A stretch of 56,351 nucleotides of DNA from an uncultured Acidobacteriota bacterium (GTDB lineage: Bacteria; Acidobacteriota; Thermoanaerobaculia; Gp7-AA8): contig CALMZP010000132.1 of NCBI GenBank assembly GCA_937870635.1, forward strand, positions 1-56,351, given 5' to 3'. The position numbers and the translations under genes are program-made. Positions 1 to 56,351 of the stretch are shown in pieces (within the stretch, counting starts at the first letter, position 1; each line of letters starts with the position of its first letter). The notes under the pieces were generated by a model, which did no database searches, had not been told where the DNA came from, and saw only the letters and a program-made list of their open reading frames with translations.

Positions 1-945
<945 letters not shown>

Positions 946-1130
946 AAATGTGCAGCCTTGCGGCTGCTTTAACTTGAAAGCTGAATTGGCTACAGACGAT
1001 TGAACGTCTGCGTTTGTTATTCGTGTTCGTATCTCTACGAACTTGTGTTTCTTGTGAGATCACTGCGCACATCGCTGCACGCAACTGATTCTCGAAAGGA
1101 ATCACGTTGTCTGTCTTCTATCCTATTCAG

Positions 1131-1143
1131 TTGTCAAAGAACC
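1131..1143 (-). promoter_or_regulatory. boxA-like antitermination site in the rRNA leader
   Basis: On the minus strand the leader reads GGTTCTTTGACAA, close to the boxA consensus TGCTCTTTAACA of rRNA operons that loads the NusB/S10 antitermination complex. It lies about 185 bp upstream of the 16S 5' end and downstream of the predicted promoter, as expected for a leader boxA. It also contains TTTGACA, so it could be read as a -35 hexamer instead. Confidence 0.5.
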
Positions 1144-1165
1144 GACTTCCGTCGAAAGGGCGGCC

Positions 1166-1194
1166 ATTCTGCCGTTCCCCTCCGTCCGTGTCAA
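1166..1194 (-). promoter_or_regulatory. Predicted rRNA operon promoter
   Basis: The minus strand has a perfect -35 TTGACA (1189-1194), a 17-bp spacer and a -10 CAGAAT (1166-1171, four of six matches). A GC-rich stretch (GGCCGCCC) follows the -10, resembling the discriminator of stringently controlled rRNA promoters. Transcription would start near 1159, giving a leader of about 210 nt that contains the boxA-like site. Confidence 0.6.
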
Positions 1195-1607
1195 GCGTAA
1201 TGTTTCCGCCGTGGCGAACCCATTCCGGCTGACCCGGACCCGACCGCTGCTGCCTTGTCTTGGGTGTTGTGTGGAAAGAACTTACTGCAGGACCGCCGAT
1301 GTTACTTGCCCGCCGCGGTCTCGTCAACCTTGCGCCGGGAACAGGTAGAACTGACCGACCCGCCCCGCTATTCCAGCCGGCTGACCTTTTCGGCTGGGTT
1401 TTGTTCGAGTTCCAAAGATCCGTGCGACTGGAACTCTGATAACCCCGCACCCTCTCGCCCTATTCCGCCCATCCCTGCACAAATTGTTGTGCACGTTCGA
1501 GTTACCCGCTGCTCTCAAAGACCGCTCCCCGTTCAGGGACACCGCATAACCCACCACCCCCCAGCCCTATTCCACTCAACGGTTCACGTGGCTCAAGCGA
1601 AGATCTT
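1195..1607. other. Intergenic region without recognisable gene
   Basis: No convincing gene is visible between the rRNA promoter and the first palindromic repeat. Open frames here are short and lack family features. One small hairpin (CCAGCCG at 1373-1379 with CGGCTGG at 1391-1397, then GTTTTG) could act as a weak plus-strand terminator, but no plus-strand gene precedes it. Confidence 0.6.
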
Positions 1608-1737
1608 TGGAGCGCGGGCGACCTCGCCCGCCGGATCGTGCGTCGCGGGCGAGGTCGCCCGCGCTCCACCAAACCTCGCATGATTTGCAATCGACAGCTT
1701 AATCGGCACGGCGGGCGAGATCGCCCGCGGCTCCACC
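1608..1737. repeat. GC-rich palindromic element (family R1): one full copy and one half copy
   Basis: A perfect 24-bp inverted repeat (arms 1608-1631 and 1645-1668, 13-nt spacer) has as its core a GGGCGAC/CTCGCCCGC sequence that is itself nearly palindromic. A half copy follows at about 1711-1737. Related copies lie at 3283-3343, 30044-30074, 54879-54908 and 56266-56351. The half copy forms the last dozen or so codons of the YfhO-like gene. Confidence 0.85.
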
Positions 1738-4104
1738 TTTCTCCGGACGTCCGCTTCGCCGGGCCCACCAGCCAAGCCCAACCATTGCGGCGAGCCCGAC
1801 CGCCACCCCGCCCCAATAGGACCACGGCCGGTACCGAATCCTCACCGTCGACGCCCCGGCCGGCACCCGGAACCCCAGGAACGCGCCATTCACCCGCAGC
1901 GGCCGCGTCTTCCGGCCATCCACCAGCACGCTCCACCCCGGCATGGCCGGATGACTCGAGGCCACCACCGCCGGCCCCTCTGCCCTCACATTCAGGCGGT
2001 ACGAAGTCGGTCCCCACAGGCTGATCGCCACCTCGGCCCGCGGATTGACCACCACAGGGCCTACGCCCGAGCCAGAGACGAGCGGAGTCTCCGCAAAGCC
2101 GCCCCCGCCGGCAAGCTCCGCCTCCCAGTCTCTCCGTTCCACTCTCCTCAACATCGAGGGAACGAAGAAGCGCGGCTTGTACTCGTCATTGCGATACAGG
2201 CCGCCATCCGCGCCCGAATAGACCTTTGCCCACGCCGGCCCCGGGTCCACCCCAGGCTCCGTCAGCAGATAACGCACATTGAGGAAGTCGATGACGGGAT
2301 GGGAGGCGTCGGCGATCCGCTTCACGTCCTCGATCCAGGCGTCCTTCACGGCCGCCGTGCGCAGGAACCGGCCATAGTCGCCCCACTGCATGGGATCGCT
2401 GCCTCGAACGTCCTCGAGGCCGTACTGCGCCGCGGCGTTCGGCAGGAACACCCAGTCGAGTCCGAGGATGCGAAACGGCTCGTGCAGATTCCGGGCATCC
2501 GCCTTCAATGCCTCGATGATCGACAGCCTCGGCACGTAATACCGCTCGGTGACGATTGCGTTGTACGGGTAATTGAAGACATAGAGCTCGACGGCCGTCA
2601 TGACAAACGCAAGCGCGGCCGCGTGACGGCGCCAGACGGCGGCTGCCACAATGAACGTCGCCGTCACGATGACTCCAATGGCAAGTTCCGGACGGAACAG
2701 CCCGCGGCCCTGCATGACTCTCAGCACGTAGATCCCGAGACCCAGAAGTCCCAGGCCGCCGGCCGCGGCGAGCAGCACATCGGCGCGCGTGAGGCGATCG
2801 ACCATGCGGGCGACCGCGATCCCCACGAAAAAGCAGATGACGAAGCGGAAGCGGTCGTGCGCCACCCAGGAGAGCGGCGGCGCCGCGTAGAAGATCTTCG
2901 CGACGATCCCCCACTTCATCGCCGCCAGGAAAAAGAGGACGCACCAGCCGACGAGCAGCCTCTCCCTCGACGTGGCGCGGCGCGAGAAGACGGCCACGGG
3001 GATCAACGCCGTCACGATGAGACCGAGATAGAGCGAGGCGACGTGCGTGTACGAGAAGATCCAGCTCCAGTTCTGCCGCGCGGGGTTGCCGAATCCATCG
3101 GGATTGAGAATCGCCCACAACGCAGTCGACGGAAAGACCGGCGCGGCGGGGACCGACTTCAGCGAATCGACGCGCACGCTGATCGCCGCCTGCTCGACGA
3201 CCGGCAGCCAGGCCGGCGCTGCGATGAGCAACCCGAGAATCGCAGCGACGGTGACCCGTCCGAAGTCACGCCATGTAAAGCGTGGAGCGAGGGCGACCTG
3301 GCCCGGGAAGGACGACGACGCGGGCGGGGTCGCCCGCGCTCCACTCATCCAGTCGATCGACACCAGGACCAGAACCGCGGTCGCCACATGGACCACGCTC
3401 TCCGGATGTCCGCTCGCCAGCAGCGATGCGACGACCAGCGCCACGAGAATGTGCGGCGCCGCCTCCCTCGAATGCAGCGCGGAGAGGACTGCGTACGCCG
3501 CGGCGGGCAGCAGCAGCGTCACCGCCGTCATGGGGTAATAGAGGAAGACGTTGTTGAAGATGGCGAACGTGAACACCGTGCATCCGAACAACGCCGCCGC
3601 CGTCGACACACCCTCGCGCCGCAGCAGAAGAAATCCGAACAGCAGCGCCACGAAGAGCTTGAGTCCGGCCATCGCCACGATCTGCTTCGGCAACGGAACG
3701 TAAAGCGTGGCCAGGAAAAAAGGAGAGAACGGCGCCGACTGCCCGTTGCCGAGGAGCGGATAGCCGCTGAACAGATACGGATTCCAGAGCGGCGCGCGTC
3801 CGGCGAACATCTGTTCGCGGACCGTGTGCATCCACGGGAGGATCTGCTTGACTGTGTCGTTGGTCAGATAGTTCTGAGCAACGACCTCACCGAAGATGCC
3901 CCGGTACGGATAACCCCGAACGACTTCGTCCAGCGGGACCGGAACGCCGCTGGTGAAGATTCCTCTCCCGACGACTGCGAGCGACAGCAGGAGAAACAAC
4001 AGGACCAGTTTCCAGGAGACAGGTTCGAGCCATCTGCGGACCGCCACGACCACGAGCATCGACGGCACGATCACGCCGAGCGCCGCGAGCGCGACTGCAG
4101 TCAC
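1699..4104 (-). CDS. YfhO-family multi-pass membrane protein
   Basis: This 801-aa protein has many hydrophobic segments and a C-terminal periplasmic-type domain, the layout of YfhO/GT-C-like proteins thought to move lipid-linked sugars. Family features seen are the early WNPYLFSGYPLLGN loop, a long run of membrane helices, and a C-terminal sandwich-like region with VVASSHPAMPGWSVLVDG near the end. It starts with GTG at 4104, overlapping the menE stop by 4 bp (GTGA), so it is the last gene of the menaquinone operon. Two oddities are visible: residues about 254-274 (SGARATPPASSS and following) are the translation of an R1 palindrome, and the C-terminus (about GGAAGDLARRAD) comes from another R1 half copy. 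A role in menaquinone synthesis is not implied; exact substrate is unknown. Confidence 0.75.
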   Translation of the reverse strand: MTAVALAALGVIVPSMLVVVAVRRWLEPVSWKLVLLFLLLSLAVVGRGIFTSGVPVPLDEVVRGYPYRGIFGEVVAQNYLTNDTVKQILPWMHTVREQMFAGRAPLWNPYLFSGYPLLGNGQSAPFSPFFLATLYVPLPKQIVAMAGLKLFVALLFGFLLLRREGVSTAAALFGCTVFTFAIFNNVFLYYPMTAVTLLLPAAAYAVLSALHSREAAPHILVALVVASLLASGHPESVVHVATAVLVLVSIDWMSGARATPPASSSFPGQVALAPRFTWRDFGRVTVAAILGLLIAAPAWLPVVEQAAISVRVDSLKSVPAAPVFPSTALWAILNPDGFGNPARQNWSWIFSYTHVASLYLGLIVTALIPVAVFSRRATSRERLLVGWCVLFFLAAMKWGIVAKIFYAAPPLSWVAHDRFRFVICFFVGIAVARMVDRLTRADVLLAAAGGLGLLGLGIYVLRVMQGRGLFRPELAIGVIVTATFIVAAAVWRRHAAALAFVMTAVELYVFNYPYNAIVTERYYVPRLSIIEALKADARNLHEPFRILGLDWVFLPNAAAQYGLEDVRGSDPMQWGDYGRFLRTAAVKDAWIEDVKRIADASHPVIDFLNVRYLLTEPGVDPGPAWAKVYSGADGGLYRNDEYKPRFFVPSMLRRVERRDWEAELAGGGGFAETPLVSGSGVGPVVVNPRAEVAISLWGPTSYRLNVRAEGPAVVASSHPAMPGWSVLVDGRKTRPLRVNGAFLGFRVPAGASTVRIRYRPWSYWGGVAVGLAAMVGLGWWARRSGRPEKGGAAGDLARRAD
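3283..3343. repeat. R1 palindrome inserted in frame inside the YfhO-like gene
   Basis: Diverged arms of the R1 element (TGGAGCGAGGGCGACCTGG and CGGGGTCGCCCGCGCTCCA) flank a short spacer. The 61-bp element keeps the reading frame open and adds about 20 residues at positions 254-274, between two membrane segments. Confidence 0.8.
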
Positions 4105-5159
4105 CGCACCTTCTCCGAGAGCTCCTGACGCCGCAATTTCCCGAGGGGCGTGCGCGGGATCGAATCGACCCGATGAACGGCACGGATTCGCTCGAACGGA
4201 AGCACGCTCGCGTTGAAAGCCTCGACGATCGGCTGCGCGTCAGCCGCGGTCGTCGCCACGTGGATCACATGCCCCAGCCGATCGTCTGAAACGGCCAGGA
4301 TCGCCGCGTCCACGGACCCGCGGACTTCGTCGAGGACTCGATCGAGGCGAACGAGGTCGACGGACTCGCCGCCGATCTTCACGAAATCGCGGCTGCGCCC
4401 GAACACCCGCAACAAGCTTCCCTCGACCTCTCCCCGATCCTCGGTGACGAACCATCCATCGATCTTCGGGTCGACGAAGACCGGGCGACCCTCGCCATCA
4501 GGAAAGGCATAACCAGTGAGCAGTGAGCTGCCCGACAACACGATCCGGCCGTCATCGATGCGCACGCGCAGATGCGAAAGGATTCTGAGATCCGTCGATC
4601 CGGGTGTTGCGGTCGCGACCTGCGATGCAGCTTCGCTCAGTCCATAACTCGGAAGGAGCGGCCATCCCAGCTGACTGGCTGCGGCATGAAGATCGTCGGG
4701 AAGGCTGCCACCTCCCACCACGATCGCGCGCAATCCGCCCGGCACGCGCAACTTCGCGGTGACGAGATCCCGCACCTGCGCCGGCACCAGCGACGAGAGC
4801 GTGAAACCACCCCGCGCGAAGCGCTGCGGATCCCAGTCGAATACTTCCACGCGTGAGCCGGTGAGATGCGCCCGCGCGTCGATCCCGATGCCGCCTACGT
4901 GAAACGAAGGGAGAACCCGGCTCCAGACGTCGGAGCGCTGCGCATCGAGATGTGCGTTGACGGCTGCCGCGGACGAAAGGATCGCGTCTTTCGAAAGCGC
5001 CACCAGCTTGAGCGCGCCGCTCGTGCCCGACGTCGAGACCCAGACATGTCTTCCGAGCGACGGAGCCGCCTGTGCCAGCGCCTCGAGCTTCATCCGCTCC
5101 TCCGCCGGAAGACGCGGGTTGAGGAGCAGGTGAGTCGCGGCGCTCGACCAGTCGATCAT
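4101..5159 (-). CDS. menE: o-Succinylbenzoate-CoA ligase
   Basis: MenE activates o-succinylbenzoate with ATP and CoA. Adenylate-forming enzyme motifs are in order: the phosphate loop STSGTSGALKLV, the YGLSEAAS motif, DGWFVTEDRGEV, SRDFVKIGGESV and the C-terminal catalytic lysine in RTPLGKLRRQ. At 352 aa it is shorter than typical MenE (about 450-490 aa), with a reduced N-terminus, as in other compact MenE proteins. The start at ATG 5159 (MIDWSS) is chosen because it falls just after the menA stop at 5162 and begins the conserved region; longer frames run through menA. Last biosynthetic gene of the operon. Confidence 0.88.
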   Translation of the reverse strand: MIDWSSAATHLLLNPRLPAEERMKLEALAQAAPSLGRHVWVSTSGTSGALKLVALSKDAILSSAAAVNAHLDAQRSDVWSRVLPSFHVGGIGIDARAHLTGSRVEVFDWDPQRFARGGFTLSSLVPAQVRDLVTAKLRVPGGLRAIVVGGGSLPDDLHAAASQLGWPLLPSYGLSEAASQVATATPGSTDLRILSHLRVRIDDGRIVLSGSSLLTGYAFPDGEGRPVFVDPKIDGWFVTEDRGEVEGSLLRVFGRSRDFVKIGGESVDLVRLDRVLDEVRGSVDAAILAVSDDRLGHVIHVATTAADAQPIVEAFNASVLPFERIRAVHRVDSIPRTPLGKLRRQELSEKVR

Positions 5160-5161
5160 CG

Positions 5162-6034
5162 CTACACCGCGGCACCGAGTGCGAAGAAGATCGCGAAGGC
5201 CCACTGCAGTGCGCCGGCCATCGCCAGGCATCGATTCAGTGAAGCGCCGCGACACCGGTAGACGCGGAACAGCAACGCCATGGCCAGGGGCGCCGACAGA
5301 AACGCCAGCCACAAAGAATGATCGCCGCGCATCATCGCGAGCACTCCGACCATCGCATACGCAAGGACCGTGAAGATCACGACCTCGATCCGGGCCGCGC
5401 GCTCCCCGATCCGCACCGCAACGGTGCGCTTGCCGCTCTCCCGATCGGTCGGCAGGTCCCGCAGGTTGTTGATCGCGAGAATGACATCGGCCAGCGCGCC
5501 CATCGCCACCCCGCACAGGAGAGTATCGACCGTGTACTGGAGCGTGAGCACCCAGTACGTCCCGCCCACCGCGACGATCCCGAAAAACACCATCACGAAG
5601 AGCTCGCCCATGCCGTGATACGCGAGCGGCCACGGGCCTCCCGTGTACGCCCAGGCCGCCAGGATCGAAGCCAGGCCGATCACAAGGATCGGCCATCCGC
5701 CGCGCATGATCAGCGGGATGCCGCAGAGCGCCGCCAGGAACAGCATCACGTATGCGCCGCGCATCACCGACTCGTAGGAGAGCAAACCGGCCTGCGTTAC
5801 CCGCAGCGGGCCGAGGCGGGCGGTGGTGTCCGCACCTTTGCGGAAGTCGAGCGCGTCGTTGATGTAGTTGGTCGCGATCTGGATCAACAGCGCGCCGGCC
5901 AGCGCGAGCGCGGCATACAGCCAGGGGATGTCCTCTCGATCACGCAAAGCCAGCGCGGTCGCGACCACGACGGGCGCGACCGCCGCTGAGAGCGTCTTGG
6001 GCCGCGCGGCGAGGATCCACGGAGACGTATTCAC
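5162..6034 (-). CDS. menA: 1,4-Dihydroxy-2-naphthoate polyprenyltransferase
   Basis: This UbiA-family membrane enzyme attaches the polyprenyl tail to dihydroxynaphthoate. The first Asp-rich motif is seen as [14 protein letters not shown] and the second as [16 protein letters not shown]; about eight to nine hydrophobic helices follow the UbiA pattern. Length 290 aa is normal. The start is GTG 6034 ([15 protein letters not shown]), which overlaps the menB stop in GTGA; this matches the usual MenA N-terminus. Translational coupling to menB and the menE start two bases after its stop mark a polycistronic unit. Confidence 0.93.
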
Positions 6035-6852
6035 GGAAATCGCGGAAACTTCTTGAAGTCGGGCTTGCGCTTCTCGACGTACGCGTTGCGCCCTTCCTGT
6101 GCTTCTTCCGACATGTAATAGAGGAGCGTGGCGTTCCCCGCGAAATCGAGCAATCCGATCTGCCCGTCGCAGTCGGCATTCAGCGCCGCCTTGAGAAACC
6201 GCAGGGCCATCGGCGACATCGCCAGCATCTCCCGGCACCACTGGAGTGTTTCTTCCTCCAGACGCGCCAGCGGAACGACCGTGTTGACGAGCCCCATCTC
6301 CAGCGCCTGCTTCGCGTCGTACTGGCGGCAGAGGTACCAGATCTCGCGCGCTTTCTTCTGTCCGACGATGCGCGCGAGGTAGGAAGCGCCGAGGCCGCCG
6401 TCGAACGACCCGACCTTGGGCCCGGTCTGACCGAATCGCGCGTTGTCGGCGGCGATCGTCAGGTCGCACACCACGTGCAGCACGTGCCCGCCACCGATGG
6501 CATACCCGGCGACCATCGCCACCACCGGCTTCGGCATGCTCCTGATCTGCTTCTGCACATCGAGAATGTTGAGACGGGGCACACCCTTCGAGTCGACATA
6601 ACCAGCGTTGCCTCGCACGCGCTGGTCGCCTCCGGAGCAGAACGCGTCGGGCCCCTCGCCCGTGAGGATCACCACGCCGATATCGCCATCGTCGCGCGCC
6701 AGATCGAAAGCCTCTTTCAACTCGGTCACCGTCTGGGGCCGGAACGCGTTCCGCACCTCGGGCCTGTTGATGGTGATCTTCGCGATCCCGTCTTCGGTTC
6801 TCTCGTAACGGATGTCTTTGAATTCACGAATGGAAGTCCAGCGCTCAGCCAT
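6031..6852 (-). CDS. menB: 1,4-Dihydroxy-2-naphthoyl-CoA synthase
   Basis: MenB is a crotonase-fold enzyme that closes the second ring by a Dieckmann-type condensation of o-succinylbenzoyl-CoA. Crotonase features are the oxyanion-hole regions FCSGGDQ and GYAIGGGH, the [12 protein letters not shown] motif with the catalytic Asp, and the C-terminal [18 protein letters not shown] signature of MenB. Length 273 aa is typical. ATG 6852 lies nine bases after the menH stop. Confidence 0.96.
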
Positions 6853-6861
6853 AGCGCGAGA

Positions 6862-7482
6862 CTATATCGACTGGATGCGACGGGCAAAGAGATCCGGCTG
6901 TTCCCACGGCACGCGGTGCCCGGCACCGGGACAGATCCAGAGGTCCGCGTCGGGAAGGATGGACACGGCGCGCCTGCCCTCGGCGATGTATTTCGCATCG
7001 CGCTCTCCGGCAATCCACAGGACCGGGACGGAAATCTCGTGGAGTCGCCAGGCGAGAGCCGGCATGACCCCGGGCGACCACTCGCGCAGCTGGCGCGCCA
7101 GCTCGCGCCGATCGAAGTCCTTCTCGTCGCGTTTCATGGAGTGGCCGCCGAACACCGGCTGCGCGTTCCAGTCGCGCATCACGCGCGCCCAGGGCTGCCT
7201 TTCGAACATCCTCGCCCACCGATCGTCGGTGCGCTGGCGTTCTTCGCGCGCGACGCGATCGTCGATGCCGAGGCCCGCGGACACGATGATGGCCGTCCGG
7301 TACTTCGCGCCTCCGAGAAGAGCGTGGAGCGCGAGCCTGCCGCCCATCGAATAGCCGAGGAGAACGTCGCCCGCGGGAGGGATCGCGGAGAGAGGAGGCG
7401 TCTCCACCGCCATGCCGAATTTGCGGAGGAAGTCCCAATCAGAAGGGAGGCCGAGGAAGCCGTGGAGGGCGGTCAGGACCAC
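6862..7482 (-). CDS. menH: MenH-like alpha/beta hydrolase (SHCHC synthase)
   Basis: MenH eliminates pyruvate from SEPHCHC to form SHCHC. The alpha/beta-hydrolase signature is present: HGFLG near the N-terminus (oxyanion), the nucleophile elbow GYSMGGRLAL, the acid in AGERDAKY and the histidine in GAGHRVPWEQP. The length of about 206 aa is slightly short for the family. GTG 7482 is chosen because it gives MVLTALHGFLG at the expected distance from the core and overlaps the menD 3' end by ten bases. Assignment to MenH rests on these motifs plus its place between menD and menB. Confidence 0.85.
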   Translation of the reverse strand: MVLTALHGFLGLPSDWDFLRKFGMAVETPPLSAIPPAGDVLLGYSMGGRLALHALLGGAKYRTAIIVSAGLGIDDRVAREERQRTDDRWARMFERQPWARVMRDWNAQPVFGGHSMKRDEKDFDRRELARQLREWSPGVMPALAWRLHEISVPVLWIAGERDAKYIAEGRRAVSILPDADLWICPGAGHRVPWEQPDLFARRIQSI

Positions 7483-8957
7483 AGCGCATCGTACTGCTCC
7501 CAGAAGCGCCGCGTCGCCTCGGCGTCCGGAATTCTCTCGATGATCTGGTCTTCCAGATTCCACATCGCCGCCCACGGCCCGAAGCGGAGCGAGTGCTGAT
7601 TCTCGACGATGCGTCTCCGCACATCTCCGTCCATAGACTTCAGCGAAGCAACGCGCGAGAAGATCTTTCCGCCGCCGTTGTTGACGACGACGATCCTGAA
7701 TCGAGTCCCCGCGTCGAGCTGCGGCACGATCCACGGTGCGTTCATGTCGTACAGCGCGGTGAGATCGCCAGCGACGGCGAAGTTCTCGCGGTCGTTCGCG
7801 CACCATCCGAGGAACGTCGAGAGCTGGCCGTCGATCCCGTTCGCACCGCGATTTCCTTCGTACTCGAAGCCGCGCGGATCGCGGCTGGCGAAGAGATCCC
7901 ATTCGCGGATGGGCAGGCTGTTGCCGAGGTAGATGCGAGAGCCGGGCGGAACCTCGCGCGAGAGCTCGCGGAAGATCGCCGGCTCGGAGTCGGGCTCTGC
8001 GTCGAGGATCCTCCCGATCTTCGCGGCGATGGCCGCATCGCGATCGAAAAACTCCTCATCGCGCGCCGACGCTTTTGGCCGCGGCAGCGCCGCGAGCGGA
8101 TGCACGTCCCCGCGGCTGAGGCCAGTGAAACGCACGTTACTGAAGCTGACGACGGGCAGCTCACGCTTCGACTCGTCGAGATCGCGCCAGAAGCGAAGTG
8201 TCGGCACACCTCCGATGCGGATCACACCGTCGAAGCTGCCGGCATGGATCATTCGCTCGCCCGACTTGATGTGGAGATGTTCGAGCGCAGCATCTTCACG
8301 CAATCCCGACAGCGCTTCCGCGTAAACGGGAGCATTCAGCGTGAGAGCGTATTCGCGGACGCGTTCGCGGTCCTCGGGAGGGAGAGCGGCGAGAATCAGG
8401 AGGGGACGTTCGAATTTTGGATTTTGGATTTTGGATTTTGGATTTGGCGGCCGCCGGGTCGGCTCTGAATCCAAAATCGAAAATCCAAAAACGAAAATCG
8501 GTTTCCCGTCGATCAACGGTTCGTCGAACTCGAGATTGATGTGCAGAGGCATCGTCCCGTTCCACGCGTCGGGATCCGTCGCGGCAAAGGTCCCGAAGAT
8601 CCCCTCCTGATCGATGCATTGCGGCGCACCGGTTCCTCGATACCTCGCCGGACGATCGGCGGTCATCAGTATGAGCGGCGCGTCGCTGTAGAACGCTTCC
8701 ACCGTCGCCGGCAGCAGTTCCGCGACCGCGGTTCCGGATGTCGTGACGACGGCCACGGGACGTCGATGCTGCTTGATCCGGCCAAGCGCGAAGAACGCGG
8801 CCGAACGCTCGTCGACGAAGGAGAACAGCCGCGCATCGGAGGCGCCGAGAACGGCGAGGAGCGGGCTGTTGCGCGAGCCGGCGCAAACGCAGAACTCCCT
8901 CACTCCGAGGGCGCGAACGCGCGCGATCGCCTCGCCCGCCCGCTCGACATTCAACAT
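7473..8957 (-). CDS. menD: SEPHCHC synthase (menaquinone ThDP enzyme)
   Basis: MenD joins isochorismate and 2-oxoglutarate using thiamine diphosphate. N-terminal features are FCVCAGSRNSPL, the cofactor glutamate in FVDERSAAFFALG and the TTSGTAVAELLPA region; the C-terminal ThDP-binding domain shows GNSLPIREWD, NRGANGIDGQLST, and GDLTALYDMN with VVVNNGGGKIF. Length is 494 aa. Start ATG 8957 overlaps the menF stop by seven bases. Residues about 153-182 (GFSILDSEP through NPKSKIQNPKFE) are not MenD-like: they are the translation of an R2 heptamer palindrome at 8413-8499, sitting between the N-terminal domain and the middle domain. The conserved catalytic parts appear intact, so it is probably functional. 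Confidence 0.93.
   Translation of the reverse strand: MLNVERAGEAIARVRALGVREFCVCAGSRNSPLLAVLGASDARLFSFVDERSAAFFALGRIKQHRRPVAVVTTSGTAVAELLPATVEAFYSDAPLILMTADRPARYRGTGAPQCIDQEGIFGTFAATDPDAWNGTMPLHINLEFDEPLIDGKPIFVFGFSILDSEPTRRPPNPKSKIQNPKFERPLLILAALPPEDRERVREYALTLNAPVYAEALSGLREDAALEHLHIKSGERMIHAGSFDGVIRIGGVPTLRFWRDLDESKRELPVVSFSNVRFTGLSRGDVHPLAALPRPKASARDEEFFDRDAAIAAKIGRILDAEPDSEPAIFRELSREVPPGSRIYLGNSLPIREWDLFASRDPRGFEYEGNRGANGIDGQLSTFLGWCANDRENFAVAGDLTALYDMNAPWIVPQLDAGTRFRIVVVNNGGGKIFSRVASLKSMDGDVRRRIVENQHSLRFGPWAAMWNLEDQIIERIPDAEATRRFWEQYDALWS
8413..8499. repeat. R2 heptamer inverted repeat (GGATTTT units) inside menD
   Basis: About four tandem 7-bp GGATTTT units (8413-8445) face degenerate inverted units (8467-8499) across a GC-rich spacer. 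Other R2 copies are at 22223-22299, 30633-30660 and 41338-41409. This copy is in frame within the menD coding region. Confidence 0.9.
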
Positions 8958-9994
8958 GTGTACGCTTCGACGGAGGCGCGCAGGCCGAAGAGCGCCTTCA
9001 CCTGGTCGCGCTTCTGCCTGAGCTCCTCGGCTTCCTGCTCGAGGACGCTCTCGGCGAGAAGCCCCGCACCCGAGCCTATGCGAAGGACATCGCCTCTCCA
9101 CTCGATGTTGCGGATTCCGACCAGCGCGATCGCGACGTGGTCGTCCCGTTCGATGCCGAACGGCGCGCCGAATCCGCGGCGATCGGTGAGGCGGTCGGAT
9201 TCGCGCAGCCACCGCTCGCCCGCCTGACTGCGCGGAGAGACGCCGAGTGCGGCGGTGGGATGGAGACGGCGGACCATGTCGGCGAACGTCATCCGCTCGG
9301 CGCCGTTCTCCATGAAGAAAATCGGAGTGATCAGATGCGCGATGTTCGGGAGCCGCATCAGGCCGAGCGCGCCGATCTCGACGTTCCCGAATGGCGCGAG
9401 GCGTCGCGCAATGTCGTCGACGACGAACCGGTGTTCGCGCATCTCCTTCGACGAGTGGAAAAGTTCGTCTGCGCGCGAAAGCGGTCGCGTTCCGGCGAGA
9501 GCCATCGTCGCGTACCCGCGCCCGTGCGACTGGAAGAGAACTTCCGGCGTGGCACCGACCACCGACCGTGAGCCGATCGACCAGCCGTAAGCCCACAGTC
9601 CGCGCGGCAGGGATTCCAGTCTGGAAAGAAAGTACTGCCATGGATCGGCGGTGCGGATGAAATGGCCGCTCTCGAACACGGCCGGCACGATCTTTTTGAA
9701 CTCGCCGCGTTCGATCCCCGCGAGAGCCGATCGAAACAGAACCTCGAACTCATGCTCCGGAGCCGGAGTCCATTCGACTTCCACGCCGGCGGCGCCGAAC
9801 CTCTCGGCAAGCGCGCCGATGGAGATTTCCTCCGATCTCGCAGGGTGCAGCCACGGCTTCACCTCATCCAGGAAGAAGTCGGTGCGGAAGAACGCGGCTT
9901 CGCCGGGGCGGCGGAAAGGGAGCGCATCGAATGGTCCCCAGCCGACGAAAACCCGCCCGGGAGCGGTCTGGATGAACGCGAAGTCCTGGTGCAT
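8951..9994 (-). CDS. menF: Isochorismate synthase
   Basis: This chorismate-binding enzyme makes isochorismate, the first step of menaquinone synthesis. Family motifs are FKKIVPAVFES, the VVGATPEVLFQ and ALAGTRP region, KEMREHRFVVDDI, LHPTAALGVSPR, and the C-terminal IRIGSGAGLLAESVLEQEAEEL-like magnesium/glycine region (shown here in shortened form). Length 347 aa is compact. Start ATG 9994 (MHQDFAFIQTAPGRVF) is preferred to an upstream extension that would run into the divergent ubiE gene. It is the first gene of the men operon and has a TAGAAT box eight bases upstream. Confidence 0.9.
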   Translation of the reverse strand: MHQDFAFIQTAPGRVFVGWGPFDALPFRRPGEAAFFRTDFFLDEVKPWLHPARSEEISIGALAERFGAAGVEVEWTPAPEHEFEVLFRSALAGIERGEFKKIVPAVFESGHFIRTADPWQYFLSRLESLPRGLWAYGWSIGSRSVVGATPEVLFQSHGRGYATMALAGTRPLSRADELFHSSKEMREHRFVVDDIARRLAPFGNVEIGALGLMRLPNIAHLITPIFFMENGAERMTFADMVRRLHPTAALGVSPRSQAGERWLRESDRLTDRRGFGAPFGIERDDHVAIALVGIRNIEWRGDVLRIGSGAGLLAESVLEQEAEELRQKRDQVKALFGLRASVEAYTC

Positions 9995-10002
9995 CCGTGC
10001 CG

Positions 10003-10008
10003 ATTCTA
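10003..10008 (-). promoter_or_regulatory. Predicted -10 box of the men operon, leaderless
   Basis: TAGAAT on the minus strand (five of six matches to TATAAT) ends eight bases before the menF ATG, so transcription would begin at or next to the start codon. No clear -35 and no Shine-Dalgarno sequence are visible. Confidence 0.45.
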
Positions 10009-10021
10009 TGTTCACTCTTAG

Positions 10022-10027
10022 TAAGAT
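10022..10027 (+). promoter_or_regulatory. Predicted -10 box of ubiE-thrABC
   Basis: TAAGAT ends nine bases before the ubiE GTG start. With the menF box at 10003-10008 it forms a compact divergent promoter region of about 40 bp. A recognisable -35 is lacking, so this is tentative. Confidence 0.35.
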
Positions 10028-10036
10028 CCTCGACCA

Positions 10037-10747
10037 GTGGTCACAAACAGCCAACAACCTGCGAAGGATCCCGCCCGGATTCGCGAGATGTTCCGCTCCA
10101 TCTCCGGGCGCTACGATCGTGCCAATACCGTCCTGTCGGCGGGCATTCACCACCGCTGGAGAGCGCGCGCCGTGCGGGCGTCGAACGTCCGCAAAGGCGA
10201 TTCAGTCCTCGACTGCGCGACGGGAACCGGCGATCTGGCCATCGCCTTCAGGAAAGCCGTCGGTGATTCCGGACGCGTCGTCGGAACGGATTTCGTCCCG
10301 GAGATGCTCGAGATCGCACGCGTGAAGGCCCCGGGGATCGAATTCGAGGTTGCGGATGTCACGAAACTTCCCTACGCTGAACGCTCATTCGACGTGGCCA
10401 GCATCTCCTTCGGGATCCGGAACGTGAACGATCCCGCCCGTGCGATCGCGGAGATGACGCGCGTCCTGCGTCCCGGTGGCCGGTTGATCGTACTGGAATT
10501 CGGACAGCCCCCCAGCCGCGTTTTCGGCGCGCTGTACGACTGGTATCGAAAGACAGTTCTCCCGCGGGTGGGCGGAGCGATCACAGGCCGCCGCGAAGCG
10601 TACGAATATCTCGAGGCGTCCGCCGGTGTCTTTCCCTGCGGCGAGGACTTCGTACGGCTCATGCGCGAGAACGCATCGTTCTCATCGATCGACGCGACGC
10701 CGCTGACTTGCGGAATCGCCTGGCTATATCGAGGTGTGAAGGCCTGA
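10037..10747 (+). CDS. ubiE: Demethylmenaquinone methyltransferase
   Basis: UbiE/MenG adds the final methyl group to demethylmenaquinone using SAM. Family features are the N-terminal MFRSISGRYDRANTVLSAG, SAM motif I LDCATGTGDLA, TDFVPEMLEIA, and the UbiE signature FGIRNVNDPARAI followed by VLRPGGRLIVLEFGQP. At 236 aa it has the usual length. It starts with GTG 10037. It is divergent from the men operon, which fits a role in menaquinone synthesis, and its stop overlaps the thrA start (TGATG). A second UbiE-like gene lies at 27134-27880. Confidence 0.93.
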   Translation: MVTNSQQPAKDPARIREMFRSISGRYDRANTVLSAGIHHRWRARAVRASNVRKGDSVLDCATGTGDLAIAFRKAVGDSGRVVGTDFVPEMLEIARVKAPGIEFEVADVTKLPYAERSFDVASISFGIRNVNDPARAIAEMTRVLRPGGRLIVLEFGQPPSRVFGALYDWYRKTVLPRVGGAITGRREAYEYLEASAGVFPCGEDFVRLMRENASFSSIDATPLTCGIAWLYRGVKA

Positions 10748-13281
10748 TGGAAAAACCTGACGTCTACAAATTCGGCGGTGTGGCGGTGGGAGATCCCGAA
10801 GCGATCCGGCTTGCTGCCGGACACATCGCGCGCATCGCGCCGAACGTGGCGGTCGTGGTGTCGGCGATGACCGGTATCACCGATCTCCTGCACGAGGTGT
10901 CGCAGGCCGCTCTTCTTGGGAACCGCGAGACCTACGATCGCGCGGCAACGAAATTCGCCGCGCGCCACGAAGAGATCGTCTCGGACCTGATTCGCGGGCG
11001 CCGTGATTCGGACGCGCTTCGCCTGATGATCGGCGCCTCCACGCGCGAGCTCCTGTCGATGGCGGACAGCATCGCCGTCCTTCGCGAGCTCACCCCGCGT
11101 GCGAACGACGCCCTCGTTGCGCGCGGGGAACGCGTGCTCGCTGCGATCTTCACGGCTTTCCTCAATCAGGAGGGCATCAAAACGACCCTCGTCGACGCCA
11201 CCGAAATCGTCATCACCGAACGCCGCCTCGGCAGCGTCTGGCCGAATCTCCAGAAGTGCGAGCGCGCCGCAAAGAAGATCATCGAACCACTCCTCGCGGA
11301 CGGAACCGTCGTGGTCATGCCCGGTTACCTCGGCCGCGGAGCCGATGGCGAAGTGGTCACCCTCGGACGCGGCGGGACCGATTTCTCGGCCGCGATTCTC
11401 GCCCGCTCGATCGGCGCGCGTGGCGTCACTCTCTTCAAAGAGGTCGACGGCCTGATGACTGCCGATCCCCGCAGCGTGCCGTCGGCGAGACTCATCCCCG
11501 AGCTTCACTACCGCGAGGCGGCGGAGCTGGCGTTCTACGGGGCCAAGGTCCTTCACCCGCGGACCATGATTCCTCTCGTCGACCGCAAGATCCCCCTGCG
11601 CGTGCGCAGCACATTTCACGAACAGTTTGCCGGCACGCGGATCGCGGACGACGTCCGACCAGGCGCTTATCCGGTAAAGGCGCTGACGGCGATCCACAAG
11701 CAGGCGCTCATCGCGATCGAAGGCAGCGGCATGATCGGCGTTCCCGGTGTGGCCGGACGCGCGTTCACCGCGCTGGCCCAGGCGGGACATTCGGTCTCGA
11801 TGATCAGCCAGGCGTCGAGCGAAGCGAGCATCTGCTTCGTCCTTCCCGAGTCGGAGGCCGACCACGCCATCGCCGCGCTCGAAGAAGCGTTCGCCGCCGA
11901 GCGCAAGATGAAACTCGTCGATCGCATTCAGGCCGAGAAGAAAGTTGCGCTGGTCGCGGTCGTCGGGCTCGGTATGCGGGGGCGCCCGGGCATCGCGGCG
12001 CGCACGTTCTCCGCGCTCAGCGGCGCCAAGGTCAACATTCTCGCCATCGCTCAGGGTTCCTCGGAGCTCAACATCACCGTCGCGATCACCGAGGGCGAAG
12101 TGAACCGCGCGCTCAACGCGCTTCACCATGAATATCAGCTAGACAAGATCCGCCCCCTCGCCGACACATCCGGGCGCGAATCGAAGCTGACGCTTCTCGG
12201 CTTTGGCCAGATCGGGCGGGCCCTGGCCCGCCAGCTCGTGGCCCAGGAAAAACATCTTCGCCAGGAATCGGGCATCGGCATCAAGGTCATCGCGGTCGCC
12301 GATCGCTCCGGGATCAAGATCGAAGAAAAGGGCTTCTCTTCGGCGTCCATGCAGCGGCTCGCAAAACAGAAAGCGACGGGAGCACGGCTCTTCGACCGCG
12401 ATTCGCCGCTGACACTAGAACAGCTGCAGAAGATGATGCGCGAGGAACTGTGGCTGCTGCCTTCGCACCGGCCGGTCCTCGTCGACCTCACCTCGGAGGA
12501 GACCGCGCCGCTGCTTCAGGAAGCGCTGGAGCAGGGGTTCCACGTCGTCCTGGCGAACAAGAAGCCGCTGGCCGTTCCGCAGATCGCGTTCGATCGGATG
12601 ATGCAGACCGCGCGGGAGCGAGGCTTGTCCGTGCGCTACGAGGCCACCGCCGGCGCCGGCCTTCCCGTTCTCGACACTCTCTCGAAACTCAAGGAGGCGG
12701 GCGACCGCATCGAAACGATCCTCGGCTGTTTCTCGGGCACGCTCGGCTTCATCATGACGGCGCTCGAAGATGGCGTCCCATTCTCCGAGGCCGTGAAGCA
12801 GGCGTGGAAGAACGGCTACACCGAGCCCGATCCGCGCGACGATCTCTCTGGTACCGACGTGGCGCGTAAAGCACTGATCCTGGCGCGGACGCTGGGACGC
12901 CGCGTCGAGCTTGCCGAAATCGATCTCGAGCCTCTGTACGGACCGCAAGTCGATTCCTCCGACCCGGCGACGTTCATATCCAATCTATCGAAGCTCGACC
13001 ATGAGTTCGCCCGCCGCACGGCCGATGCGCGAAAGAGTGGCAACGTCCTCCGCTACGTGGCGAAGATCGGCCGGACGATCCGGGTCGGCGTCCAGGCCGT
13101 TCCGGAAAACTCGCCAATGGGACGCCTCCGCGGTACTGACAACCAGGTTGCCATTTATTCGAAGCGATACCGGACGAACCCGCTGGTGGTGACCGGACCG
13201 GGCGCGGGAGCCGAGGTCACCGCGGCGGGGGTGCTGAACGACATCGTGGCGATCACGATGCAGGAGCGCCGGAAGCGATGA
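10747..13281 (+). CDS. thrA: Bifunctional aspartokinase / homoserine dehydrogenase
   Basis: This 844-aa enzyme catalyses the first and third steps from aspartate to homoserine. The aspartokinase domain (about 1-300) shows KFGGVAVGD, GRGGTDFSAAILA near residue 206, and EVDGLMTADPR; a regulatory region with two ACT-like stretches (VSMISQASSEASICF and VNILAIAQGSSELNI) spans about 310-470. The homoserine dehydrogenase domain (about 480-844) has the nucleotide-binding GFGQIGRAL, ANKKPLA, GAGLPVLDTL, the FSGTLGFI motif and the catalytic region DLSGTDVARKALILAR. The aspartokinase loop reads GGVAV where most enzymes have GGTSV. It starts at ATG 10747, overlapping ubiE. Feedback inhibition through the ACT region is likely but not demonstrable here. 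Confidence 0.95.
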   Translation: MEKPDVYKFGGVAVGDPEAIRLAAGHIARIAPNVAVVVSAMTGITDLLHEVSQAALLGNRETYDRAATKFAARHEEIVSDLIRGRRDSDALRLMIGASTRELLSMADSIAVLRELTPRANDALVARGERVLAAIFTAFLNQEGIKTTLVDATEIVITERRLGSVWPNLQKCERAAKKIIEPLLADGTVVVMPGYLGRGADGEVVTLGRGGTDFSAAILARSIGARGVTLFKEVDGLMTADPRSVPSARLIPELHYREAAELAFYGAKVLHPRTMIPLVDRKIPLRVRSTFHEQFAGTRIADDVRPGAYPVKALTAIHKQALIAIEGSGMIGVPGVAGRAFTALAQAGHSVSMISQASSEASICFVLPESEADHAIAALEEAFAAERKMKLVDRIQAEKKVALVAVVGLGMRGRPGIAARTFSALSGAKVNILAIAQGSSELNITVAITEGEVNRALNALHHEYQLDKIRPLADTSGRESKLTLLGFGQIGRALARQLVAQEKHLRQESGIGIKVIAVADRSGIKIEEKGFSSASMQRLAKQKATGARLFDRDSPLTLEQLQKMMREELWLLPSHRPVLVDLTSEETAPLLQEALEQGFHVVLANKKPLAVPQIAFDRMMQTARERGLSVRYEATAGAGLPVLDTLSKLKEAGDRIETILGCFSGTLGFIMTALEDGVPFSEAVKQAWKNGYTEPDPRDDLSGTDVARKALILARTLGRRVELAEIDLEPLYGPQVDSSDPATFISNLSKLDHEFARRTADARKSGNVLRYVAKIGRTIRVGVQAVPENSPMGRLRGTDNQVAIYSKRYRTNPLVVTGPGAGAEVTAAGVLNDIVAITMQERRKR

Positions 13282-13291
13282 GAGTCACGGA

Positions 13292-14203
13292 GTGAGCAAA
13301 GCGACGGTGTTCGCGCCGGGCTCGATCGGCAATGTCGGCCCCGGCTTCGACGTACTCGGGCTGGCCGTCGAAGGCATCGGCGATCGGGTGACCGTCGAGC
13401 TGACCGACGGCGCCGCGCGTGTGGCAGAGGTGACGGGGCGTGATGCGGAGCTGGTGCCGCGGGATCCGGCGCGCAACGTAGCCTCGATCGCAGCGGCTGC
13501 CTGGCTCCGCAACGCCGGAATCGAGAAGAACGCGATCGTTTCGATCCACAAGGGTCTTCCGCTCGCCGGCGGTATCGGCGGAAGCGCGGCGAGCAGTGTC
13601 GGCGGCGCGCTGGCCGCGTGTCTGGCGGCCGGCGGCGATGACGACCGCAATCGATTGATCGCGGCCGCTCTGGAAGCCGAATCGACGATGGCCGGGCCCC
13701 ATCTCGACAACATCGCTGCGTGCGTGACGGGCGGCCTTGCGCTCTGCCGTTCCGTCGATCCGATCGACATCGTCGGCATTACGGTGCAGGCGCCGTGGTC
13801 GGTCGTCCTTCTCAGTCCTCGTGTGCGAATCGAAACGAAACAATCGCGCGCGATCCTTCCGCGGACGTGGGATAGCGCGCGGTGGATTCAGCAGATGGCC
13901 AACACTTCGGCCCTCCTGCACGCATTCGCCACCGGCGATGCTGAATTGCTGCGGCGCAGCCTCGACGACCGCTATGCCGAGCCGCTGCGCGCACCTCTCA
14001 TCCCGAATTTCTACGAGGTCAAACAGGCTGCACTCGATGCAGGAGCACTCGGGTCCTCGATCAGCGGCGGAGGTCCGACGATCTTCGCGATCGTCGCCGG
14101 CGATGCAGACGCCTGCGCGGCGGCGATGAAGGCTGCGATGAGTGATGTCGGCGCCGACGTTCACATCGCATCCATTGCAAAAAACGGAGCGCGGCACGTA
14201 TGA
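13292..14203 (+). CDS. thrB: Homoserine kinase
   Basis: A GHMP-family kinase phosphorylating homoserine. The N-terminal PGSIGNVGPGFDVLGLA motif, the ATP-binding loop GLPLAGGIGGSAASS and the C-terminal SGGGPTIFAI motif are all present in the right order. Length 303 aa is normal. It begins with GTG 13292, ten bases after the thrA stop, and its end overlaps thrC by four bases (ATGA), so thrA-thrB-thrC are one unit. Confidence 0.95.
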   Translation: MSKATVFAPGSIGNVGPGFDVLGLAVEGIGDRVTVELTDGAARVAEVTGRDAELVPRDPARNVASIAAAAWLRNAGIEKNAIVSIHKGLPLAGGIGGSAASSVGGALAACLAAGGDDDRNRLIAAALEAESTMAGPHLDNIAACVTGGLALCRSVDPIDIVGITVQAPWSVVLLSPRVRIETKQSRAILPRTWDSARWIQQMANTSALLHAFATGDAELLRRSLDDRYAEPLRAPLIPNFYEVKQAALDAGALGSSISGGGPTIFAIVAGDADACAAAMKAAMSDVGADVHIASIAKNGARHV

Positions 14204-15399
14204 ACGAGAAGCTCGTGTGCGCACAATGCGCCGCGTCGTACCCCGTGTCCGTGGTGCGGTACGAATGCGATTGCGGTGGCCTGCTGGCGGTGGAACGAGA
14301 ACCCATCACCGCCGGCCCCGCCATTTTCGATGAGCGCCGCGCCAGCCGCCGAGGCATCGACGCGAGCGGCGTCTGGCGGTTTCGCGAAGGTGTGCTCTTC
14401 ATCGGCAATGACCTGCCGGTGTCGCATCCCGAGGGCGACACGCGACTGTACGAACGGTTCGGTGTCTTCTTCAAACACGAGGGAGAGAACCCGACCGGAT
14501 CGTTCAAAGACCGTGGCATGACGGTGGCGGTGACCCAGGCGGTGCGCCTCGGCGCTCGCGCGGTGGCCTGCGCTTCCACCGGCAACACAAGCGCCTCGCT
14601 CGCCGCATACGCCGCGCAAGCCAATCTCAAGTCCGTCGTATTCATCCCGGCCGGCAAGATCTCCGCGGGGAAGCTCGGCCAGACGCTTGCGTACGGCGCG
14701 ACGTGCCTGGAAGTCCGCGGCGACTTCGACTCCGCCATGCGCCTCGTCCGTGAAGCATCGACGAGCCTCGGCATCTACCTCGTCAATTCGATCAATCCGT
14801 TCCGGATCGAAGGGCAGAAGACGATTGTCTGGGAGCTGTTGCAGGACCTCCGATGGAAGGCACCCGACTGGATCGTCATACCCGCCGGCAACCTCGGAAA
14901 CACCGGCGCGTTCGGCAAGGCGCTGCGCGAAGCCCACGCGGCGGGATGGATCGCCAAGATGCCGCGGCTCGCCGCGATTCAGGCCGCCGGCGCGAATCCG
15001 TTCTACCAGAGCTATCGCCAGCAGTTCGCCTCGCGGTTCCGAGTCGCGGCGGAAACCATCGCCACCGCGATCCGGATCGGCGATCCCGTGAGCCACGACC
15101 GCGCGATCGCCGCGATTCGTCTCACGAACGGCGTCGTGGAGCAGGTCACCGACGACGAGATCCTCGCCGCGAAACGCGAGATCGACGGCGCCGGCATCGG
15201 ATGCGAACCGGCATCGGCGACAACGTGGGCCGGCGTGAAGAAGCTGCGCGCCGCCGGCGTGATGCGCGAAAACGAGACCACGGTCTGCGTGCTGACCGGC
15301 CACATCCTGAAGGATGCGGAAGCGGCGGTGCGGTCGGCGTCAGGCCGCACGATCGCGATCGAGCCGACGCTGGCAGCGGTCGAGAAGGCGCTGGGCTAG
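14200..15399 (+). CDS. thrC: Threonine synthase
   Basis: A PLP-dependent enzyme making threonine from O-phosphohomoserine. The N-terminus has a zinc-ribbon-like Cys pattern (CAQCAA and YECDCGGLL), seen in one threonine synthase class. The PLP lysine lies in ENPTGSFKDRGM; ACASTGNTSASLAAYAA and PAGNLGNTGAFGKAL bind the cofactor phosphate. Length 399 aa is typical. ATG 14200 overlaps the thrB stop. The stop codon TAG merges directly into an R3 repeat, followed by a bidirectional terminator. Confidence 0.95.
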   Translation: MNEKLVCAQCAASYPVSVVRYECDCGGLLAVEREPITAGPAIFDERRASRRGIDASGVWRFREGVLFIGNDLPVSHPEGDTRLYERFGVFFKHEGENPTGSFKDRGMTVAVTQAVRLGARAVACASTGNTSASLAAYAAQANLKSVVFIPAGKISAGKLGQTLAYGATCLEVRGDFDSAMRLVREASTSLGIYLVNSINPFRIEGQKTIVWELLQDLRWKAPDWIVIPAGNLGNTGAFGKALREAHAAGWIAKMPRLAAIQAAGANPFYQSYRQQFASRFRVAAETIATAIRIGDPVSHDRAIAAIRLTNGVVEQVTDDEILAAKREIDGAGIGCEPASATTWAGVKKLRAAGVMRENETTVCVLTGHILKDAEAAVRSASGRTIAIEPTLAAVEKALG

Positions 15400-15563
15400 G
15401 ACCTTGGACCTTGGTTCTTCGAGTTCGTGCGCTGACACCCTGGCCAGCGTTGGCTTCGGGGCGATTCGACCTTCGACCTTCGAAGGCTACCAGCGCAACC
15501 CGTGCGGTTACGTCCCCCAACGTCCAAGGTCCAAGGTTCAAGGTCGAAGGTCGAAGGTCGAAA
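15399..15563. repeat. R3 heptamer inverted repeat (GGACCTT units)
   Basis: Tandem GGACCTT units right at the thrC stop (15399-15422) face inverted AAGGTCC/AAGGTCG units at 15518-15563. The middle carries a second short motif, GATTCGACCTTCGACCTTCG (about 15462-15482), which also occurs in the R3 copy at 25612-25778. No coding potential is evident. Confidence 0.88.
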
Positions 15564-15566
15564 CGA

Positions 15567-15594
15567 AAAAAGGGACGCCGAAACGTCCCTTTTT
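15567..15594. terminator. Bidirectional rho-independent terminator between thrC and the SWIB gene
   Basis: An 11-bp stem (AAAAAGGGACG / CGTCCCTTTTT) with loop CCGAAA has an A-tract on one side and a T-tract on the other. It can therefore terminate both the plus-strand thr operon and the minus-strand SWIB gene. Confidence 0.85.
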
Positions 15595-15619
15595 CGAAAA
15601 TCGCTGTTAGAAGCCCGGT

Positions 15620-15901
15620 TTACGCTTTGAGGTGCTTGTTGACGAGTGCGGTCATCTCGAACATCGAGACCTGCTTCTTGCCGCCGAAAACCTTCTTGAG
15701 GTTGTCGTCGGCGTTGATCATGCGCTTGTTCTGCTGATCCTGCAGGCCGTTGGCCTTGATGTAGTCCCACACCTTCTTCGTCACTTCGCTTCTCGGCATC
15801 GGCTTGCTGCCGATCACCGCGCTGAGATCTGCGCTCGGCGTTACCTCGGCGGCCAGACCTTTTCCGCCGCTCTTGGATCCACTCTTTTTAGCAGTCGCCA
15901 T
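15620..15901 (-). CDS. SWIB/MDM2-domain protein
   Basis: A small basic protein of 93 aa with a lysine/glycine-rich N-terminal tail and a single SWIB domain (about 25-93): MPRSEVTKKVWDYIKANGLQ, then NKRMINADDNLKKVFGGKK and MFEMTALVNKHLK. In eukaryotes this fold mediates chromatin-protein contacts; bacterial stand-alone versions are thought to bind DNA or topoisomerases, but their role is not settled. Two ATGs are possible at 15907 and 15901; the second is preferred because the purine-rich AAAGAGG touches the first and is spaced six bases from the second. Monocistronic. Confidence 0.88.
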   Translation of the reverse strand: MATAKKSGSKSGGKGLAAEVTPSADLSAVIGSKPMPRSEVTKKVWDYIKANGLQDQQNKRMINADDNLKKVFGGKKQVSMFEMTALVNKHLKA

Positions 15902-16026
15902 CGTCATCCTCTTTCGAGTTTTCCGCGGATTCTGCGCCGTTTCTCCCCGTGCGTCAAACCGGAGAGCGGCTCCGGCTGGAATCCGACATGCAATTGCGCG
16001 CGATAAGTGCCTTTAGGAGGAAACGA

Positions 16027-16185
16027 ATGAAGTGGTTCCGACTGATCCCTGTTTTGACTCTCATGGCGGTGTTCTCCACGAGCGTTTTTGCGGCTGAGAT
16101 CGGCGTCCGTGCCGGGCGCTACAACGATGCGGAAGAAGAGTTTGTGGGCGTGGAAGCCACCTTTGGCGACCGTCTCCAGTTCTGA
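16027..16185 (+). CDS. 52-aa secreted peptide, probably a remnant of an outer-membrane beta-barrel protein
   Basis: A very strong ribosome site (TAGGAGG, six bases before ATG 16027) precedes a 52-aa frame. It has a clear signal peptide (MKWFRLIPVLTLMAVFSTSVFA) cut before AAEIG, then a short mature part with GVRAGRYNDAEEEFVGVEA. That mature part resembles the first two strands of small outer-membrane porin-like barrels, which normally run to 150-200 aa. It stops at 16185, only six bases from the end of the convergent methyltransferase gene. It may be a truncated gene that is still expressed, or a genuine small secreted peptide. Family identity is an inference. Confidence 0.5.
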   Translation: MKWFRLIPVLTLMAVFSTSVFAAEIGVRAGRYNDAEEEFVGVEATFGDRLQF

Positions 16186-16191
16186 TCTCGA

Positions 16192-16812
16192 TCAGACCTT
16201 GACGCAGTGGAAGAGCCGCGCCGGCAGAATGTTCAGCGGCTCGAATCCCTGGTGCACCGGGCCGAAGATCTTTTCGAGATCGGCGCGGACGCGCGAGGAG
16301 AACTGATAGACCAGGAATGACCCGCCGGGCCGCAACGCTGCATGCGTGTTGCGCAGCACGGCCTGGCGGTCTTCTTCCTTCATGATGCTGAAGGGGATGC
16401 CGGCGATCGCGCAGTCGGCTTTCTCGAGTCCCAGCTCCCGCAGCGCATCCTGCACGTCCGCAGCAGAACGATGAAGGACGTGGACGCGGGGGTCATTGTG
16501 AAAGCGGTTCTTCATCACGCGCACGAAATCGTCGTTGATCTCGAACACGATCAGTTTCGCATCGGGGCGCATCCGCTTCACGATCTCGCCGCTGATGGTT
16601 CCGACGCCGGGACCGTACTCCACGAAGACTCGAACGTCGTTCCACTTGACGTCGCGAAGCAGCTGCTTGATCAGGAACCTGGAGCTCGGAATCAGCGATC
16701 CGAGCATCTTCGGGTTCTTGAAGAAATTCCGCGCGAAAACCAGCGCCTGACCGTCTGTAGCTGTCGCTTTATCCAAGTGATGTACCCCCGTCCTCTCTAC
16801 TTCAATTTCCAA
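16192..16812 (-). CDS. Class I SAM-dependent methyltransferase, phospholipid N-methyltransferase-like
   Basis: A 206-aa Rossmann methyltransferase. The N-terminal FFKNPKMLGSLIPSSRFL followed by VEYGPGVGTISGEI (SAM motif I) and LIVFEIND (motif II) is the pattern of the rRNA adenine dimethylase-like group that includes bacterial PmtA phospholipid methyltransferases. The motif IV region reads CAIAGIPFSIM, where the rRNA dimethylases have NLPY. The start is uncertain: TTG 16812, or TTG 16776, which has a purine-rich stretch about ten bases upstream. It follows cstA closely on the same strand. Substrate could be phosphatidylethanolamine, but this is a guess from family resemblance. Confidence 0.7.
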   Translation of the reverse strand: MEIEVERTGVHHLDKATATDGQALVFARNFFKNPKMLGSLIPSSRFLIKQLLRDVKWNDVRVFVEYGPGVGTISGEIVKRMRPDAKLIVFEINDDFVRVMKNRFHNDPRVHVLHRSAADVQDALRELGLEKADCAIAGIPFSIMKEEDRQAVLRNTHAALRPGGSFLVYQFSSRVRADLEKIFGPVHQGFEPLNILPARLFHCVKV

Positions 16813-16827
16813 GCCCAGCCGAAAATA

Positions 16828-18516
16828 TCACGCGCTCTCGGCCGGCCGGCGGGTGAAACCGCCCCACCCCACCGCCGCCAGCGCCCGGATGACCAGATAA
16901 ATGGCGAGGACGATCAGCACCGCACAGGAGATCCCGTTGACCATTTCGACACCGGCGCCGCCGCTCCCCGCCGCCTGGAAGTTGGCCACGGTCAGGCGGG
17001 CCAGCGCATACAGCGTCGTCACGAGAACGAAGAGCATCGGGATGAGCGTGAAGGCAATCTTCTGCCGCCGCTGATGCAGCCATACGGTGATGGCCAGAAG
17101 AGTGAGTGCGGCCAGGAGCTGGTTCGATGCTCCGAAGAGCGTCCAGAACTTCACCCATGTGCCCGAAGGAGCGAAGGCAACGAAGTAGACCGGGAGGGCG
17201 ATGGTGACGAGCGTTCCCACCGTTGCGCCGAGGCGGGTGGGCCAGCGAAGCAGCTCCTGCAGGATGTAGCGTCCCAGTCGCGTACAGACGTCCAGCGTGT
17301 CGAAGACGAAGGTCGAGAAGGCCATCGCACCGAAGGTGATCGCGAAGTTCCTGTATTTCTCGCCGATGACGATGGTCATGAAGCTTCCGATTCCATTGCC
17401 GTAGATCGTCCCCGGTTTCAGTCCGGTGAGGTCGCCCTGCGCAACGACCATGACCGTCACCATCGCGATGAGCGCGACGAATCCCTCCGCGAGCATTCCC
17501 CCGTAACCAACGGGCTTGATGTCCGTCTCTCGATCGATCTGCTTCGAGGTCGTGCCGGAGCACACGAGCCCGTGAAAGCCCGAGCACGCACCGCACGCGA
17601 TCGTCACGAACAGGAACGGAAAGAGGAGTCCTGTCATCCCGCCTGCGTCGAACGTCTTGAACGCGGGCTGCTGGATCTCGAAGCGTCCCGAGAAGATTCC
17701 GATGACTCCGAGTGCCAGTGCGAAATAGAGAATGAAGCCGCCGAGGTAGCCGCGTGGCTGGAGAAGGGACCACACCGGCACCATCGACGCGACGCAGCAA
17801 TAGGCAAGGATCAGCAGAGCCCACATCTTGGCGTCGAGAATGAACAGAGTGGACATCTTCGTTCCCAGCCACACGGCGACGAACGTCGCCGGAACGAAGA
17901 TCGCCGTCAGCACCCACAGGGGCGGATCAAGGAACCGCTGCACGAATCCCATCGCCACGGCAATCGCCAGATAGAGGATGCTCGCCGCCGCCACCGCTCC
18001 GCCGGGATGAAATGTCACGCTCGCACCGCCAAGCTCCTCGACTCCCGTGACGAAGCTTCCCGCGGTGATGTCCGCGAAGGCGACGATGACGTAAACGAGG
18101 GCGAGCCACATGAACCCGAGCATCGCCATGCCGGCACGCGCGCCGAGATGCTCGCGCGTGATGTCCGCGATCGAGCGCGCACCGTGTCGCACCGATGCGG
18201 TGAGAGCGAGAAGGTCGTGAACGGCGCCGATCAGCACCACGCCCAGGCCGACCCACAAAAGGCACGGGAGCCATCCGAACGCCTGCACGGCGATGATCGG
18301 ACCGGCGATCGGACCCGCCGCGGCGATGGCGGCAAAGTGCTGCCCGAAAAGATAGAACGGCCGCGTGGGAACGAAGTCGACGCCATCGTTGATCGAACGG
18401 GCCGGCGTCTCGGCGCTGGCGTCCAGCGCCATCTGCCGGGCGATCCACGATCCATACAAACGGTACGCCGCTGCGATCAGGACGAGAAACGCCACCGCGA
18501 TGAGCGTGAGGTTCAC
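16828..18516 (-). CDS. cstA: Carbon starvation protein CstA-family peptide/pyruvate transporter
   Basis: A 562-aa polytopic membrane protein with about 14-16 hydrophobic segments. CstA signatures are YRLYGSWIARQM near the start, DFVPTRPFYLFGQHFAAIA, AGPIAGPIIAVQAFGW, and the cysteine-containing ACSGFHGLVCSGTTSKQI. Family members import peptides or pyruvate during carbon limitation. It is shorter than E. coli CstA (about 700 aa) and is of the compact type. Starts with GTG 18516. Confidence 0.93.
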   Translation of the reverse strand: MNLTLIAVAFLVLIAAAYRLYGSWIARQMALDASAETPARSINDGVDFVPTRPFYLFGQHFAAIAAAGPIAGPIIAVQAFGWLPCLLWVGLGVVLIGAVHDLLALTASVRHGARSIADITREHLGARAGMAMLGFMWLALVYVIVAFADITAGSFVTGVEELGGASVTFHPGGAVAAASILYLAIAVAMGFVQRFLDPPLWVLTAIFVPATFVAVWLGTKMSTLFILDAKMWALLILAYCCVASMVPVWSLLQPRGYLGGFILYFALALGVIGIFSGRFEIQQPAFKTFDAGGMTGLLFPFLFVTIACGACSGFHGLVCSGTTSKQIDRETDIKPVGYGGMLAEGFVALIAMVTVMVVAQGDLTGLKPGTIYGNGIGSFMTIVIGEKYRNFAITFGAMAFSTFVFDTLDVCTRLGRYILQELLRWPTRLGATVGTLVTIALPVYFVAFAPSGTWVKFWTLFGASNQLLAALTLLAITVWLHQRRQKIAFTLIPMLFVLVTTLYALARLTVANFQAAGSGGAGVEMVNGISCAVLIVLAIYLVIRALAAVGWGGFTRRPAESA

Positions 18517-18526
18517 GCGTCAGATT

Positions 18527-18817
18527 CTACGGGGTTACGAGGTCCTGGTACTCCGGATTCCGCTCGATGTACTTCGCGATGAACGAACAGGCCGCGACAA
18601 CCTTCAGTTTCTCGCCGCGTGCGTGCTCCAGACCGGCGCGCGCCAGTTCATTTGCGATACCGCGGCCGGACAGTTCCGGCGGGACGGCCGTGTGGGTAAA
18701 GGTGATGACTCCCGGTTCCAGCTCATACTCGGCGACGGCCATCGCGTCATCGACCGTTGTCTCGAACCGCGATTCCTTCTTGTTGTTCTTCACTTTCACT
18801 TCGGATTTCTCGGCCAT
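18527..18817 (-). CDS. Small GNAT-family acetyltransferase (COG2388 type)
   Basis: A 96-aa protein matching the short GNAT group: RFETTVDDAMAVAEYELEPG, then TAVPPELSGRGIANELA (acetyl-CoA loop) and the terminal VVAACSFIAKYIERNPEY, a motif typical of this family. Substrate unknown. It lies between gluQ and cstA on the same strand, thirteen and ten bases away respectively, so the three are probably co-transcribed. Confidence 0.88.
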   Translation of the reverse strand: MAEKSEVKVKNNKKESRFETTVDDAMAVAEYELEPGVITFTHTAVPPELSGRGIANELARAGLEHARGEKLKVVAACSFIAKYIERNPEYQDLVTP

Positions 18818-18830
18818 GCGATCTCACATT

Positions 18831-19694
18831 TCATGATTCAGACCACTTCGCCAGCGCTTCGGCCAGCATCCGGTCAGGCGTGTCGAGTTCCACCTTCAGC
18901 CCCAGATGGGCCAGAGCGGTGGCGAGCGTCTCGCCGATGCGGCGCTCATCGAGCGACTCCAGCGGCAGCGCGCTGTCGCGTTTGCCGAGCTTCGTTCCAT
19001 CCGGGGCAAGCACCAGCGGCAGATGGCCGTACTCCGGCTTGGGATATCCGAGGGCTTCCTGAAGGGCGATCTGGCGCAAGGTCGATGGCAGAAGGTCCGC
19101 TCCGCGCACGACCTGCGTGACACCCTGCGCCGCGTCATCGACGACCACTGCCAGCTGATACGCGAAAACACCGTCGGCGCGCCTGATCACGAAATCGCCG
19201 GTCGATTCGGCAACGTTCTCCTTGATCGGTCCGAGGAGCAGGTCGTGAAAGCTCACGATCCGATCGGGCGCTCGGAATCGGATGGCACGCGCCACGCGTC
19301 CGGGCGGAATCCCGTTGCGACACGTCCCCGGATAAGTGCGCTCGATCGGATCGCCTGCTGCCGGCGCCGACGCCGCCCGCTGCAGCTCCGCGCGGGAACA
19401 CGCGCAGTCGAAGACGAGGTCCTTCGCCCGCAGCGCCGCAATCGCCTCTTCGTAGAGGGATAGACGCTGCGATTGATGGACGACCTCTCCGTCCCACCAC
19501 AGACCGTAGCGCCGCAGTGCATCCAGAATCTCCCGATCCGCACCAGGCACGACGCGCGGCGTATCGAGATCCTCCATGCGCACGAGCCAGCGCCCGCCTC
19601 GCGCCCGCGCATGAAGCCATGATCCCGCCGCCGCCACGAGGCTGCCGAGATGCAGCGGCCCTGTAGGTGATGGCGCAAATCGCCCGGCGAGCAT
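18831..19694 (-). CDS. gluQ: Glutamyl-Q tRNA(Asp) synthetase
   Basis: GluQRS attaches glutamate to queuosine in tRNA(Asp). It is a truncated glutamyl-tRNA synthetase: FAPSPTGPLHLGSL contains the HIGH-like motif, KLGKR the KMSKS-like motif, and a zinc site is formed by CAC (near residue 98) with Y-x3-C in TYPGTCRNG. Length 287 aa without an anticodon-binding domain is diagnostic. ATG 19694. An R4 repeat lies just upstream, leaving little room for an extended promoter. Confidence 0.93.
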   Translation of the reverse strand: MLAGRFAPSPTGPLHLGSLVAAAGSWLHARARGGRWLVRMEDLDTPRVVPGADREILDALRRYGLWWDGEVVHQSQRLSLYEEAIAALRAKDLVFDCACSRAELQRAASAPAAGDPIERTYPGTCRNGIPPGRVARAIRFRAPDRIVSFHDLLLGPIKENVAESTGDFVIRRADGVFAYQLAVVVDDAAQGVTQVVRGADLLPSTLRQIALQEALGYPKPEYGHLPLVLAPDGTKLGKRDSALPLESLDERRIGETLATALAHLGLKVELDTPDRMLAEALAKWSES

Positions 19695-19704
19695 TCGGGG
19701 AGAT

Positions 19705-19761
19705 GTTAACCGTTAACCATTAACCGTTAACCGTTAACGGTGAACGGTTAACGGTGAACGG
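19705..19761. repeat. R4 heptamer inverted repeat (CCGTTAA units)
   Basis: Tandem GTTAACC units (19705-19738) are followed by inverted GGTTAAC/GGTGAAC units (19737-19761) with almost no spacer. The unit itself is nearly palindromic around GTTAAC. It ends four bases before the glgP stop. Other copies are at 38078-38095 and 51906-51990. Confidence 0.88.
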
Positions 19762-19765
19762 ACCG

Positions 19766-22219
19766 TCACCTCTTCAGCAGCGGCACCTTCACCGGCTCGG
19801 CCTTCCAGATCTCCTTCGCGTATTCCGCGATGGTGCGGTCGGACGAAAAGAACGCGCTCCGCGCGACATTGAGGATCGATTTGCGGTTCCACGAGTCGCG
19901 ATCCAGCCACGTGCCGGCGGCCTCTTCCTGCTTGTCGACATAGGAGCGGAAGTCGGCGCAGTGGAAGTAACGATCGTTCGCCGTCAGGATGTCGACGATG
20001 GGACGGTATTCACCGTTGCGCAGACCGGCAATCGTCTGGACGACGCGCCCAAGCTCGGGGTCCGCCTCGATGAATGCCTGCGGCCGATACCCTTCCCGGC
20101 GCAGCGCATCGATCTCCTCGGTCGTCTTGCCGAAGACGAACATGTTTTCCGGCTCGACGTCAGCGCGGATCTCGATGTTCGCGCCGTCGAGAGTGCCGAT
20201 GATGATGCCGCCGTTCATGACCGCCTTCATGCACCCGGTTCCCGACGCTTCCGTACCGGCGGTGGAGATCTGCTCGGACAGCTCGGTTCCCGGAAAGAGG
20301 ATCTCGGCGCACGAGACGTCGTAGTTCGGGACGAAGACCACGTTGAGCTTCGCCGCGATCCGCGGGCTTCGATGCACGAGCGCGGAGATGTCGTGGATCA
20401 GCCGGATGATGAGCTTCGCCATGTGGTAGCTCGGCGCGGCCTTCCCCGCGAAGATGATTGTGCGCGGGACGATGTCTTTTCCGTCGGTGATCCGGTTGCA
20501 CAGCGCGATGGCGTGCATCGCGTTGAGGAGCTGCCGTTTGTACTCATGAATCCGCTTGATCTGCACGTCGAAGATCGAGTCGGGGTCCACATCGACCGTC
20601 TGGCGCTTCCTCAGCCACCGGACGAGCAGTTCCTTTCGCCGCCGCTTCACCGCTTCCCATCGTTCACGGAAGGACGCATCCTCTGCGAGCGGTTCGAGCG
20701 CCGTCACCCGCACGAAATCTCTCGGCCACTCTTCTCCGGCGACCTCCGTCAGCAGCGCGGAGAGCTCGGGGTTGCACTGATACAGCCAGCGTCGAGGCGT
20801 CACGCCATTCGTCTTGTTCGTGAACTTGCGGGGATAAAACTGGTGGAAGTCGCGGAAGATCTTGTTCTTCAGCAGCTGTGAGTGGAGCATGGCCACGCCA
20901 TTGACGCTGTGGCTGCCGACGACGGCCAGGTGGGCCATCCGCACATTGCCGTTTCCGTCGTCGACGATCGACATGCGCCGTACCCGGTCTTCGCTGCGTG
21001 GATCGTCGGCAATGAGCGCCGCCCGAAACCGCCGATCGATCTCGTCGATGATCTGCATATGCCTCGGCAAAAGGCGCTGCAGGAGTTCCCGCGGCCAGGT
21101 TTCCAGCGCCTCCGGCAGAACGGTGTGGTTCGTGTACGCGAACACCCGCTCGCAAATCCACCAGGCGCGGTCCCAATCCAGCCCTTCGTCATCGATGAGA
21201 ATGCGCATCATCTCGGGAATCGCGATCGTCGGATGCGTATCGTTGAGCTGGATGGCAACCTTGTCCGGCAGATCCTCCCAGGCCCGGCCGGGATATTTGG
21301 TGAAGCGCCGCAGCACATCCTGGATCGTCGCCGAGGTGAAGAAGTACTGCTGCTTGAGCCGCAGCTCGCGGCCGGCATACTGATCGTCCGGCGGATAGAG
21401 GACCTTCGAGATGTTCTCGGTCTTGTTCTTGTCCTCGACGGCCGCTACGTACGCGCCTGCATTGAATTGTGCGAGATCGAACTCGCGGCTCGACTTCGCG
21501 GCCCACAGCCGCAGCGAATTGACCGTGTCGTTCCGAAAGCCAGGGACGGCGATGTCGTAGGCCATCGCGTAGACCTCTTCGCAGTCGACCCACCGGTACC
21601 TGCCCCGTCCATGATCGTCCGTGACGTGCTCGACGCGGCCGAAGAACTTCACCGGGAAAAGCACATCGGGGCGCGCGACCTCCCACGGATTGCCGTAGCG
21701 CAGCCAGCTGTCGGGCGACTCGGTCTGCACTCCGTCGACGATTCGCTGACGGAAGATGCCGTATTCGTAGCGGATTCCGTAGCCGTAGAACGGGATGCCG
21801 AGCGTCGCCGCCGAGTCGAGGAAGCACGCTGCGAGCCGGCCCAGGCCACCGTTACCAAGCCCGGCATCGCTCTCCCGCTCGGCGAGGTCGTCGAGCTCGT
21901 ACCCGACGCGGTTCATCGCCTCGACGTGTTCCTTTTCCGCGCCGAGGTTCACGACGCTGCTGACGAGAAGGCGGCCGAGGAGAAATTCGAGCGAAAGGTA
22001 GTAAACGCGCTTGGCGTCGACGCGATAGTACTTGTCCTGCGTGGCGAACCAACGGTCCATGAGGCGGTCGCGCACCGCATAAGCCAGAGCGTGGAACGCA
22101 TCGAGATCCGTCGCGTTGAACTGGTCGCGCGCGACCGAATACATCATCCGTTTCGCGAACGTGTCGATGATCGACTCGGGGTCGATGCCCTTCGGAACCG
22201 GCTTCGGAATGTTCGGCAT
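19766..22219 (-). CDS. glgP: Glycogen/starch/alpha-glucan phosphorylase
   Basis: An 817-aa GT35 phosphorylase releasing glucose-1-phosphate from alpha-1,4-glucans. Characteristic regions are YYLSLEFLLGRLL, GNGGLGRLAACFLDS, ATLGIPFYGYGIRYEYG, the TNHTVLPEALE region and the PLP-lysine site SGTGCMKAVMNGG. Length is the usual 800-840 aa. ATG 22219 (MPNIPKPVPKGIDPES) is chosen; the frame stays open further upstream only because it reads through an R2 heptamer repeat (peptide IQNPKSKI), which should not be included. No glycogen synthase or debranching genes are nearby. Confidence 0.95.
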   Translation of the reverse strand: MPNIPKPVPKGIDPESIIDTFAKRMMYSVARDQFNATDLDAFHALAYAVRDRLMDRWFATQDKYYRVDAKRVYYLSLEFLLGRLLVSSVVNLGAEKEHVEAMNRVGYELDDLAERESDAGLGNGGLGRLAACFLDSAATLGIPFYGYGIRYEYGIFRQRIVDGVQTESPDSWLRYGNPWEVARPDVLFPVKFFGRVEHVTDDHGRGRYRWVDCEEVYAMAYDIAVPGFRNDTVNSLRLWAAKSSREFDLAQFNAGAYVAAVEDKNKTENISKVLYPPDDQYAGRELRLKQQYFFTSATIQDVLRRFTKYPGRAWEDLPDKVAIQLNDTHPTIAIPEMMRILIDDEGLDWDRAWWICERVFAYTNHTVLPEALETWPRELLQRLLPRHMQIIDEIDRRFRAALIADDPRSEDRVRRMSIVDDGNGNVRMAHLAVVGSHSVNGVAMLHSQLLKNKIFRDFHQFYPRKFTNKTNGVTPRRWLYQCNPELSALLTEVAGEEWPRDFVRVTALEPLAEDASFRERWEAVKRRRKELLVRWLRKRQTVDVDPDSIFDVQIKRIHEYKRQLLNAMHAIALCNRITDGKDIVPRTIIFAGKAAPSYHMAKLIIRLIHDISALVHRSPRIAAKLNVVFVPNYDVSCAEILFPGTELSEQISTAGTEASGTGCMKAVMNGGIIIGTLDGANIEIRADVEPENMFVFGKTTEEIDALRREGYRPQAFIEADPELGRVVQTIAGLRNGEYRPIVDILTANDRYFHCADFRSYVDKQEEAAGTWLDRDSWNRKSILNVARSAFFSSDRTIAEYAKEIWKAEPVKVPLLKR

Positions 22220-22222
22220 TCT

Positions 22223-22299
22223 TATTTTAGATTTTGGATTTTGGATTCGATTGAACACGATAATCCAAATCCAAAATCTAAAATCCAAAATCCAAAATC
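22223..22299. repeat. R2 heptamer inverted repeat (GGATTTT units) between glgP and fahA
   Basis: Tandem TTTTGGA units (22223-22248) face ATCCAAA units (22262-22299) across a 13-nt spacer. The far end supplies the TGA stop codon of the fumarylacetoacetase gene, and the near end lies four bases from the glgP start codon. Confidence 0.9.
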
Positions 22300-23557
22300 A
22301 GTCCAGCCTCGCCGCGAGCACGGTCCCCCGGCATTCCCCGAACCCGATGCGCACGGCGCCTTCCCGTTCGCACCAGCCGCGCATGATCACTTCGTCGCCG
22401 TCACAGAGGAACGCGCGGCTCTCGCCGGTCGGCAGTTCGATCGGCTCCGTGCCGCGCCACGCGCGCTCGAGAAGAGAGCCGCGCGAATCTCTTGCGGGGC
22501 CGGAGACGGTTCCGCTGGCGATCAGATCGCCGGGGCGAAGGTTGCAGCCGTTGGACGTGTGATGCGCGATGAGTTGCGCGATCGTCCAGTACATGTCCCG
22601 GAAGTTGCCGCGGCTCAACGTCAGCGGGTCGATCTTCTCGTCTTTCATGCGCTGCGACTGGATCGATACCTCCAGCGTGAGATCGATGGCGCGGTCTTCG
22701 TCGAACGACAGATAGGTCAAGGGCTGAGGATCGTCAGCCGCGCGCGGAGGAACCGCGACGCGAAACGGCTCGAGAGCATCGAGTGTGACGATCCACGGCG
22801 AGATCGTCGTCGCGAAATTCTTGGCGAGGAATGGCCCCAGGGGCTGGTACTCCCAGGTCTGGATGTCGCGCGCCGACCAGTCGTTCACGAGGCACAGGCC
22901 GAACACATTCTCTTCGGCATCGTGAATGTGAATCGGATCACCCGCGGCGTTGCCCCGGGAGATAAAGGCGCCGACTTCCATCTCGTAATCGAGACGCCGC
23001 GAGGCGCCGAACCGCGGCGGCGCCGTCGCATCATCACGCGTCTGGCCGACAGGCCGCCGAAACGGCGTGCCGCTCACGACGATCGAAGAGGCCCTGCCGT
23101 GGTAGCCGATCGGGATCCACTTGTAGTTCGGCAGCAGCGGGTTGTCCGGACGAAACATCGAGCCGACGTTGGTCGCGTGATGGAGCGAGGCATAGAAGTC
23201 CGTATAGTCGCCGATCGCGCACGGAAGAAGCATCTCGACGTCTCGCTGCGCGACGAGATGCTTCGACACCGCTTCACGATCCCCATTGCCATCCGACAGC
23301 AGCTCGACGAGCCGCGAACGAAGCTTCCGCGCCGCGTCGCGGCCGCGTGACATCAGCTCGTTGAGAGTGTTGCGTGTACACGACCATTCGCTGATGAGCC
23401 CCGCCGCCTGGCATCCGGCGAGATCGAGCACGTGATCGCCAATCGCCGCGCCGATCCTTCCCTCACCCGCGCCGAGGCGGAAGACGCCGAAAGGGAGGTT
23501 TTCGAGAGGGAAATCGCGATGTCCGTTTGCTGATTCGACCCAGCTGCTCAAAGCCAC
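22298..23557 (-). CDS. fahA: Fumarylacetoacetase
   Basis: The last enzyme of tyrosine breakdown, hydrolysing fumarylacetoacetate to fumarate and acetoacetate. Metal ligands are seen in DYTDFYAS (Asp), DYEMEVGAF (two Glu) and NDWSARDIQ (Asp); the catalytic His lies in SLHHATNVG. The N-terminal SH3-like region DFPLENLPFGVF and the C-terminal GDEVIMRGWCE match full-length enzymes (419 aa). Start GTG 23557 overlaps the upstream gene by ten bases. The stop codon is part of an R2 repeat. Confidence 0.95.
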   Translation of the reverse strand: MALSSWVESANGHRDFPLENLPFGVFRLGAGEGRIGAAIGDHVLDLAGCQAAGLISEWSCTRNTLNELMSRGRDAARKLRSRLVELLSDGNGDREAVSKHLVAQRDVEMLLPCAIGDYTDFYASLHHATNVGSMFRPDNPLLPNYKWIPIGYHGRASSIVVSGTPFRRPVGQTRDDATAPPRFGASRRLDYEMEVGAFISRGNAAGDPIHIHDAEENVFGLCLVNDWSARDIQTWEYQPLGPFLAKNFATTISPWIVTLDALEPFRVAVPPRAADDPQPLTYLSFDEDRAIDLTLEVSIQSQRMKDEKIDPLTLSRGNFRDMYWTIAQLIAHHTSNGCNLRPGDLIASGTVSGPARDSRGSLLERAWRGTEPIELPTGESRAFLCDGDEVIMRGWCEREGAVRIGFGECRGTVLAARLD

Positions 23558-24318
23558 CCTGACTCCTTGAGATCGGCGATCGGCTCCTCGAAGGAGCACG
23601 ATCCGAACGAGATCGCGAACTGTTCCCGCAGCCGGACGAGCTCCTCCGACGTCACGCGGAGGTCGTGCCACCAGAGGCCACCGTCGTCGAATGCGAACGC
23701 GCGCGGATTTTCCTCGAGGAGGATCTGCGTGGCGAACCGCGGCAGCGCCGCGGCGATGAAAACGTTCAGAAAGCCGTGCATCGTCGCCACCGGAGCATCG
23801 GCTTCATACGTCAGCGGACGCACGCAGCGAATCGGATGATGCAGGCCCGCCGTCGCCTTGAACGCCAGATTGCGGTCGCGGCAGCCCTGGATGAAGAGCG
23901 CCACCTTCTCGGCCGCCGGAACCCCATCCGGGATCACGCCGCCGGTCCGGATCTTTGCGCGAAGCCCGTGCTGCGCGATGGCGTCGAGCAGGTTGACGTC
24001 CGCTACCTCGACATAAACGGTGCGATTCCCTCGAACGGCGGCGATCCGCCGGACGTCCTCTTCGGTCGCCGCCTTCATCTCGACGACATCCACCGCGGGC
24101 AGGTTTTCGGGCGTCGCCAGAACGGACACGGAGAACGTCCGCGGCACCTCCGCGAGACGCTCCGCCTGCACGACGAAACGGCCGAGGGCCCAGGCGAATG
24201 GACCGCGCCGGTATCGGTCGTAGTTGGCCACGGCCTCTTCCATCGGGAGCGAGGCCGGCGGGAACAACCCGGCGTAATCGATCAGGCCGTCCAGCAGAAT
24301 CTTCAGCGATCGGCTCAC
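23548..24318 (-). CDS. Conserved unknown protein coupled to homogentisate genes
   Basis: This 256-aa protein is not recognised as a named enzyme. It is cytosolic by appearance (no signal peptide or membrane segment). Visible features are [20 protein letters not shown] at the N-terminus, alternating strand-helix spacing suggestive of a TIM barrel, and conserved-looking loops [24 protein letters not shown], and [12 protein letters not shown]. Its GTG 24318 overlaps the hmgA stop (GTGA) and its end overlaps fahA by ten bases, so it is translated with them. Maleylacetoacetate isomerase, which should act between these two enzymes, is absent from the window; whether this protein fills that step is only a hypothesis. 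Confidence 0.75.
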
Positions 24319-25595
24319 GGCTTGTCCGGATTGAAATGTTTCGCGAGGCCCTGCCAGCACTCGAAATAGTCGCGCTGCAGATGCTCGGATTCGAGGGCGA
24401 GCGCCGTCGGCCGCAGCGCATAGCGCGTCTCGAACATGAAGGCCAGGGTGTCGTCGACGTACTGCGGCGCAAGCTTGGCCTTCGACGCCTTTTCGAACGT
24501 CGCGGCGTCGGGACCGTGCGCCGACATGCAGTTGTGCAGGCTCGCCCCACCCGGCAGAAATCCCTCGGCCTTGGCGTCGTACTCACCGGAGATCAGCCCC
24601 ATGTACTCGTTCATGAAGTTGCGGTGAAAGTACGGCGGCCGGAAGGTGTGCTGCGCCACCATCCATCGCGGGGGGAAGATGACGAAATCGAGATTGGCGA
24701 CCCCCGGCAGTTCGGACGGCGACGTGAGAACCGTGAAGATCGACGGATCGGGGTGATCGAACGACACGGTGTTGATCGCGTTGAATCGATGAAGGTCGTA
24801 CTTGTACGGGGCGTAGTTGCCGTGCCAGGCGACCACGTCGAGTGGCGAGTGATCGATCTTCGCAGCCCACATGTTGCCCGCAAACTTCGCGATGATCTCG
24901 TAGTCTCCGTCCACATCCTCGTACGCGGCGACCGGCGTGAGGAAGTCGCGCGAATTCGCCAGGCCGTTCGCCCCGATGGGACCGAGGTCGGGGAGGCGCA
25001 GGAGGGCGCCGAAGTTCTCGCACACATAGCCGCGCGCCAGGTGATCGGGCAGTTCGACGCGGAACTTGATGCCTCGCTGAATGACGACGATCTCTCCCGG
25101 CCCGGCATCGATGATGCCGAACTCGGTCGCGATGCGCAGGCTGCCTTCCTGTGGAACGATCAGGAGCTCGCCGTCCGCGTCGTAGAACACGCGCTTCTCC
25201 ATCGAGCTGCTGCAGGTATAGACGTAAACGGCGATGCCCATCGTCGCCGCGGCGCTGCCGGTGCCACAGATTTTCTGGAGGCCGTCGACGAAGTCGGTCG
25301 GCGAGGTCGGGATCGGAAACGGATCCCATCGAAGCTGGTTTGGCGTTCCGTCGAGGAGAACGGCGCCCTGATCGTAGGCGCGGAACGGCTCGTGCGTGAC
25401 CGATGGACGGATCCGATACAGCCAGGACCGGCGGTTGAGCGCGCGCGGAACGGTGAACGGCGTTCCACTCAGCTGCTCCGCATACAGCCCGTAAGACACA
25501 CGCTGCGGTGAATTCTGGCCCGGCGGCAGCGCGCCGGGGAGTGCCTCGCTCGCGAAATCGTTGCCGAAACCCGACAGGTACTGACGCTCGGACAT
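24315..25595 (-). CDS. hmgA: Homogentisate 1,2-dioxygenase
   Basis: A cupin-type, Fe(II), oxygen-dependent enzyme opening the homogentisate ring. The N-terminus [19 protein letters not shown] is diagnostic. Iron ligands are in [14 protein letters not shown] (His and Glu) and MSAHGPD (His); a further conserved segment is [19 protein letters not shown]. Length 426 aa is typical. ATG 25595. First gene of a three-gene coupled unit hmgA-unknown-fahA. Confidence 0.97.
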
Positions 25596-25611
25596 CGGCG
25601 CTAGCTTAGCT

Positions 25612-25778
25612 TAGGACCTAGGACCTTGGACCTTGGACCTTGGCACTTCACGGGCAGGAACTCGCAAGATGGGACCCCAGGTCGTTCTGCTGCGATTCGA
25701 CCCTTCGACCTTCGATTTTTTTCTCGCTGATCTCGAAGCGAATCGTCCCAAGGTCTAAGGTCCAAGGTCCAGGGTCCG
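25612..25778. repeat. R3 heptamer inverted repeat (GGACCTT units)
   Basis: Four tandem GGACCTT-type units (25612-25645) face inverted AAGGTCC units (25748-25778). The spacer includes GATTCGACCCTTCGACCTTC (about 25695-25714), shared with the centre of the R3 copy at 15399-15563. The right edge touches the stop codon of the helicase gene. Confidence 0.88.
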
Positions 25779-27092
25779 TTACGGACGGCGGCGCGCCGGC
25801 TTCGACTGGAAAGGCCGCTGCGCAGGACGCGCTGAAGGACGCTCGGGACGGCTCGATCCGGACGGCCGGCTGCCGCGCTGCGCCGGACGGGATTGCTGCT
25901 GGAACCGGCGCGGACGATCCGCGAAGAGCGCTGCTTCCGCGCGGTCCTCGGGCGCTTCCGTGTAATCGAAATCGGTCGCCTTCTTGCGGGGGATGCCCCG
26001 GCTAATGAACTTCTCGAGTGCGCGGAGCGTCGACAGATCATCGGGCGTGATGAAGCTGATCGCGTCGCCGATCGCCTGCGCCCTCCCCGTCCGTCCGATG
26101 CGATGCACATAATCCTCAGGCTGCGGCGGGAAGTCGAAGTTCACGACGTGAGAGATCCCTTCGACGTCGATTCCGCGTGCCGCAATGTCGGTCGCGACGA
26201 GAACGCGCACCGTGCCGCTCTTGAAAGCCTTGAGGGCGGCCAGGCGCTGGTTCTGACTGCGGTTGGAGTGGAGCGTCGCGGTCGTGATTCCGGCCGCCGT
26301 CAATTTGCGCGCGATCTTGTCCGCACCATGTTTCGTGCGTGAGAAGACGAGCACCGACTCGAGTCCCTGGTCGCGCAAAAGATGGAGGAGCAGGGCGAGC
26401 TTGCGGCTCTTCGGAACCTCGTAAACGAGCTGTTCGACGCTCTCGGCGGGGTTGGCCCTCTTGCCAACCTGGACGACCTGAGGCGACTTCTGGAACTCAT
26501 GGGTGAGTGCCTCGATCTCCTTGGAGAGCGTGGCTGAGAACATGAGCGTCTGCCGCTTCTGCGGCAGCTTGCGGATGATCTGGCGGATCGAGGGAAGGAA
26601 TCCCATGTCCAGCATGCGATCGGCTTCGTCGAGGACCGCCACTTCCACGAGCGAGAAGTCGACGTGGCCCTGCTGCATGAGATCGATCAGGCGTCCCGGC
26701 GTGGCGATGACGATCTCGGTGCCGGCGCGCAACGCCTTGATCTGAGGCTGTTCTCCGACACCGCCGAAGACGGTGGCACAGCGAAGGCGGGTGTGCCGTG
26801 AATAGGCGCGTACGTTTTCTTCGATCTGTACGACGAGCTCGCGGGTCGGCGCCACGATGAGCGCGCGCATCCCCCGCCGGCCCATTGCGGAGCCGTGAGT
26901 GGTCAGGTTCTGAAGAATCGGGAGGACGAAGGCAGCCGTCTTGCCGGTCCCGGTCTGCGCGATGCCGATGACATCGTGGCCGGAAAGGACGACGGGGATT
27001 GCTTTGGTCTGGATGGGGGTCGGCTCTGTGTAACCGACTTCGCGGACTGCTTTGGTGATGCTCGGGCCAAGGCCCAGTGCTGTAAACGGCAT
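25779..27092 (-). CDS. DEAD-box RNA helicase (RhlE-like)
   Basis: An ATP-dependent RNA helicase of 437 aa. Motifs in order: Q motif PTPIQTKAIP, motif I AQTGTGKT (45-52), PTRELV, motif II VLDEADRM, motif III SAT, then in the second RecA domain VLVFSRTKHGAD, ATDIAARGIDV and HRIGRTGR. A basic, Arg/Pro/Ser/Gln-rich tail of about 60 residues (to PARRRP) likely binds RNA, as in RhlE proteins. ATG 27092 gives MPFTALGLGPSI, the usual beginning; longer frames have no homology. Likely role in ribosome assembly or mRNA decay. Confidence 0.94.
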   Translation of the reverse strand: MPFTALGLGPSITKAVREVGYTEPTPIQTKAIPVVLSGHDVIGIAQTGTGKTAAFVLPILQNLTTHGSAMGRRGMRALIVAPTRELVVQIEENVRAYSRHTRLRCATVFGGVGEQPQIKALRAGTEIVIATPGRLIDLMQQGHVDFSLVEVAVLDEADRMLDMGFLPSIRQIIRKLPQKRQTLMFSATLSKEIEALTHEFQKSPQVVQVGKRANPAESVEQLVYEVPKSRKLALLLHLLRDQGLESVLVFSRTKHGADKIARKLTAAGITTATLHSNRSQNQRLAALKAFKSGTVRVLVATDIAARGIDVEGISHVVNFDFPPQPEDYVHRIGRTGRAQAIGDAISFITPDDLSTLRALEKFISRGIPRKKATDFDYTEAPEDRAEAALFADRPRRFQQQSRPAQRGSRPSGSSRPERPSARPAQRPFQSKPARRRP

Positions 27093-27133
27093 AAGTGTCG
27101 CGCAACCAGAAGTTAGCGTGACTAATTTCGCCG

Positions 27134-27880
27134 TCAGCGCCGGACGCCCCGATACTCGGAAAGGATGCCCCACTTCACGTCGCGACGCACCTCGTCGAAT
27201 CCGGCGCGGCGCAGGGCATCCAGAATCACGGGCGGCGGGACGCACGATTCTGTCGTTTCCCAGTAATAGCGCATCATCCGTGCGGTGTCCCGTCGGCGCG
27301 TGCTGAGCCTCGCGATGAGCGGCGCAATCGTTCCCATGTAGAGACGAAGGAGCGCCCGACCAACCGAGGACTGAGGCATGGTGATCTCCATGATCACGAG
27401 CTGACCCCCGTTCCTCAGCACCCGTCGATACTCACGAAACGCCGCGCGAAGGTCTGACACATGACGCAGCGCGTAACCCATCGTGAGCATGTCGAACATC
27501 TCGTCACGGATCGGGAGCGCCTCGCCGACCGCGCGGATGAACTCTGCATCGGCCTTCCGCTTGGCGACATGCAGCATCCCGCCGCTCGGGTCGACCCCGA
27601 CCACGAGCCCCGACTTCGTGACGATCTCGCGAGCCACGGCAGCAACCGGGCCGGTGCCCGTGGCGACATCGAGCACGCGCATCCCTTCCTTCAATCCCGC
27701 GCCGCGCAGCACCTCGCCGCGATACCAGTAACCCGATCCGAAGGAGAGGATGCCGTTCACACGGTCGTAATCGCGCGAGCCCTTGTCGAAGAGATCGTTG
27801 ACCGCGCGCTGCCGGTCACGGTCATCGTCGTAGAAGGACGGAAGCGTCGGATGAGGAGCGATCGGTTCGGATGAAGTCAC
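27134..27880 (-). CDS. UbiE-family methyltransferase, second paralogue
   Basis: A 248-aa SAM-dependent methyltransferase of the UbiE/COQ5 family: FDKGSRDYDRVNGILSFGSG, motif I VLDVATGTGPVAAVA, MGYALRHVSDLRAAF in place of the FGIRNV signature, then RRVLRNGGQLVIMEITMP. It differs from the men-linked ubiE, so it may methylate another quinone or an unrelated substrate. Start uncertain: GTG 27880 is used; TTG codons at 27898 and 27889 would add six or three residues. It sits on the same strand as HPPD, separated by an R5 repeat. Confidence 0.8.
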   Translation of the reverse strand: MTSSEPIAPHPTLPSFYDDDRDRQRAVNDLFDKGSRDYDRVNGILSFGSGYWYRGEVLRGAGLKEGMRVLDVATGTGPVAAVAREIVTKSGLVVGVDPSGGMLHVAKRKADAEFIRAVGEALPIRDEMFDMLTMGYALRHVSDLRAAFREYRRVLRNGGQLVIMEITMPQSSVGRALLRLYMGTIAPLIARLSTRRRDTARMMRYYWETTESCVPPPVILDALRRAGFDEVRRDVKWGILSEYRGVRR

Positions 27881-27899
27881 GGGGCGCAATGGTAACAAC

Positions 27900-28085
27900 A
27901 GTGCTTGGTGCTTGGTGCTTGGTGATGCGTGCTGGGTGCTGGTTCCGGTGTCATCCCGAGCGTAGCGAGGGACCTGGGGGCGCGGGAGGCAGGAGGGAAG
28001 ATCTTCGAGCCACCCTTCCCCCAGATCCCTCGCTCACGCTCGGGATGACATATCCCAGCACTCAGCACCAAGCACCAAGCACCAG
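27900..28085. repeat. R5 nested inverted repeat (TGCTTGG heptamers around a CATCCCGAGCG palindrome)
   Basis: An outer pair consists of tandem GTGCTTG units (27900-27942) facing CACCAAG units (28055-28085). Nested inside is a second inverted pair, TGTCATCCCGAGCGTAGCGA (27949-27968) against CGCTCACGCTCGGGATGACA (28031-28050). It ends two bases from the HPPD stop. Inner and outer elements look like separate families stacked in one site. Confidence 0.88.
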
Positions 28086-28087
28086 CC

Positions 28088-29221
28088 CTACAGATTTCCC
28101 CGTCGCGCCTGTTCGGCTTCGATCGATTCGAAGAGCGCCTTGAAGTTTCCCTTGCCGAAGCCGCGGCTGCCCTTCCGCTGGATGATCTCGAAGAAAACCG
28201 TCGGACGGTCTTCCACCGGCTTGGTGAACAGCTGGAGGAGGTATCCCTCTTCATCGCGGTCGACGAGGATCTTCAGCTCGCGGAGCTTCTGCATCGGCTC
28301 TTCGATCCTGCCGACACGAGCCTCGAGCTCGTCGTAGTACGAATCGGGCACAGAGAGAAACTCGACGCCATCGGCCTTGAGGCGCGTCACCGTTTCCACG
28401 ATGTCGCCGCAGAGCAGCGCCACGTGCTGCACGCCGGGACCGTGATACCAGTCGAGATACTCATCGATCTGGCTTTTCTTCCGGCCGGGTGCGGGCTCGT
28501 TGATCGGAAACTTCACGACTTTGTTGTCGTCCGACATCACGATCGACATGAGCGCGCTGTACTCGGTGGAAATGTCCTTGTCGTCGAACGTGATGTAGCG
28601 GGAGAACCCCATCACCTTGCTGTACCACTCCGCCCACTCGTTCATCTTCCCGAGCTCGACGTTGCCGACGATGTGATCGATCACGATGAGCCCTGACGAT
28701 GGAGAGGCGATCTCCGCCGATTCGTAGCCAGGCAGGAACGCTCCCTGATAGTCCTTGTAGGAGATCAGAGAATGGATCGTGTCGCCGTAGGTGTGAATCG
28801 CCGCGCGGCGGACCGTCCCGTGCTGGTCGTGAATGTCGTGCGGCTCGATCACCGGTTTCGCGCCGCGCCGCACCGCCTCGTTGAAGGCGAAGTCGGCGTC
28901 CTCGACCTGCAGAGCAATGTCGCGGACTCCATCACCGTGTTTGCGGATGTGCTCGGCCGCGGGGTGCTTCGGGTTGAGCGGCGTGGAGAGGACGAAGCGG
29001 ATCTTTCCCTGGGAGAGGACATAAGAAGCCAGGTCGCGGTTTCCCGTTTCCAGGCCGCTGTACGCAAGCTGCGAGAACCCGAAGGCCTTCCGATAGAAAT
29101 ACGATGATTGCTTCGCGTTGCCCGTCCAGAACTCGACGTGATGGATCTTCTTGAGCTTGAGCGGGTTCTCACCCTTGTTCGCCTTTCCGGCGGCAGTGGC
29201 GTTGTCGAGAGTGACAGTCAT
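28088..29221 (-). CDS. hpd: 4-Hydroxyphenylpyruvate dioxygenase
   Basis: Converts 4-hydroxyphenylpyruvate to homogentisate with Fe(II) and oxygen. Two vicinal-oxygen-chelate domains are visible; the iron triad lies in VIDHIVGNV (His), GPGVQHVAL (His) and TVFFEIIQR (Glu). The C-terminal gate region [20 protein letters not shown] is characteristic of HPPD. Length 377 aa. ATG 29221 has a good GGAGG site five bases upstream. With hmgA and fahA it forms the homogentisate route, although a helicase and a methyltransferase gene intervene. Confidence 0.97.
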
Positions 29222-29270
29222 CGCATCCTCCAGAGTGAGTTCAACAGTCTATTAGAAACGCGTAATCCGC

Positions 29271-29276
29271 TAATCT
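29271..29276 (+). promoter_or_regulatory. Predicted -10 box of trmJ, leaderless
   Basis: TAATCT (five of six positions as in TATAAT except the third and fifth; tentative) ends seven bases before the trmJ ATG. There is no ribosome site in the gap, so a leaderless mRNA is likely if this is the promoter. Confidence 0.35.
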
Positions 29277-29283
29277 CCCGCGC

Positions 29284-29997
29284 ATGAAACTCCGGGTCGT
29301 TCTCGTGCAGCCGCAGGAATCGGGAAACGTCGGCGCCGCGGCGCGGGCGATGAAGAACTTCGGCTTCACCGACCTCTGGATCGTCGGTGACCGCGAGAAG
29401 CATGGCGTCGACGAGAAATCGCTCTGGTGGGCCATGGGGGCCGACGACATCCTCGACCGCATCACCCGCACGACGTCGCTCCCCGAGGCTCTGGCCGATT
29501 GCACGATCACCGTGGCCACCACCGCGGTGAAGGACCGCCAGGTATCGGAACAGCTGACCCCGGAAGACGTGGCCCGGCTCGCTTCCGAGGAGCTCGGCGC
29601 TGACGACCGCCTCGCCATCGTCTTCGGACGCGAAAAATGGGGACTGACGGGCGAAGAGATCGCGCTGTGCCAGCGCACCGCCTCGATTCCGACCTGGCCG
29701 GCGTTTCCGACGATGAACCTCGCTCAATCCGTTGCCGTCTTCGCGTACGAGATCGGAAAGAGACCCGCGAATACCCCGCGCCGCGACCCCGACCTGCCTC
29801 CGCGCGATCTGACCGTTGCGCTCGAGACACACGCGCGCGCGCTCATGGAGGAGATCGACTTTTACGGCGCCAAACGGCCCGAAAGGATCTGCATGGAGCT
29901 TCAGGCGATCGCCGGCCGCGCCGTTCTCACGCGTCGCGAAGCGTCGCTCCTTCTCGCGCTGATTCGGAAGACGCAGAGCCGGCTGACGCCGAAGTGA
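29284..29997 (+). CDS. trmJ: tRNA (cytidine/uridine-2'-O-)-methyltransferase
   Basis: A SPOUT-class methyltransferase that modifies the anticodon-loop position 32 of tRNA. The N-terminal LVQPQESGNVGAAARAMKNF, central VFGREKWGLTGEEI and C-terminal knot region ASIPTWPAFPTMNLAQSVAV match TrmJ/LasT proteins. Length 237 aa. A short C-terminal helical extension follows the SPOUT domain. Monocistronic on the plus strand. Confidence 0.9.
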   Translation: MKLRVVLVQPQESGNVGAAARAMKNFGFTDLWIVGDREKHGVDEKSLWWAMGADDILDRITRTTSLPEALADCTITVATTAVKDRQVSEQLTPEDVARLASEELGADDRLAIVFGREKWGLTGEEIALCQRTASIPTWPAFPTMNLAQSVAVFAYEIGKRPANTPRRDPDLPPRDLTVALETHARALMEEIDFYGAKRPERICMELQAIAGRAVLTRREASLLLALIRKTQSRLTPK

Positions 29998-30003
29998 CCA
30001 GGG

Positions 30004-30074
30004 AGTGCGGCAGCTTGGCTGCCGCTCGGCTGGGCGCAGCTTGCTGCGCCCGCGCGGGCGACCCGCGCTCCACC
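30004..30074. repeat. Composite hairpin region with an R1 half copy
   Basis: Two small hairpins, GCGGCAG-CTTGG-CTGCCGC and GGGCGCAG-CTTG-CTGCGCCC, are followed by an R1 half (GGGCGACCCGCGCTCCACC) that ends at the base before the GNAT stop codon. The TGCGGCAGCTTGG module reappears at 56239, next to another R1 copy. Lying between convergent trmJ and GNAT genes, it may serve as terminator. Confidence 0.7.
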
Positions 30075-30611
30075 TCAGAGCTTCAGAATCAGCTTCGTCA
30101 TGTCGTGCTGGTTGCCATCCGGATCCGTTCCGTAGCCCGGCTGCACGAAGCCCTTGAACCCCAGACCTTCGAGCGTCTTCACGGCGTCGGCTTCGAGATC
30201 GGAGATGAGCATCGAATTGACGTGGCGAAGACCGCGCTCGCGCGCGACGTTGATCAGGTCCTTCACCAGGATGGTGCCGAGCCCGACGCCGCGGAACGCG
30301 GGATCGATCATCCATTTGATGCGGCCGACGAGCCTGAGCGGGCCACCCTCGCGGCGGTGCAGCGTCGCGTCGGCGACGACTCGCTTGCCGTCGAGGGCGA
30401 TCAGCGGAAACGCCTTCGAGTAATCGATGGATTGGCCCCAGCTCTCGATGAGAGCGCGGTTGTCGACGTTGTCCCAGGCGAACCGTTTGTACTCGACCGG
30501 CAGCCGGTGAAAAAAGTCGTGGAGTGCTTCGGTGTCGTGCGCGGCGAAAGGGCGAAGGAGAACACGGCGGCCATCGCGAAGGACGGCTTCTTGGGGATAG
30601 GTATGCGACAT
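30075..30611 (-). CDS. GNAT-family N-acetyltransferase
   Basis: A 178-aa acetyltransferase of general type. The N-terminal half (VLLRPFAAHDTEALHDFFHRL) resembles GNAT domains that occur fused to acyl-CoA synthetases in protein-lysine acetyltransferases; here it stands alone. The acetyl-CoA loop is FRGVGLGTILVKDLI, and LEGLGFKGFVQPG is the usual C-terminal strand. Substrate unknown; a protein acetyltransferase is possible. ATG 30611. Confidence 0.85.
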   Translation of the reverse strand: MSHTYPQEAVLRDGRRVLLRPFAAHDTEALHDFFHRLPVEYKRFAWDNVDNRALIESWGQSIDYSKAFPLIALDGKRVVADATLHRREGGPLRLVGRIKWMIDPAFRGVGLGTILVKDLINVARERGLRHVNSMLISDLEADAVKTLEGLGFKGFVQPGYGTDPDGNQHDMTKLILKL

Positions 30612-30632
30612 GACGGGCGGAATATAGCGCCT

Positions 30633-30660
30633 TTTCGATTTTGGATTTTCGATTCTGGAT
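30633..30660. repeat. R2 half repeat (GGATTTT units, one side only)
   Basis: About four degenerate 7-bp units (CGATTTTGGATTTTCGATT and on) without an opposing arm. It ends exactly where the stop codon of the next minus-strand gene begins (30661), repeating the association of these elements with gene ends. Confidence 0.8.
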
Positions 30661-31557
30661 TCAAGGGCCGATCAGCAGTTCCAGGAAATGCCGATACGCA
30701 TGCAGGTGGTCGATGTGGTCCGGCGCAGTGTTCCCGGCGAAGCCCAGGATGGTGAGCCGGCCCCCCTCCACTTTGCTGAGCTGCTGCATCCCGAGAGGGC
30801 CCCACTCGAGCAGCGGCGTCCGCCGAAGTTGCAGCGATTCCATGAGGTAGTCCGCGGTTTCAGTGGTGCTGACGAAGGTTCCCGGAAAAATCTCCGAGTG
30901 CGTCACGACGAAACGTTTCTCGCCGCGGACCGCTCGCTCGGCGTAACGGAGAAACGGTTCCATCGCCTTCGCATCGATCACCCCACCGTCCGCGAGGGGC
31001 TTGCCGTCAGGAACGTAGCCGGCGTGAAGTCCATCGAGCAGCAGCACGCCGTCGATCTCGTCGGGTCGTTGCCTGAGGATTTCGCGGATCGCGCCGTACC
31101 CCGCGCTGAATCCCGTCAGATAAACCCTTTCGACTCTCGGGACCTCGGATGCAATCCGCTCGCGCAGTCGGACGAACGCGGCCGGATCCTCGAACGGGAT
31201 CGAATAACGACGGCTCCCCGCTCCGAGGTTCACGCTGGCGATGACGAGTGGTTTCCCGCTGTCTTCCGCCGCCTGCATCGGCAGCCAGGCGGCACCGTGA
31301 AAGTGAATGACGACGTCAGCGCGATCTGACACGGCCGGCGTGACGAGCACCTCCACCGGCCTCTCGAGAACGCCGGTGATCGTCACGCGCCGTCCCTGAA
31401 CCTCACGCTGCTCCACGCGTTGATGGGCGCGCGTCGAATCGACCATCGGCGAGGGATTCTGTTCTGCGGGAGCGGAAGGAGGAACAGGAGCGGGCGGCGG
31501 AACGGGCTGAGTCGCACACGCAGCGGAGAGGACGAACGCCAGCGCGAAAAAACGCAT
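30661..31557 (-). CDS. Lipoprotein with alpha/beta-hydrolase fold
   Basis: A 298-aa exported protein. The signal peptide ends in a lipobox (LSAAC), then a proline-rich linker (about 15-35). The hydrolase domain shows VVIHFHGAAWLP near the oxyanion, a GFSAGYGA nucleophile elbow, an Asp in GVLLLDGLHAG and His residues in DHIDHLHAY. Catalytic Ser/Asp/His assignment is by position. Likely an esterase or peptidase in the periplasm; substrate unknown. Confidence 0.8.
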   Translation of the reverse strand: MRFFALAFVLSAACATQPVPPPAPVPPSAPAEQNPSPMVDSTRAHQRVEQREVQGRRVTITGVLERPVEVLVTPAVSDRADVVIHFHGAAWLPMQAAEDSGKPLVIASVNLGAGSRRYSIPFEDPAAFVRLRERIASEVPRVERVYLTGFSAGYGAIREILRQRPDEIDGVLLLDGLHAGYVPDGKPLADGGVIDAKAMEPFLRYAERAVRGEKRFVVTHSEIFPGTFVSTTETADYLMESLQLRRTPLLEWGPLGMQQLSKVEGGRLTILGFAGNTAPDHIDHLHAYRHFLELLIGP

Positions 31558-31595
31558 GGTTCAAGTCTGGCACGGATCGTTCAGTCCGGCAGAAC

Positions 31596-32381
31596 ATGAC
31601 TGACGCAGTAACCAGCGCCGCGCCGTGGATCGAGAGATTCGCACGTTTCGGATACGCCTCCAAAGGTATGGTCTACACAATCGTCGGCAGCCTCGCCGCC
31701 GCCACCGCTTTCGGCCTCGGCGGCACGCGGGGCGATTCGGCGGCGGCCTTCCGATTCATCAGGGAACAACCCTTCGGACGCTCGCTCCTGATCATCGTCG
31801 CCGTCGGTCTCCTCGGCTACGCCGCATGGCGGATCATCAGCGCGATCTCCGACGCAGAAGATCACGGCGCCGATGCGAAGGGCTCTGCTATCCGCGCGGG
31901 CAGCTTCTTCCGTGGCGTCGTGTATGTGTTCCTCGCTTTCGGCGCGATTCAGCTTGCGCGCGGGCAATCAGGCGGCGGCGGGAGCGACCAGAATGCGCAG
32001 AACTGGACGGCCCGCCTCATGGATGCGCCGTTCGGCCGCTGGCTGGCCATTCTCGTCGGCGCGGGGATCGCCGGCTATGGCATCTATCAACTGACCAGAG
32101 CATGGAAATCGAAGCTGGGGAAGCAGCTTCGTACGCGCAAGCTCGTGGGTGTCTGCCGCTTCGGCATCGCGGCGCGGGCCGTTGTTTTTCTCTTCATCGG
32201 CTTCTCCATCGCGCGCGCCGCGTGGCAGCTCGATCCCTCTGAAGCGCGGGGAACGAGCGGCGCGCTGAAGGAGATCGCCAGCTACTCGGAGTGGCTCTTC
32301 GTGCTCATCGCCGTCGGTCTCATCGCGTACGGCGTCTATCAGTTCGTCAACGCGCGCTATCGCGTGATCGACGCGACGTGA
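31596..32381 (+). CDS. DUF1206 membrane protein
   Basis: A 261-aa membrane protein built from three similar two-helix units, the DUF1206 arrangement: FARFGYASKGMVYTIVGSLA, then SFFRGVVYVFLAFGAIQLA, then FGIAARAVVFLFIGFSIARA, each followed by a second helix ending in a conserved YGIYQ- or YGVYQ-like turn. Function unknown in this family. ATG 31596. Its stop codon directly abuts the stop codon of the convergent CAP-domain gene, so no terminator lies between them. Confidence 0.92.
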   Translation: MTDAVTSAAPWIERFARFGYASKGMVYTIVGSLAAATAFGLGGTRGDSAAAFRFIREQPFGRSLLIIVAVGLLGYAAWRIISAISDAEDHGADAKGSAIRAGSFFRGVVYVFLAFGAIQLARGQSGGGGSDQNAQNWTARLMDAPFGRWLAILVGAGIAGYGIYQLTRAWKSKLGKQLRTRKLVGVCRFGIAARAVVFLFIGFSIARAAWQLDPSEARGTSGALKEIASYSEWLFVLIAVGLIAYGVYQFVNARYRVIDAT

Positions 32382-33410
32382 TCAGCGCCGTCCGGCAGCG
32401 CGTCTTCGTGAAGGCATGGACGGCGTCGCCGGGATCGCCAAGCACGAAGCGGTCGTCCGATCTCTGTTCCAATCCTCGCAGCCGATGCCGAGCGAACCGG
32501 TCGCTGGATAAGTGACTTCGCGCCCGCTCGCGTCGATAAATGAGAAATAGTAACGATGGCAGCCGCTGCCGACACCGTTGACCGTTGCTGACCAGGCGCC
32601 GTTCGTTCCGCTCCCACGCGTGAGTTTCATCGGCGTGCACTTGCCATCGACGACGACGGATGCCGATCGCGGCGCGGCGGCATCGAACCAGTTCGCCCAC
32701 ATCTCGACCGACGCGGCCTGCCGCGGGTAGTGACTCGCCGAAGGAATGCGGTAAGGCGCGGGAGCGGGCCCGAAGTTGCCGACGGCAGCGTGGTTTTTGT
32801 CGTTGAAGCCGAGGCCGACGCCGCCGCTGGAAGCGAGGATGAGCCAGCGATGAATGTTCGAGCCGGCCGGTCCGCACAGCGGCGCGGACGCCTGTTCGTG
32901 GAGCCACATGTAAAACGTCTGATTCGGGTCGGCTCCGAGCGCAATCACTTCGCCGCTGGGCTGCGCTCCGAAGAAGGCAACGCGCTGCATCCACGGCGTG
33001 GCCGCTTCGCCGACACAAGCACACGAAGCGGAAGCGTCGCACGCAGCCGGATAAAGCGCCGCGATCTGCGGATTCACCGTGCATTTCGAGTCGTGACCGA
33101 AGTAGCGCTGCTTCTGCATCTCGTCCGCGTGAAACCGCGCCGCGCGATTGAGAGCCGTGGTCCAGGTCAGCGGCGCGACGGGCGCGTAACAGGGGCCGTC
33201 ACCACACGCTGCGCCACAAGCTCTCATCTCTACCTGAGGATCGACGCGCGCGCGGTTGATCCAGGTGAGCATGAGACGCTCGCCCCAGTTCGGAAAGCCG
33301 TTGATCGATTCGCCCGCGCGGACGTCGTTCTCTGACAGACCGAAGTCCGATGCGGAAGCAGACACCAGGCACAGCGAGAGCACGAGAAGAGAGACCAGGA
33401 CCCGGAGCAT
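32382..33410 (-). CDS. Secreted CAP-domain (SCP/PR-1-like) protein
   Basis: A 342-aa secreted protein with signal peptide (MLRVLVSLLVLSLCLVSASA). The CAP domain begins at LMLTWINRARVDP; the cavity residues fit LNRAARFHADEM, RYFGHDS and SNIHRWLILASSGGVGLGF. Many cysteines (CGAACGDGPC, CDASASCAC) suggest disulfides. A C-terminal region of about 100 residues, from AAAPRSASVVVDGKC on, resembles an Ig-like domain. ATG 33410; the TATCCT seen six bases upstream could be a -10 for a leaderless transcript. Role unknown. Confidence 0.85.
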   Translation of the reverse strand: MLRVLVSLLVLSLCLVSASASDFGLSENDVRAGESINGFPNWGERLMLTWINRARVDPQVEMRACGAACGDGPCYAPVAPLTWTTALNRAARFHADEMQKQRYFGHDSKCTVNPQIAALYPAACDASASCACVGEAATPWMQRVAFFGAQPSGEVIALGADPNQTFYMWLHEQASAPLCGPAGSNIHRWLILASSGGVGLGFNDKNHAAVGNFGPAPAPYRIPSASHYPRQAASVEMWANWFDAAAPRSASVVVDGKCTPMKLTRGSGTNGAWSATVNGVGSGCHRYYFSFIDASGREVTYPATGSLGIGCEDWNRDRTTASCLAIPATPSMPSRRRAAGRR

Positions 33411-33462
33411 GTGGGGAGGATAGCCTCGAATATTGTCAGGAGCCCGTGAGCTGGCGCACTTT

Positions 33463-34239
33463 TCATTTTGGTCGATCGCGTTCTGCGAGCAGTTGCGCAG
33501 CCGTACTCACCGCGATCTCATACGGCGAGTCCGATCCCACCGGCAGTCCGATCGGACAGTAAAACGCTCGCTGCGCTCCCTCGGGCAGCCCCGCCTCGGC
33601 GACATCCTGCCGAAGACGCTTGGCCTTGGCGTTGCTCCCGATCACACCGACGTACGGGAAAGTGCGCGTGCGCAGAATCTCGAGAAGGATCGGCTTGTCG
33701 GTCGTATGCCCCATCGTCATCAGCACCACGAACGAATCATCGGGGATCCGCGCAACCTCGGCGGGCATGTCAGAGCTCACCATCTTCGTCAGCTTCGGTG
33801 AAGCGACCAGCCGGTCGAGCCACTCCGTTCGCGGGTCGATGCACGTCACCCGGCAATCGAGCTTCACGAGAATCTCAATGAGCGCTTGCGCGACGTGGCC
33901 TGCGCCGAAAACAACGATGTTCCACCGCGTCGCGTTGAATAGCTCGAAGTAGACGCGGACAATTCCGCCACAAGTCATCCCGATGTCTTTGTTGAGGCTC
34001 CACTGAAAGAACTCGGTCTTCGGGAGCGAGGAGTCGCCGAGCAACCGCTTTGCCTCCTCGATGCAGCGGACTTCGATCTTCCCGCCGCCGACGGTCCCGA
34101 AATGGCGTCCCGCGGCGGTGACGAGCATCTTCGATCCGCGATCCTGCGGCGTCGAACCCACGGTATCGACGACCGTGACCGCAACGAACGGCGCGCCAGC
34201 CGCTGAAAGCTCGTTGAGCGCTTCGAAAAAGGTGACCAT
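33463..34239 (-). CDS. xdhC: XdhC-family molybdenum-cofactor chaperone
   Basis: XdhC proteins bind and help sulfurate the molybdenum cofactor and insert it into xanthine dehydrogenase. The N-terminal domain has TVVDTVGSTPQDRGSKMLV and TVGGGKIEVRCI with MTCGGIVRVYFE; the C-terminal Rossmann-like domain starts at NIVVFGAGHVAQAL and ends GLPVGSDSPYEIAVSTAAQL. ATG 34239 (258 aa) is chosen because a GGAG site lies six bases upstream; a TTG at 34251 would add four residues. It lies about 8 kb from the xdh subunit genes. Confidence 0.92.
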   Translation of the reverse strand: MVTFFEALNELSAAGAPFVAVTVVDTVGSTPQDRGSKMLVTAAGRHFGTVGGGKIEVRCIEEAKRLLGDSSLPKTEFFQWSLNKDIGMTCGGIVRVYFELFNATRWNIVVFGAGHVAQALIEILVKLDCRVTCIDPRTEWLDRLVASPKLTKMVSSDMPAEVARIPDDSFVVLMTMGHTTDKPILLEILRTRTFPYVGVIGSNAKAKRLRQDVAEAGLPEGAQRAFYCPIGLPVGSDSPYEIAVSTAAQLLAERDRPK

Positions 34240-34251
34240 GTGACGCTCCAA

Positions 34252-34359
34252 GATGTCATGGTGTCAGGTCTGGAAAAACAACTTTTCTTCCAGGATTGTT
34301 TGTTGGACTCAACAATTCTGTTAGAAAAGTTGTTTTTCCAGACCTGACACCATGACATC
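34252..34359. repeat. R7 element: 37-bp perfect inverted repeat
   Basis: Arms at 34252-34288 and 34323-34359 are perfect reverse complements over 37 bp, around a 34-bp centre that carries its own small hairpin (ATTGTT...AACAAT). The arm tips read GATGTCATGGTGTCAGG. The right arm contains the allantoinase ATG and its first codons, and the left end is 12 bases from the xdhC ATG. It is AT-richer than its surroundings. It looks like a non-autonomous mobile palindrome (MITE/REP type); no transposase is in the window. Confidence 0.9.
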
Positions 34360-35644
34360 CATCCGGTCGCAGAGAGTCGTGCTTCCCGACGGTGTGAGGC
34401 CGGCGGCGATCGAGTTCGCCTCGGTCATCCGCCGGATCACGGGTTTCGACCAGATCGAGGGCGCTGTCGATTACGGCGACCTCGTGATCATGCCCGGCGT
34501 CGTCGATTCGCACGTTCACGTCAACGAGCCGGGGCGGACGGAGTGGGAAGGATTCACTTCGGCGACGCGCGCCGCGGCGGCGGGCGGGACGACGACCATC
34601 GTCGACATGCCGCTCAACTCCATCCCCGCCACGACGACGCTCGAAGCGTTGCGGATCAAGAAGCGGGCGCTCGAGGGTCAGTGCTTCGTCGACGTCGCGC
34701 TGTGGGGCGGCGTCATTCCGGGCAACCTCGGCGAATTGCGCCCCATGCTCGAGGAAGGCGCACGAGGCTTCAAATGCTTTCTCGTTCACTCCGGCGTCGA
34801 CGATTTCCCCAACGTATCGCCCGGCGAGCTGCGCGCGGCCGCGCGCGAGCTCGCGCCGACGGGTGCGCCGCTTCTCGTCCACGCGGAGCTGCCGGCCCCG
34901 ATCGATCGGGCCGCGCGAAAGGTCGCCGGCGCCGATCAACAATCCTATGGAACGTACCTCGACTCACGGCCACGCGCTGCCGAAGACGAGGCGATCGCAC
35001 TGTTGCGCGACGTCTGCGCAGAGACCGGGGCGTGGATCCATATTGTCCACCTGTCGTCAGCGAGCGCGGTCGCAATCGTGAAAGACGCGCAGTCAGCGGG
35101 ACTCAGGCTCACCGCTGAAACGACTCCGCATTACCTTCACTTCGACGCGGAGACGATTCCTGCGGGCCGCAACGAGTTCAAGTGCGCGCCTCCGATTCGC
35201 GAACGCGCAAACCGCGAGCAGCTCTGGCAGGGCCTGGCCGATGACACCATCGAGATGATCGTCTCCGATCACTCTCCGTGCACGCCCGAACTCAAACGAG
35301 GCACCTTCCTCACGGCCTGGGGCGGCATCGCGTCCGTCCAGTTCGTCCTGCCCGTGATCTGGACCGAGGCGCGTCAGCGGGGATTTGAACTCACGGATCT
35401 CGCGAGATGGCTCTGCGGCCGCACCGCCCGGCTCGCGCGGCTGTCCCGGAAAGGGGCGATCGAGCCCGGCCGCGACGCCGACTTCGCCATCTGGTCGCCA
35501 GAGGAGACATTCAGAGTGGACGACTCGGTCATCCAGCATCGCCACAAGGTCACGCCATACAAAGGCGAAACGTTGTACGGCGTGGTGAAAGAAACCTGGG
35601 TGCGGGGTGCGCTGGCGGGCGCGAGTCGCGGAACGCTGCTCTAA
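34352..35644 (+). CDS. allB: Allantoinase
   Basis: A cyclic amidohydrolase opening allantoin to allantoate. The metal site is visible: VVDSHVHVNEPG (HxH), the carboxylated Lys in GFKCFLVHSG, His in LLVHAEL and HIVHLSS, and Asp in VSDHSPC. The segment GGTTTIVDMPLNSIPATT is typical of allantoinases. Length 430 aa. The ATG lies within the R7 palindrome arm, so the N-terminal MTSI comes from that element and initiation may be influenced by its hairpin. No stronger start is seen in the next codons. Confidence 0.93.
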   Translation: MTSIRSQRVVLPDGVRPAAIEFASVIRRITGFDQIEGAVDYGDLVIMPGVVDSHVHVNEPGRTEWEGFTSATRAAAAGGTTTIVDMPLNSIPATTTLEALRIKKRALEGQCFVDVALWGGVIPGNLGELRPMLEEGARGFKCFLVHSGVDDFPNVSPGELRAAARELAPTGAPLLVHAELPAPIDRAARKVAGADQQSYGTYLDSRPRAAEDEAIALLRDVCAETGAWIHIVHLSSASAVAIVKDAQSAGLRLTAETTPHYLHFDAETIPAGRNEFKCAPPIRERANREQLWQGLADDTIEMIVSDHSPCTPELKRGTFLTAWGGIASVQFVLPVIWTEARQRGFELTDLARWLCGRTARLARLSRKGAIEPGRDADFAIWSPEETFRVDDSVIQHRHKVTPYKGETLYGVVKETWVRGALAGASRGTLL

Positions 35645-37095
35645 CCCGCTTCCGACATCACGGGCAGCTCGAACCGGACCGTCGTTCCCTTACCGGGCGA
35701 GCTGTCGATCGTCAGCTCGCCGCCGATGCTCTCCGCGCGCTCGCGCATCGTGGAAAGTCCGAAGCGCGGGAACTCGGTGCGGGTGCGGAGAGCAGGATCG
35801 AATCCGAGGCCGTCGTCGACCACCGTCGCGATGAGCTTGCCGTTGCGGCGCTGTACGTCGACCCGCACCTTGCTCGCGTGGGCATGCTTGCGCACGTTCC
35901 CGAGCGCTTCCTGCAGAATTCGCACGAGCTGGAGCTCTGCCGACGGCCGCAATCTCAGCTCACCCTCGATGAGCAGGTCCGTCTGCACTCCACTCTGCTC
36001 ACGCCATCGGTCGATGTACTCGCGCAGCACTTCGGACAGAGGCCGGTCTGGTCCCGGGAGTGTTCGCAGTCCGACGATCCCTTCGCGGACTTCCGTGTAT
36101 GCCTGACGCGCTGAGACCGCGAGCTCCCTCAGCTGCGCGCTGGCTTCCTCGCCCTTTCCTCTGCGCAGATACGCATCGGCCGCCTGGACCTTCGTGTTGA
36201 CGTAGCCGAGGACCTGGGCGAGGCCGTCGTGCATTTCGTGGGCGATGCGGAGGCGTTCCTGCGCGACCGCGAGATCCGCTGCCTGCGCGTGAAGGTAAGC
36301 ATTGTCGATGGCCACCGCCGCCTGGACGGCGAAACGGACGAGCGTTTCCTGATCCCGGTCGTTGAACTCCTCCCACCCCTCTTTCTCGCTGAGGTAAATG
36401 TTCCCGCGGAACGGTCCCTTGCAGTTGATCGGGACCGCGAGAAGACTCCGCATCACCGGATGGTTCGGCGGAAAGCCTTTCGATGCCGGATGCTCGCGAA
36501 CGTCCTTGAGCCGAAGGTGGCGGCCTTCATGGAGCACGATCCCCAGGACGCCGTGGCCGACCGGCGGCGGTCCGATGGCTTCCCGATCCTCCGGGCTGAT
36601 CCCCGAAGTGATGAACTGGTCGATCCGGTCGTTTCGATCGACCACCGAGACCGCGCCATAACGAGCGCCGACGAGGCTGCGGGCCTGATCGACGACCTTC
36701 TTGAGGACCGTATCAAGAGACAGCTCGGCGCTGATCGCGAGCCCGGCGCTGTGCAGCGCGAGCAGTTCCTCGTTCTGCCGTTGCAGCCGCGCCTGCATGG
36801 CGTCGATGAATCGGAAGATGATCATCGAGAAAACGAGGATGCCCACGACAGACACTGCATCCATGAGCAGGCGCTTCCCGACGGGCACCGGTCCCATCAC
36901 GAAATAGCGCACCACTTCGAGAAGAAAAACGGCGGCGATCGGGACGATCGTCGCGATCAGCCTGAGTTGTTTGAGTGTCATCGAGAGCGACTCTGTCAGC
37001 GCGTATTCTGCACCAGCCACTTCATCGCTCATGACCGCGATCGGGTCGACCATCGGGTGCGCACTTCGAAAGCTGTCGGCAATGTCCCGTCGCAT
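35641..37095 (-). CDS. Membrane-anchored GAF sensor histidine kinase (NarL/LiaS type)
   Basis: A 484-aa kinase. Two membrane helices (about 45-65 and 75-100) precede a GAF domain (about 115-275: LALHSAGLAIS, VPINCKGPFRGNIYLSEKEG). A HisKA_3 dimerisation domain holds the phospho-accepting His in RIAHEMHDGLAQVLG; the ATPase domain has LVRILQEALGNVRKHAHA, DDGLGFD, GLSTMRERAESIGG. ATG 37095 is preferred over a TTG at 37104 that overlaps the previous frame. It overlaps the allantoinase 3' end by four bases on the opposite strand and is divergent from the response regulator at 37430, its probable partner. Confidence 0.9.
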   Translation of the reverse strand: MRRDIADSFRSAHPMVDPIAVMSDEVAGAEYALTESLSMTLKQLRLIATIVPIAAVFLLEVVRYFVMGPVPVGKRLLMDAVSVVGILVFSMIIFRFIDAMQARLQRQNEELLALHSAGLAISAELSLDTVLKKVVDQARSLVGARYGAVSVVDRNDRIDQFITSGISPEDREAIGPPPVGHGVLGIVLHEGRHLRLKDVREHPASKGFPPNHPVMRSLLAVPINCKGPFRGNIYLSEKEGWEEFNDRDQETLVRFAVQAAVAIDNAYLHAQAADLAVAQERLRIAHEMHDGLAQVLGYVNTKVQAADAYLRRGKGEEASAQLRELAVSARQAYTEVREGIVGLRTLPGPDRPLSEVLREYIDRWREQSGVQTDLLIEGELRLRPSAELQLVRILQEALGNVRKHAHASKVRVDVQRRNGKLIATVVDDGLGFDPALRTRTEFPRFGLSTMRERAESIGGELTIDSSPGKGTTVRFELPVMSEAG

Positions 37096-37100
37096 CGTGC

Positions 37101-37301
37101 TCAATCGGCCTTTCGAGGAGCGATGACCCAGCGGAACGTGACCTTGACCTCGTCGCCGGCGGTGACGCCCTTCATCTTCGCGGGCGGCGTGATGCCGAAG
37201 TCACTCATCCTCACGGGAACCCGTCCGGCGAGAACGTAACACCCGTCCGACGTGCGCGTGCCGGCCAACAGAAGGGCGACGACCAGAGAGATACGTTCCA
37301 T
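37101..37301 (-). CDS. 66-aa fragment resembling the C-terminus of a YceI protein
   Basis: The frame has an N-terminal hydrophobic stretch (MERISLVVALLLAG) and then VPVRMSDFGITPPAKMKG, followed by AGDEVKVTFRW. The latter is typical of the last strands of YceI-like lipid-binding proteins, which are about 180 aa. Most of the domain is missing. It ends at the putative start of the histidine kinase gene. It is either a decayed gene or a start-region remnant still translated; expression is uncertain. Confidence 0.4.
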   Translation of the reverse strand: MERISLVVALLLAGTRTSDGCYVLAGRVPVRMSDFGITPPAKMKGVTAGDEVKVTFRWVIAPRKAD

Positions 37302-37366
37302 TTGCGCATCTTCGGCTGGGCCAGGTTGTCAGACGAACCTCATGCAGGTAGGCACGAAACGCCGCG

Positions 37367-37386
37367 GGGTAGTCGGTAACCTACCC
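37367..37386. promoter_or_regulatory. Candidate operator between kinase and regulator genes
   Basis: A perfect 6-bp inverted repeat GGGTAG-N8-CTACCC is centred about 53 bp upstream of the response regulator start. Its location in the divergent region of a two-component pair makes autoregulation plausible. No second copy was noticed elsewhere in the window. Confidence 0.3.
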
Positions 37387-37415
37387 ATCGGGGTGGGCCG
37401 AAACGGGCCGTCGCA

Positions 37416-37421
37416 TATACT
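37416..37421 (+). promoter_or_regulatory. Predicted -10 box of the response regulator, leaderless
   Basis: TATACT (five of six matches) ends eight bases before the GTG 37430 start codon, implying transcription starts at or next to the start codon. No Shine-Dalgarno is present. Confidence 0.45.
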
Positions 37422-37429
37422 CGGAACGC

Positions 37430-38071
37430 GTGCGCATCCTCATTGCCGACGACCATTCCCTCTTCCGCGACGGCCTCCGAAGCCTCCTCGGGTCGCAGGG
37501 TCATGAGGTCGTGGCGGAGGCGCGCAACGGGCGCGAGGCGATCGCGCTCGCGCAGGAAAAGCAGCCTGATCTCGTGCTGATGGACATCTCCATGCCGGAG
37601 ATGGATGGCCTCACCGCGACCCGACAACTGACCTCGCTGATGCCCGAGGTGAAAGTCGTGATCCTCACTGCATCGGAAGACGACGCGACGCTGTTCGACG
37701 CGATCAAAGCCGGTGCCCACGGCTACCTGCAGAAAAATCTGGAAGCCGACGATTTCTTCACGCTGCTCGAACGCGCCAGCCGCGGTGAGCCGGCGCTCAC
37801 ACCGACCCTCGCCCGACGCCTCCTGCAGGAATTCGCGAAGCCGGTCGAGAAAGAGAAATCCGAAGAGGAAGAGCTCACGCCGCGCGAGCGCGAAGTGCTC
37901 GAGCTGATGGTCGAGGGCGTGACGTCGAACCGCAAGCTCGCCAAGCGCCTCAACCTCAGCGAGAACACGGTGAAGTTCCACGTGCGGAACATCCTCGACA
38001 AGCTCCGCCTGCACGACCGGGCGCAGGTGGTCGGATACGCCCTCCGGAAGAAGATTTCGGAACAGTCGTGA
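37430..38071 (+). CDS. NarL/FixJ-family response regulator
   Basis: A 213-aa regulator. The receiver domain (1-120) shows the acidic pair ADDHSLFRDG, phospho-Asp in VLMDISMPEMDG, Thr/Ser in VVILTASEDD and the Lys in GYLQKNLEADD. A LuxR-type helix-turn-helix follows (about 145-205: LTPREREVLELMVEGVTSNR, AKRLNLSENTVKFHVRNIL). Starts with GTG 37430. It faces away from the GAF histidine kinase, and the two probably form a pair. Lying within the purine region, it may control ureide catabolism, but this is inference. Confidence 0.93.
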   Translation: MRILIADDHSLFRDGLRSLLGSQGHEVVAEARNGREAIALAQEKQPDLVLMDISMPEMDGLTATRQLTSLMPEVKVVILTASEDDATLFDAIKAGAHGYLQKNLEADDFFTLLERASRGEPALTPTLARRLLQEFAKPVEKEKSEEEELTPREREVLELMVEGVTSNRKLAKRLNLSENTVKFHVRNILDKLRLHDRAQVVGYALRKKISEQS

Positions 38072-38077
38072 GGGGTC

Positions 38078-38095
38078 ACCGTTAACCGTTAACGG
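38078..38095. repeat. R4 short copy (CCGTTAA units)
   Basis: A minimal copy, ACCGTTAACCGTTAACGG, lies seven bases after the response regulator stop. It sits just upstream of the allantoicase fusion gene start at 38112. Confidence 0.75.
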
Positions 38096-38111
38096 GAAGC
38101 CGGGTACCATC

Positions 38112-39566
38112 ATGCCAATGGACTTTCGTGAGCTTCCCGACCTCGCCAGCGAGCGTGCCGGTGGCACGGTGCTCTTTGCCAGCGACGACTACTTTGCCGA
38201 GAAGGAAAACCTCATCCGGCCGTCCCGCGCCATCTGGAAAGAGCATGAGTACACCGATCGCGGCAAGTGGATGGATGGATGGGAATCGCGACGCAAGCGC
38301 ACGGCCGGACACGACTTCGCGATCATCCGCCTCGGCGCCCCCACGATCGTGCGGGGCGTGGTCGTCGACACCAGCTTTTTTCGAGGCAATTTTCCGGAGT
38401 CGTGTTCCATCGACGGCGCCGTCATGCCCGCGAATGCGCCCGCCGACGATCTTCTGGTTGCGGAGTGGACGGAGGTTCTGAAACGGTCGCCTCTCAACGG
38501 CGACAGCGAGAATCTCTTCACCACCGCCTCCCCCTTCGCATTCACGCACATCCGGCTCAACATCTTTCCAGACGGGGGCGTCGCTCGCTTCCGTGTCCAC
38601 GGCGACGTCGTTCCCGACTGGAGCCGCGCCGGCGGGCTGGCAACCGAGGTCGATCTGGCCGCGCTGGAAAATGGCGGAGCGGTCGAGTCGTGCAGCGATC
38701 AGTTCTTCGGACCGAAACACAACCTCATCATGCCCGGCCGCGCCCTGAACATGAGCGACGGATGGGAAACGCGCCGCCGCCGTGGACCGGGTCACGACTG
38801 GGTGATCGTCAACCTGACGGCGGAAGGCATCATCAGGCGGATCGAGATCGACACGAACCACTTCAAAGGCAACTATCCCGACACGGCGTCGATCGAAGGA
38901 TCGATCGATGGTCGGACATGGTTCGAGGTTCTTCCGCGAACGAAACTGCAGGCGCACACGCGTCACTTTTTTCGCGACGAGCTGACCGGCAAAGGTCCGG
39001 CCTCGCAGATCCGCCTGAACGTTTTCCCGGACGGCGGGGTCAGCCGGCTTCGCGTCTGGGGGCTGGCGACAGAAGCCGGCCGGCGAAAGGCCGTGGTCGA
39101 TCGCGTGAACACTGCCACCCATCCGGCCGAGTTGCTGCGTTCATGCTGCGGATCGACGAAGTGGGCCGAGCAGCTCGCTGCCGGGCGGCCTTTTCAGTCG
39201 TGGGACGAGCTGACCGAAAAAGCGGATGGCATCTGGTCGCGCCTCTCGCCCGAGGACTGGAACGAGGCCTTTCTTGCCCACCCCCGGATTGGCGAACGGA
39301 AAGCTTCTTCGAAATGGTCGGCGGACGAGCAGGCTGGAACCAACAGTGCGTCGGAGGAAACGATGAACCGCCTGGCGCGGGCAAATCGAGAGTACGAAGA
39401 GAAATTCGGGCTGATCTACCTCGTTTGCGCGACCGGCCGCAGCGCGGACGAGATGCTGGCCAATCTGGAGACACGCATGAACAACAGCCGGGAGACGGAA
39501 CTGCGCGTCGCTGCTGAAGAGCAGCGGAAGATCACGCGGCTCAGGCTGGAGAAACTGGTGCTTTGA
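38112..39566 (+). CDS. Allantoicase fused to OHCU decarboxylase
   Basis: A 484-aa two-enzyme protein. Residues about 10-325 are allantoicase with its two repeated beta-jelly modules: repeat one has ENLIRPSRAIW, GKWMDGWESRRKR, GHDFAIIRLG, FFRGNFPESC; repeat two has HNLIMPGRALNMSDGWETRR, GHDWVIVNL, HFKGNYPDTAS; each ends RLNIFPDGG or RLNVFPDGG. Residues about 335-484 are 2-oxo-4-hydroxy-4-carboxy-5-ureidoimidazoline decarboxylase with catalytic His in AHPRIGE and the FLAHPRIG/ANREYEEKFGLIYLVCA features. The enzymes act at non-adjacent steps: OHCU decarboxylase makes allantoin, allantoicase cleaves allantoate. ATG 38112 or 38118. The stop overlaps the uraH start (TGATG). Confidence 0.93.
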   Translation: MPMDFRELPDLASERAGGTVLFASDDYFAEKENLIRPSRAIWKEHEYTDRGKWMDGWESRRKRTAGHDFAIIRLGAPTIVRGVVVDTSFFRGNFPESCSIDGAVMPANAPADDLLVAEWTEVLKRSPLNGDSENLFTTASPFAFTHIRLNIFPDGGVARFRVHGDVVPDWSRAGGLATEVDLAALENGGAVESCSDQFFGPKHNLIMPGRALNMSDGWETRRRRGPGHDWVIVNLTAEGIIRRIEIDTNHFKGNYPDTASIEGSIDGRTWFEVLPRTKLQAHTRHFFRDELTGKGPASQIRLNVFPDGGVSRLRVWGLATEAGRRKAVVDRVNTATHPAELLRSCCGSTKWAEQLAAGRPFQSWDELTEKADGIWSRLSPEDWNEAFLAHPRIGERKASSKWSADEQAGTNSASEETMNRLARANREYEEKFGLIYLVCATGRSADEMLANLETRMNNSRETELRVAAEEQRKITRLRLEKLVL

Positions 39567-39877
39567 TGGCCGGAATCACGACGCATGTCATCGACACAGC
39601 GAAGGGCCGCCCAGGCTCCGGTATCGCGGTCAGCCTGGAAGTGGACCGAACGGGCAAGTGGGAGCTGGTGGGCCGCGGCGAGACGGACGCCGATGGACGC
39701 CTCAGAACTCTGACCGAGGGAAAGCAGCTGGAGCGTGCAACCTACCGCCTCACGTTCCAGACGGGCGGTTTTTTCCCCCAGGTCTCGATCACCTTCCGCG
39801 TCGACAAGCCGGAGGAGCACTACCACGTCCCGCTGCTGTTAAGCCCTTTCGGATACACGACTTACCGAGGCTCGTAG
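39566..39877 (+). CDS. uraH: 5-Hydroxyisourate hydrolase
   Basis: A 103-aa transthyretin-like protein that hydrolyses 5-hydroxyisourate to OHCU. N-terminal ITTHVIDTAKGRPGSGIAV contains the catalytic His, an Arg lies in ATYRLTFQTG, and the C-terminus YRGS is the HIU-hydrolase hallmark. ATG 39566 overlaps the upstream fusion gene, whose decarboxylase domain uses this enzyme's product directly. Cytosolic: no signal peptide. Confidence 0.96.
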   Translation: MAGITTHVIDTAKGRPGSGIAVSLEVDRTGKWELVGRGETDADGRLRTLTEGKQLERATYRLTFQTGGFFPQVSITFRVDKPEEHYHVPLLLSPFGYTTYRGS

Positions 39878-39969
39878 GGCGGCATTTCCATTGCAGCGAG
39901 AAAAGAGTGATACGGCCATGGACGCCATGGAGTCCAGATCCGTATCAGACGTAGCAACAAGACAATCTC

Positions 39970-41328
39970 CTACACAGACGGCGGCGCGTAGCCGCCGTCG
40001 TTTTTTTTGCGCCGTCCCTGCAGGATCTTCACGAACGAGCGTGAACGCAACTCGTCGATGGTCAGTCCGGTGGCCAGCGCCTCCTGCTCCGTGATCGCGC
40101 CGCTGTTCAATCCGCGGATGAAGTAGTTGAGAAGTCCCTGCCCTGTCGCGGCGTCGTCGAAGACGTCACCGACGAGCGTTGCCTGACCCGCCTTCTCCAT
40201 GAAATTGCGCAGCCGTTCCGTTGCGGCGGTGAGGCCTTCGAGGAAGAACGAGTAGACGGCGGCGTACCGGGTCGGCAGTTGCGCCGGATGGAGATCCCAT
40301 CCCTGGTAGTACGCGTGAACGAGAGAGTGGCGGATGTGATCGACGTGGAGTTTCCATGCGCGATGCACCACGTCCCTGTTCTCCGCTGTCTGTGCGTGAG
40401 TCAGGTTGGCGCCGCGATGAGGCGGGATCGGCATGATGTTGGTCGCACCGTCAGAGAGCCAGAGACCAGTACCTGAATACGCGACCTGCATCATGTGGCG
40501 CGCAAAGTCGCACGCGGGATGATCCATGCGCTGCTCCGCCGCAGTGATGTTGCAGCTGGCCGTGTAGTCGTATGTCCCGAAATGCGCGGCGACGGCGCGG
40601 CCGCGCGCCGCATCGAGAAACAGCGGCAGGTTCGAGACGCCAGCCGCGCTGAGAATCGACTGCGTCGTCTCGATCATGAACTCCAGCCTCAGCGAACCGG
40701 CGGGAAGCTTCAGTCTCGACTCCATGAGATCGTAAAGATCGGCGAGGACGGTCACCTGCTCCGGCAGTTGAATCTTTGGCAGTGTGACCACGAAGCCCGG
40801 GGGCAGTGCGCCGTTTTCCTTGACGACCGTCGTCAGAAAAATGTCCAGAGTACGGATCGACCGGCGCATCAGCTCCTGAGTGAACGGCTTGATGCGGATG
40901 CCGATGAACGGCGGCAGCCTCTTCTCGCGCATGCCCTTCGCCAGCTCCCGCGCGACCGATTCGGCGTGCCCGTCTTCCTCGGCATCGGGACGGTTGCCGT
41001 ATCCGTCCTCGAAGTCGATCCGGAAATCCTCGATCGCCTCCCGCTTCAGTTTCTCGACCACGCGCGCATGGACGACGTCGGCCAGATCCTCGCGCATGCC
41101 GATCGCCTTCGCGAATGTCCTCGGATCGCCGCCGTACTCCTCGAGCGTGCGAAGGGCGGCTTCTCCAAGCTTCCGCGTCGTATCGAACTTGAACAGATGC
41201 GCGCCCCCGTACACAGAGTGCACCGGCTGCCGCTCGCCGGCACTTCCCGGAAAGCGGTTCACGAACGGAACGAGCGCGGCTTCGAGGTTGCGGGTGATTC
41301 GCTGAATGTCGTTTTCGTCGAAAGTCAT
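39970..41328 (-). CDS. DUF6986 / HpcH-HpaI-like TIM-barrel protein in the ureide cluster
   Basis: A 452-aa protein of the citrate lyase/HpcH superfamily. RQPVHSVYGGAHLF, EDFRIDFEDGYGNRPDAEED (acidic metal-binding loop), RTLDIFLTTVV, VVTLPKIQLPEQV, EFMIETTQSIL, AAHFGTYDYTASCNI and YYQGWDLHPAQLPTRYA match what I remember as DUF6986, sometimes named phosphoenolpyruvate kinase or aldolase, and found beside allantoin genes in actinomycetes. The reaction is not established; a C-C lyase or glyoxylate-condensing role is plausible because ureidoglycolate and glyoxylate are the pathway's end products. Its last dozen codons (KKNDGGYAPPSV) are read out of the uraH terminator. ATG 41328. Confidence 0.78.
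   Translation of the reverse strand: MTFDENDIQRITRNLEAALVPFVNRFPGSAGERQPVHSVYGGAHLFKFDTTRKLGEAALRTLEEYGGDPRTFAKAIGMREDLADVVHARVVEKLKREAIEDFRIDFEDGYGNRPDAEEDGHAESVARELAKGMREKRLPPFIGIRIKPFTQELMRRSIRTLDIFLTTVVKENGALPPGFVVTLPKIQLPEQVTVLADLYDLMESRLKLPAGSLRLEFMIETTQSILSAAGVSNLPLFLDAARGRAVAAHFGTYDYTASCNITAAEQRMDHPACDFARHMMQVAYSGTGLWLSDGATNIMPIPPHRGANLTHAQTAENRDVVHRAWKLHVDHIRHSLVHAYYQGWDLHPAQLPTRYAAVYSFFLEGLTAATERLRNFMEKAGQATLVGDVFDDAATGQGLLNYFIRGLNSGAITEQEALATGLTIDELRSRSFVKILQGRRKKNDGGYAPPSV
39977..40008 (+). terminator. Rho-independent terminator of the allantoicase-uraH operon
   Basis: A 9-bp perfect stem GACGGCGGC / GCCGCCGTC with loop GCGTA is followed by G and eight T residues. It ends the plus-strand transcript and overlaps the 3' coding end of the opposite-strand DUF6986 gene. 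Confidence 0.9.
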
Positions 41329-41337
41329 GTCTTTGCC

Positions 41338-41409
41338 GATTTTGGATTTTGGATTTTGGATTTTGGATTTTGGATCAATCCAAAATCCAAAATCGCAAAT
41401 CCAAAATCA
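41338..41409. repeat. R2 heptamer inverted repeat (GGATTTT units)
   Basis: Five tandem GGATTTT units (41338-41375) face AATCCAA units (41376-41409) with practically no spacer. It begins ten bases upstream of the DUF6986 start codon and ends fourteen bases from the puuD stop. Confidence 0.92.
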
Positions 41410-41423
41410 CTCAGTCGGAGCCT

Positions 41424-42191
41424 CTAATGATTCCTGATGACGTGCGCGGCGCCCCAGCCCACCACCGTGAGGCCGCCGAGGATCGCCCAGCCGTATTCGT
41501 TGCCGTACGTGGTGACCGGGAAGTGATTGCTGATCATGATCAGAACGACCGGCATGATCAGGTAGGTGTTGTGCTTCGAGCGATTCTTCGCTCGCTCGCC
41601 GAGTTTCGGATCCGGGATCCCGCCTTCCGTCGCCATGCGCACCATCTGTTTCTGCGCGGGAATGATGCGTTCCCAGACGTTCGCGGCCATGAGCGTGCCG
41701 AGCATCGCGCCGACGTGCATGAACGCAGCGCGCGCCGACATCCACTGCGAGAGCCCCCACGCCGTGAACATGATGAGCACCAGCCCTGCGCCGAGCGCGA
41801 GCCAGCCGTTCCGCGCGAGGACGAAGTCGTAGACGAACCAGCCGGCGACGATCGTTCCGGCTCCCGCGGCGATCGCCCAGCCCGTGGACAGCTTGCCCGG
41901 ATCGCCGTCGGTCATCAGGCCGCCCATGTAATAGACGAGAATCAGCAGGGCGATGCCGCTGAGCCACGTGAATGCGGCCTCGTACTTGAACCAGTGGAGC
42001 GTATGCGCACGCGATGGCGATTGCGTCTTCTTCACCTGATAGAAGCCGCCGCTGTGCACCATCCACACCTCGTCCGGATCACTGGTATGAAAGCGGCGGT
42101 CCAGCCACGTGAAATACCAGGTGGCGCCAATCCAGAGGATGCCTGCAAAGACGTGCGTCCACCGGATGGCCAGGTTCAGCCACTCCTGCAT
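41424..42191 (-). CDS. puuD: Membrane urate oxidase PuuD, lacking the cytochrome c domain
   Basis: PuuD converts urate to 5-hydroxyisourate in the membrane, passing electrons to the respiratory chain. The N-terminal EWLNLAIRWTHVFAGILWIG, TWLDRRFHTSDPDEVWMVHS and HVGAMLGTLMAANVWERIIP with HNTYLIMPVVLIMISNHFP are PuuD features; about seven hydrophobic helices are present. The protein ends at residue 255 (HVIRNH). As I recall, characterised PuuD proteins of about 400 aa continue into a C-terminal cytochrome c with a CxxCH haem site; none is present here. No in-frame remnant is visible downstream, where an R2 repeat follows. Start ATG 42191, or GTG three bases earlier. It follows the xdh large-subunit gene by eight bases. 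Confidence 0.88.
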   Translation of the reverse strand: MQEWLNLAIRWTHVFAGILWIGATWYFTWLDRRFHTSDPDEVWMVHSGGFYQVKKTQSPSRAHTLHWFKYEAAFTWLSGIALLILVYYMGGLMTDGDPGKLSTGWAIAAGAGTIVAGWFVYDFVLARNGWLALGAGLVLIMFTAWGLSQWMSARAAFMHVGAMLGTLMAANVWERIIPAQKQMVRMATEGGIPDPKLGERAKNRSKHNTYLIMPVVLIMISNHFPVTTYGNEYGWAILGGLTVVGWGAAHVIRNH

Positions 42192-42199
42192 CACGTAGC

Positions 42200-44500
42200 T
42201 CAACGCTGCACACCCTGAGCGACGGCGGCCCTGGAATGGCTCATCCTCATGAGAATCTCCTCGGAGGTTGCGGGAACGCGCAGCCTGGCGACCTCTCCGT
42301 TGGATACGAACGACAGCGCGTGCTTCACCGCGCACCACACTGAGATCGACATCAGCAGCGGAGGCTCGCCCACCGCCTTGCTGCCGTAGAGATTCACCGG
42401 ATTGTCGTGCTCGATCCAGTCGACGTTGAACACCTCGGGCAGATCATGGATGTTCGGAATCTTGTACGTGGTCGGCGAATGCGAGAGCAGCTCTCCCTGA
42501 GCGCCGTACTGCAGATCTTCCGTCGTCAGCCATCCCATTCCCTGAATGAACGCGCCGGTGATCTGGCCTCGGTCGACCCCGGGATTGATCGGCCTGCCGA
42601 TGTCCATCAGCACATCGGAGCGCAGCACTTTCATCTCGCCCGTGAAACGATCGATGAGCACCTCCGAGCAGGCCACACCCATCGTGAAGTAAAGGAATGG
42701 ATTGCCGCCGGTGGTCCAGTCCCAGCTGATCCTCGGCGTCGCGTAAAAACCGCGCTCGCCCAGCGAAACGCGGGAACGGTAGGCGATGCCGACGAGGTCG
42801 TCGAAGGTCATCTTCTTCGTGAGGTCTGCGGCGTCCCACACCTGGCCGTCGGCAAACACGATCTCGCCCTTTGCCGCGGTCGACGTGCGGAACACCTGCG
42901 CCATCCGTTCACGGATCCGCCGGCAGGCGTCGACCGCGGCACCGCCGTTCAGATCCGCTGCGCTCGACGCGGCGGTCGCAGAGGTGTTGTTGTTCTTCTC
43001 CGTCGACGTGACCATGACGATCACGCGCTCGGGCTCGATCCCCAGCTCGTCAGCGACCACCTGCTGGATCTTCGTGTTGACTCCCTGCCCCATCTCGGTC
43101 GCGCCGGTCGAGACCTGCACGCTGCCGTCGAGGTAGACGTTCACGAGAGCATTGGCCTGGTTGAGAAACTTCGTGTTGAAGGAGATGCCGAACTTCACGG
43201 CCGTCGTGGAGATTCCCTTCAAATGCGTCTCGGAGGATTCATTGAACCGCTTCACCTCGGCGAGACGACGCTTGTAGTCGGCGCGCTCGGGAAGCTCTTT
43301 GAACAGACGCGGAAGGGTGTTGTTCTCGACGATCTGTCCGTAAGGCGTCGTGTTGCGCGAGTCGATGCCGTAGCAGTTGGCGCGCCGAACATCGAGCGCA
43401 TCCTTCTTCAGGACCGCGGCGATCTCCTCCATCACACTCTCGATCGTGGTTGCTCCCTGCGGCCCCCCGAATCCTCGGAACGCCGTGTTGGGCGGCATGT
43501 TGGTGCGGCAGACGGTGCCGCGGATCTCCACGTTCGGAATGAAATACGCGTTGTCGACGTGCGTCATGGCGCGGCCCATGACAGCGGGGGAAAGGTCGGC
43601 GTACGCACCGCCGTCCGAGTAGAGATCGAATTGCGCCGCGACGATCTCGCCGCTGCTGTTGAAGCCCACGCGATAGCGGTTCTGGAAGGGGTGACGCTTG
43701 CCCGTCGCGTGCATGTCGTCGTCTTTGTTGTACGCAATCCGCGCGGGACGTCTGGTCTTCTGCGCCGCGAGCGCCGCCATCGCGGCCGGATGCGTGGCCT
43801 GACACTCCTTGCCGCCGAACGCGCCGCCCATGCGCTTCGTCTCCACCACGACCTGGTTCATCTGCAGACCGAGGAGGTGGGCGATCACTTCCTGGACTTC
43901 GGTGGGATTCTGTGTCGACGAAAGAATCGTCAGCGCACCGTGCTCCTCGGGGAACGCGAGCGCGGCCTGTGATTCGAGATAGAAGTGGTCCTGCCCCTTG
44001 TTCTCGAAGATACCTTCCAGGATGTGCTCCGCGTTCGCGAGCGCGGCGTCGGCGTCACCGCGGCGGATGATCCGCGGATCGGGGAAGAAGCTCTGCGCAG
44101 CGATGGCCTGGTCGATCGTGAGGATCGGCTCCAGCGGCTCGTAGTCGATGACGATCGCAGCCCTGGCCTTCCTGATGGCCTCTGCATTCTCGGCGGCGAT
44201 CACGACGATGGGCTGCCCGCGGAACGTGCATTCGTCCACCGCGAGAAGGATCTCGTCTTTGTAGATCGGACCGAAGAGGTTGTGGTGCAGATCGCGGTGC
44301 GTCAGCAGGGCAACGACGCCAGGCACCTTGCGGGCCGCATCGAGGTCGGCCGACCTGATTCGCGCTCGCGCGTGCGGCGACCAGAGAAAGTCGACGAGCA
44401 CCTCGCCGCGCGCCGGAGCGATGTCGTCCACGTAGAGCGACTCTCCGGACACGTGACCGCGGGCCGAGTCATGCGGCACATTCTTCCCGACGACAGCCAT
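42200..44500 (-). CDS. xdhB: Xanthine dehydrogenase molybdenum-binding subunit
   Basis: A 766-aa large subunit binding the molybdenum cofactor. Seen are HARARIRSADLDAA, the Moco loop GGAFGGKE, RGFGGPQGATTIE (substrate and cofactor contact), TGATEMGQGVNTK and the catalytic Glu in KAVGEPPLLMSIS. It oxidises hypoxanthine and xanthine to urate, the substrate of PuuD, encoded directly downstream. Start ATG 44500 (MAVVGKNVPHDSARGHVSG); a TAGTAT box lies eleven bases upstream. Its partner subunit gene is 2 kb away, beyond an opposite-strand gene. Naming of subunits varies among bacteria. Confidence 0.95.
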   Translation of the reverse strand: MAVVGKNVPHDSARGHVSGESLYVDDIAPARGEVLVDFLWSPHARARIRSADLDAARKVPGVVALLTHRDLHHNLFGPIYKDEILLAVDECTFRGQPIVVIAAENAEAIRKARAAIVIDYEPLEPILTIDQAIAAQSFFPDPRIIRRGDADAALANAEHILEGIFENKGQDHFYLESQAALAFPEEHGALTILSSTQNPTEVQEVIAHLLGLQMNQVVVETKRMGGAFGGKECQATHPAAMAALAAQKTRRPARIAYNKDDDMHATGKRHPFQNRYRVGFNSSGEIVAAQFDLYSDGGAYADLSPAVMGRAMTHVDNAYFIPNVEIRGTVCRTNMPPNTAFRGFGGPQGATTIESVMEEIAAVLKKDALDVRRANCYGIDSRNTTPYGQIVENNTLPRLFKELPERADYKRRLAEVKRFNESSETHLKGISTTAVKFGISFNTKFLNQANALVNVYLDGSVQVSTGATEMGQGVNTKIQQVVADELGIEPERVIVMVTSTEKNNNTSATAASSAADLNGGAAVDACRRIRERMAQVFRTSTAAKGEIVFADGQVWDAADLTKKMTFDDLVGIAYRSRVSLGERGFYATPRISWDWTTGGNPFLYFTMGVACSEVLIDRFTGEMKVLRSDVLMDIGRPINPGVDRGQITGAFIQGMGWLTTEDLQYGAQGELLSHSPTTYKIPNIHDLPEVFNVDWIEHDNPVNLYGSKAVGEPPLLMSISVWCAVKHALSFVSNGEVARLRVPATSEEILMRMSHSRAAVAQGVQR

Positions 44501-44511
44501 ACGCGGAAAGG

Positions 44512-44517
44512 ATACTA
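44512..44517 (-). promoter_or_regulatory. Predicted -10 box upstream of the xdh large-subunit gene
   Basis: TAGTAT (minus strand) ends eleven bases before the ATG, predicting a 5' leader of only a few bases. No Shine-Dalgarno site is evident. Confidence 0.35.
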
Positions 44518-44566
44518 GGAGTGCGGGAGAAGGGCGCACGACGCTCGAGAAGATGGAACGACGCTC

Positions 44567-44652
44567 ACCGCAGAGACGCAGAGTACGCAGAGGGACGCAG
44601 AGAGATCAGGAAAGCCTCTGCGTCCCCTCTGCGTACTCTGCGTCTCTGCGGT
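44567..44652. repeat. R6 inverted repeat (CGCAGAG units)
   Basis: Irregularly spaced CGCAGAG units (8-10 bp apart, 44567-44603) are mirrored by CTCTGCG units (44616-44652). The arms are near-perfect complements of about 35 bp. Read as protein it gives CVLCVSAV-type peptides seen as spurious extensions in many genomes. It lies between divergently transcribed xdhB and the aminoacylase-like gene. Confidence 0.9.
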
Positions 44653-44687
44653 TGCTTTTTCGGTCTTCAGGGCAGCAATGGGACGCG

Positions 44688-44693
44688 TAGAAT
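44688..44693 (+). promoter_or_regulatory. Predicted -10 box of the aminoacylase-like gene, leaderless
   Basis: TAGAAT ends seven bases before ATG 44701; no ribosome site lies between. This is the clearest of the leaderless-type starts in the window. Confidence 0.45.
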
Positions 44694-44700
44694 CCCGCCC

Positions 44701-46371
44701 ATGCGCTCGATCGTTGCGGCTCCCCTTCTCTTTCTCACCGCCTGCGCCACCGTGCCGCCCTCTCATGACGTGGTCATCCGTAACGCGATGGTCTACGACG
44801 GAAGCGGCGGCGCACCGGCGCACGGTGGAGTGGTGATCGACGACGACCGCATCGTGACGGTCGGCGACATCGGCACCGCCCGCGGCACGATCGACGTCGA
44901 TGCGCGCGGGACGGCGGTCGCGCCCGGCTTCATCAACATGCTGAGCTGGGCCACGGTGTCGCTGATTGCAGACGGCCGCTCGCAATCCGACATACGCCAG
45001 GGCGTCACGCTGGAGATCTTCGGCGAGGGTGTGTCGATGGGACCGCTCAACGACGCGATGAAGCGCGAACTGGTCGAAGAACAGGGCGACATCAAATTCC
45101 CCGTCGACTGGACCACCCTCGGACAGTATCTCGACCAGCTCGTGGCGCGCGGGATCTCGCCGAACGTGGCGTCGTTCGTTGGCGCGACGACGGTCCGCAT
45201 TCACGAGGTCGGATACGACGACCGCCCTCCCACGGAACACGAGCTGGCGCGGATGAAGGATCTCATCCGCCAGGCCATGCGCGAGGGCGCGCTCGGCGTC
45301 GGCTCGTCGCTCATCTACGCGCCGGCGTTCTACGCGAAAACGCCGGAGCTGATCGAGCTCGCAAAAGCGGTCGGCGAGTCGGGCGGCATGTACATCTCGC
45401 ATCTGCGCAGCGAAGGGAACGATCTCATCGGCGCGGTGGACGAGCTGATCACGATCGCGAGTGCCGCGGGTGTTCCGGCCGAGGTCTATCACCTGAAGGC
45501 AGCGGGCCAGAAAAACTGGCCGAAGATGGACGAGGTGATCGAGAAGATCACCGCTGCGCGTGCCGAGGGGATCAGAGTCTCCGCCGACATGTACACGTAC
45601 CCGGCGGGAGCAACCGGGCTCGACGCGATGATGCCACCCTGGGTGCAGGAGGGCGGCTTCAAGAAGTGGAAAGAGCGCCTCCAGGATCTGTCGATCCGCA
45701 GGAGGCTCATCTCCGACATGGTCATGCCGACGACGGAATGGGAGAACCTCTATCTGCTCGCCGGCGGCGCGGATCGCGTGCTTCTGGTCGGGTTCAGAAA
45801 CGACTCGCTGAAACCGCTGACCGGCAAGACACTCGCCGAAGTCGCGCACATGCGCGGCAAGTCACCCGAGGAGACGGCGATCGAACTGGTGATCGAGGAC
45901 GACAGCCGTGTCGAGAGCGTCTACTTCCTCATGTCGGAGGACAACATCCGGAAGCAGATCGCGCTCCCCTGGGTGGCATTCGATTCCGATGCGTCCTCGC
46001 TCGCGCCGGAGCGCGCGTTCCTGAAATCGAATCCGCACCCGCGGGCGTATGGAAACTTCGCGCGCCTCTTCGCAAAGTACGTCCGTGATGAAAAAGTGAT
46101 CACCGTCGAAGAAGCGGTGCGGCGCCTGACATCGCTCCCGGCGGAAACGCTCAAAATCGCATCGAGAGGACGGCTGCGGCCAGGCTACTTCGCCGACGTG
46201 GTCGTCTTCGATCCGGCGACCATCCAGGATCACGCCACGTTCGAGAAACCGCACCAGTACTCGACCGGCGTCTCCCACGTCTTCGTCAATGGAGTGCATG
46301 TCCTGCGTGACGGCGAACATACGGGTGCGAGGCCGGGGCGGGTGGTGAGGGGGCCGGGGTATCGGCCGTAG
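44701..46371 (+). CDS. Lipoprotein amidohydrolase of the N-acyl-D-amino-acid deacylase family
   Basis: A 556-aa exported amidohydrolase with lipobox LTAC after a short signal. The family framework is clear: DVVIRNAMVYDGSGG, IRQGVTLEIFGEG, GVGSSLIYAPAFYAKTPEL, MYISHLRSEG, EVYHLKAAG, ADMYTYPAGATGL, NPHPRAYGNFARLFA and RGRLRPGYFADVVVFDP. In place of the usual GFIDxHTH metal motif it has GFINMLSWA, so the HxH pair is absent while other His residues remain. Activity may be altered, or the site built differently. It separates the two xdh subunit genes on the opposite strand. Substrate unknown. Confidence 0.85.
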   Translation: MRSIVAAPLLFLTACATVPPSHDVVIRNAMVYDGSGGAPAHGGVVIDDDRIVTVGDIGTARGTIDVDARGTAVAPGFINMLSWATVSLIADGRSQSDIRQGVTLEIFGEGVSMGPLNDAMKRELVEEQGDIKFPVDWTTLGQYLDQLVARGISPNVASFVGATTVRIHEVGYDDRPPTEHELARMKDLIRQAMREGALGVGSSLIYAPAFYAKTPELIELAKAVGESGGMYISHLRSEGNDLIGAVDELITIASAAGVPAEVYHLKAAGQKNWPKMDEVIEKITAARAEGIRVSADMYTYPAGATGLDAMMPPWVQEGGFKKWKERLQDLSIRRRLISDMVMPTTEWENLYLLAGGADRVLLVGFRNDSLKPLTGKTLAEVAHMRGKSPEETAIELVIEDDSRVESVYFLMSEDNIRKQIALPWVAFDSDASSLAPERAFLKSNPHPRAYGNFARLFAKYVRDEKVITVEEAVRRLTSLPAETLKIASRGRLRPGYFADVVVFDPATIQDHATFEKPHQYSTGVSHVFVNGVHVLRDGEHTGARPGRVVRGPGYRP

Positions 46372-46373
46372 CC

Positions 46374-46459
46374 CTGGACTTTGGACCCTGGACCTTGGAC
46401 CTTGGGAGTTCACGTGGTGACGTGTGGCCGCAAGGTCCAAGGTCCAAGGTCCAAGGTCA
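46374..46459. repeat. R3 heptamer inverted repeat (GGACCTT units)
   Basis: Tandem GGACCTT-like units (46374-46406) face AAGGTCC units (46434-46459). The left edge is two bases after the aminoacylase-like stop, and the right edge supplies the TGA stop of the convergent xdhA gene. It probably acts as a shared 3' hairpin. Confidence 0.9.
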
Positions 46460-47845
46460 CCGGACGTCGTAATAGAACTTGCGCAGGACGTTCCCCGCGA
46501 GCAGGTACCGGAAATCAGCCGAGCCTCGCACGTCGGAGATCGGCGTGATCTCGCTGCGCGCGATGGGTCCCGCCTCCTCGAAGGTCTCGAGCGCAAAGGG
46601 ACGTCCGGCGAGAAACCGCTCGGTCTTCGGAAGCCGCAGGACCACGGGGCCAACGCCGCCGTAGGCGATGCGCACGGACTCGATCTGATCTGCCCGTCGC
46701 CGCATCAGCACGGCAGCCGTGAACGAGGAGATGTCCAGGTGGCTGCGCTTCGAGACTTTGTAGAGGCGGAGTGAATCGGCAGCGGCCGGGAGAGGGATCC
46801 GAACGCGGGTGATGATCTCGTCGGGCTGCAGATCGAGCGTCTTGTAGCCGCGATAGAACTTCTCGACCGGCACGTTGCGTACGCCCGTGCTTCCCGACAG
46901 CTCCAGAGTCGCACCGGTGACGTAAAGGAAAGGCAGCGAATCGGCGATCGGCGATGCGTTGGCGACGTTTCCCGCGAGCGTGCCGGCGTTCTTGATCTGC
47001 GGTGATCCGAAGCGATCGAGAATCTTCGCCAGCTGGGGGATCTTCCCTTCGACAAACTCCTCGAGCACAGCCAGCGTCGTGCGGCCGCCGACGTGCAGTT
47101 CATCACCTTCGATGCGGAGCTCGTCCAGTCCGGGCACCGCATCGAGCGAGAGAACCGCCTCGGGAACGAAGCCGCGCTTGTTGCACCAGACGCCAAAGTC
47201 GGTCGCTCCCTGCACGATCACGCACTTCGGGTGCGCCGCCTTGAACTCGATCGCCTGGGCCAGAGATGCCGGCTTGAAGAAGTTGCCGATGCGAACACCT
47301 TCGCCGTTCGGAAGCGCTTCGACGATCGGGGCCGGTGGAAAGAGATCGTCGATCGCCGGCTGGCCGTTGACGTCCAGTGCGGCCTTGATGATCGGTTCGT
47401 ATCCGGTGCATCGGCAGAGATTGCCGGTGAGTGCCGACCGGACGTCCGCGGGTGAAGCCGGCCGTGCTCCACCTTCGTACATCGCGGCCATGGCCATGAC
47501 GAATCCCGGCGTGCAATAACCGCACTGCGCTCCGTGAGTCCGCACCATCGACTCCTGCAGCGGGGTCAGCCCGTTCCGCGACAGTCCCTCCACCGTCACG
47601 ACGTGCGTTCCGTCGAGCTGAAAGAGAAACTGGATGCACGAATTGACCGGGCGATAGCGAAGACCCTTACCCTCGCGGCGGCCGATGAGAACCGTGCACG
47701 CGCCGCAGTCACCCTCCTCGCAGACGATCTTCGTGCCGGTCGCGCGCTGGTCATAGCGAAGGTAGCGCGAGAGCGTCTGAAAGACGCCTTCGCCGCCGGC
47801 GCGATGTTCCGCGCCGTTGATGAAGAAGATCACCTCGTTGCGCAT
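46457..47845 (-). CDS. xdhA: Xanthine dehydrogenase iron-sulfur/FAD subunit
   Basis: A 462-aa small subunit. The N-terminal plant-type [2Fe-2S] domain has CEEGDCGACTVL, the second cluster domain has QCGYCTPGFVMAM and NLCRCTGYEPI, and the FAD domain begins at FFKPASLAQAIEF with VQGATDFGVW and GSPQIKNAGTLAGNVANASP. Together with the molybdenum subunit it oxidises (hypo)xanthine. Start ATG 47845 with TACAAT ten bases upstream. It is transcribed with nothing else obvious; the stop lies in an R3 repeat. Confidence 0.95.
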   Translation of the reverse strand: MRNEVIFFINGAEHRAGGEGVFQTLSRYLRYDQRATGTKIVCEEGDCGACTVLIGRREGKGLRYRPVNSCIQFLFQLDGTHVVTVEGLSRNGLTPLQESMVRTHGAQCGYCTPGFVMAMAAMYEGGARPASPADVRSALTGNLCRCTGYEPIIKAALDVNGQPAIDDLFPPAPIVEALPNGEGVRIGNFFKPASLAQAIEFKAAHPKCVIVQGATDFGVWCNKRGFVPEAVLSLDAVPGLDELRIEGDELHVGGRTTLAVLEEFVEGKIPQLAKILDRFGSPQIKNAGTLAGNVANASPIADSLPFLYVTGATLELSGSTGVRNVPVEKFYRGYKTLDLQPDEIITRVRIPLPAAADSLRLYKVSKRSHLDISSFTAAVLMRRRADQIESVRIAYGGVGPVVLRLPKTERFLAGRPFALETFEEAGPIARSEITPISDVRGSADFRYLLAGNVLRKFYYDVR

Positions 47846-47862
47846 GGGCGGACGGATTGTAC

Positions 47863-49158
47863 TCAGGCTTGCGGATCGGGGTTCCACCAGCACGCACCTT
47901 TTCCCTGGCGCGCCACGGCTGCCCGTTCCTCGATCGAGGTCATTTCTTTCTTCGCGAGCGGCCGGAATTTCATCGCCGCGTCGAAGGACTCGTCCTGGTC
48001 TTCACTGCTGCTGAGCCCGAGGATGGCGACGTCGGGATCGATGGTGAGGGTGTAGTGGAGACACTGACGCGCCGTCAGACGCGGCAGATCCTTCGCGTTC
48101 TCGAGCGGCTGGTTGTACCCGGACGTATCGGCGACCAGTTTTCCAGCACCAAACGTCTTGAACGAAACGGCTCCGACACCCCTCTCGCGAGCCAGCGGAA
48201 GGATCTCGTCGATGTAGCGACGGTCGACGAACGGCCCGACCGGGAACATGACGATGTCGCACACGCCCGCCTGCAGAGCTGCCCGAAGAACGTCGGGATG
48301 ATGCGAGGAGATGCCGCGATAGCGGAACCTGCCCGCTTCGATGCATCGCGCCACCTCGTCGAAGCGCAGCTTCTCGAAAACCTCCATCTTCGATACGCCG
48401 TGAAACACGAACGCGTCGGCATGTGTCCCAAGCCGTGCAAGGGAAGCGTCGATCTGCGGCTGGACCGGCGAATCGTGGTCGTCGATCTTGTCGATCACGA
48501 ACAATGAATCGCGATCGCTTTTCACGGCGCGGCCGACGATCGTCTCGGAACGGCCGTTCTCATAATTCGGCGCCGTATCGACGACATTGAGCCCGGCATC
48601 GATCGCGCGGCGAAGCAGAGCCACGCTCTGCTCGACGGGAATCGCGGGATCGGCGACGTCTCCGATGCCAAGGGGACTCGCCAGAAAGTCAGTGCCAGGC
48701 AGCCGCCGGCGATGACGAAGCATCGTCAAGACCTCGGCTCGATCACCTGGACGGATCGTGCCCCCTTCGATGATCTGACCGTAGGCTCCGCTCCGCCAGT
48801 TCGGACCGAGCGCGAGTCGGAGTCCCTGAAATGCATCGTCCATCTGTTCGCACGGGCGCGTCTGCCCTTCGATGCGAATGACAGCATCGCCGAGGCGGAG
48901 GAGCTTCCCGCGTGACTCGCGGAGATCGACGCCGCGGACGAGCACGTTCGCGCGCCGGGCGCTCGGATCGATTGTCGCGCCGAGCTCGGCTTCCGCCTCC
49001 CGCCACGCGGCTTCCTCGATGATCGTGACGTGGCGCCATCCGTCCTGGTCGGCGTTGCCGCGAATTCCGCGGCCCTCGACGAGCTCAGCGGCAGAAACGG
49101 GCTGCATGGGGCGGCCATGCGCCGGCTTGAGCCACAACGAGATGATGGATCCGGTCAT
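47863..49158 (-). CDS. MOSC domain fused to an aldo/keto reductase
   Basis: A 431-aa protein. Residues 1-145 form a MOSC domain (IISLWLKPAHGRPMQPV, RRANVLVRGVDL, the Cys in GQTRPCEQMDDAF and the closing GGTIRPGDRAEVL), a fold that binds molybdenum cofactor or carries sulfur. Residues about 146-431 are an aldo/keto reductase with tetrad Asp and Tyr in VVDTAPNYENGRSE, Lys in FVIDKIDD and His in AFVFHGVS. No stop separates them; an internal ATG at 48723 with GAGG upstream could also start a separate reductase. Placement directly upstream of xdhA hints at a cofactor role. ATG 49158 has a GGAAG site. Confidence 0.85.
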   Translation of the reverse strand: MTGSIISLWLKPAHGRPMQPVSAAELVEGRGIRGNADQDGWRHVTIIEEAAWREAEAELGATIDPSARRANVLVRGVDLRESRGKLLRLGDAVIRIEGQTRPCEQMDDAFQGLRLALGPNWRSGAYGQIIEGGTIRPGDRAEVLTMLRHRRRLPGTDFLASPLGIGDVADPAIPVEQSVALLRRAIDAGLNVVDTAPNYENGRSETIVGRAVKSDRDSLFVIDKIDDHDSPVQPQIDASLARLGTHADAFVFHGVSKMEVFEKLRFDEVARCIEAGRFRYRGISSHHPDVLRAALQAGVCDIVMFPVGPFVDRRYIDEILPLARERGVGAVSFKTFGAGKLVADTSGYNQPLENAKDLPRLTARQCLHYTLTIDPDVAILGLSSSEDQDESFDAAMKFRPLAKKEMTSIEERAAVARQGKGACWWNPDPQA

Positions 49159-49192
49159 GGTTGACTTCCAGTTAGTCGAGCCAGTTCATCGA

Positions 49193-49265
49193 AGGACCCT
49201 GGACCTTGAAACCCCGCGCTGCCTTTCGTGCTCCCAAGGTCCAGGGTCCAACGTCCAGGGTCCAA
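49193..49265. repeat. R3 heptamer inverted repeat (GGACCTT units)
   Basis: GGACCCTGGACCTTG (49193-49208) faces AAGGTCCAGGGTCCAACGTC and on (49234-49265). This copy is between divergent genes, one of the few not located at a gene end. Confidence 0.82.
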
Positions 49266-49308
49266 CCTTATCCTAACCGACGGTTCCCATCTTGCATCTG
49301 ACCCTTCA

Positions 49309-50388
49309 GTGATCCCCACCGAACCGATCGGCAGTATCCCGCGGCCGCTGGAGCTGATCGCCGCGGTTGCGCGGGGAGACAGCGAAGGTCCGGCGCTCGA
49401 CGTGCTTTACGACGACGCCATTCGCGACACGATCGCGCGATTCGAGGAGACTGGCTCGCCGGTCATCACGGATGGTGAACAAAGGAAGTATCAGAACTTC
49501 TGGACGTATTCGGTGCACGGGCTTCCGAACACTGCGCCGGATGGATTCAAGATCCCGTTCTCGGCGGGGCATACACGCCGGATGCCGCGGCTCACTTCCG
49601 GCCCGTTTCGATACAAGCGCCAGGCGGGCCAGTACCTCGACGTGGCGCTGCGCTACACAAAGCGGCCGGTGAAGCAGGCCGTCATCTCCCCATCGGCATT
49701 GAGCCTCATGTACCCGGCGGAAGGCATCCCCGGCTACTCGCGCGACGAATTCATTCACGATCTTCTCGCGCAGCACGAGCAGGAAATTCGGCAGTGCCTC
49801 GCCAAAGGGGCGCACAAAGTTCAGATCGATTTCACCGAAGGCCGCCTGGCGGTGAAGATCGACCCCTCCGGCAATCTCCTCAACAGCTTCATCGATCTCA
49901 ACAACCTCGCGCTCTCTCGTTTCACTTCTGCCGAGCGCGCAAAGATCGGCGTTCACACTTGTCCGGGCGGCGATCTCGATTCCACGCACAGCGCCGAGGT
50001 CGATTACGCGGCGCTTCTGCCGAGCCTGTTCCAGATGAAGGTGGGCAACTTCTACATCGCGCTCGCCGGTGAGCCGGACCGCGGGCGCGTTCTCGAGATC
50101 ATCAGAGAACACATGAAGCCGGAACACCGGGTTTTCGTGGGAGTGGTGGCATCGATCGATCCCGAAGTGGAGACTGCGGAGGGCGTGAGAGATCGAGTCC
50201 TCGAGGCGGCGGAGTTCATCCCGGTCGGACAGCTGGGCACGACCGACGATTGCGGATTCTCGCCGTTCAGCGACGACACATCCACGACACGCGACATGGC
50301 TTTTGCCAAGATCCGCGCACGCGTCGAGGGAACAGCGATGACGGGCGGTTGCAGCAGGTCATCTGGAACCTGCTCTCGAACGCCGTGA
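49309..50388 (+). CDS. MetE-C-like cobalamin-independent methyltransferase with abnormal C-terminus
   Basis: A 359-aa protein of the methionine synthase II (MetE C-terminal) family. The N-terminus IPTEPIGSIPRP, DGEQRKYQNFWTY, and the zinc ligands His/Cys in VHTCPGGD, Glu in ALAGEPDRG and Cys in TDDCGFSPF are present, so the catalytic barrel is complete. Homology ends with AFAKIRARVEGTA near 50337; the last 16 residues (to CSRTP) are frame-shifted sequence from a histidine kinase. Start GTG 49309. The methyl acceptor is not predicted; stand-alone MetE-C proteins have varied or unknown substrates. Confidence 0.85.
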   Translation: MIPTEPIGSIPRPLELIAAVARGDSEGPALDVLYDDAIRDTIARFEETGSPVITDGEQRKYQNFWTYSVHGLPNTAPDGFKIPFSAGHTRRMPRLTSGPFRYKRQAGQYLDVALRYTKRPVKQAVISPSALSLMYPAEGIPGYSRDEFIHDLLAQHEQEIRQCLAKGAHKVQIDFTEGRLAVKIDPSGNLLNSFIDLNNLALSRFTSAERAKIGVHTCPGGDLDSTHSAEVDYAALLPSLFQMKVGNFYIALAGEPDRGRVLEIIREHMKPEHRVFVGVVASIDPEVETAEGVRDRVLEAAEFIPVGQLGTTDDCGFSPFSDDTSTTRDMAFAKIRARVEGTAMTGGCSRSSGTCSRTP

Positions 50389-51131
50389 AGTTCACGCCAC
50401 GCGGCGGCACGATCACCGTCCGGGTGAGCGCGGTCGGATCCATCATCCGACTGACCGTGGAGGACGACGGTCAGGGAATCGACCCTGCATATCTCCCTCA
50501 CGTGTACGACACCTTCAGCCAGGAGGACGGGTCCACGACCCGCTCGCATGAGGGAATCGGGATCGGGCTCTCGATCGCTCGCTCTCTGATCGCCCTGCAC
50601 GGCGGAACGATTCGCGCGGCGAGCGAGGGCATCGGGCGCGGCGCGACGTTCACCGTCGACCTGCCGATCCTCGAATCAGCAGTGGTGATGACTCCCGAGG
50701 CGACTCGCGCGAGCGTCGCTGCCAAAGGCAACGAGGGCGATGAGCTTCCCGATCTCGAAGGTCTGCGCGTCATCGTCATCGACGATCAGCCTTACACGCG
50801 CGATGTGCTGGCGGCGATCTTCCACCGGGTCAACGCTGTGGCGCGCACCGCAGAATCGGTTCATCAGGGTCTCGAACTCCTTCACGGCGGTCCGGCCGAT
50901 GTCGTAATCTGCGACCTGGCGATGCCCGACGAAGACGGATTTGCTTTCATCCGTGCGCTTCGATCCCTGCGCCACCCGTTGAGCGCGACCCCGGTCATCG
51001 CCCTCACCGCGTTCGGCCGTCCGGAAGACCGGCAGCGAACGCTCGCGGCCGGGTTCGACGGCTACCTCAAGAAACCAGTCGATCCCGCCGACCTGGCGAC
51101 GACGGTCCTTCATCTGGCACAACGGAGGTAA
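50337..51131 (+). pseudogene. 3' fragment of a hybrid histidine kinase (ATPase and receiver domains)
   Basis: From 50337 a different frame encodes DDGRLQQVIWNLLSNAVKFT, the start of a kinase ATPase domain, with VEDDGQGIDP and GIGIGLSIARSLIALHGG, then a receiver domain (VIVIDDQPYTRD, phospho-Asp in VVICDLAMPDEDG, ALTAFG, YLKKPV). The sensor part and phospho-His domain are missing. The join to the MetE-like gene is abrupt, at about 50330-50343. An open frame reaches back to an ATG at 50250, but that stretch is MetE gene in another frame. A deletion or an assembly join are both possible. Confidence 0.8.
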
Positions 51132-51136
51132 GCAAA

Positions 51137-51916
51137 ATGAGGCAGCTTCTTCTCACTCTCGTTCTCTTCACGTTCGGATGCGCCACGCAGAGTGCCGTGA
51201 CCGACAGGCTGGAGACCAGCCCCCGCCACAGCGAGTGGGCACAGATCACTCGCGATGGCCGGACGATCCAGACATGGGTCGCGTATCCCGAGGTATCGAC
51301 GAAGGCGCCGGTTGTCATTCTCATCCATGAGAACCGAGGACTCACTGACTGGGAACGCGGCGTCGCGGACCGGCTGGCGGAGAACGGATTCATCGCGCTA
51401 GCGCCGAACATGCTCTCCGGGATCGGCGTCGGCTCCGCCGATGCTGCGCGTGAAGCGATCGGGAAACTTCCGGCCTCTCAGGTGATGGCCGATCTGCACG
51501 CCGTCGCCGATTACGCGAAGAAGATCCCGGCGGCGGACGGAACGCTGCAGGTCGCAGGATTCTGCTGGGGTGGCGCGCGCACCTGGCTGTTCGCCAACGA
51601 CCGCCGCGACCTCACCGCTTCGTACGTGTTCTACGGCACCGGGCCGCAGGAAGGATCAGGCGTCGCCAGCATCAACTCACCTGTGTACGGTTTCTATGGC
51701 GGAAACGACGCGCGCGTAAACGCCACCATTCCCAAAACGGAAGAGCTGATGCGTGCGGCCGGGAAGCGGTTCGAGCCCGTGACGTACGAAGGGGCGGGCC
51801 ACGCGTTCATGCGCGCCGGGATGGCCGCCGATGCCACCCCCGCAAACAGACGCGCCCACGACGAAGCGTGGGCGCGCTGGCTTCAACTGCTGAAAGGCTT
51901 CGGCGTTCACCGTTAA
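51137..51916 (+). CDS. Dienelactone hydrolase family lipoprotein
   Basis: A 259-aa exported alpha/beta hydrolase. A lipobox (FTFGC) ends the signal peptide. Dienelactone-hydrolase features are LIHENRGL (Glu), the Cys nucleophile in GFCWGGA, Asp in GGNDARV and His in GAGHAFMR. ATG 51137 has a GGAGG site six to eight bases upstream, five bases after the kinase fragment. The stop TAA and final His-Arg codons are part of an R4 repeat. Substrate unknown; cell-envelope location is predicted. Confidence 0.9.
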   Translation: MRQLLLTLVLFTFGCATQSAVTDRLETSPRHSEWAQITRDGRTIQTWVAYPEVSTKAPVVILIHENRGLTDWERGVADRLAENGFIALAPNMLSGIGVGSADAAREAIGKLPASQVMADLHAVADYAKKIPAADGTLQVAGFCWGGARTWLFANDRRDLTASYVFYGTGPQEGSGVASINSPVYGFYGGNDARVNATIPKTEELMRAAGKRFEPVTYEGAGHAFMRAGMAADATPANRRAHDEAWARWLQLLKGFGVHR

Positions 51917-51990
51917 CTGTTAACCGTTCACCGTTAACTGTTCACCGTTCACCGTTAACCGTTAACCGTTAACGGTGGAACGGTGAACGG
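51906..51990. repeat. R4 heptamer array (CCGTTAA units, long copy)
   Basis: About nine tandem GTTAACC/GTTCACC units (51906-51970) end in inverted GGTGGAACGGTGAACGG (51974-51990). It overlaps the stop of the hydrolase gene and ends one base before the stop of the convergent transporter gene, filling the entire intergenic space. Confidence 0.92.
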
Positions 51991-51991
51991 C

Positions 51992-53152
51992 TCACCCATC
52001 CGCAGGCAATGGCGCCGGCGCTTCCTCTTCCACCTTCGGCTTCGTTCGTTCCACATCCTCCCCTTCGATCCCGTACTTCAGGATGAACGCCGCCACGGGG
52101 ACGCCGAGGATGAGGCCCCAGACGCCGAAGACTTCTTCGGCGACGAGCAGGATCACGAGCACGGCCAACGGATGCAGGCGCAGGTGCCGCCCGTAGATGA
52201 GCGGATTGAGGAGATAGGCCTCGACGGCGTGAATGACCAGAATCGCCACCAGCAGCCAGACCACCCGGGTGAAGCCGCCCAGCTTGAACGCGAGCAGCGC
52301 CGCGGGCAGCGTCGACAGGATCATGCCCAGGATGGGGATGTAGGAACAGAAGAACACGATGGTGGCGAGCAGCGCGATCGATGGAAGGCCGAGCGCGACG
52401 AAGGCCATGGCGGAGAGCAGGGCGTTGACGATTGCGACGACGGTCTGGGCCTCGAATGCGCGGCCGAGCATGACTCCGAATGCGCGAAGCCCGGGGGCGA
52501 TCTCCGCGTAGACCTCGGCCGTGCGACCGTACTGAAACTGCAGCATGCGCTCCCGGGTCGCGGGAAGGTTCCACACCATCAGGAACGAGAGGATGATCGA
52601 GATCAGGAACGCGAAAATGAAAGCGAACGCTTCGTTCGCAAAGATCGTCACTCCCCGAATCACGCGCGGCGTCGCGTTGGCCAGACCGTTGTGGAGCCGG
52701 GCGACCATGACCGCGTACGCGTCGGACTCGCGGAACGAGTAGAACGTGTCGTGTCCGGCCACACTGATGATGAATGCGTCGAGCATCTCGCGCGCCTCGC
52801 GCTCGATGACCCCGACGCTCTCCTCGGTCTGCGCGCCCTCGGCCGCATCGCCGCGCGCGGCTTCGGTGGTGATGTAGAGCCGCGCCAGATTCCGCGCTTC
52901 ACTGATCATGCGCGGCACGACGAGCACACCGATGCCGGTGATCACCGTCAGCATCGTCAGGTAGACGATGACGACGCCGACGCGTCGATGGGAGATCCTC
53001 GAGCCGAGGGCTTTGACGCCCGTGTTGGCGATGTAGGAGAGGACGAAAGTCAGGAAGAAAACGGGAAAGAGGTGGCGCAGCAGCACGATGATCCCGATCA
53101 GGCCCGCCCAGATGGCCCACTTCTCCGCCTTGATCAGAACCGTACGATTCAC
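51992..53152 (-). CDS. AI-2E family transporter (PerM/YdiK-like)
   Basis: A 386-aa membrane protein with about seven or eight helices. Family signs are the N-terminal pair of helices, a long central cytoplasmic or periplasmic stretch (about 95-180), YIPILGMILSTLPAALLAF and the C-terminal HAVEAYLLNPLIYGR and GVWGLILGVPVAAFI. Start GTG 53152 (MNRTVLIKAEKWAIWAG) is chosen because the upstream extension is polar and TACACT lies six bases before it. Members export solutes or autoinducer-2, or act as sodium/proton antiporters; exact role unknown. Confidence 0.9.
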   Translation of the reverse strand: MNRTVLIKAEKWAIWAGLIGIIVLLRHLFPVFFLTFVLSYIANTGVKALGSRISHRRVGVVIVYLTMLTVITGIGVLVVPRMISEARNLARLYITTEAARGDAAEGAQTEESVGVIEREAREMLDAFIISVAGHDTFYSFRESDAYAVMVARLHNGLANATPRVIRGVTIFANEAFAFIFAFLISIILSFLMVWNLPATRERMLQFQYGRTAEVYAEIAPGLRAFGVMLGRAFEAQTVVAIVNALLSAMAFVALGLPSIALLATIVFFCSYIPILGMILSTLPAALLAFKLGGFTRVVWLLVAILVIHAVEAYLLNPLIYGRHLRLHPLAVLVILLVAEEVFGVWGLILGVPVAAFILKYGIEGEDVERTKPKVEEEAPAPLPADG

Positions 53153-53233
53153 GCGATCAGTGTAACTGCACCGAGTTCGTAACACTTCCACGGGCGGTCC
53201 CACCTGTTACCATCGCCCGCCGGAGGTCATCCC

Positions 53234-54349
53234 GTGCCGACACGCAGAACATTCATCAGCGGATCCATCGCCGCCGGAACACTCCTCGCCACCGGAGCGC
53301 TCGCTGCCCAGAAAAAGCCCGAAAAGGCTTCCAGGCCTCTTCGCATCCTCATCCTCGGCGGCACCGGATTCATCGGGCCCCATCAGGTCCGCTACGCCGT
53401 GGATCGCGGCCACAAGGTCACGATGTTCAATCGCGGCAAGACCAACCCGACCCTCTTCCCGAACGTCGAGCATCTCGAGGGCGATCGCAACGGAAAGCTC
53501 GACGCGCTCGAGAACCGCGAATGGGATGCCGTGATCGACAACCCGTCCACGCTGCCGCGGTGGGTTCGCGACTCCGCTCAGTTGCTCAAGGAAAAGGCCG
53601 GACAGTACGTGTTCATCTCGACGCTCTCTGTCTACAAGGACAACTCGAAGGTCGGGATGGACGAGAGCGACCCGGTCGCAACGCTCGCCGACCCGACTGT
53701 CGAGCAGATCACGGGCGAGACCTACGGCGGACTGAAGGCGCTCGCCGAAGAGGAAGCGCGCAAAGCGTTCGGAGATCGCGCGACGATCATTCGTCCCGGA
53801 CTGATCGTCGGGCCCGGAGACAACACCGACCGGTTCACGTACTGGCCTGTGCGCATCGCGCGCGGCGGCGACGTGCTCGCTCCCGGCGATCCGAACAACC
53901 CAGTCCAGATCATCGACGCGCGCGACCTCGGCGAATGGACGATCCGCCTCGTCGAAAACAGGACCTTCGGGACGATGAACGCGATCGGACCCGCGGGCCA
54001 GCTGACGATGGCGGAGATGCTCGGTGGAATTCGCGCGGTCGTGCCGGGCTCCGTGCCGGTGACGCTGCACTGGGTGCCCGCCGACTTTCTCGAAGCGCAG
54101 AAGGTCGCCCCGTGGAGCGACATGCCGGTCTGGATTCCCGCCGAGGGTGAGTACGCCGGGTTCGGGCGCCGCTCGAATCAGAAGGCGATCGCAGCCGGGC
54201 TGACGTTCCGTCCGCTCGCGGACACCGCCCAAGCGACGCTCGAGTTTCACCACTCGCGCAGCGAGGAACGTAGAGCGAAGCTGCGCGCAGGAATCGCTCC
54301 GGAACGCGAGGCGGGAGTGATCGCCGCCTGGAAATCGAAGAAGGCCTGA
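53234..54349 (+). CDS. Tat-exported NAD-dependent epimerase/dehydratase-like protein
   Basis: A 371-aa protein with a twin-arginine signal (RRTFISGSIAAGTLLATGAL) ahead of an SDR fold. The nucleotide-binding loop is ILGGTGFIGPH; FISTLSVYKDN fits the SDR strand carrying the catalytic Ser, and a possible Tyr lies in GETYGGLKALAEEEA with a YxxxK motif. The enzyme appears to be exported folded with its nucleotide. GTG 53234 has GGAGGT ten bases upstream. Such Tat-SDR proteins occur in several soil phyla; the substrate, perhaps a nucleotide-free sugar, is unknown. Confidence 0.85.
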   Translation: MPTRRTFISGSIAAGTLLATGALAAQKKPEKASRPLRILILGGTGFIGPHQVRYAVDRGHKVTMFNRGKTNPTLFPNVEHLEGDRNGKLDALENREWDAVIDNPSTLPRWVRDSAQLLKEKAGQYVFISTLSVYKDNSKVGMDESDPVATLADPTVEQITGETYGGLKALAEEEARKAFGDRATIIRPGLIVGPGDNTDRFTYWPVRIARGGDVLAPGDPNNPVQIIDARDLGEWTIRLVENRTFGTMNAIGPAGQLTMAEMLGGIRAVVPGSVPVTLHWVPADFLEAQKVAPWSDMPVWIPAEGEYAGFGRRSNQKAIAAGLTFRPLADTAQATLEFHHSRSEERRAKLRAGIAPEREAGVIAAWKSKKA

Positions 54350-54377
54350 TCGCCGGGCGCTTTCTCTTTTTGGTCGT

Positions 54378-54405
54378 TTGCGGCTGAGCCTGCTGGCTTT
54401 ATCAT
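54378..54405 (+). promoter_or_regulatory. Predicted promoter of the DUF5684 gene
   Basis: TTGCGG (54378-54383), a 16-bp spacer and TATCAT (54400-54405) form a plausible sigma70 promoter, followed by a strong AAGGAGGAAGG ribosome site before ATG 54453. Confidence 0.45.
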
Positions 54406-54452
54406 CGTAGGTCATCCCCCAACAACTGAATCAGAAGGAGGAAGGCTCGTCC

Positions 54453-54872
54453 ATGCAGAACCTTTTCGCGTTCATGCTCTTCCAGGAGTTTTCCGCAGGC
54501 GAGGAGGCGGCCGCGGGCGCCGTCGGCACAGGTTTCATGATCGTGGTATTCGCCCTCGTCGTATTGATGATCGCGGCAATGTGGAAGATCTTCGTCAAGG
54601 CGGGAGAACCGGGTTGGGCGGCGATCGTTCCGATCTACAACCTCTACATCATTCTCAAGATCGCCGGCAAACCGGGCTGGTGGCTTCTGCTTTTCCTGAT
54701 CCCGGTGGTCAACTTCGTAGTGGCGATCATGACGTACATCTCCTTCGCGCAGGCGTTCGGAAAAGGCGTGGGCTTCGCGCTCGGCCTGCTGTTCCTCGGC
54801 GTGATCTTCTTCCCGATCCTGGCGTGGGGCGACTCGAGGTATTCGGGAGTCCCGCAGACCGCAACGGCGTAA
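54453..54872 (+). CDS. DUF5684 small membrane protein
   Basis: A 139-aa protein with four predicted helices: GTGFMIVVFALVVLMIAAMW, a PGWAAIVPIYNLYIILKIAG motif that defines the family, PGWWLLLFLIPVVNFVVAIM, and GFALGLLFLGVIFFPILAWG. The last residues SRYSG are also typical. In other proteins this module lies next to signal peptidase-like domains; alone its role is unknown. ATG 54453 with a strong ribosome site. Confidence 0.88.
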   Translation: MQNLFAFMLFQEFSAGEEAAAGAVGTGFMIVVFALVVLMIAAMWKIFVKAGEPGWAAIVPIYNLYIILKIAGKPGWWLLLFLIPVVNFVVAIMTYISFAQAFGKGVGFALGLLFLGVIFFPILAWGDSRYSGVPQTATA

Positions 54873-54878
54873 CCGGAG

Positions 54879-54908
54879 TGGAGCGCGGGAGAGGCTGCCC
54901 GCGCTCCA
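54879..54908. repeat. R1 short hairpin
   Basis: TGGAGCGCGGG / CCCGCGCTCCA, an 11-bp perfect stem with loop AGAGGCTG, lies seven bases after the DUF5684 stop. It belongs to the R1 family but has a shortened core, and could act as terminator though no T-tract follows. Confidence 0.8.
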
Positions 54909-54934
54909 TGCCCCTCTCTCCGTAGTACCGTTCG

Positions 54935-56236
54935 ATGGTCATGTTTCAGACCATCGCCCTCGAGATCGTCGTCATCTTTCTGCTGGTACTGGCCAACGGT
55001 GTCTTCGCGATGAGCGAGATCGCCGTCGTTTCTTCACGCAAAGCGCGGCTTCACCATCTGGCTCGCCAGGGCAGCCGGCGAGCCGCTGACGCGCTCCGTC
55101 TGGCCGAGAACCCGGACCGTTTCCTCTCGACCGTTCAGATCGGAATCACGCTCATCGGCGTCGCGGCCGGGGCATTCGGCGGCGCCACGATTGCGGCGCA
55201 GCTCGATTCGTACCTGGAGACCATTCCCGGAGTCAGCGCGTACAGCGAAGCGATCGGTGTAGGCGTCGTCGTCCTCGGCATCACCTATCTCTCGCTCATC
55301 ATCGGAGAGCTCGTACCGAAACGCCTGGCGCTCAATGCACCCGAGCGGATCGCAACCGTGGTCGCTCCAGGAATGAATTTCCTCTCGCGACTAGCCTCGC
55401 CGGCCGTGAGTTTCCTGGGCTTCTCGACCAATCTCGTGATGCGCCTCCTGCGGGTCAAGCCGCGCAAGGAATCTCCGATCACGCCCGAAGAACTGCGTGT
55501 CCTGCTTCATCAGGGCGTTGCCGGAGGAACCATCGGCACCGAAGAGAGCGAGATCCTCGATCGCGCGCTTCGCCTGGCGGAGCGTCCCGTGCGCGCGGTG
55601 ATGACTCCGCGGGTCGAGATGACGTGGCTGGATCTCGGCCGCCCGATCGAAGAGCTGCGCGAGACGGCACGGATGAGCCCCCATCATCGCTTTCCCGCTG
55701 CACTCGATCGCATCGATCAGCTGCGCGGCGTACTGACCCTCAAGGATCTGTGGAGCGAAGGTGTCGACACGACGGCCGCCCTCTCGAAACACCTCGCCCA
55801 GCCGCTGATGGTCCCCGAGGCGTCGTCGGCACTTTCTCTCCTGCAGCGATTCCGCGAGACCCGCAATCATCTCGCCATCGTCATCGATGAGTTCGGAGGC
55901 GTGGAAGGTATCGTCACTCCAATTGACATCCTCGAGGCACTCGTCGGCGAACTGCCGGAAGCCGGCGAGGCGTACGAACCGTCGATCGTTCGGCGCGCCG
56001 ACGGATCATGGTCTGTCGATGCCGCAATCGATCTCGAAGAGTTCAAGACGAGAACGTCGATGTTCGCCCTCCCGGGCCAGAAAGAAGAGGAGTTCCAGAC
56101 GCTGGCCGGGTATGTGATCACCCACGCCGGAAAGATCCCGCGGCTCGGCGACGTCATCACGATCGGCGATTACCGGTTCGAGATCATCGACGTCGATGGA
56201 CGGCGGATCGACCGGATCCTGGTTTCGCACGAGTAG
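54935..56236 (+). CDS. HlyC/CorC (CNNM) family transporter
   Basis: A 433-aa protein. DUF21 membrane domain (about 5-190) has LANGVFAMSEIAVVSSRKARL, STVQIGITLIGVAAGAFGG and LIIGELVPKRLALN; two CBS domains (about 210-330) include RAVMTPRVEMTWLD and LAIVIDEFGGVEGIVTPIDI; the C-terminal CorC_HlyC domain covers about 345-433 (WSVDAAIDLEEF, DRILVSHE). This fold is linked to magnesium or cobalt efflux. ATG 54935 or 54941. Confidence 0.94.
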   Translation: MVMFQTIALEIVVIFLLVLANGVFAMSEIAVVSSRKARLHHLARQGSRRAADALRLAENPDRFLSTVQIGITLIGVAAGAFGGATIAAQLDSYLETIPGVSAYSEAIGVGVVVLGITYLSLIIGELVPKRLALNAPERIATVVAPGMNFLSRLASPAVSFLGFSTNLVMRLLRVKPRKESPITPEELRVLLHQGVAGGTIGTEESEILDRALRLAERPVRAVMTPRVEMTWLDLGRPIEELRETARMSPHHRFPAALDRIDQLRGVLTLKDLWSEGVDTTAALSKHLAQPLMVPEASSALSLLQRFRETRNHLAIVIDEFGGVEGIVTPIDILEALVGELPEAGEAYEPSIVRRADGSWSVDAAIDLEEFKTRTSMFALPGQKEEEFQTLAGYVITHAGKIPRLGDVITIGDYRFEIIDVDGRRIDRILVSHE

Positions 56237-56238
56237 GG

Positions 56239-56351
56239 GTGCGGCAGCTTGGAGGGCGTCTCAAATGCCGCCGTGGGCGGGCGAGGTCGCCCGCCCTCCA
56301 CCGTGCTCGGATTCTTGCGAAGATCAGTGGAGCGCGGGCGACCTCGCCCGC
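56239..56351. repeat. R1 copies at the window end
   Basis: The TGCGGCAGCTTGG module (56240) is followed by an R1 palindromic core (GGGCGGGCGAGGTCGCCCGCC, 20-base core within 56267-56289) and, after about 35 bp, another R1 half starting at 56329 (GTGGAGCGCGGGCGACCTCG) that is cut by the window end. Confidence 0.85.

Follow-up and report, generated by a model that had tools for sequence, protein, structure and literature searches.

A palindrome at the start codon of an acidobacterial allantoinase gene is probably a REPIN-like dimer of TIRtron terminal repeats

The window analysed here, a 56,351-nucleotide stretch of DNA from an uncultured soil bacterium of the Acidobacteriota, contains a divergent gene pair: xdhC on the minus strand (33463-34239; TIGR02964, 176 bits) and the allantoinase gene allB on the plus strand (34352-35644; TIGR03178, 526.5 bits against a cutoff of 358). 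Since xdhC starts at 34239, the palindrome between the two genes (34252-34359) occupies nearly the entire 112-bp gap, as the original prediction had stated. The perfect 37-bp outer inverted arms that it described were confirmed at 34252-34288 and 34323-34359, with the allantoinase ATG (34352-34354) inside the right arm. Extended inward to 34252-34300 and 34311-34359, the arms are complementary at 46 of 49 positions, the exceptions being arm positions 38, 39 and 43. Folding of the single strand as DNA gave -49.7 kcal/mol (z = -14.5), and no shuffled sequence folded as well.

The part of this copy that is conserved in its repeat family runs from 34255 to 34356 (GTCAT...ATGAC). The outermost GAT and ATC (34252-34254 and 34357-34359) are a mirrored, locus-specific flank that is not conserved in the family. 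At the left border lies the pentamer GTCAT (34255-34259, plus strand), part of a YGTCMT motif that is present at nearly all family ends and may be a target or cleavage site. The left arm (34260-34291, plus strand) is the terminal inverted repeat GGTGTCAGGTCTGGAAAAACAACTTTTCTTCC, of subtype A, and is identical to the left end of a transposase-bearing element on contig C157 of the same genome. A centre consisting of a loop and a partly paired inner stem (34292-34319) leads into the right arm, an inverted copy (34320-34351, minus strand), and the right border pentamer ATGAC (34352-34356, plus strand) includes the allantoinase start codon. In the window copy, two bases in the inner part of the right arm are substituted relative to the family; in that arm GTTAG replaces the GGAAG of other copies, giving an extended -10-like sequence, TGTTAGAAA, on the plus strand. 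A promoter scan of the palindrome scored no promoter consensus, and a terminator scan of 34252-34359 (GC-rich stem followed by a T run) found no site.

We searched for the family in the window's own genome (4.5 Mb in 171 contigs, 98.7% complete). Other copies, the search for which had been proposed with the original prediction, were found in about 40 places: the border pattern GTCMTGGTGTCAGGTCT detected 80 ends genome-wide, compared to 1 for the reversed control. The ends share the motif YGTC[A/C]T-GGTGTCAGGTCT, and most are paired in complete palindromic dimers (about 31, measuring 83-127 bp without the pentamers). Of the remainder, about seven ends are solo, eight fall at the ends of contigs, and one pair has a gene between its two members. 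Borders read YGTCMT-GGTGTCAGG in nearly all copies, the base preceding GTCMT being T in 54 cases, C in 20 and another base in 5, and the GT[AG]G tetranucleotide is absent from the hairpin foot. In most copies the core of the terminal repeat is GGTGTCAG, one base off the GGGGWSAS motif that some published TIRs have in common; a GGGGTCAG core occurs in two ends of this genome (contigs C2 and C26) and also in relatives. It should also be noted that contigs C2, C11, C26, C56, C124, C141, C170 and C123 end inside or beside a copy, so the copies counted here are a minimum; short-read assembly probably breaks at the hairpin.

Many copies of the family lie at gene borders. Among 75 unique ends, scored for stop codons preceded by at least 60 open codons, 27 lie 1-4 nt past a stop, compared to 1.8% of random positions. 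TAG accounts for 14 of these 27 stops, an over-representation compared with 69 of 255 genes from a crude gene caller. A tendency to lie near gene ends is already known, as published REPs occur within 20 bp of gene 3' ends (PMC3733652), though the spacing here is tight. Stop-adjacent GTCMT without the element was seen 7 times in 240 kb, with about 10 expected; this is neither a clear depletion nor a clear enrichment, and pre-existing stop-plus-GTCMT sites are therefore not obviously the target. Several copies are found at start codons or separate divergent genes. Six genes with clear homology are predicted to begin at a border ATG: those of allantoinase, signal peptidase I, a LigD polymerase domain, a pyridine nucleotide-disulphide oxidoreductase (MTYDLIVLGSGPAG...), a zinc alcohol dehydrogenase and an alpha/beta hydrolase. 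A palindrome particular to allantoinase is not supported; at least five unrelated genes also begin at a copy's border ATG.

The gene-enclosing pair of ends is on contig C157, at 26075-26091 (plus strand) and 27227-27243 (minus strand). These inverted ends are 1.17 kb apart and enclose a 372-aa Y1_Tnp open reading frame, the only gene in the genome that was found flanked by family ends. Its product matches Pfam Y1_Tnp at 33.7 bits (cutoff 23), carries NHVH and YLPLNP as its HUH and Y--NP catalytic motifs, and resembles the TnpA-REP structure PDB 4er8 (E 2e-7); its similarity to the REP-associated tyrosine transposase model falls below that model's cutoff. No helix-turn-helix match was found in its C-terminal extension in Pfam up to E = 1, while subclass 2.1 proteins usually have such a domain. 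Homologues of the C157 protein (E <= 1e-50) were found in 28 of the 149 same-class genomes searched, the window's own included. At about 20 of the homologue loci fetched within the class, the gene is flanked by inverted repeats, which mostly begin GGGGTCAGGTCT, and the relatives G002 and G004 also have dispersed inverted dimers of a similar kind. A scan of the genome-contig collection with the transposase returned no match. The window's genome has three Y1_Tnp genes, and only that of C157 has the family ends. Two further Y1 transposase genes, distinct from the C157 family, were observed, one with inverted repeats GAGGGTCACGTCTGCACTTCGCAC around it (L011, G000 C170:22500-26500) and one with inverted repeats GGAGCGCGGGCGACCTCGCCCGCG nearby (L012, G000 C139:5000-9500).

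The two arms of a copy resemble each other far more than they resemble the arms of other copies. Within-copy mismatches totalled 13 over 28 dimers, compared to at least 56 in each of 20,000 permuted re-pairings. Arms fall into subtypes A (AAAAACAACTTTT) and B (ACATTGGACATTT and kin), which are never mixed within one palindrome. The C157 element, however, has one end of subtype A and the other of subtype B. This suggests that the arms of palindromes were homogenised, or born, by copying one another. The original prediction offered gene conversion as one origin of the perfect arms, and this is supported in so far as each copy has homogenised arms, the outcome expected of gene conversion or template switching. 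Template switching at quasi-palindromes is a known arm-homogenising process (PMC3820800, PMC8604942).

Mirroring extends to the borders and slightly beyond. In complete dimers the A/C variant of the border pentamer is always mirrored on the opposite side; for example, the near-identical copies L119 and L121 have GTCAT/ATGAC and GTCCT/AGGAC, respectively, with both sides matching in each. Of 60 comparisons across the element at flank positions -7/-8, 33 were complementary where 19 were expected (about 1 in 10,000); pairing falls to background at -9 and beyond. A direct target duplication of 3-5 bp was not consistently present around the copies, whichever offset was tried. Hairpin-templated insertion would likewise homogenise the arms and would account for the mirrored flank.

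Comparison with the orthologous promoter region, also proposed as a check, showed divergent xdhC-allB pairs without the window element in three relatives (G002, G008 and G015), among them a family-mate of the window organism (G008); the gap in G015 is 24 bp. No same-genus genome showing a true empty site was found. Allantoinase homologues begin 2-4 codons ahead of a conserved R-S-R/Q-x-V, and the window gene does likewise. A crude caller chose a GTG nine codons further in, but the N-termini of the homologues favour the ATG. Because the homologues share this start codon without having the element, the ATG may have belonged to the host's own sequence where the element inserted, and the earlier claim that the element supplies it is weakened to that extent. 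We lean modestly towards a host origin, in which the ATG belonged to an ATGAC target of which GATGTCAT on the left is a mirrored duplicate; alternatively, the element may have supplied the ATG in register.

Five homologues (L053, L051, L052, L054 and L060) have a conserved TANNNT hexamer 6-8 nt ahead of the allB start, which suggests leaderless allB mRNAs in those homologues. It is absent before the window ATG. We speculate that transcription directed by TGTTAGAAA would begin within the right arm, leaving the allantoinase ATG open. In two relatives (L052 in G008 and L051 in G002), the xdhC-allB gap holds repeats that begin GTCATCCCGAGCG or GTCATTCCGAGCG and adjoin the xdhC start, and this spot thus seems prone to YGTCAT-bordered repeats.

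The palindrome at allB thus belongs to a genomic repeat family, has ends in common with a transposase gene, has arms that covary and flanks that mirror each other, and sits at a gene border. From the dimers found genome-wide, the pair of ends flanking a transposase and the GGGGTCAGGTCT-flanked transposases of relatives, we conclude that it is in all likelihood a non-autonomous element of REPIN-like type, made of two TIRtron terminal repeats. Two TIRtron inverted terminal repeats would have joined head to head to form a miniature element, which the C157 enzyme, a Y1/HUH single-strand transposase, probably moved in trans. The transposase would recognise the hairpin on single-stranded DNA and cut or join beside YGTCMT; in the window, insertion would have adjoined ATGAC, the allantoinase gene's own start. 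During replication, hairpin-templated copying or template switching may keep the arms identical and mirror a few flanking bases. The claim of a recent insertion is supported as regards the insertion itself, as the element recurs across the genome and is missing from the relatives' gaps, while its recency is uncertain given the two inner right-arm substitutions. Any effect on allantoinase would be a by-product: the gap would have grown from about 15-25 bp to 112 bp, displacing the ancestral promoter position, and the start codon would have survived.

Other explanations fit part of these data. The original prediction proposed that the allantoinase ATG is buried in the stem of the mRNA, and a translational control hairpin of this kind would repress allB, in transcripts starting left of the element, until the 37-bp stem is opened. 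A full-length RNA does pair the ATG fully, with a fold of about -100 kcal/mol. However, the ATG is fully paired only in transcripts that begin at 34254 or further left, and the mechanism would work only for starts no further right than about 34254-34259, which places them some 20 bp or less from where the divergent xdhC begins; the ATG is largely open for any transcript that starts from 34260 on. With no promoter consensus scored, and with about 40 copies of a hairpin-forming mobile element dispersed among unrelated places, the palindrome is not a purpose-built translation switch, and we consider the control hairpin improbable; regulation of allantoinase by the palindrome is possible but unsupported. 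A role at mRNA ends is somewhat more credible, if still unlikely. Here the copies would be kept as bidirectional terminators or mRNA-end regulators, their adjacency to stop codons reflecting selection and the window copy being a chance by-product. The 27 stop-adjacent ends and the published proximity of REPs to 3' ends fit this reading, and E. coli REPs no more than 15 nt from a stop have been reported to stall ribosomes (PMC12306157). A target preference would produce the same stop-codon pattern, however, and the reading has to accommodate the copies at start codons or between divergent genes as well as an allantoinase-locus copy in which no terminator-like site was scored.

The remaining alternatives concern how the element moves. 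Small size and terminal inverted repeats would suit a classical MITE of a DDE transposase with target-site duplications, but the direct duplications are lacking and the transposase with family ends is Y1/HUH rather than DDE, which makes this origin highly improbable. We also consider, as an outside chance, self-templated hairpin synthesis at insertion by a rolling-hairpin-like HUH mechanism, with YGTC-recognising enzymes being the missing transposases of CGTC-tagged repeats. A single arm would join beside a host YGTCMT, fold back and be copied through into the flank, yielding a perfect palindrome and an inverted, not direct, target duplication.

As a TIRtron-derived dimer, the element is an ordinary kind of mobile repeat with instructive anatomy; the kind is already known and the member is new. 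TIRtron/TIRYT terminal repeat dimers have been described in Acidobacteria, among others (Koribacter ORF 1552; Di Nocera et al. 2013, PMC3733652), and this arrangement has mostly been placed in TnpA-Y1 subclass 2.1 (Quentin et al., PMC6006769). The window family shares with them a Y1/HUH gene between long inverted repeats, repeats that are also dispersed as inverted dimers and, in relatives of the window genome, a GGGGTCAG-type core. It differs from them in having long near-perfect palindromes (arms of about 40-48 bp) with a GGTGTCAG core, a YGTCMT border that hardly varies, flanks mirrored in a locus-specific way and a tight spacing from stop codons. REPINs and GTAG REPs with their RAYTs are similar in being inverted repeat pairs near gene 3' ends that a Y1/HUH enzyme probably moves in trans, but the window family is without a GTAG/GGAG tag, and the C157 transposase is long (372 aa, NHVH motif), whereas RAYTs of the E. 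coli/Pseudomonas type are short. The IS200/IS605 group belongs to the same enzyme superfamily, and there too a target motif adjoins the left end; IS200 TnpA, however, is about 150 aa with Y---Q, in contrast to YLPLNP in the C157 protein.

The puzzling palindrome is thus connected with single-strand DNA transposases of a class that has been little studied. Its family provides a clean natural data set on the origin of their palindromes: the arms covary, the flanks are mirrored, and insertions occur at stop as well as start codons. It also carries a warning for annotation, as a start codon or 5' region at a border of this kind derives from mobile DNA or was invaded by it. CGTC-tagged REPs, for which no transposase is known (PMC3733652), share the outer YGTC-AT border and are mostly head-to-head dimers, but have 8-9-bp stems and 4-5-nt loops, unlike the arms of about 40 bp and the associated transposase of the window family. 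A second, unrelated palindromic family, (T)GTCATCCCGAGCG...CGCTCGGGATGACA, was observed in the window at 27950-28049. It is about 100 bp long and abundant in the genome, and the 1-4-nt stop-codon spacing was not seen for it. It has the same YGTCAT border as the family at the allantoinase start and resembles CGTC/TGTC-tagged head-to-head REP dimers. The YGTC border common to the C157 family, these palindromes and the CGTC-tagged repeats offers a testable lead on the enzyme of the latter.
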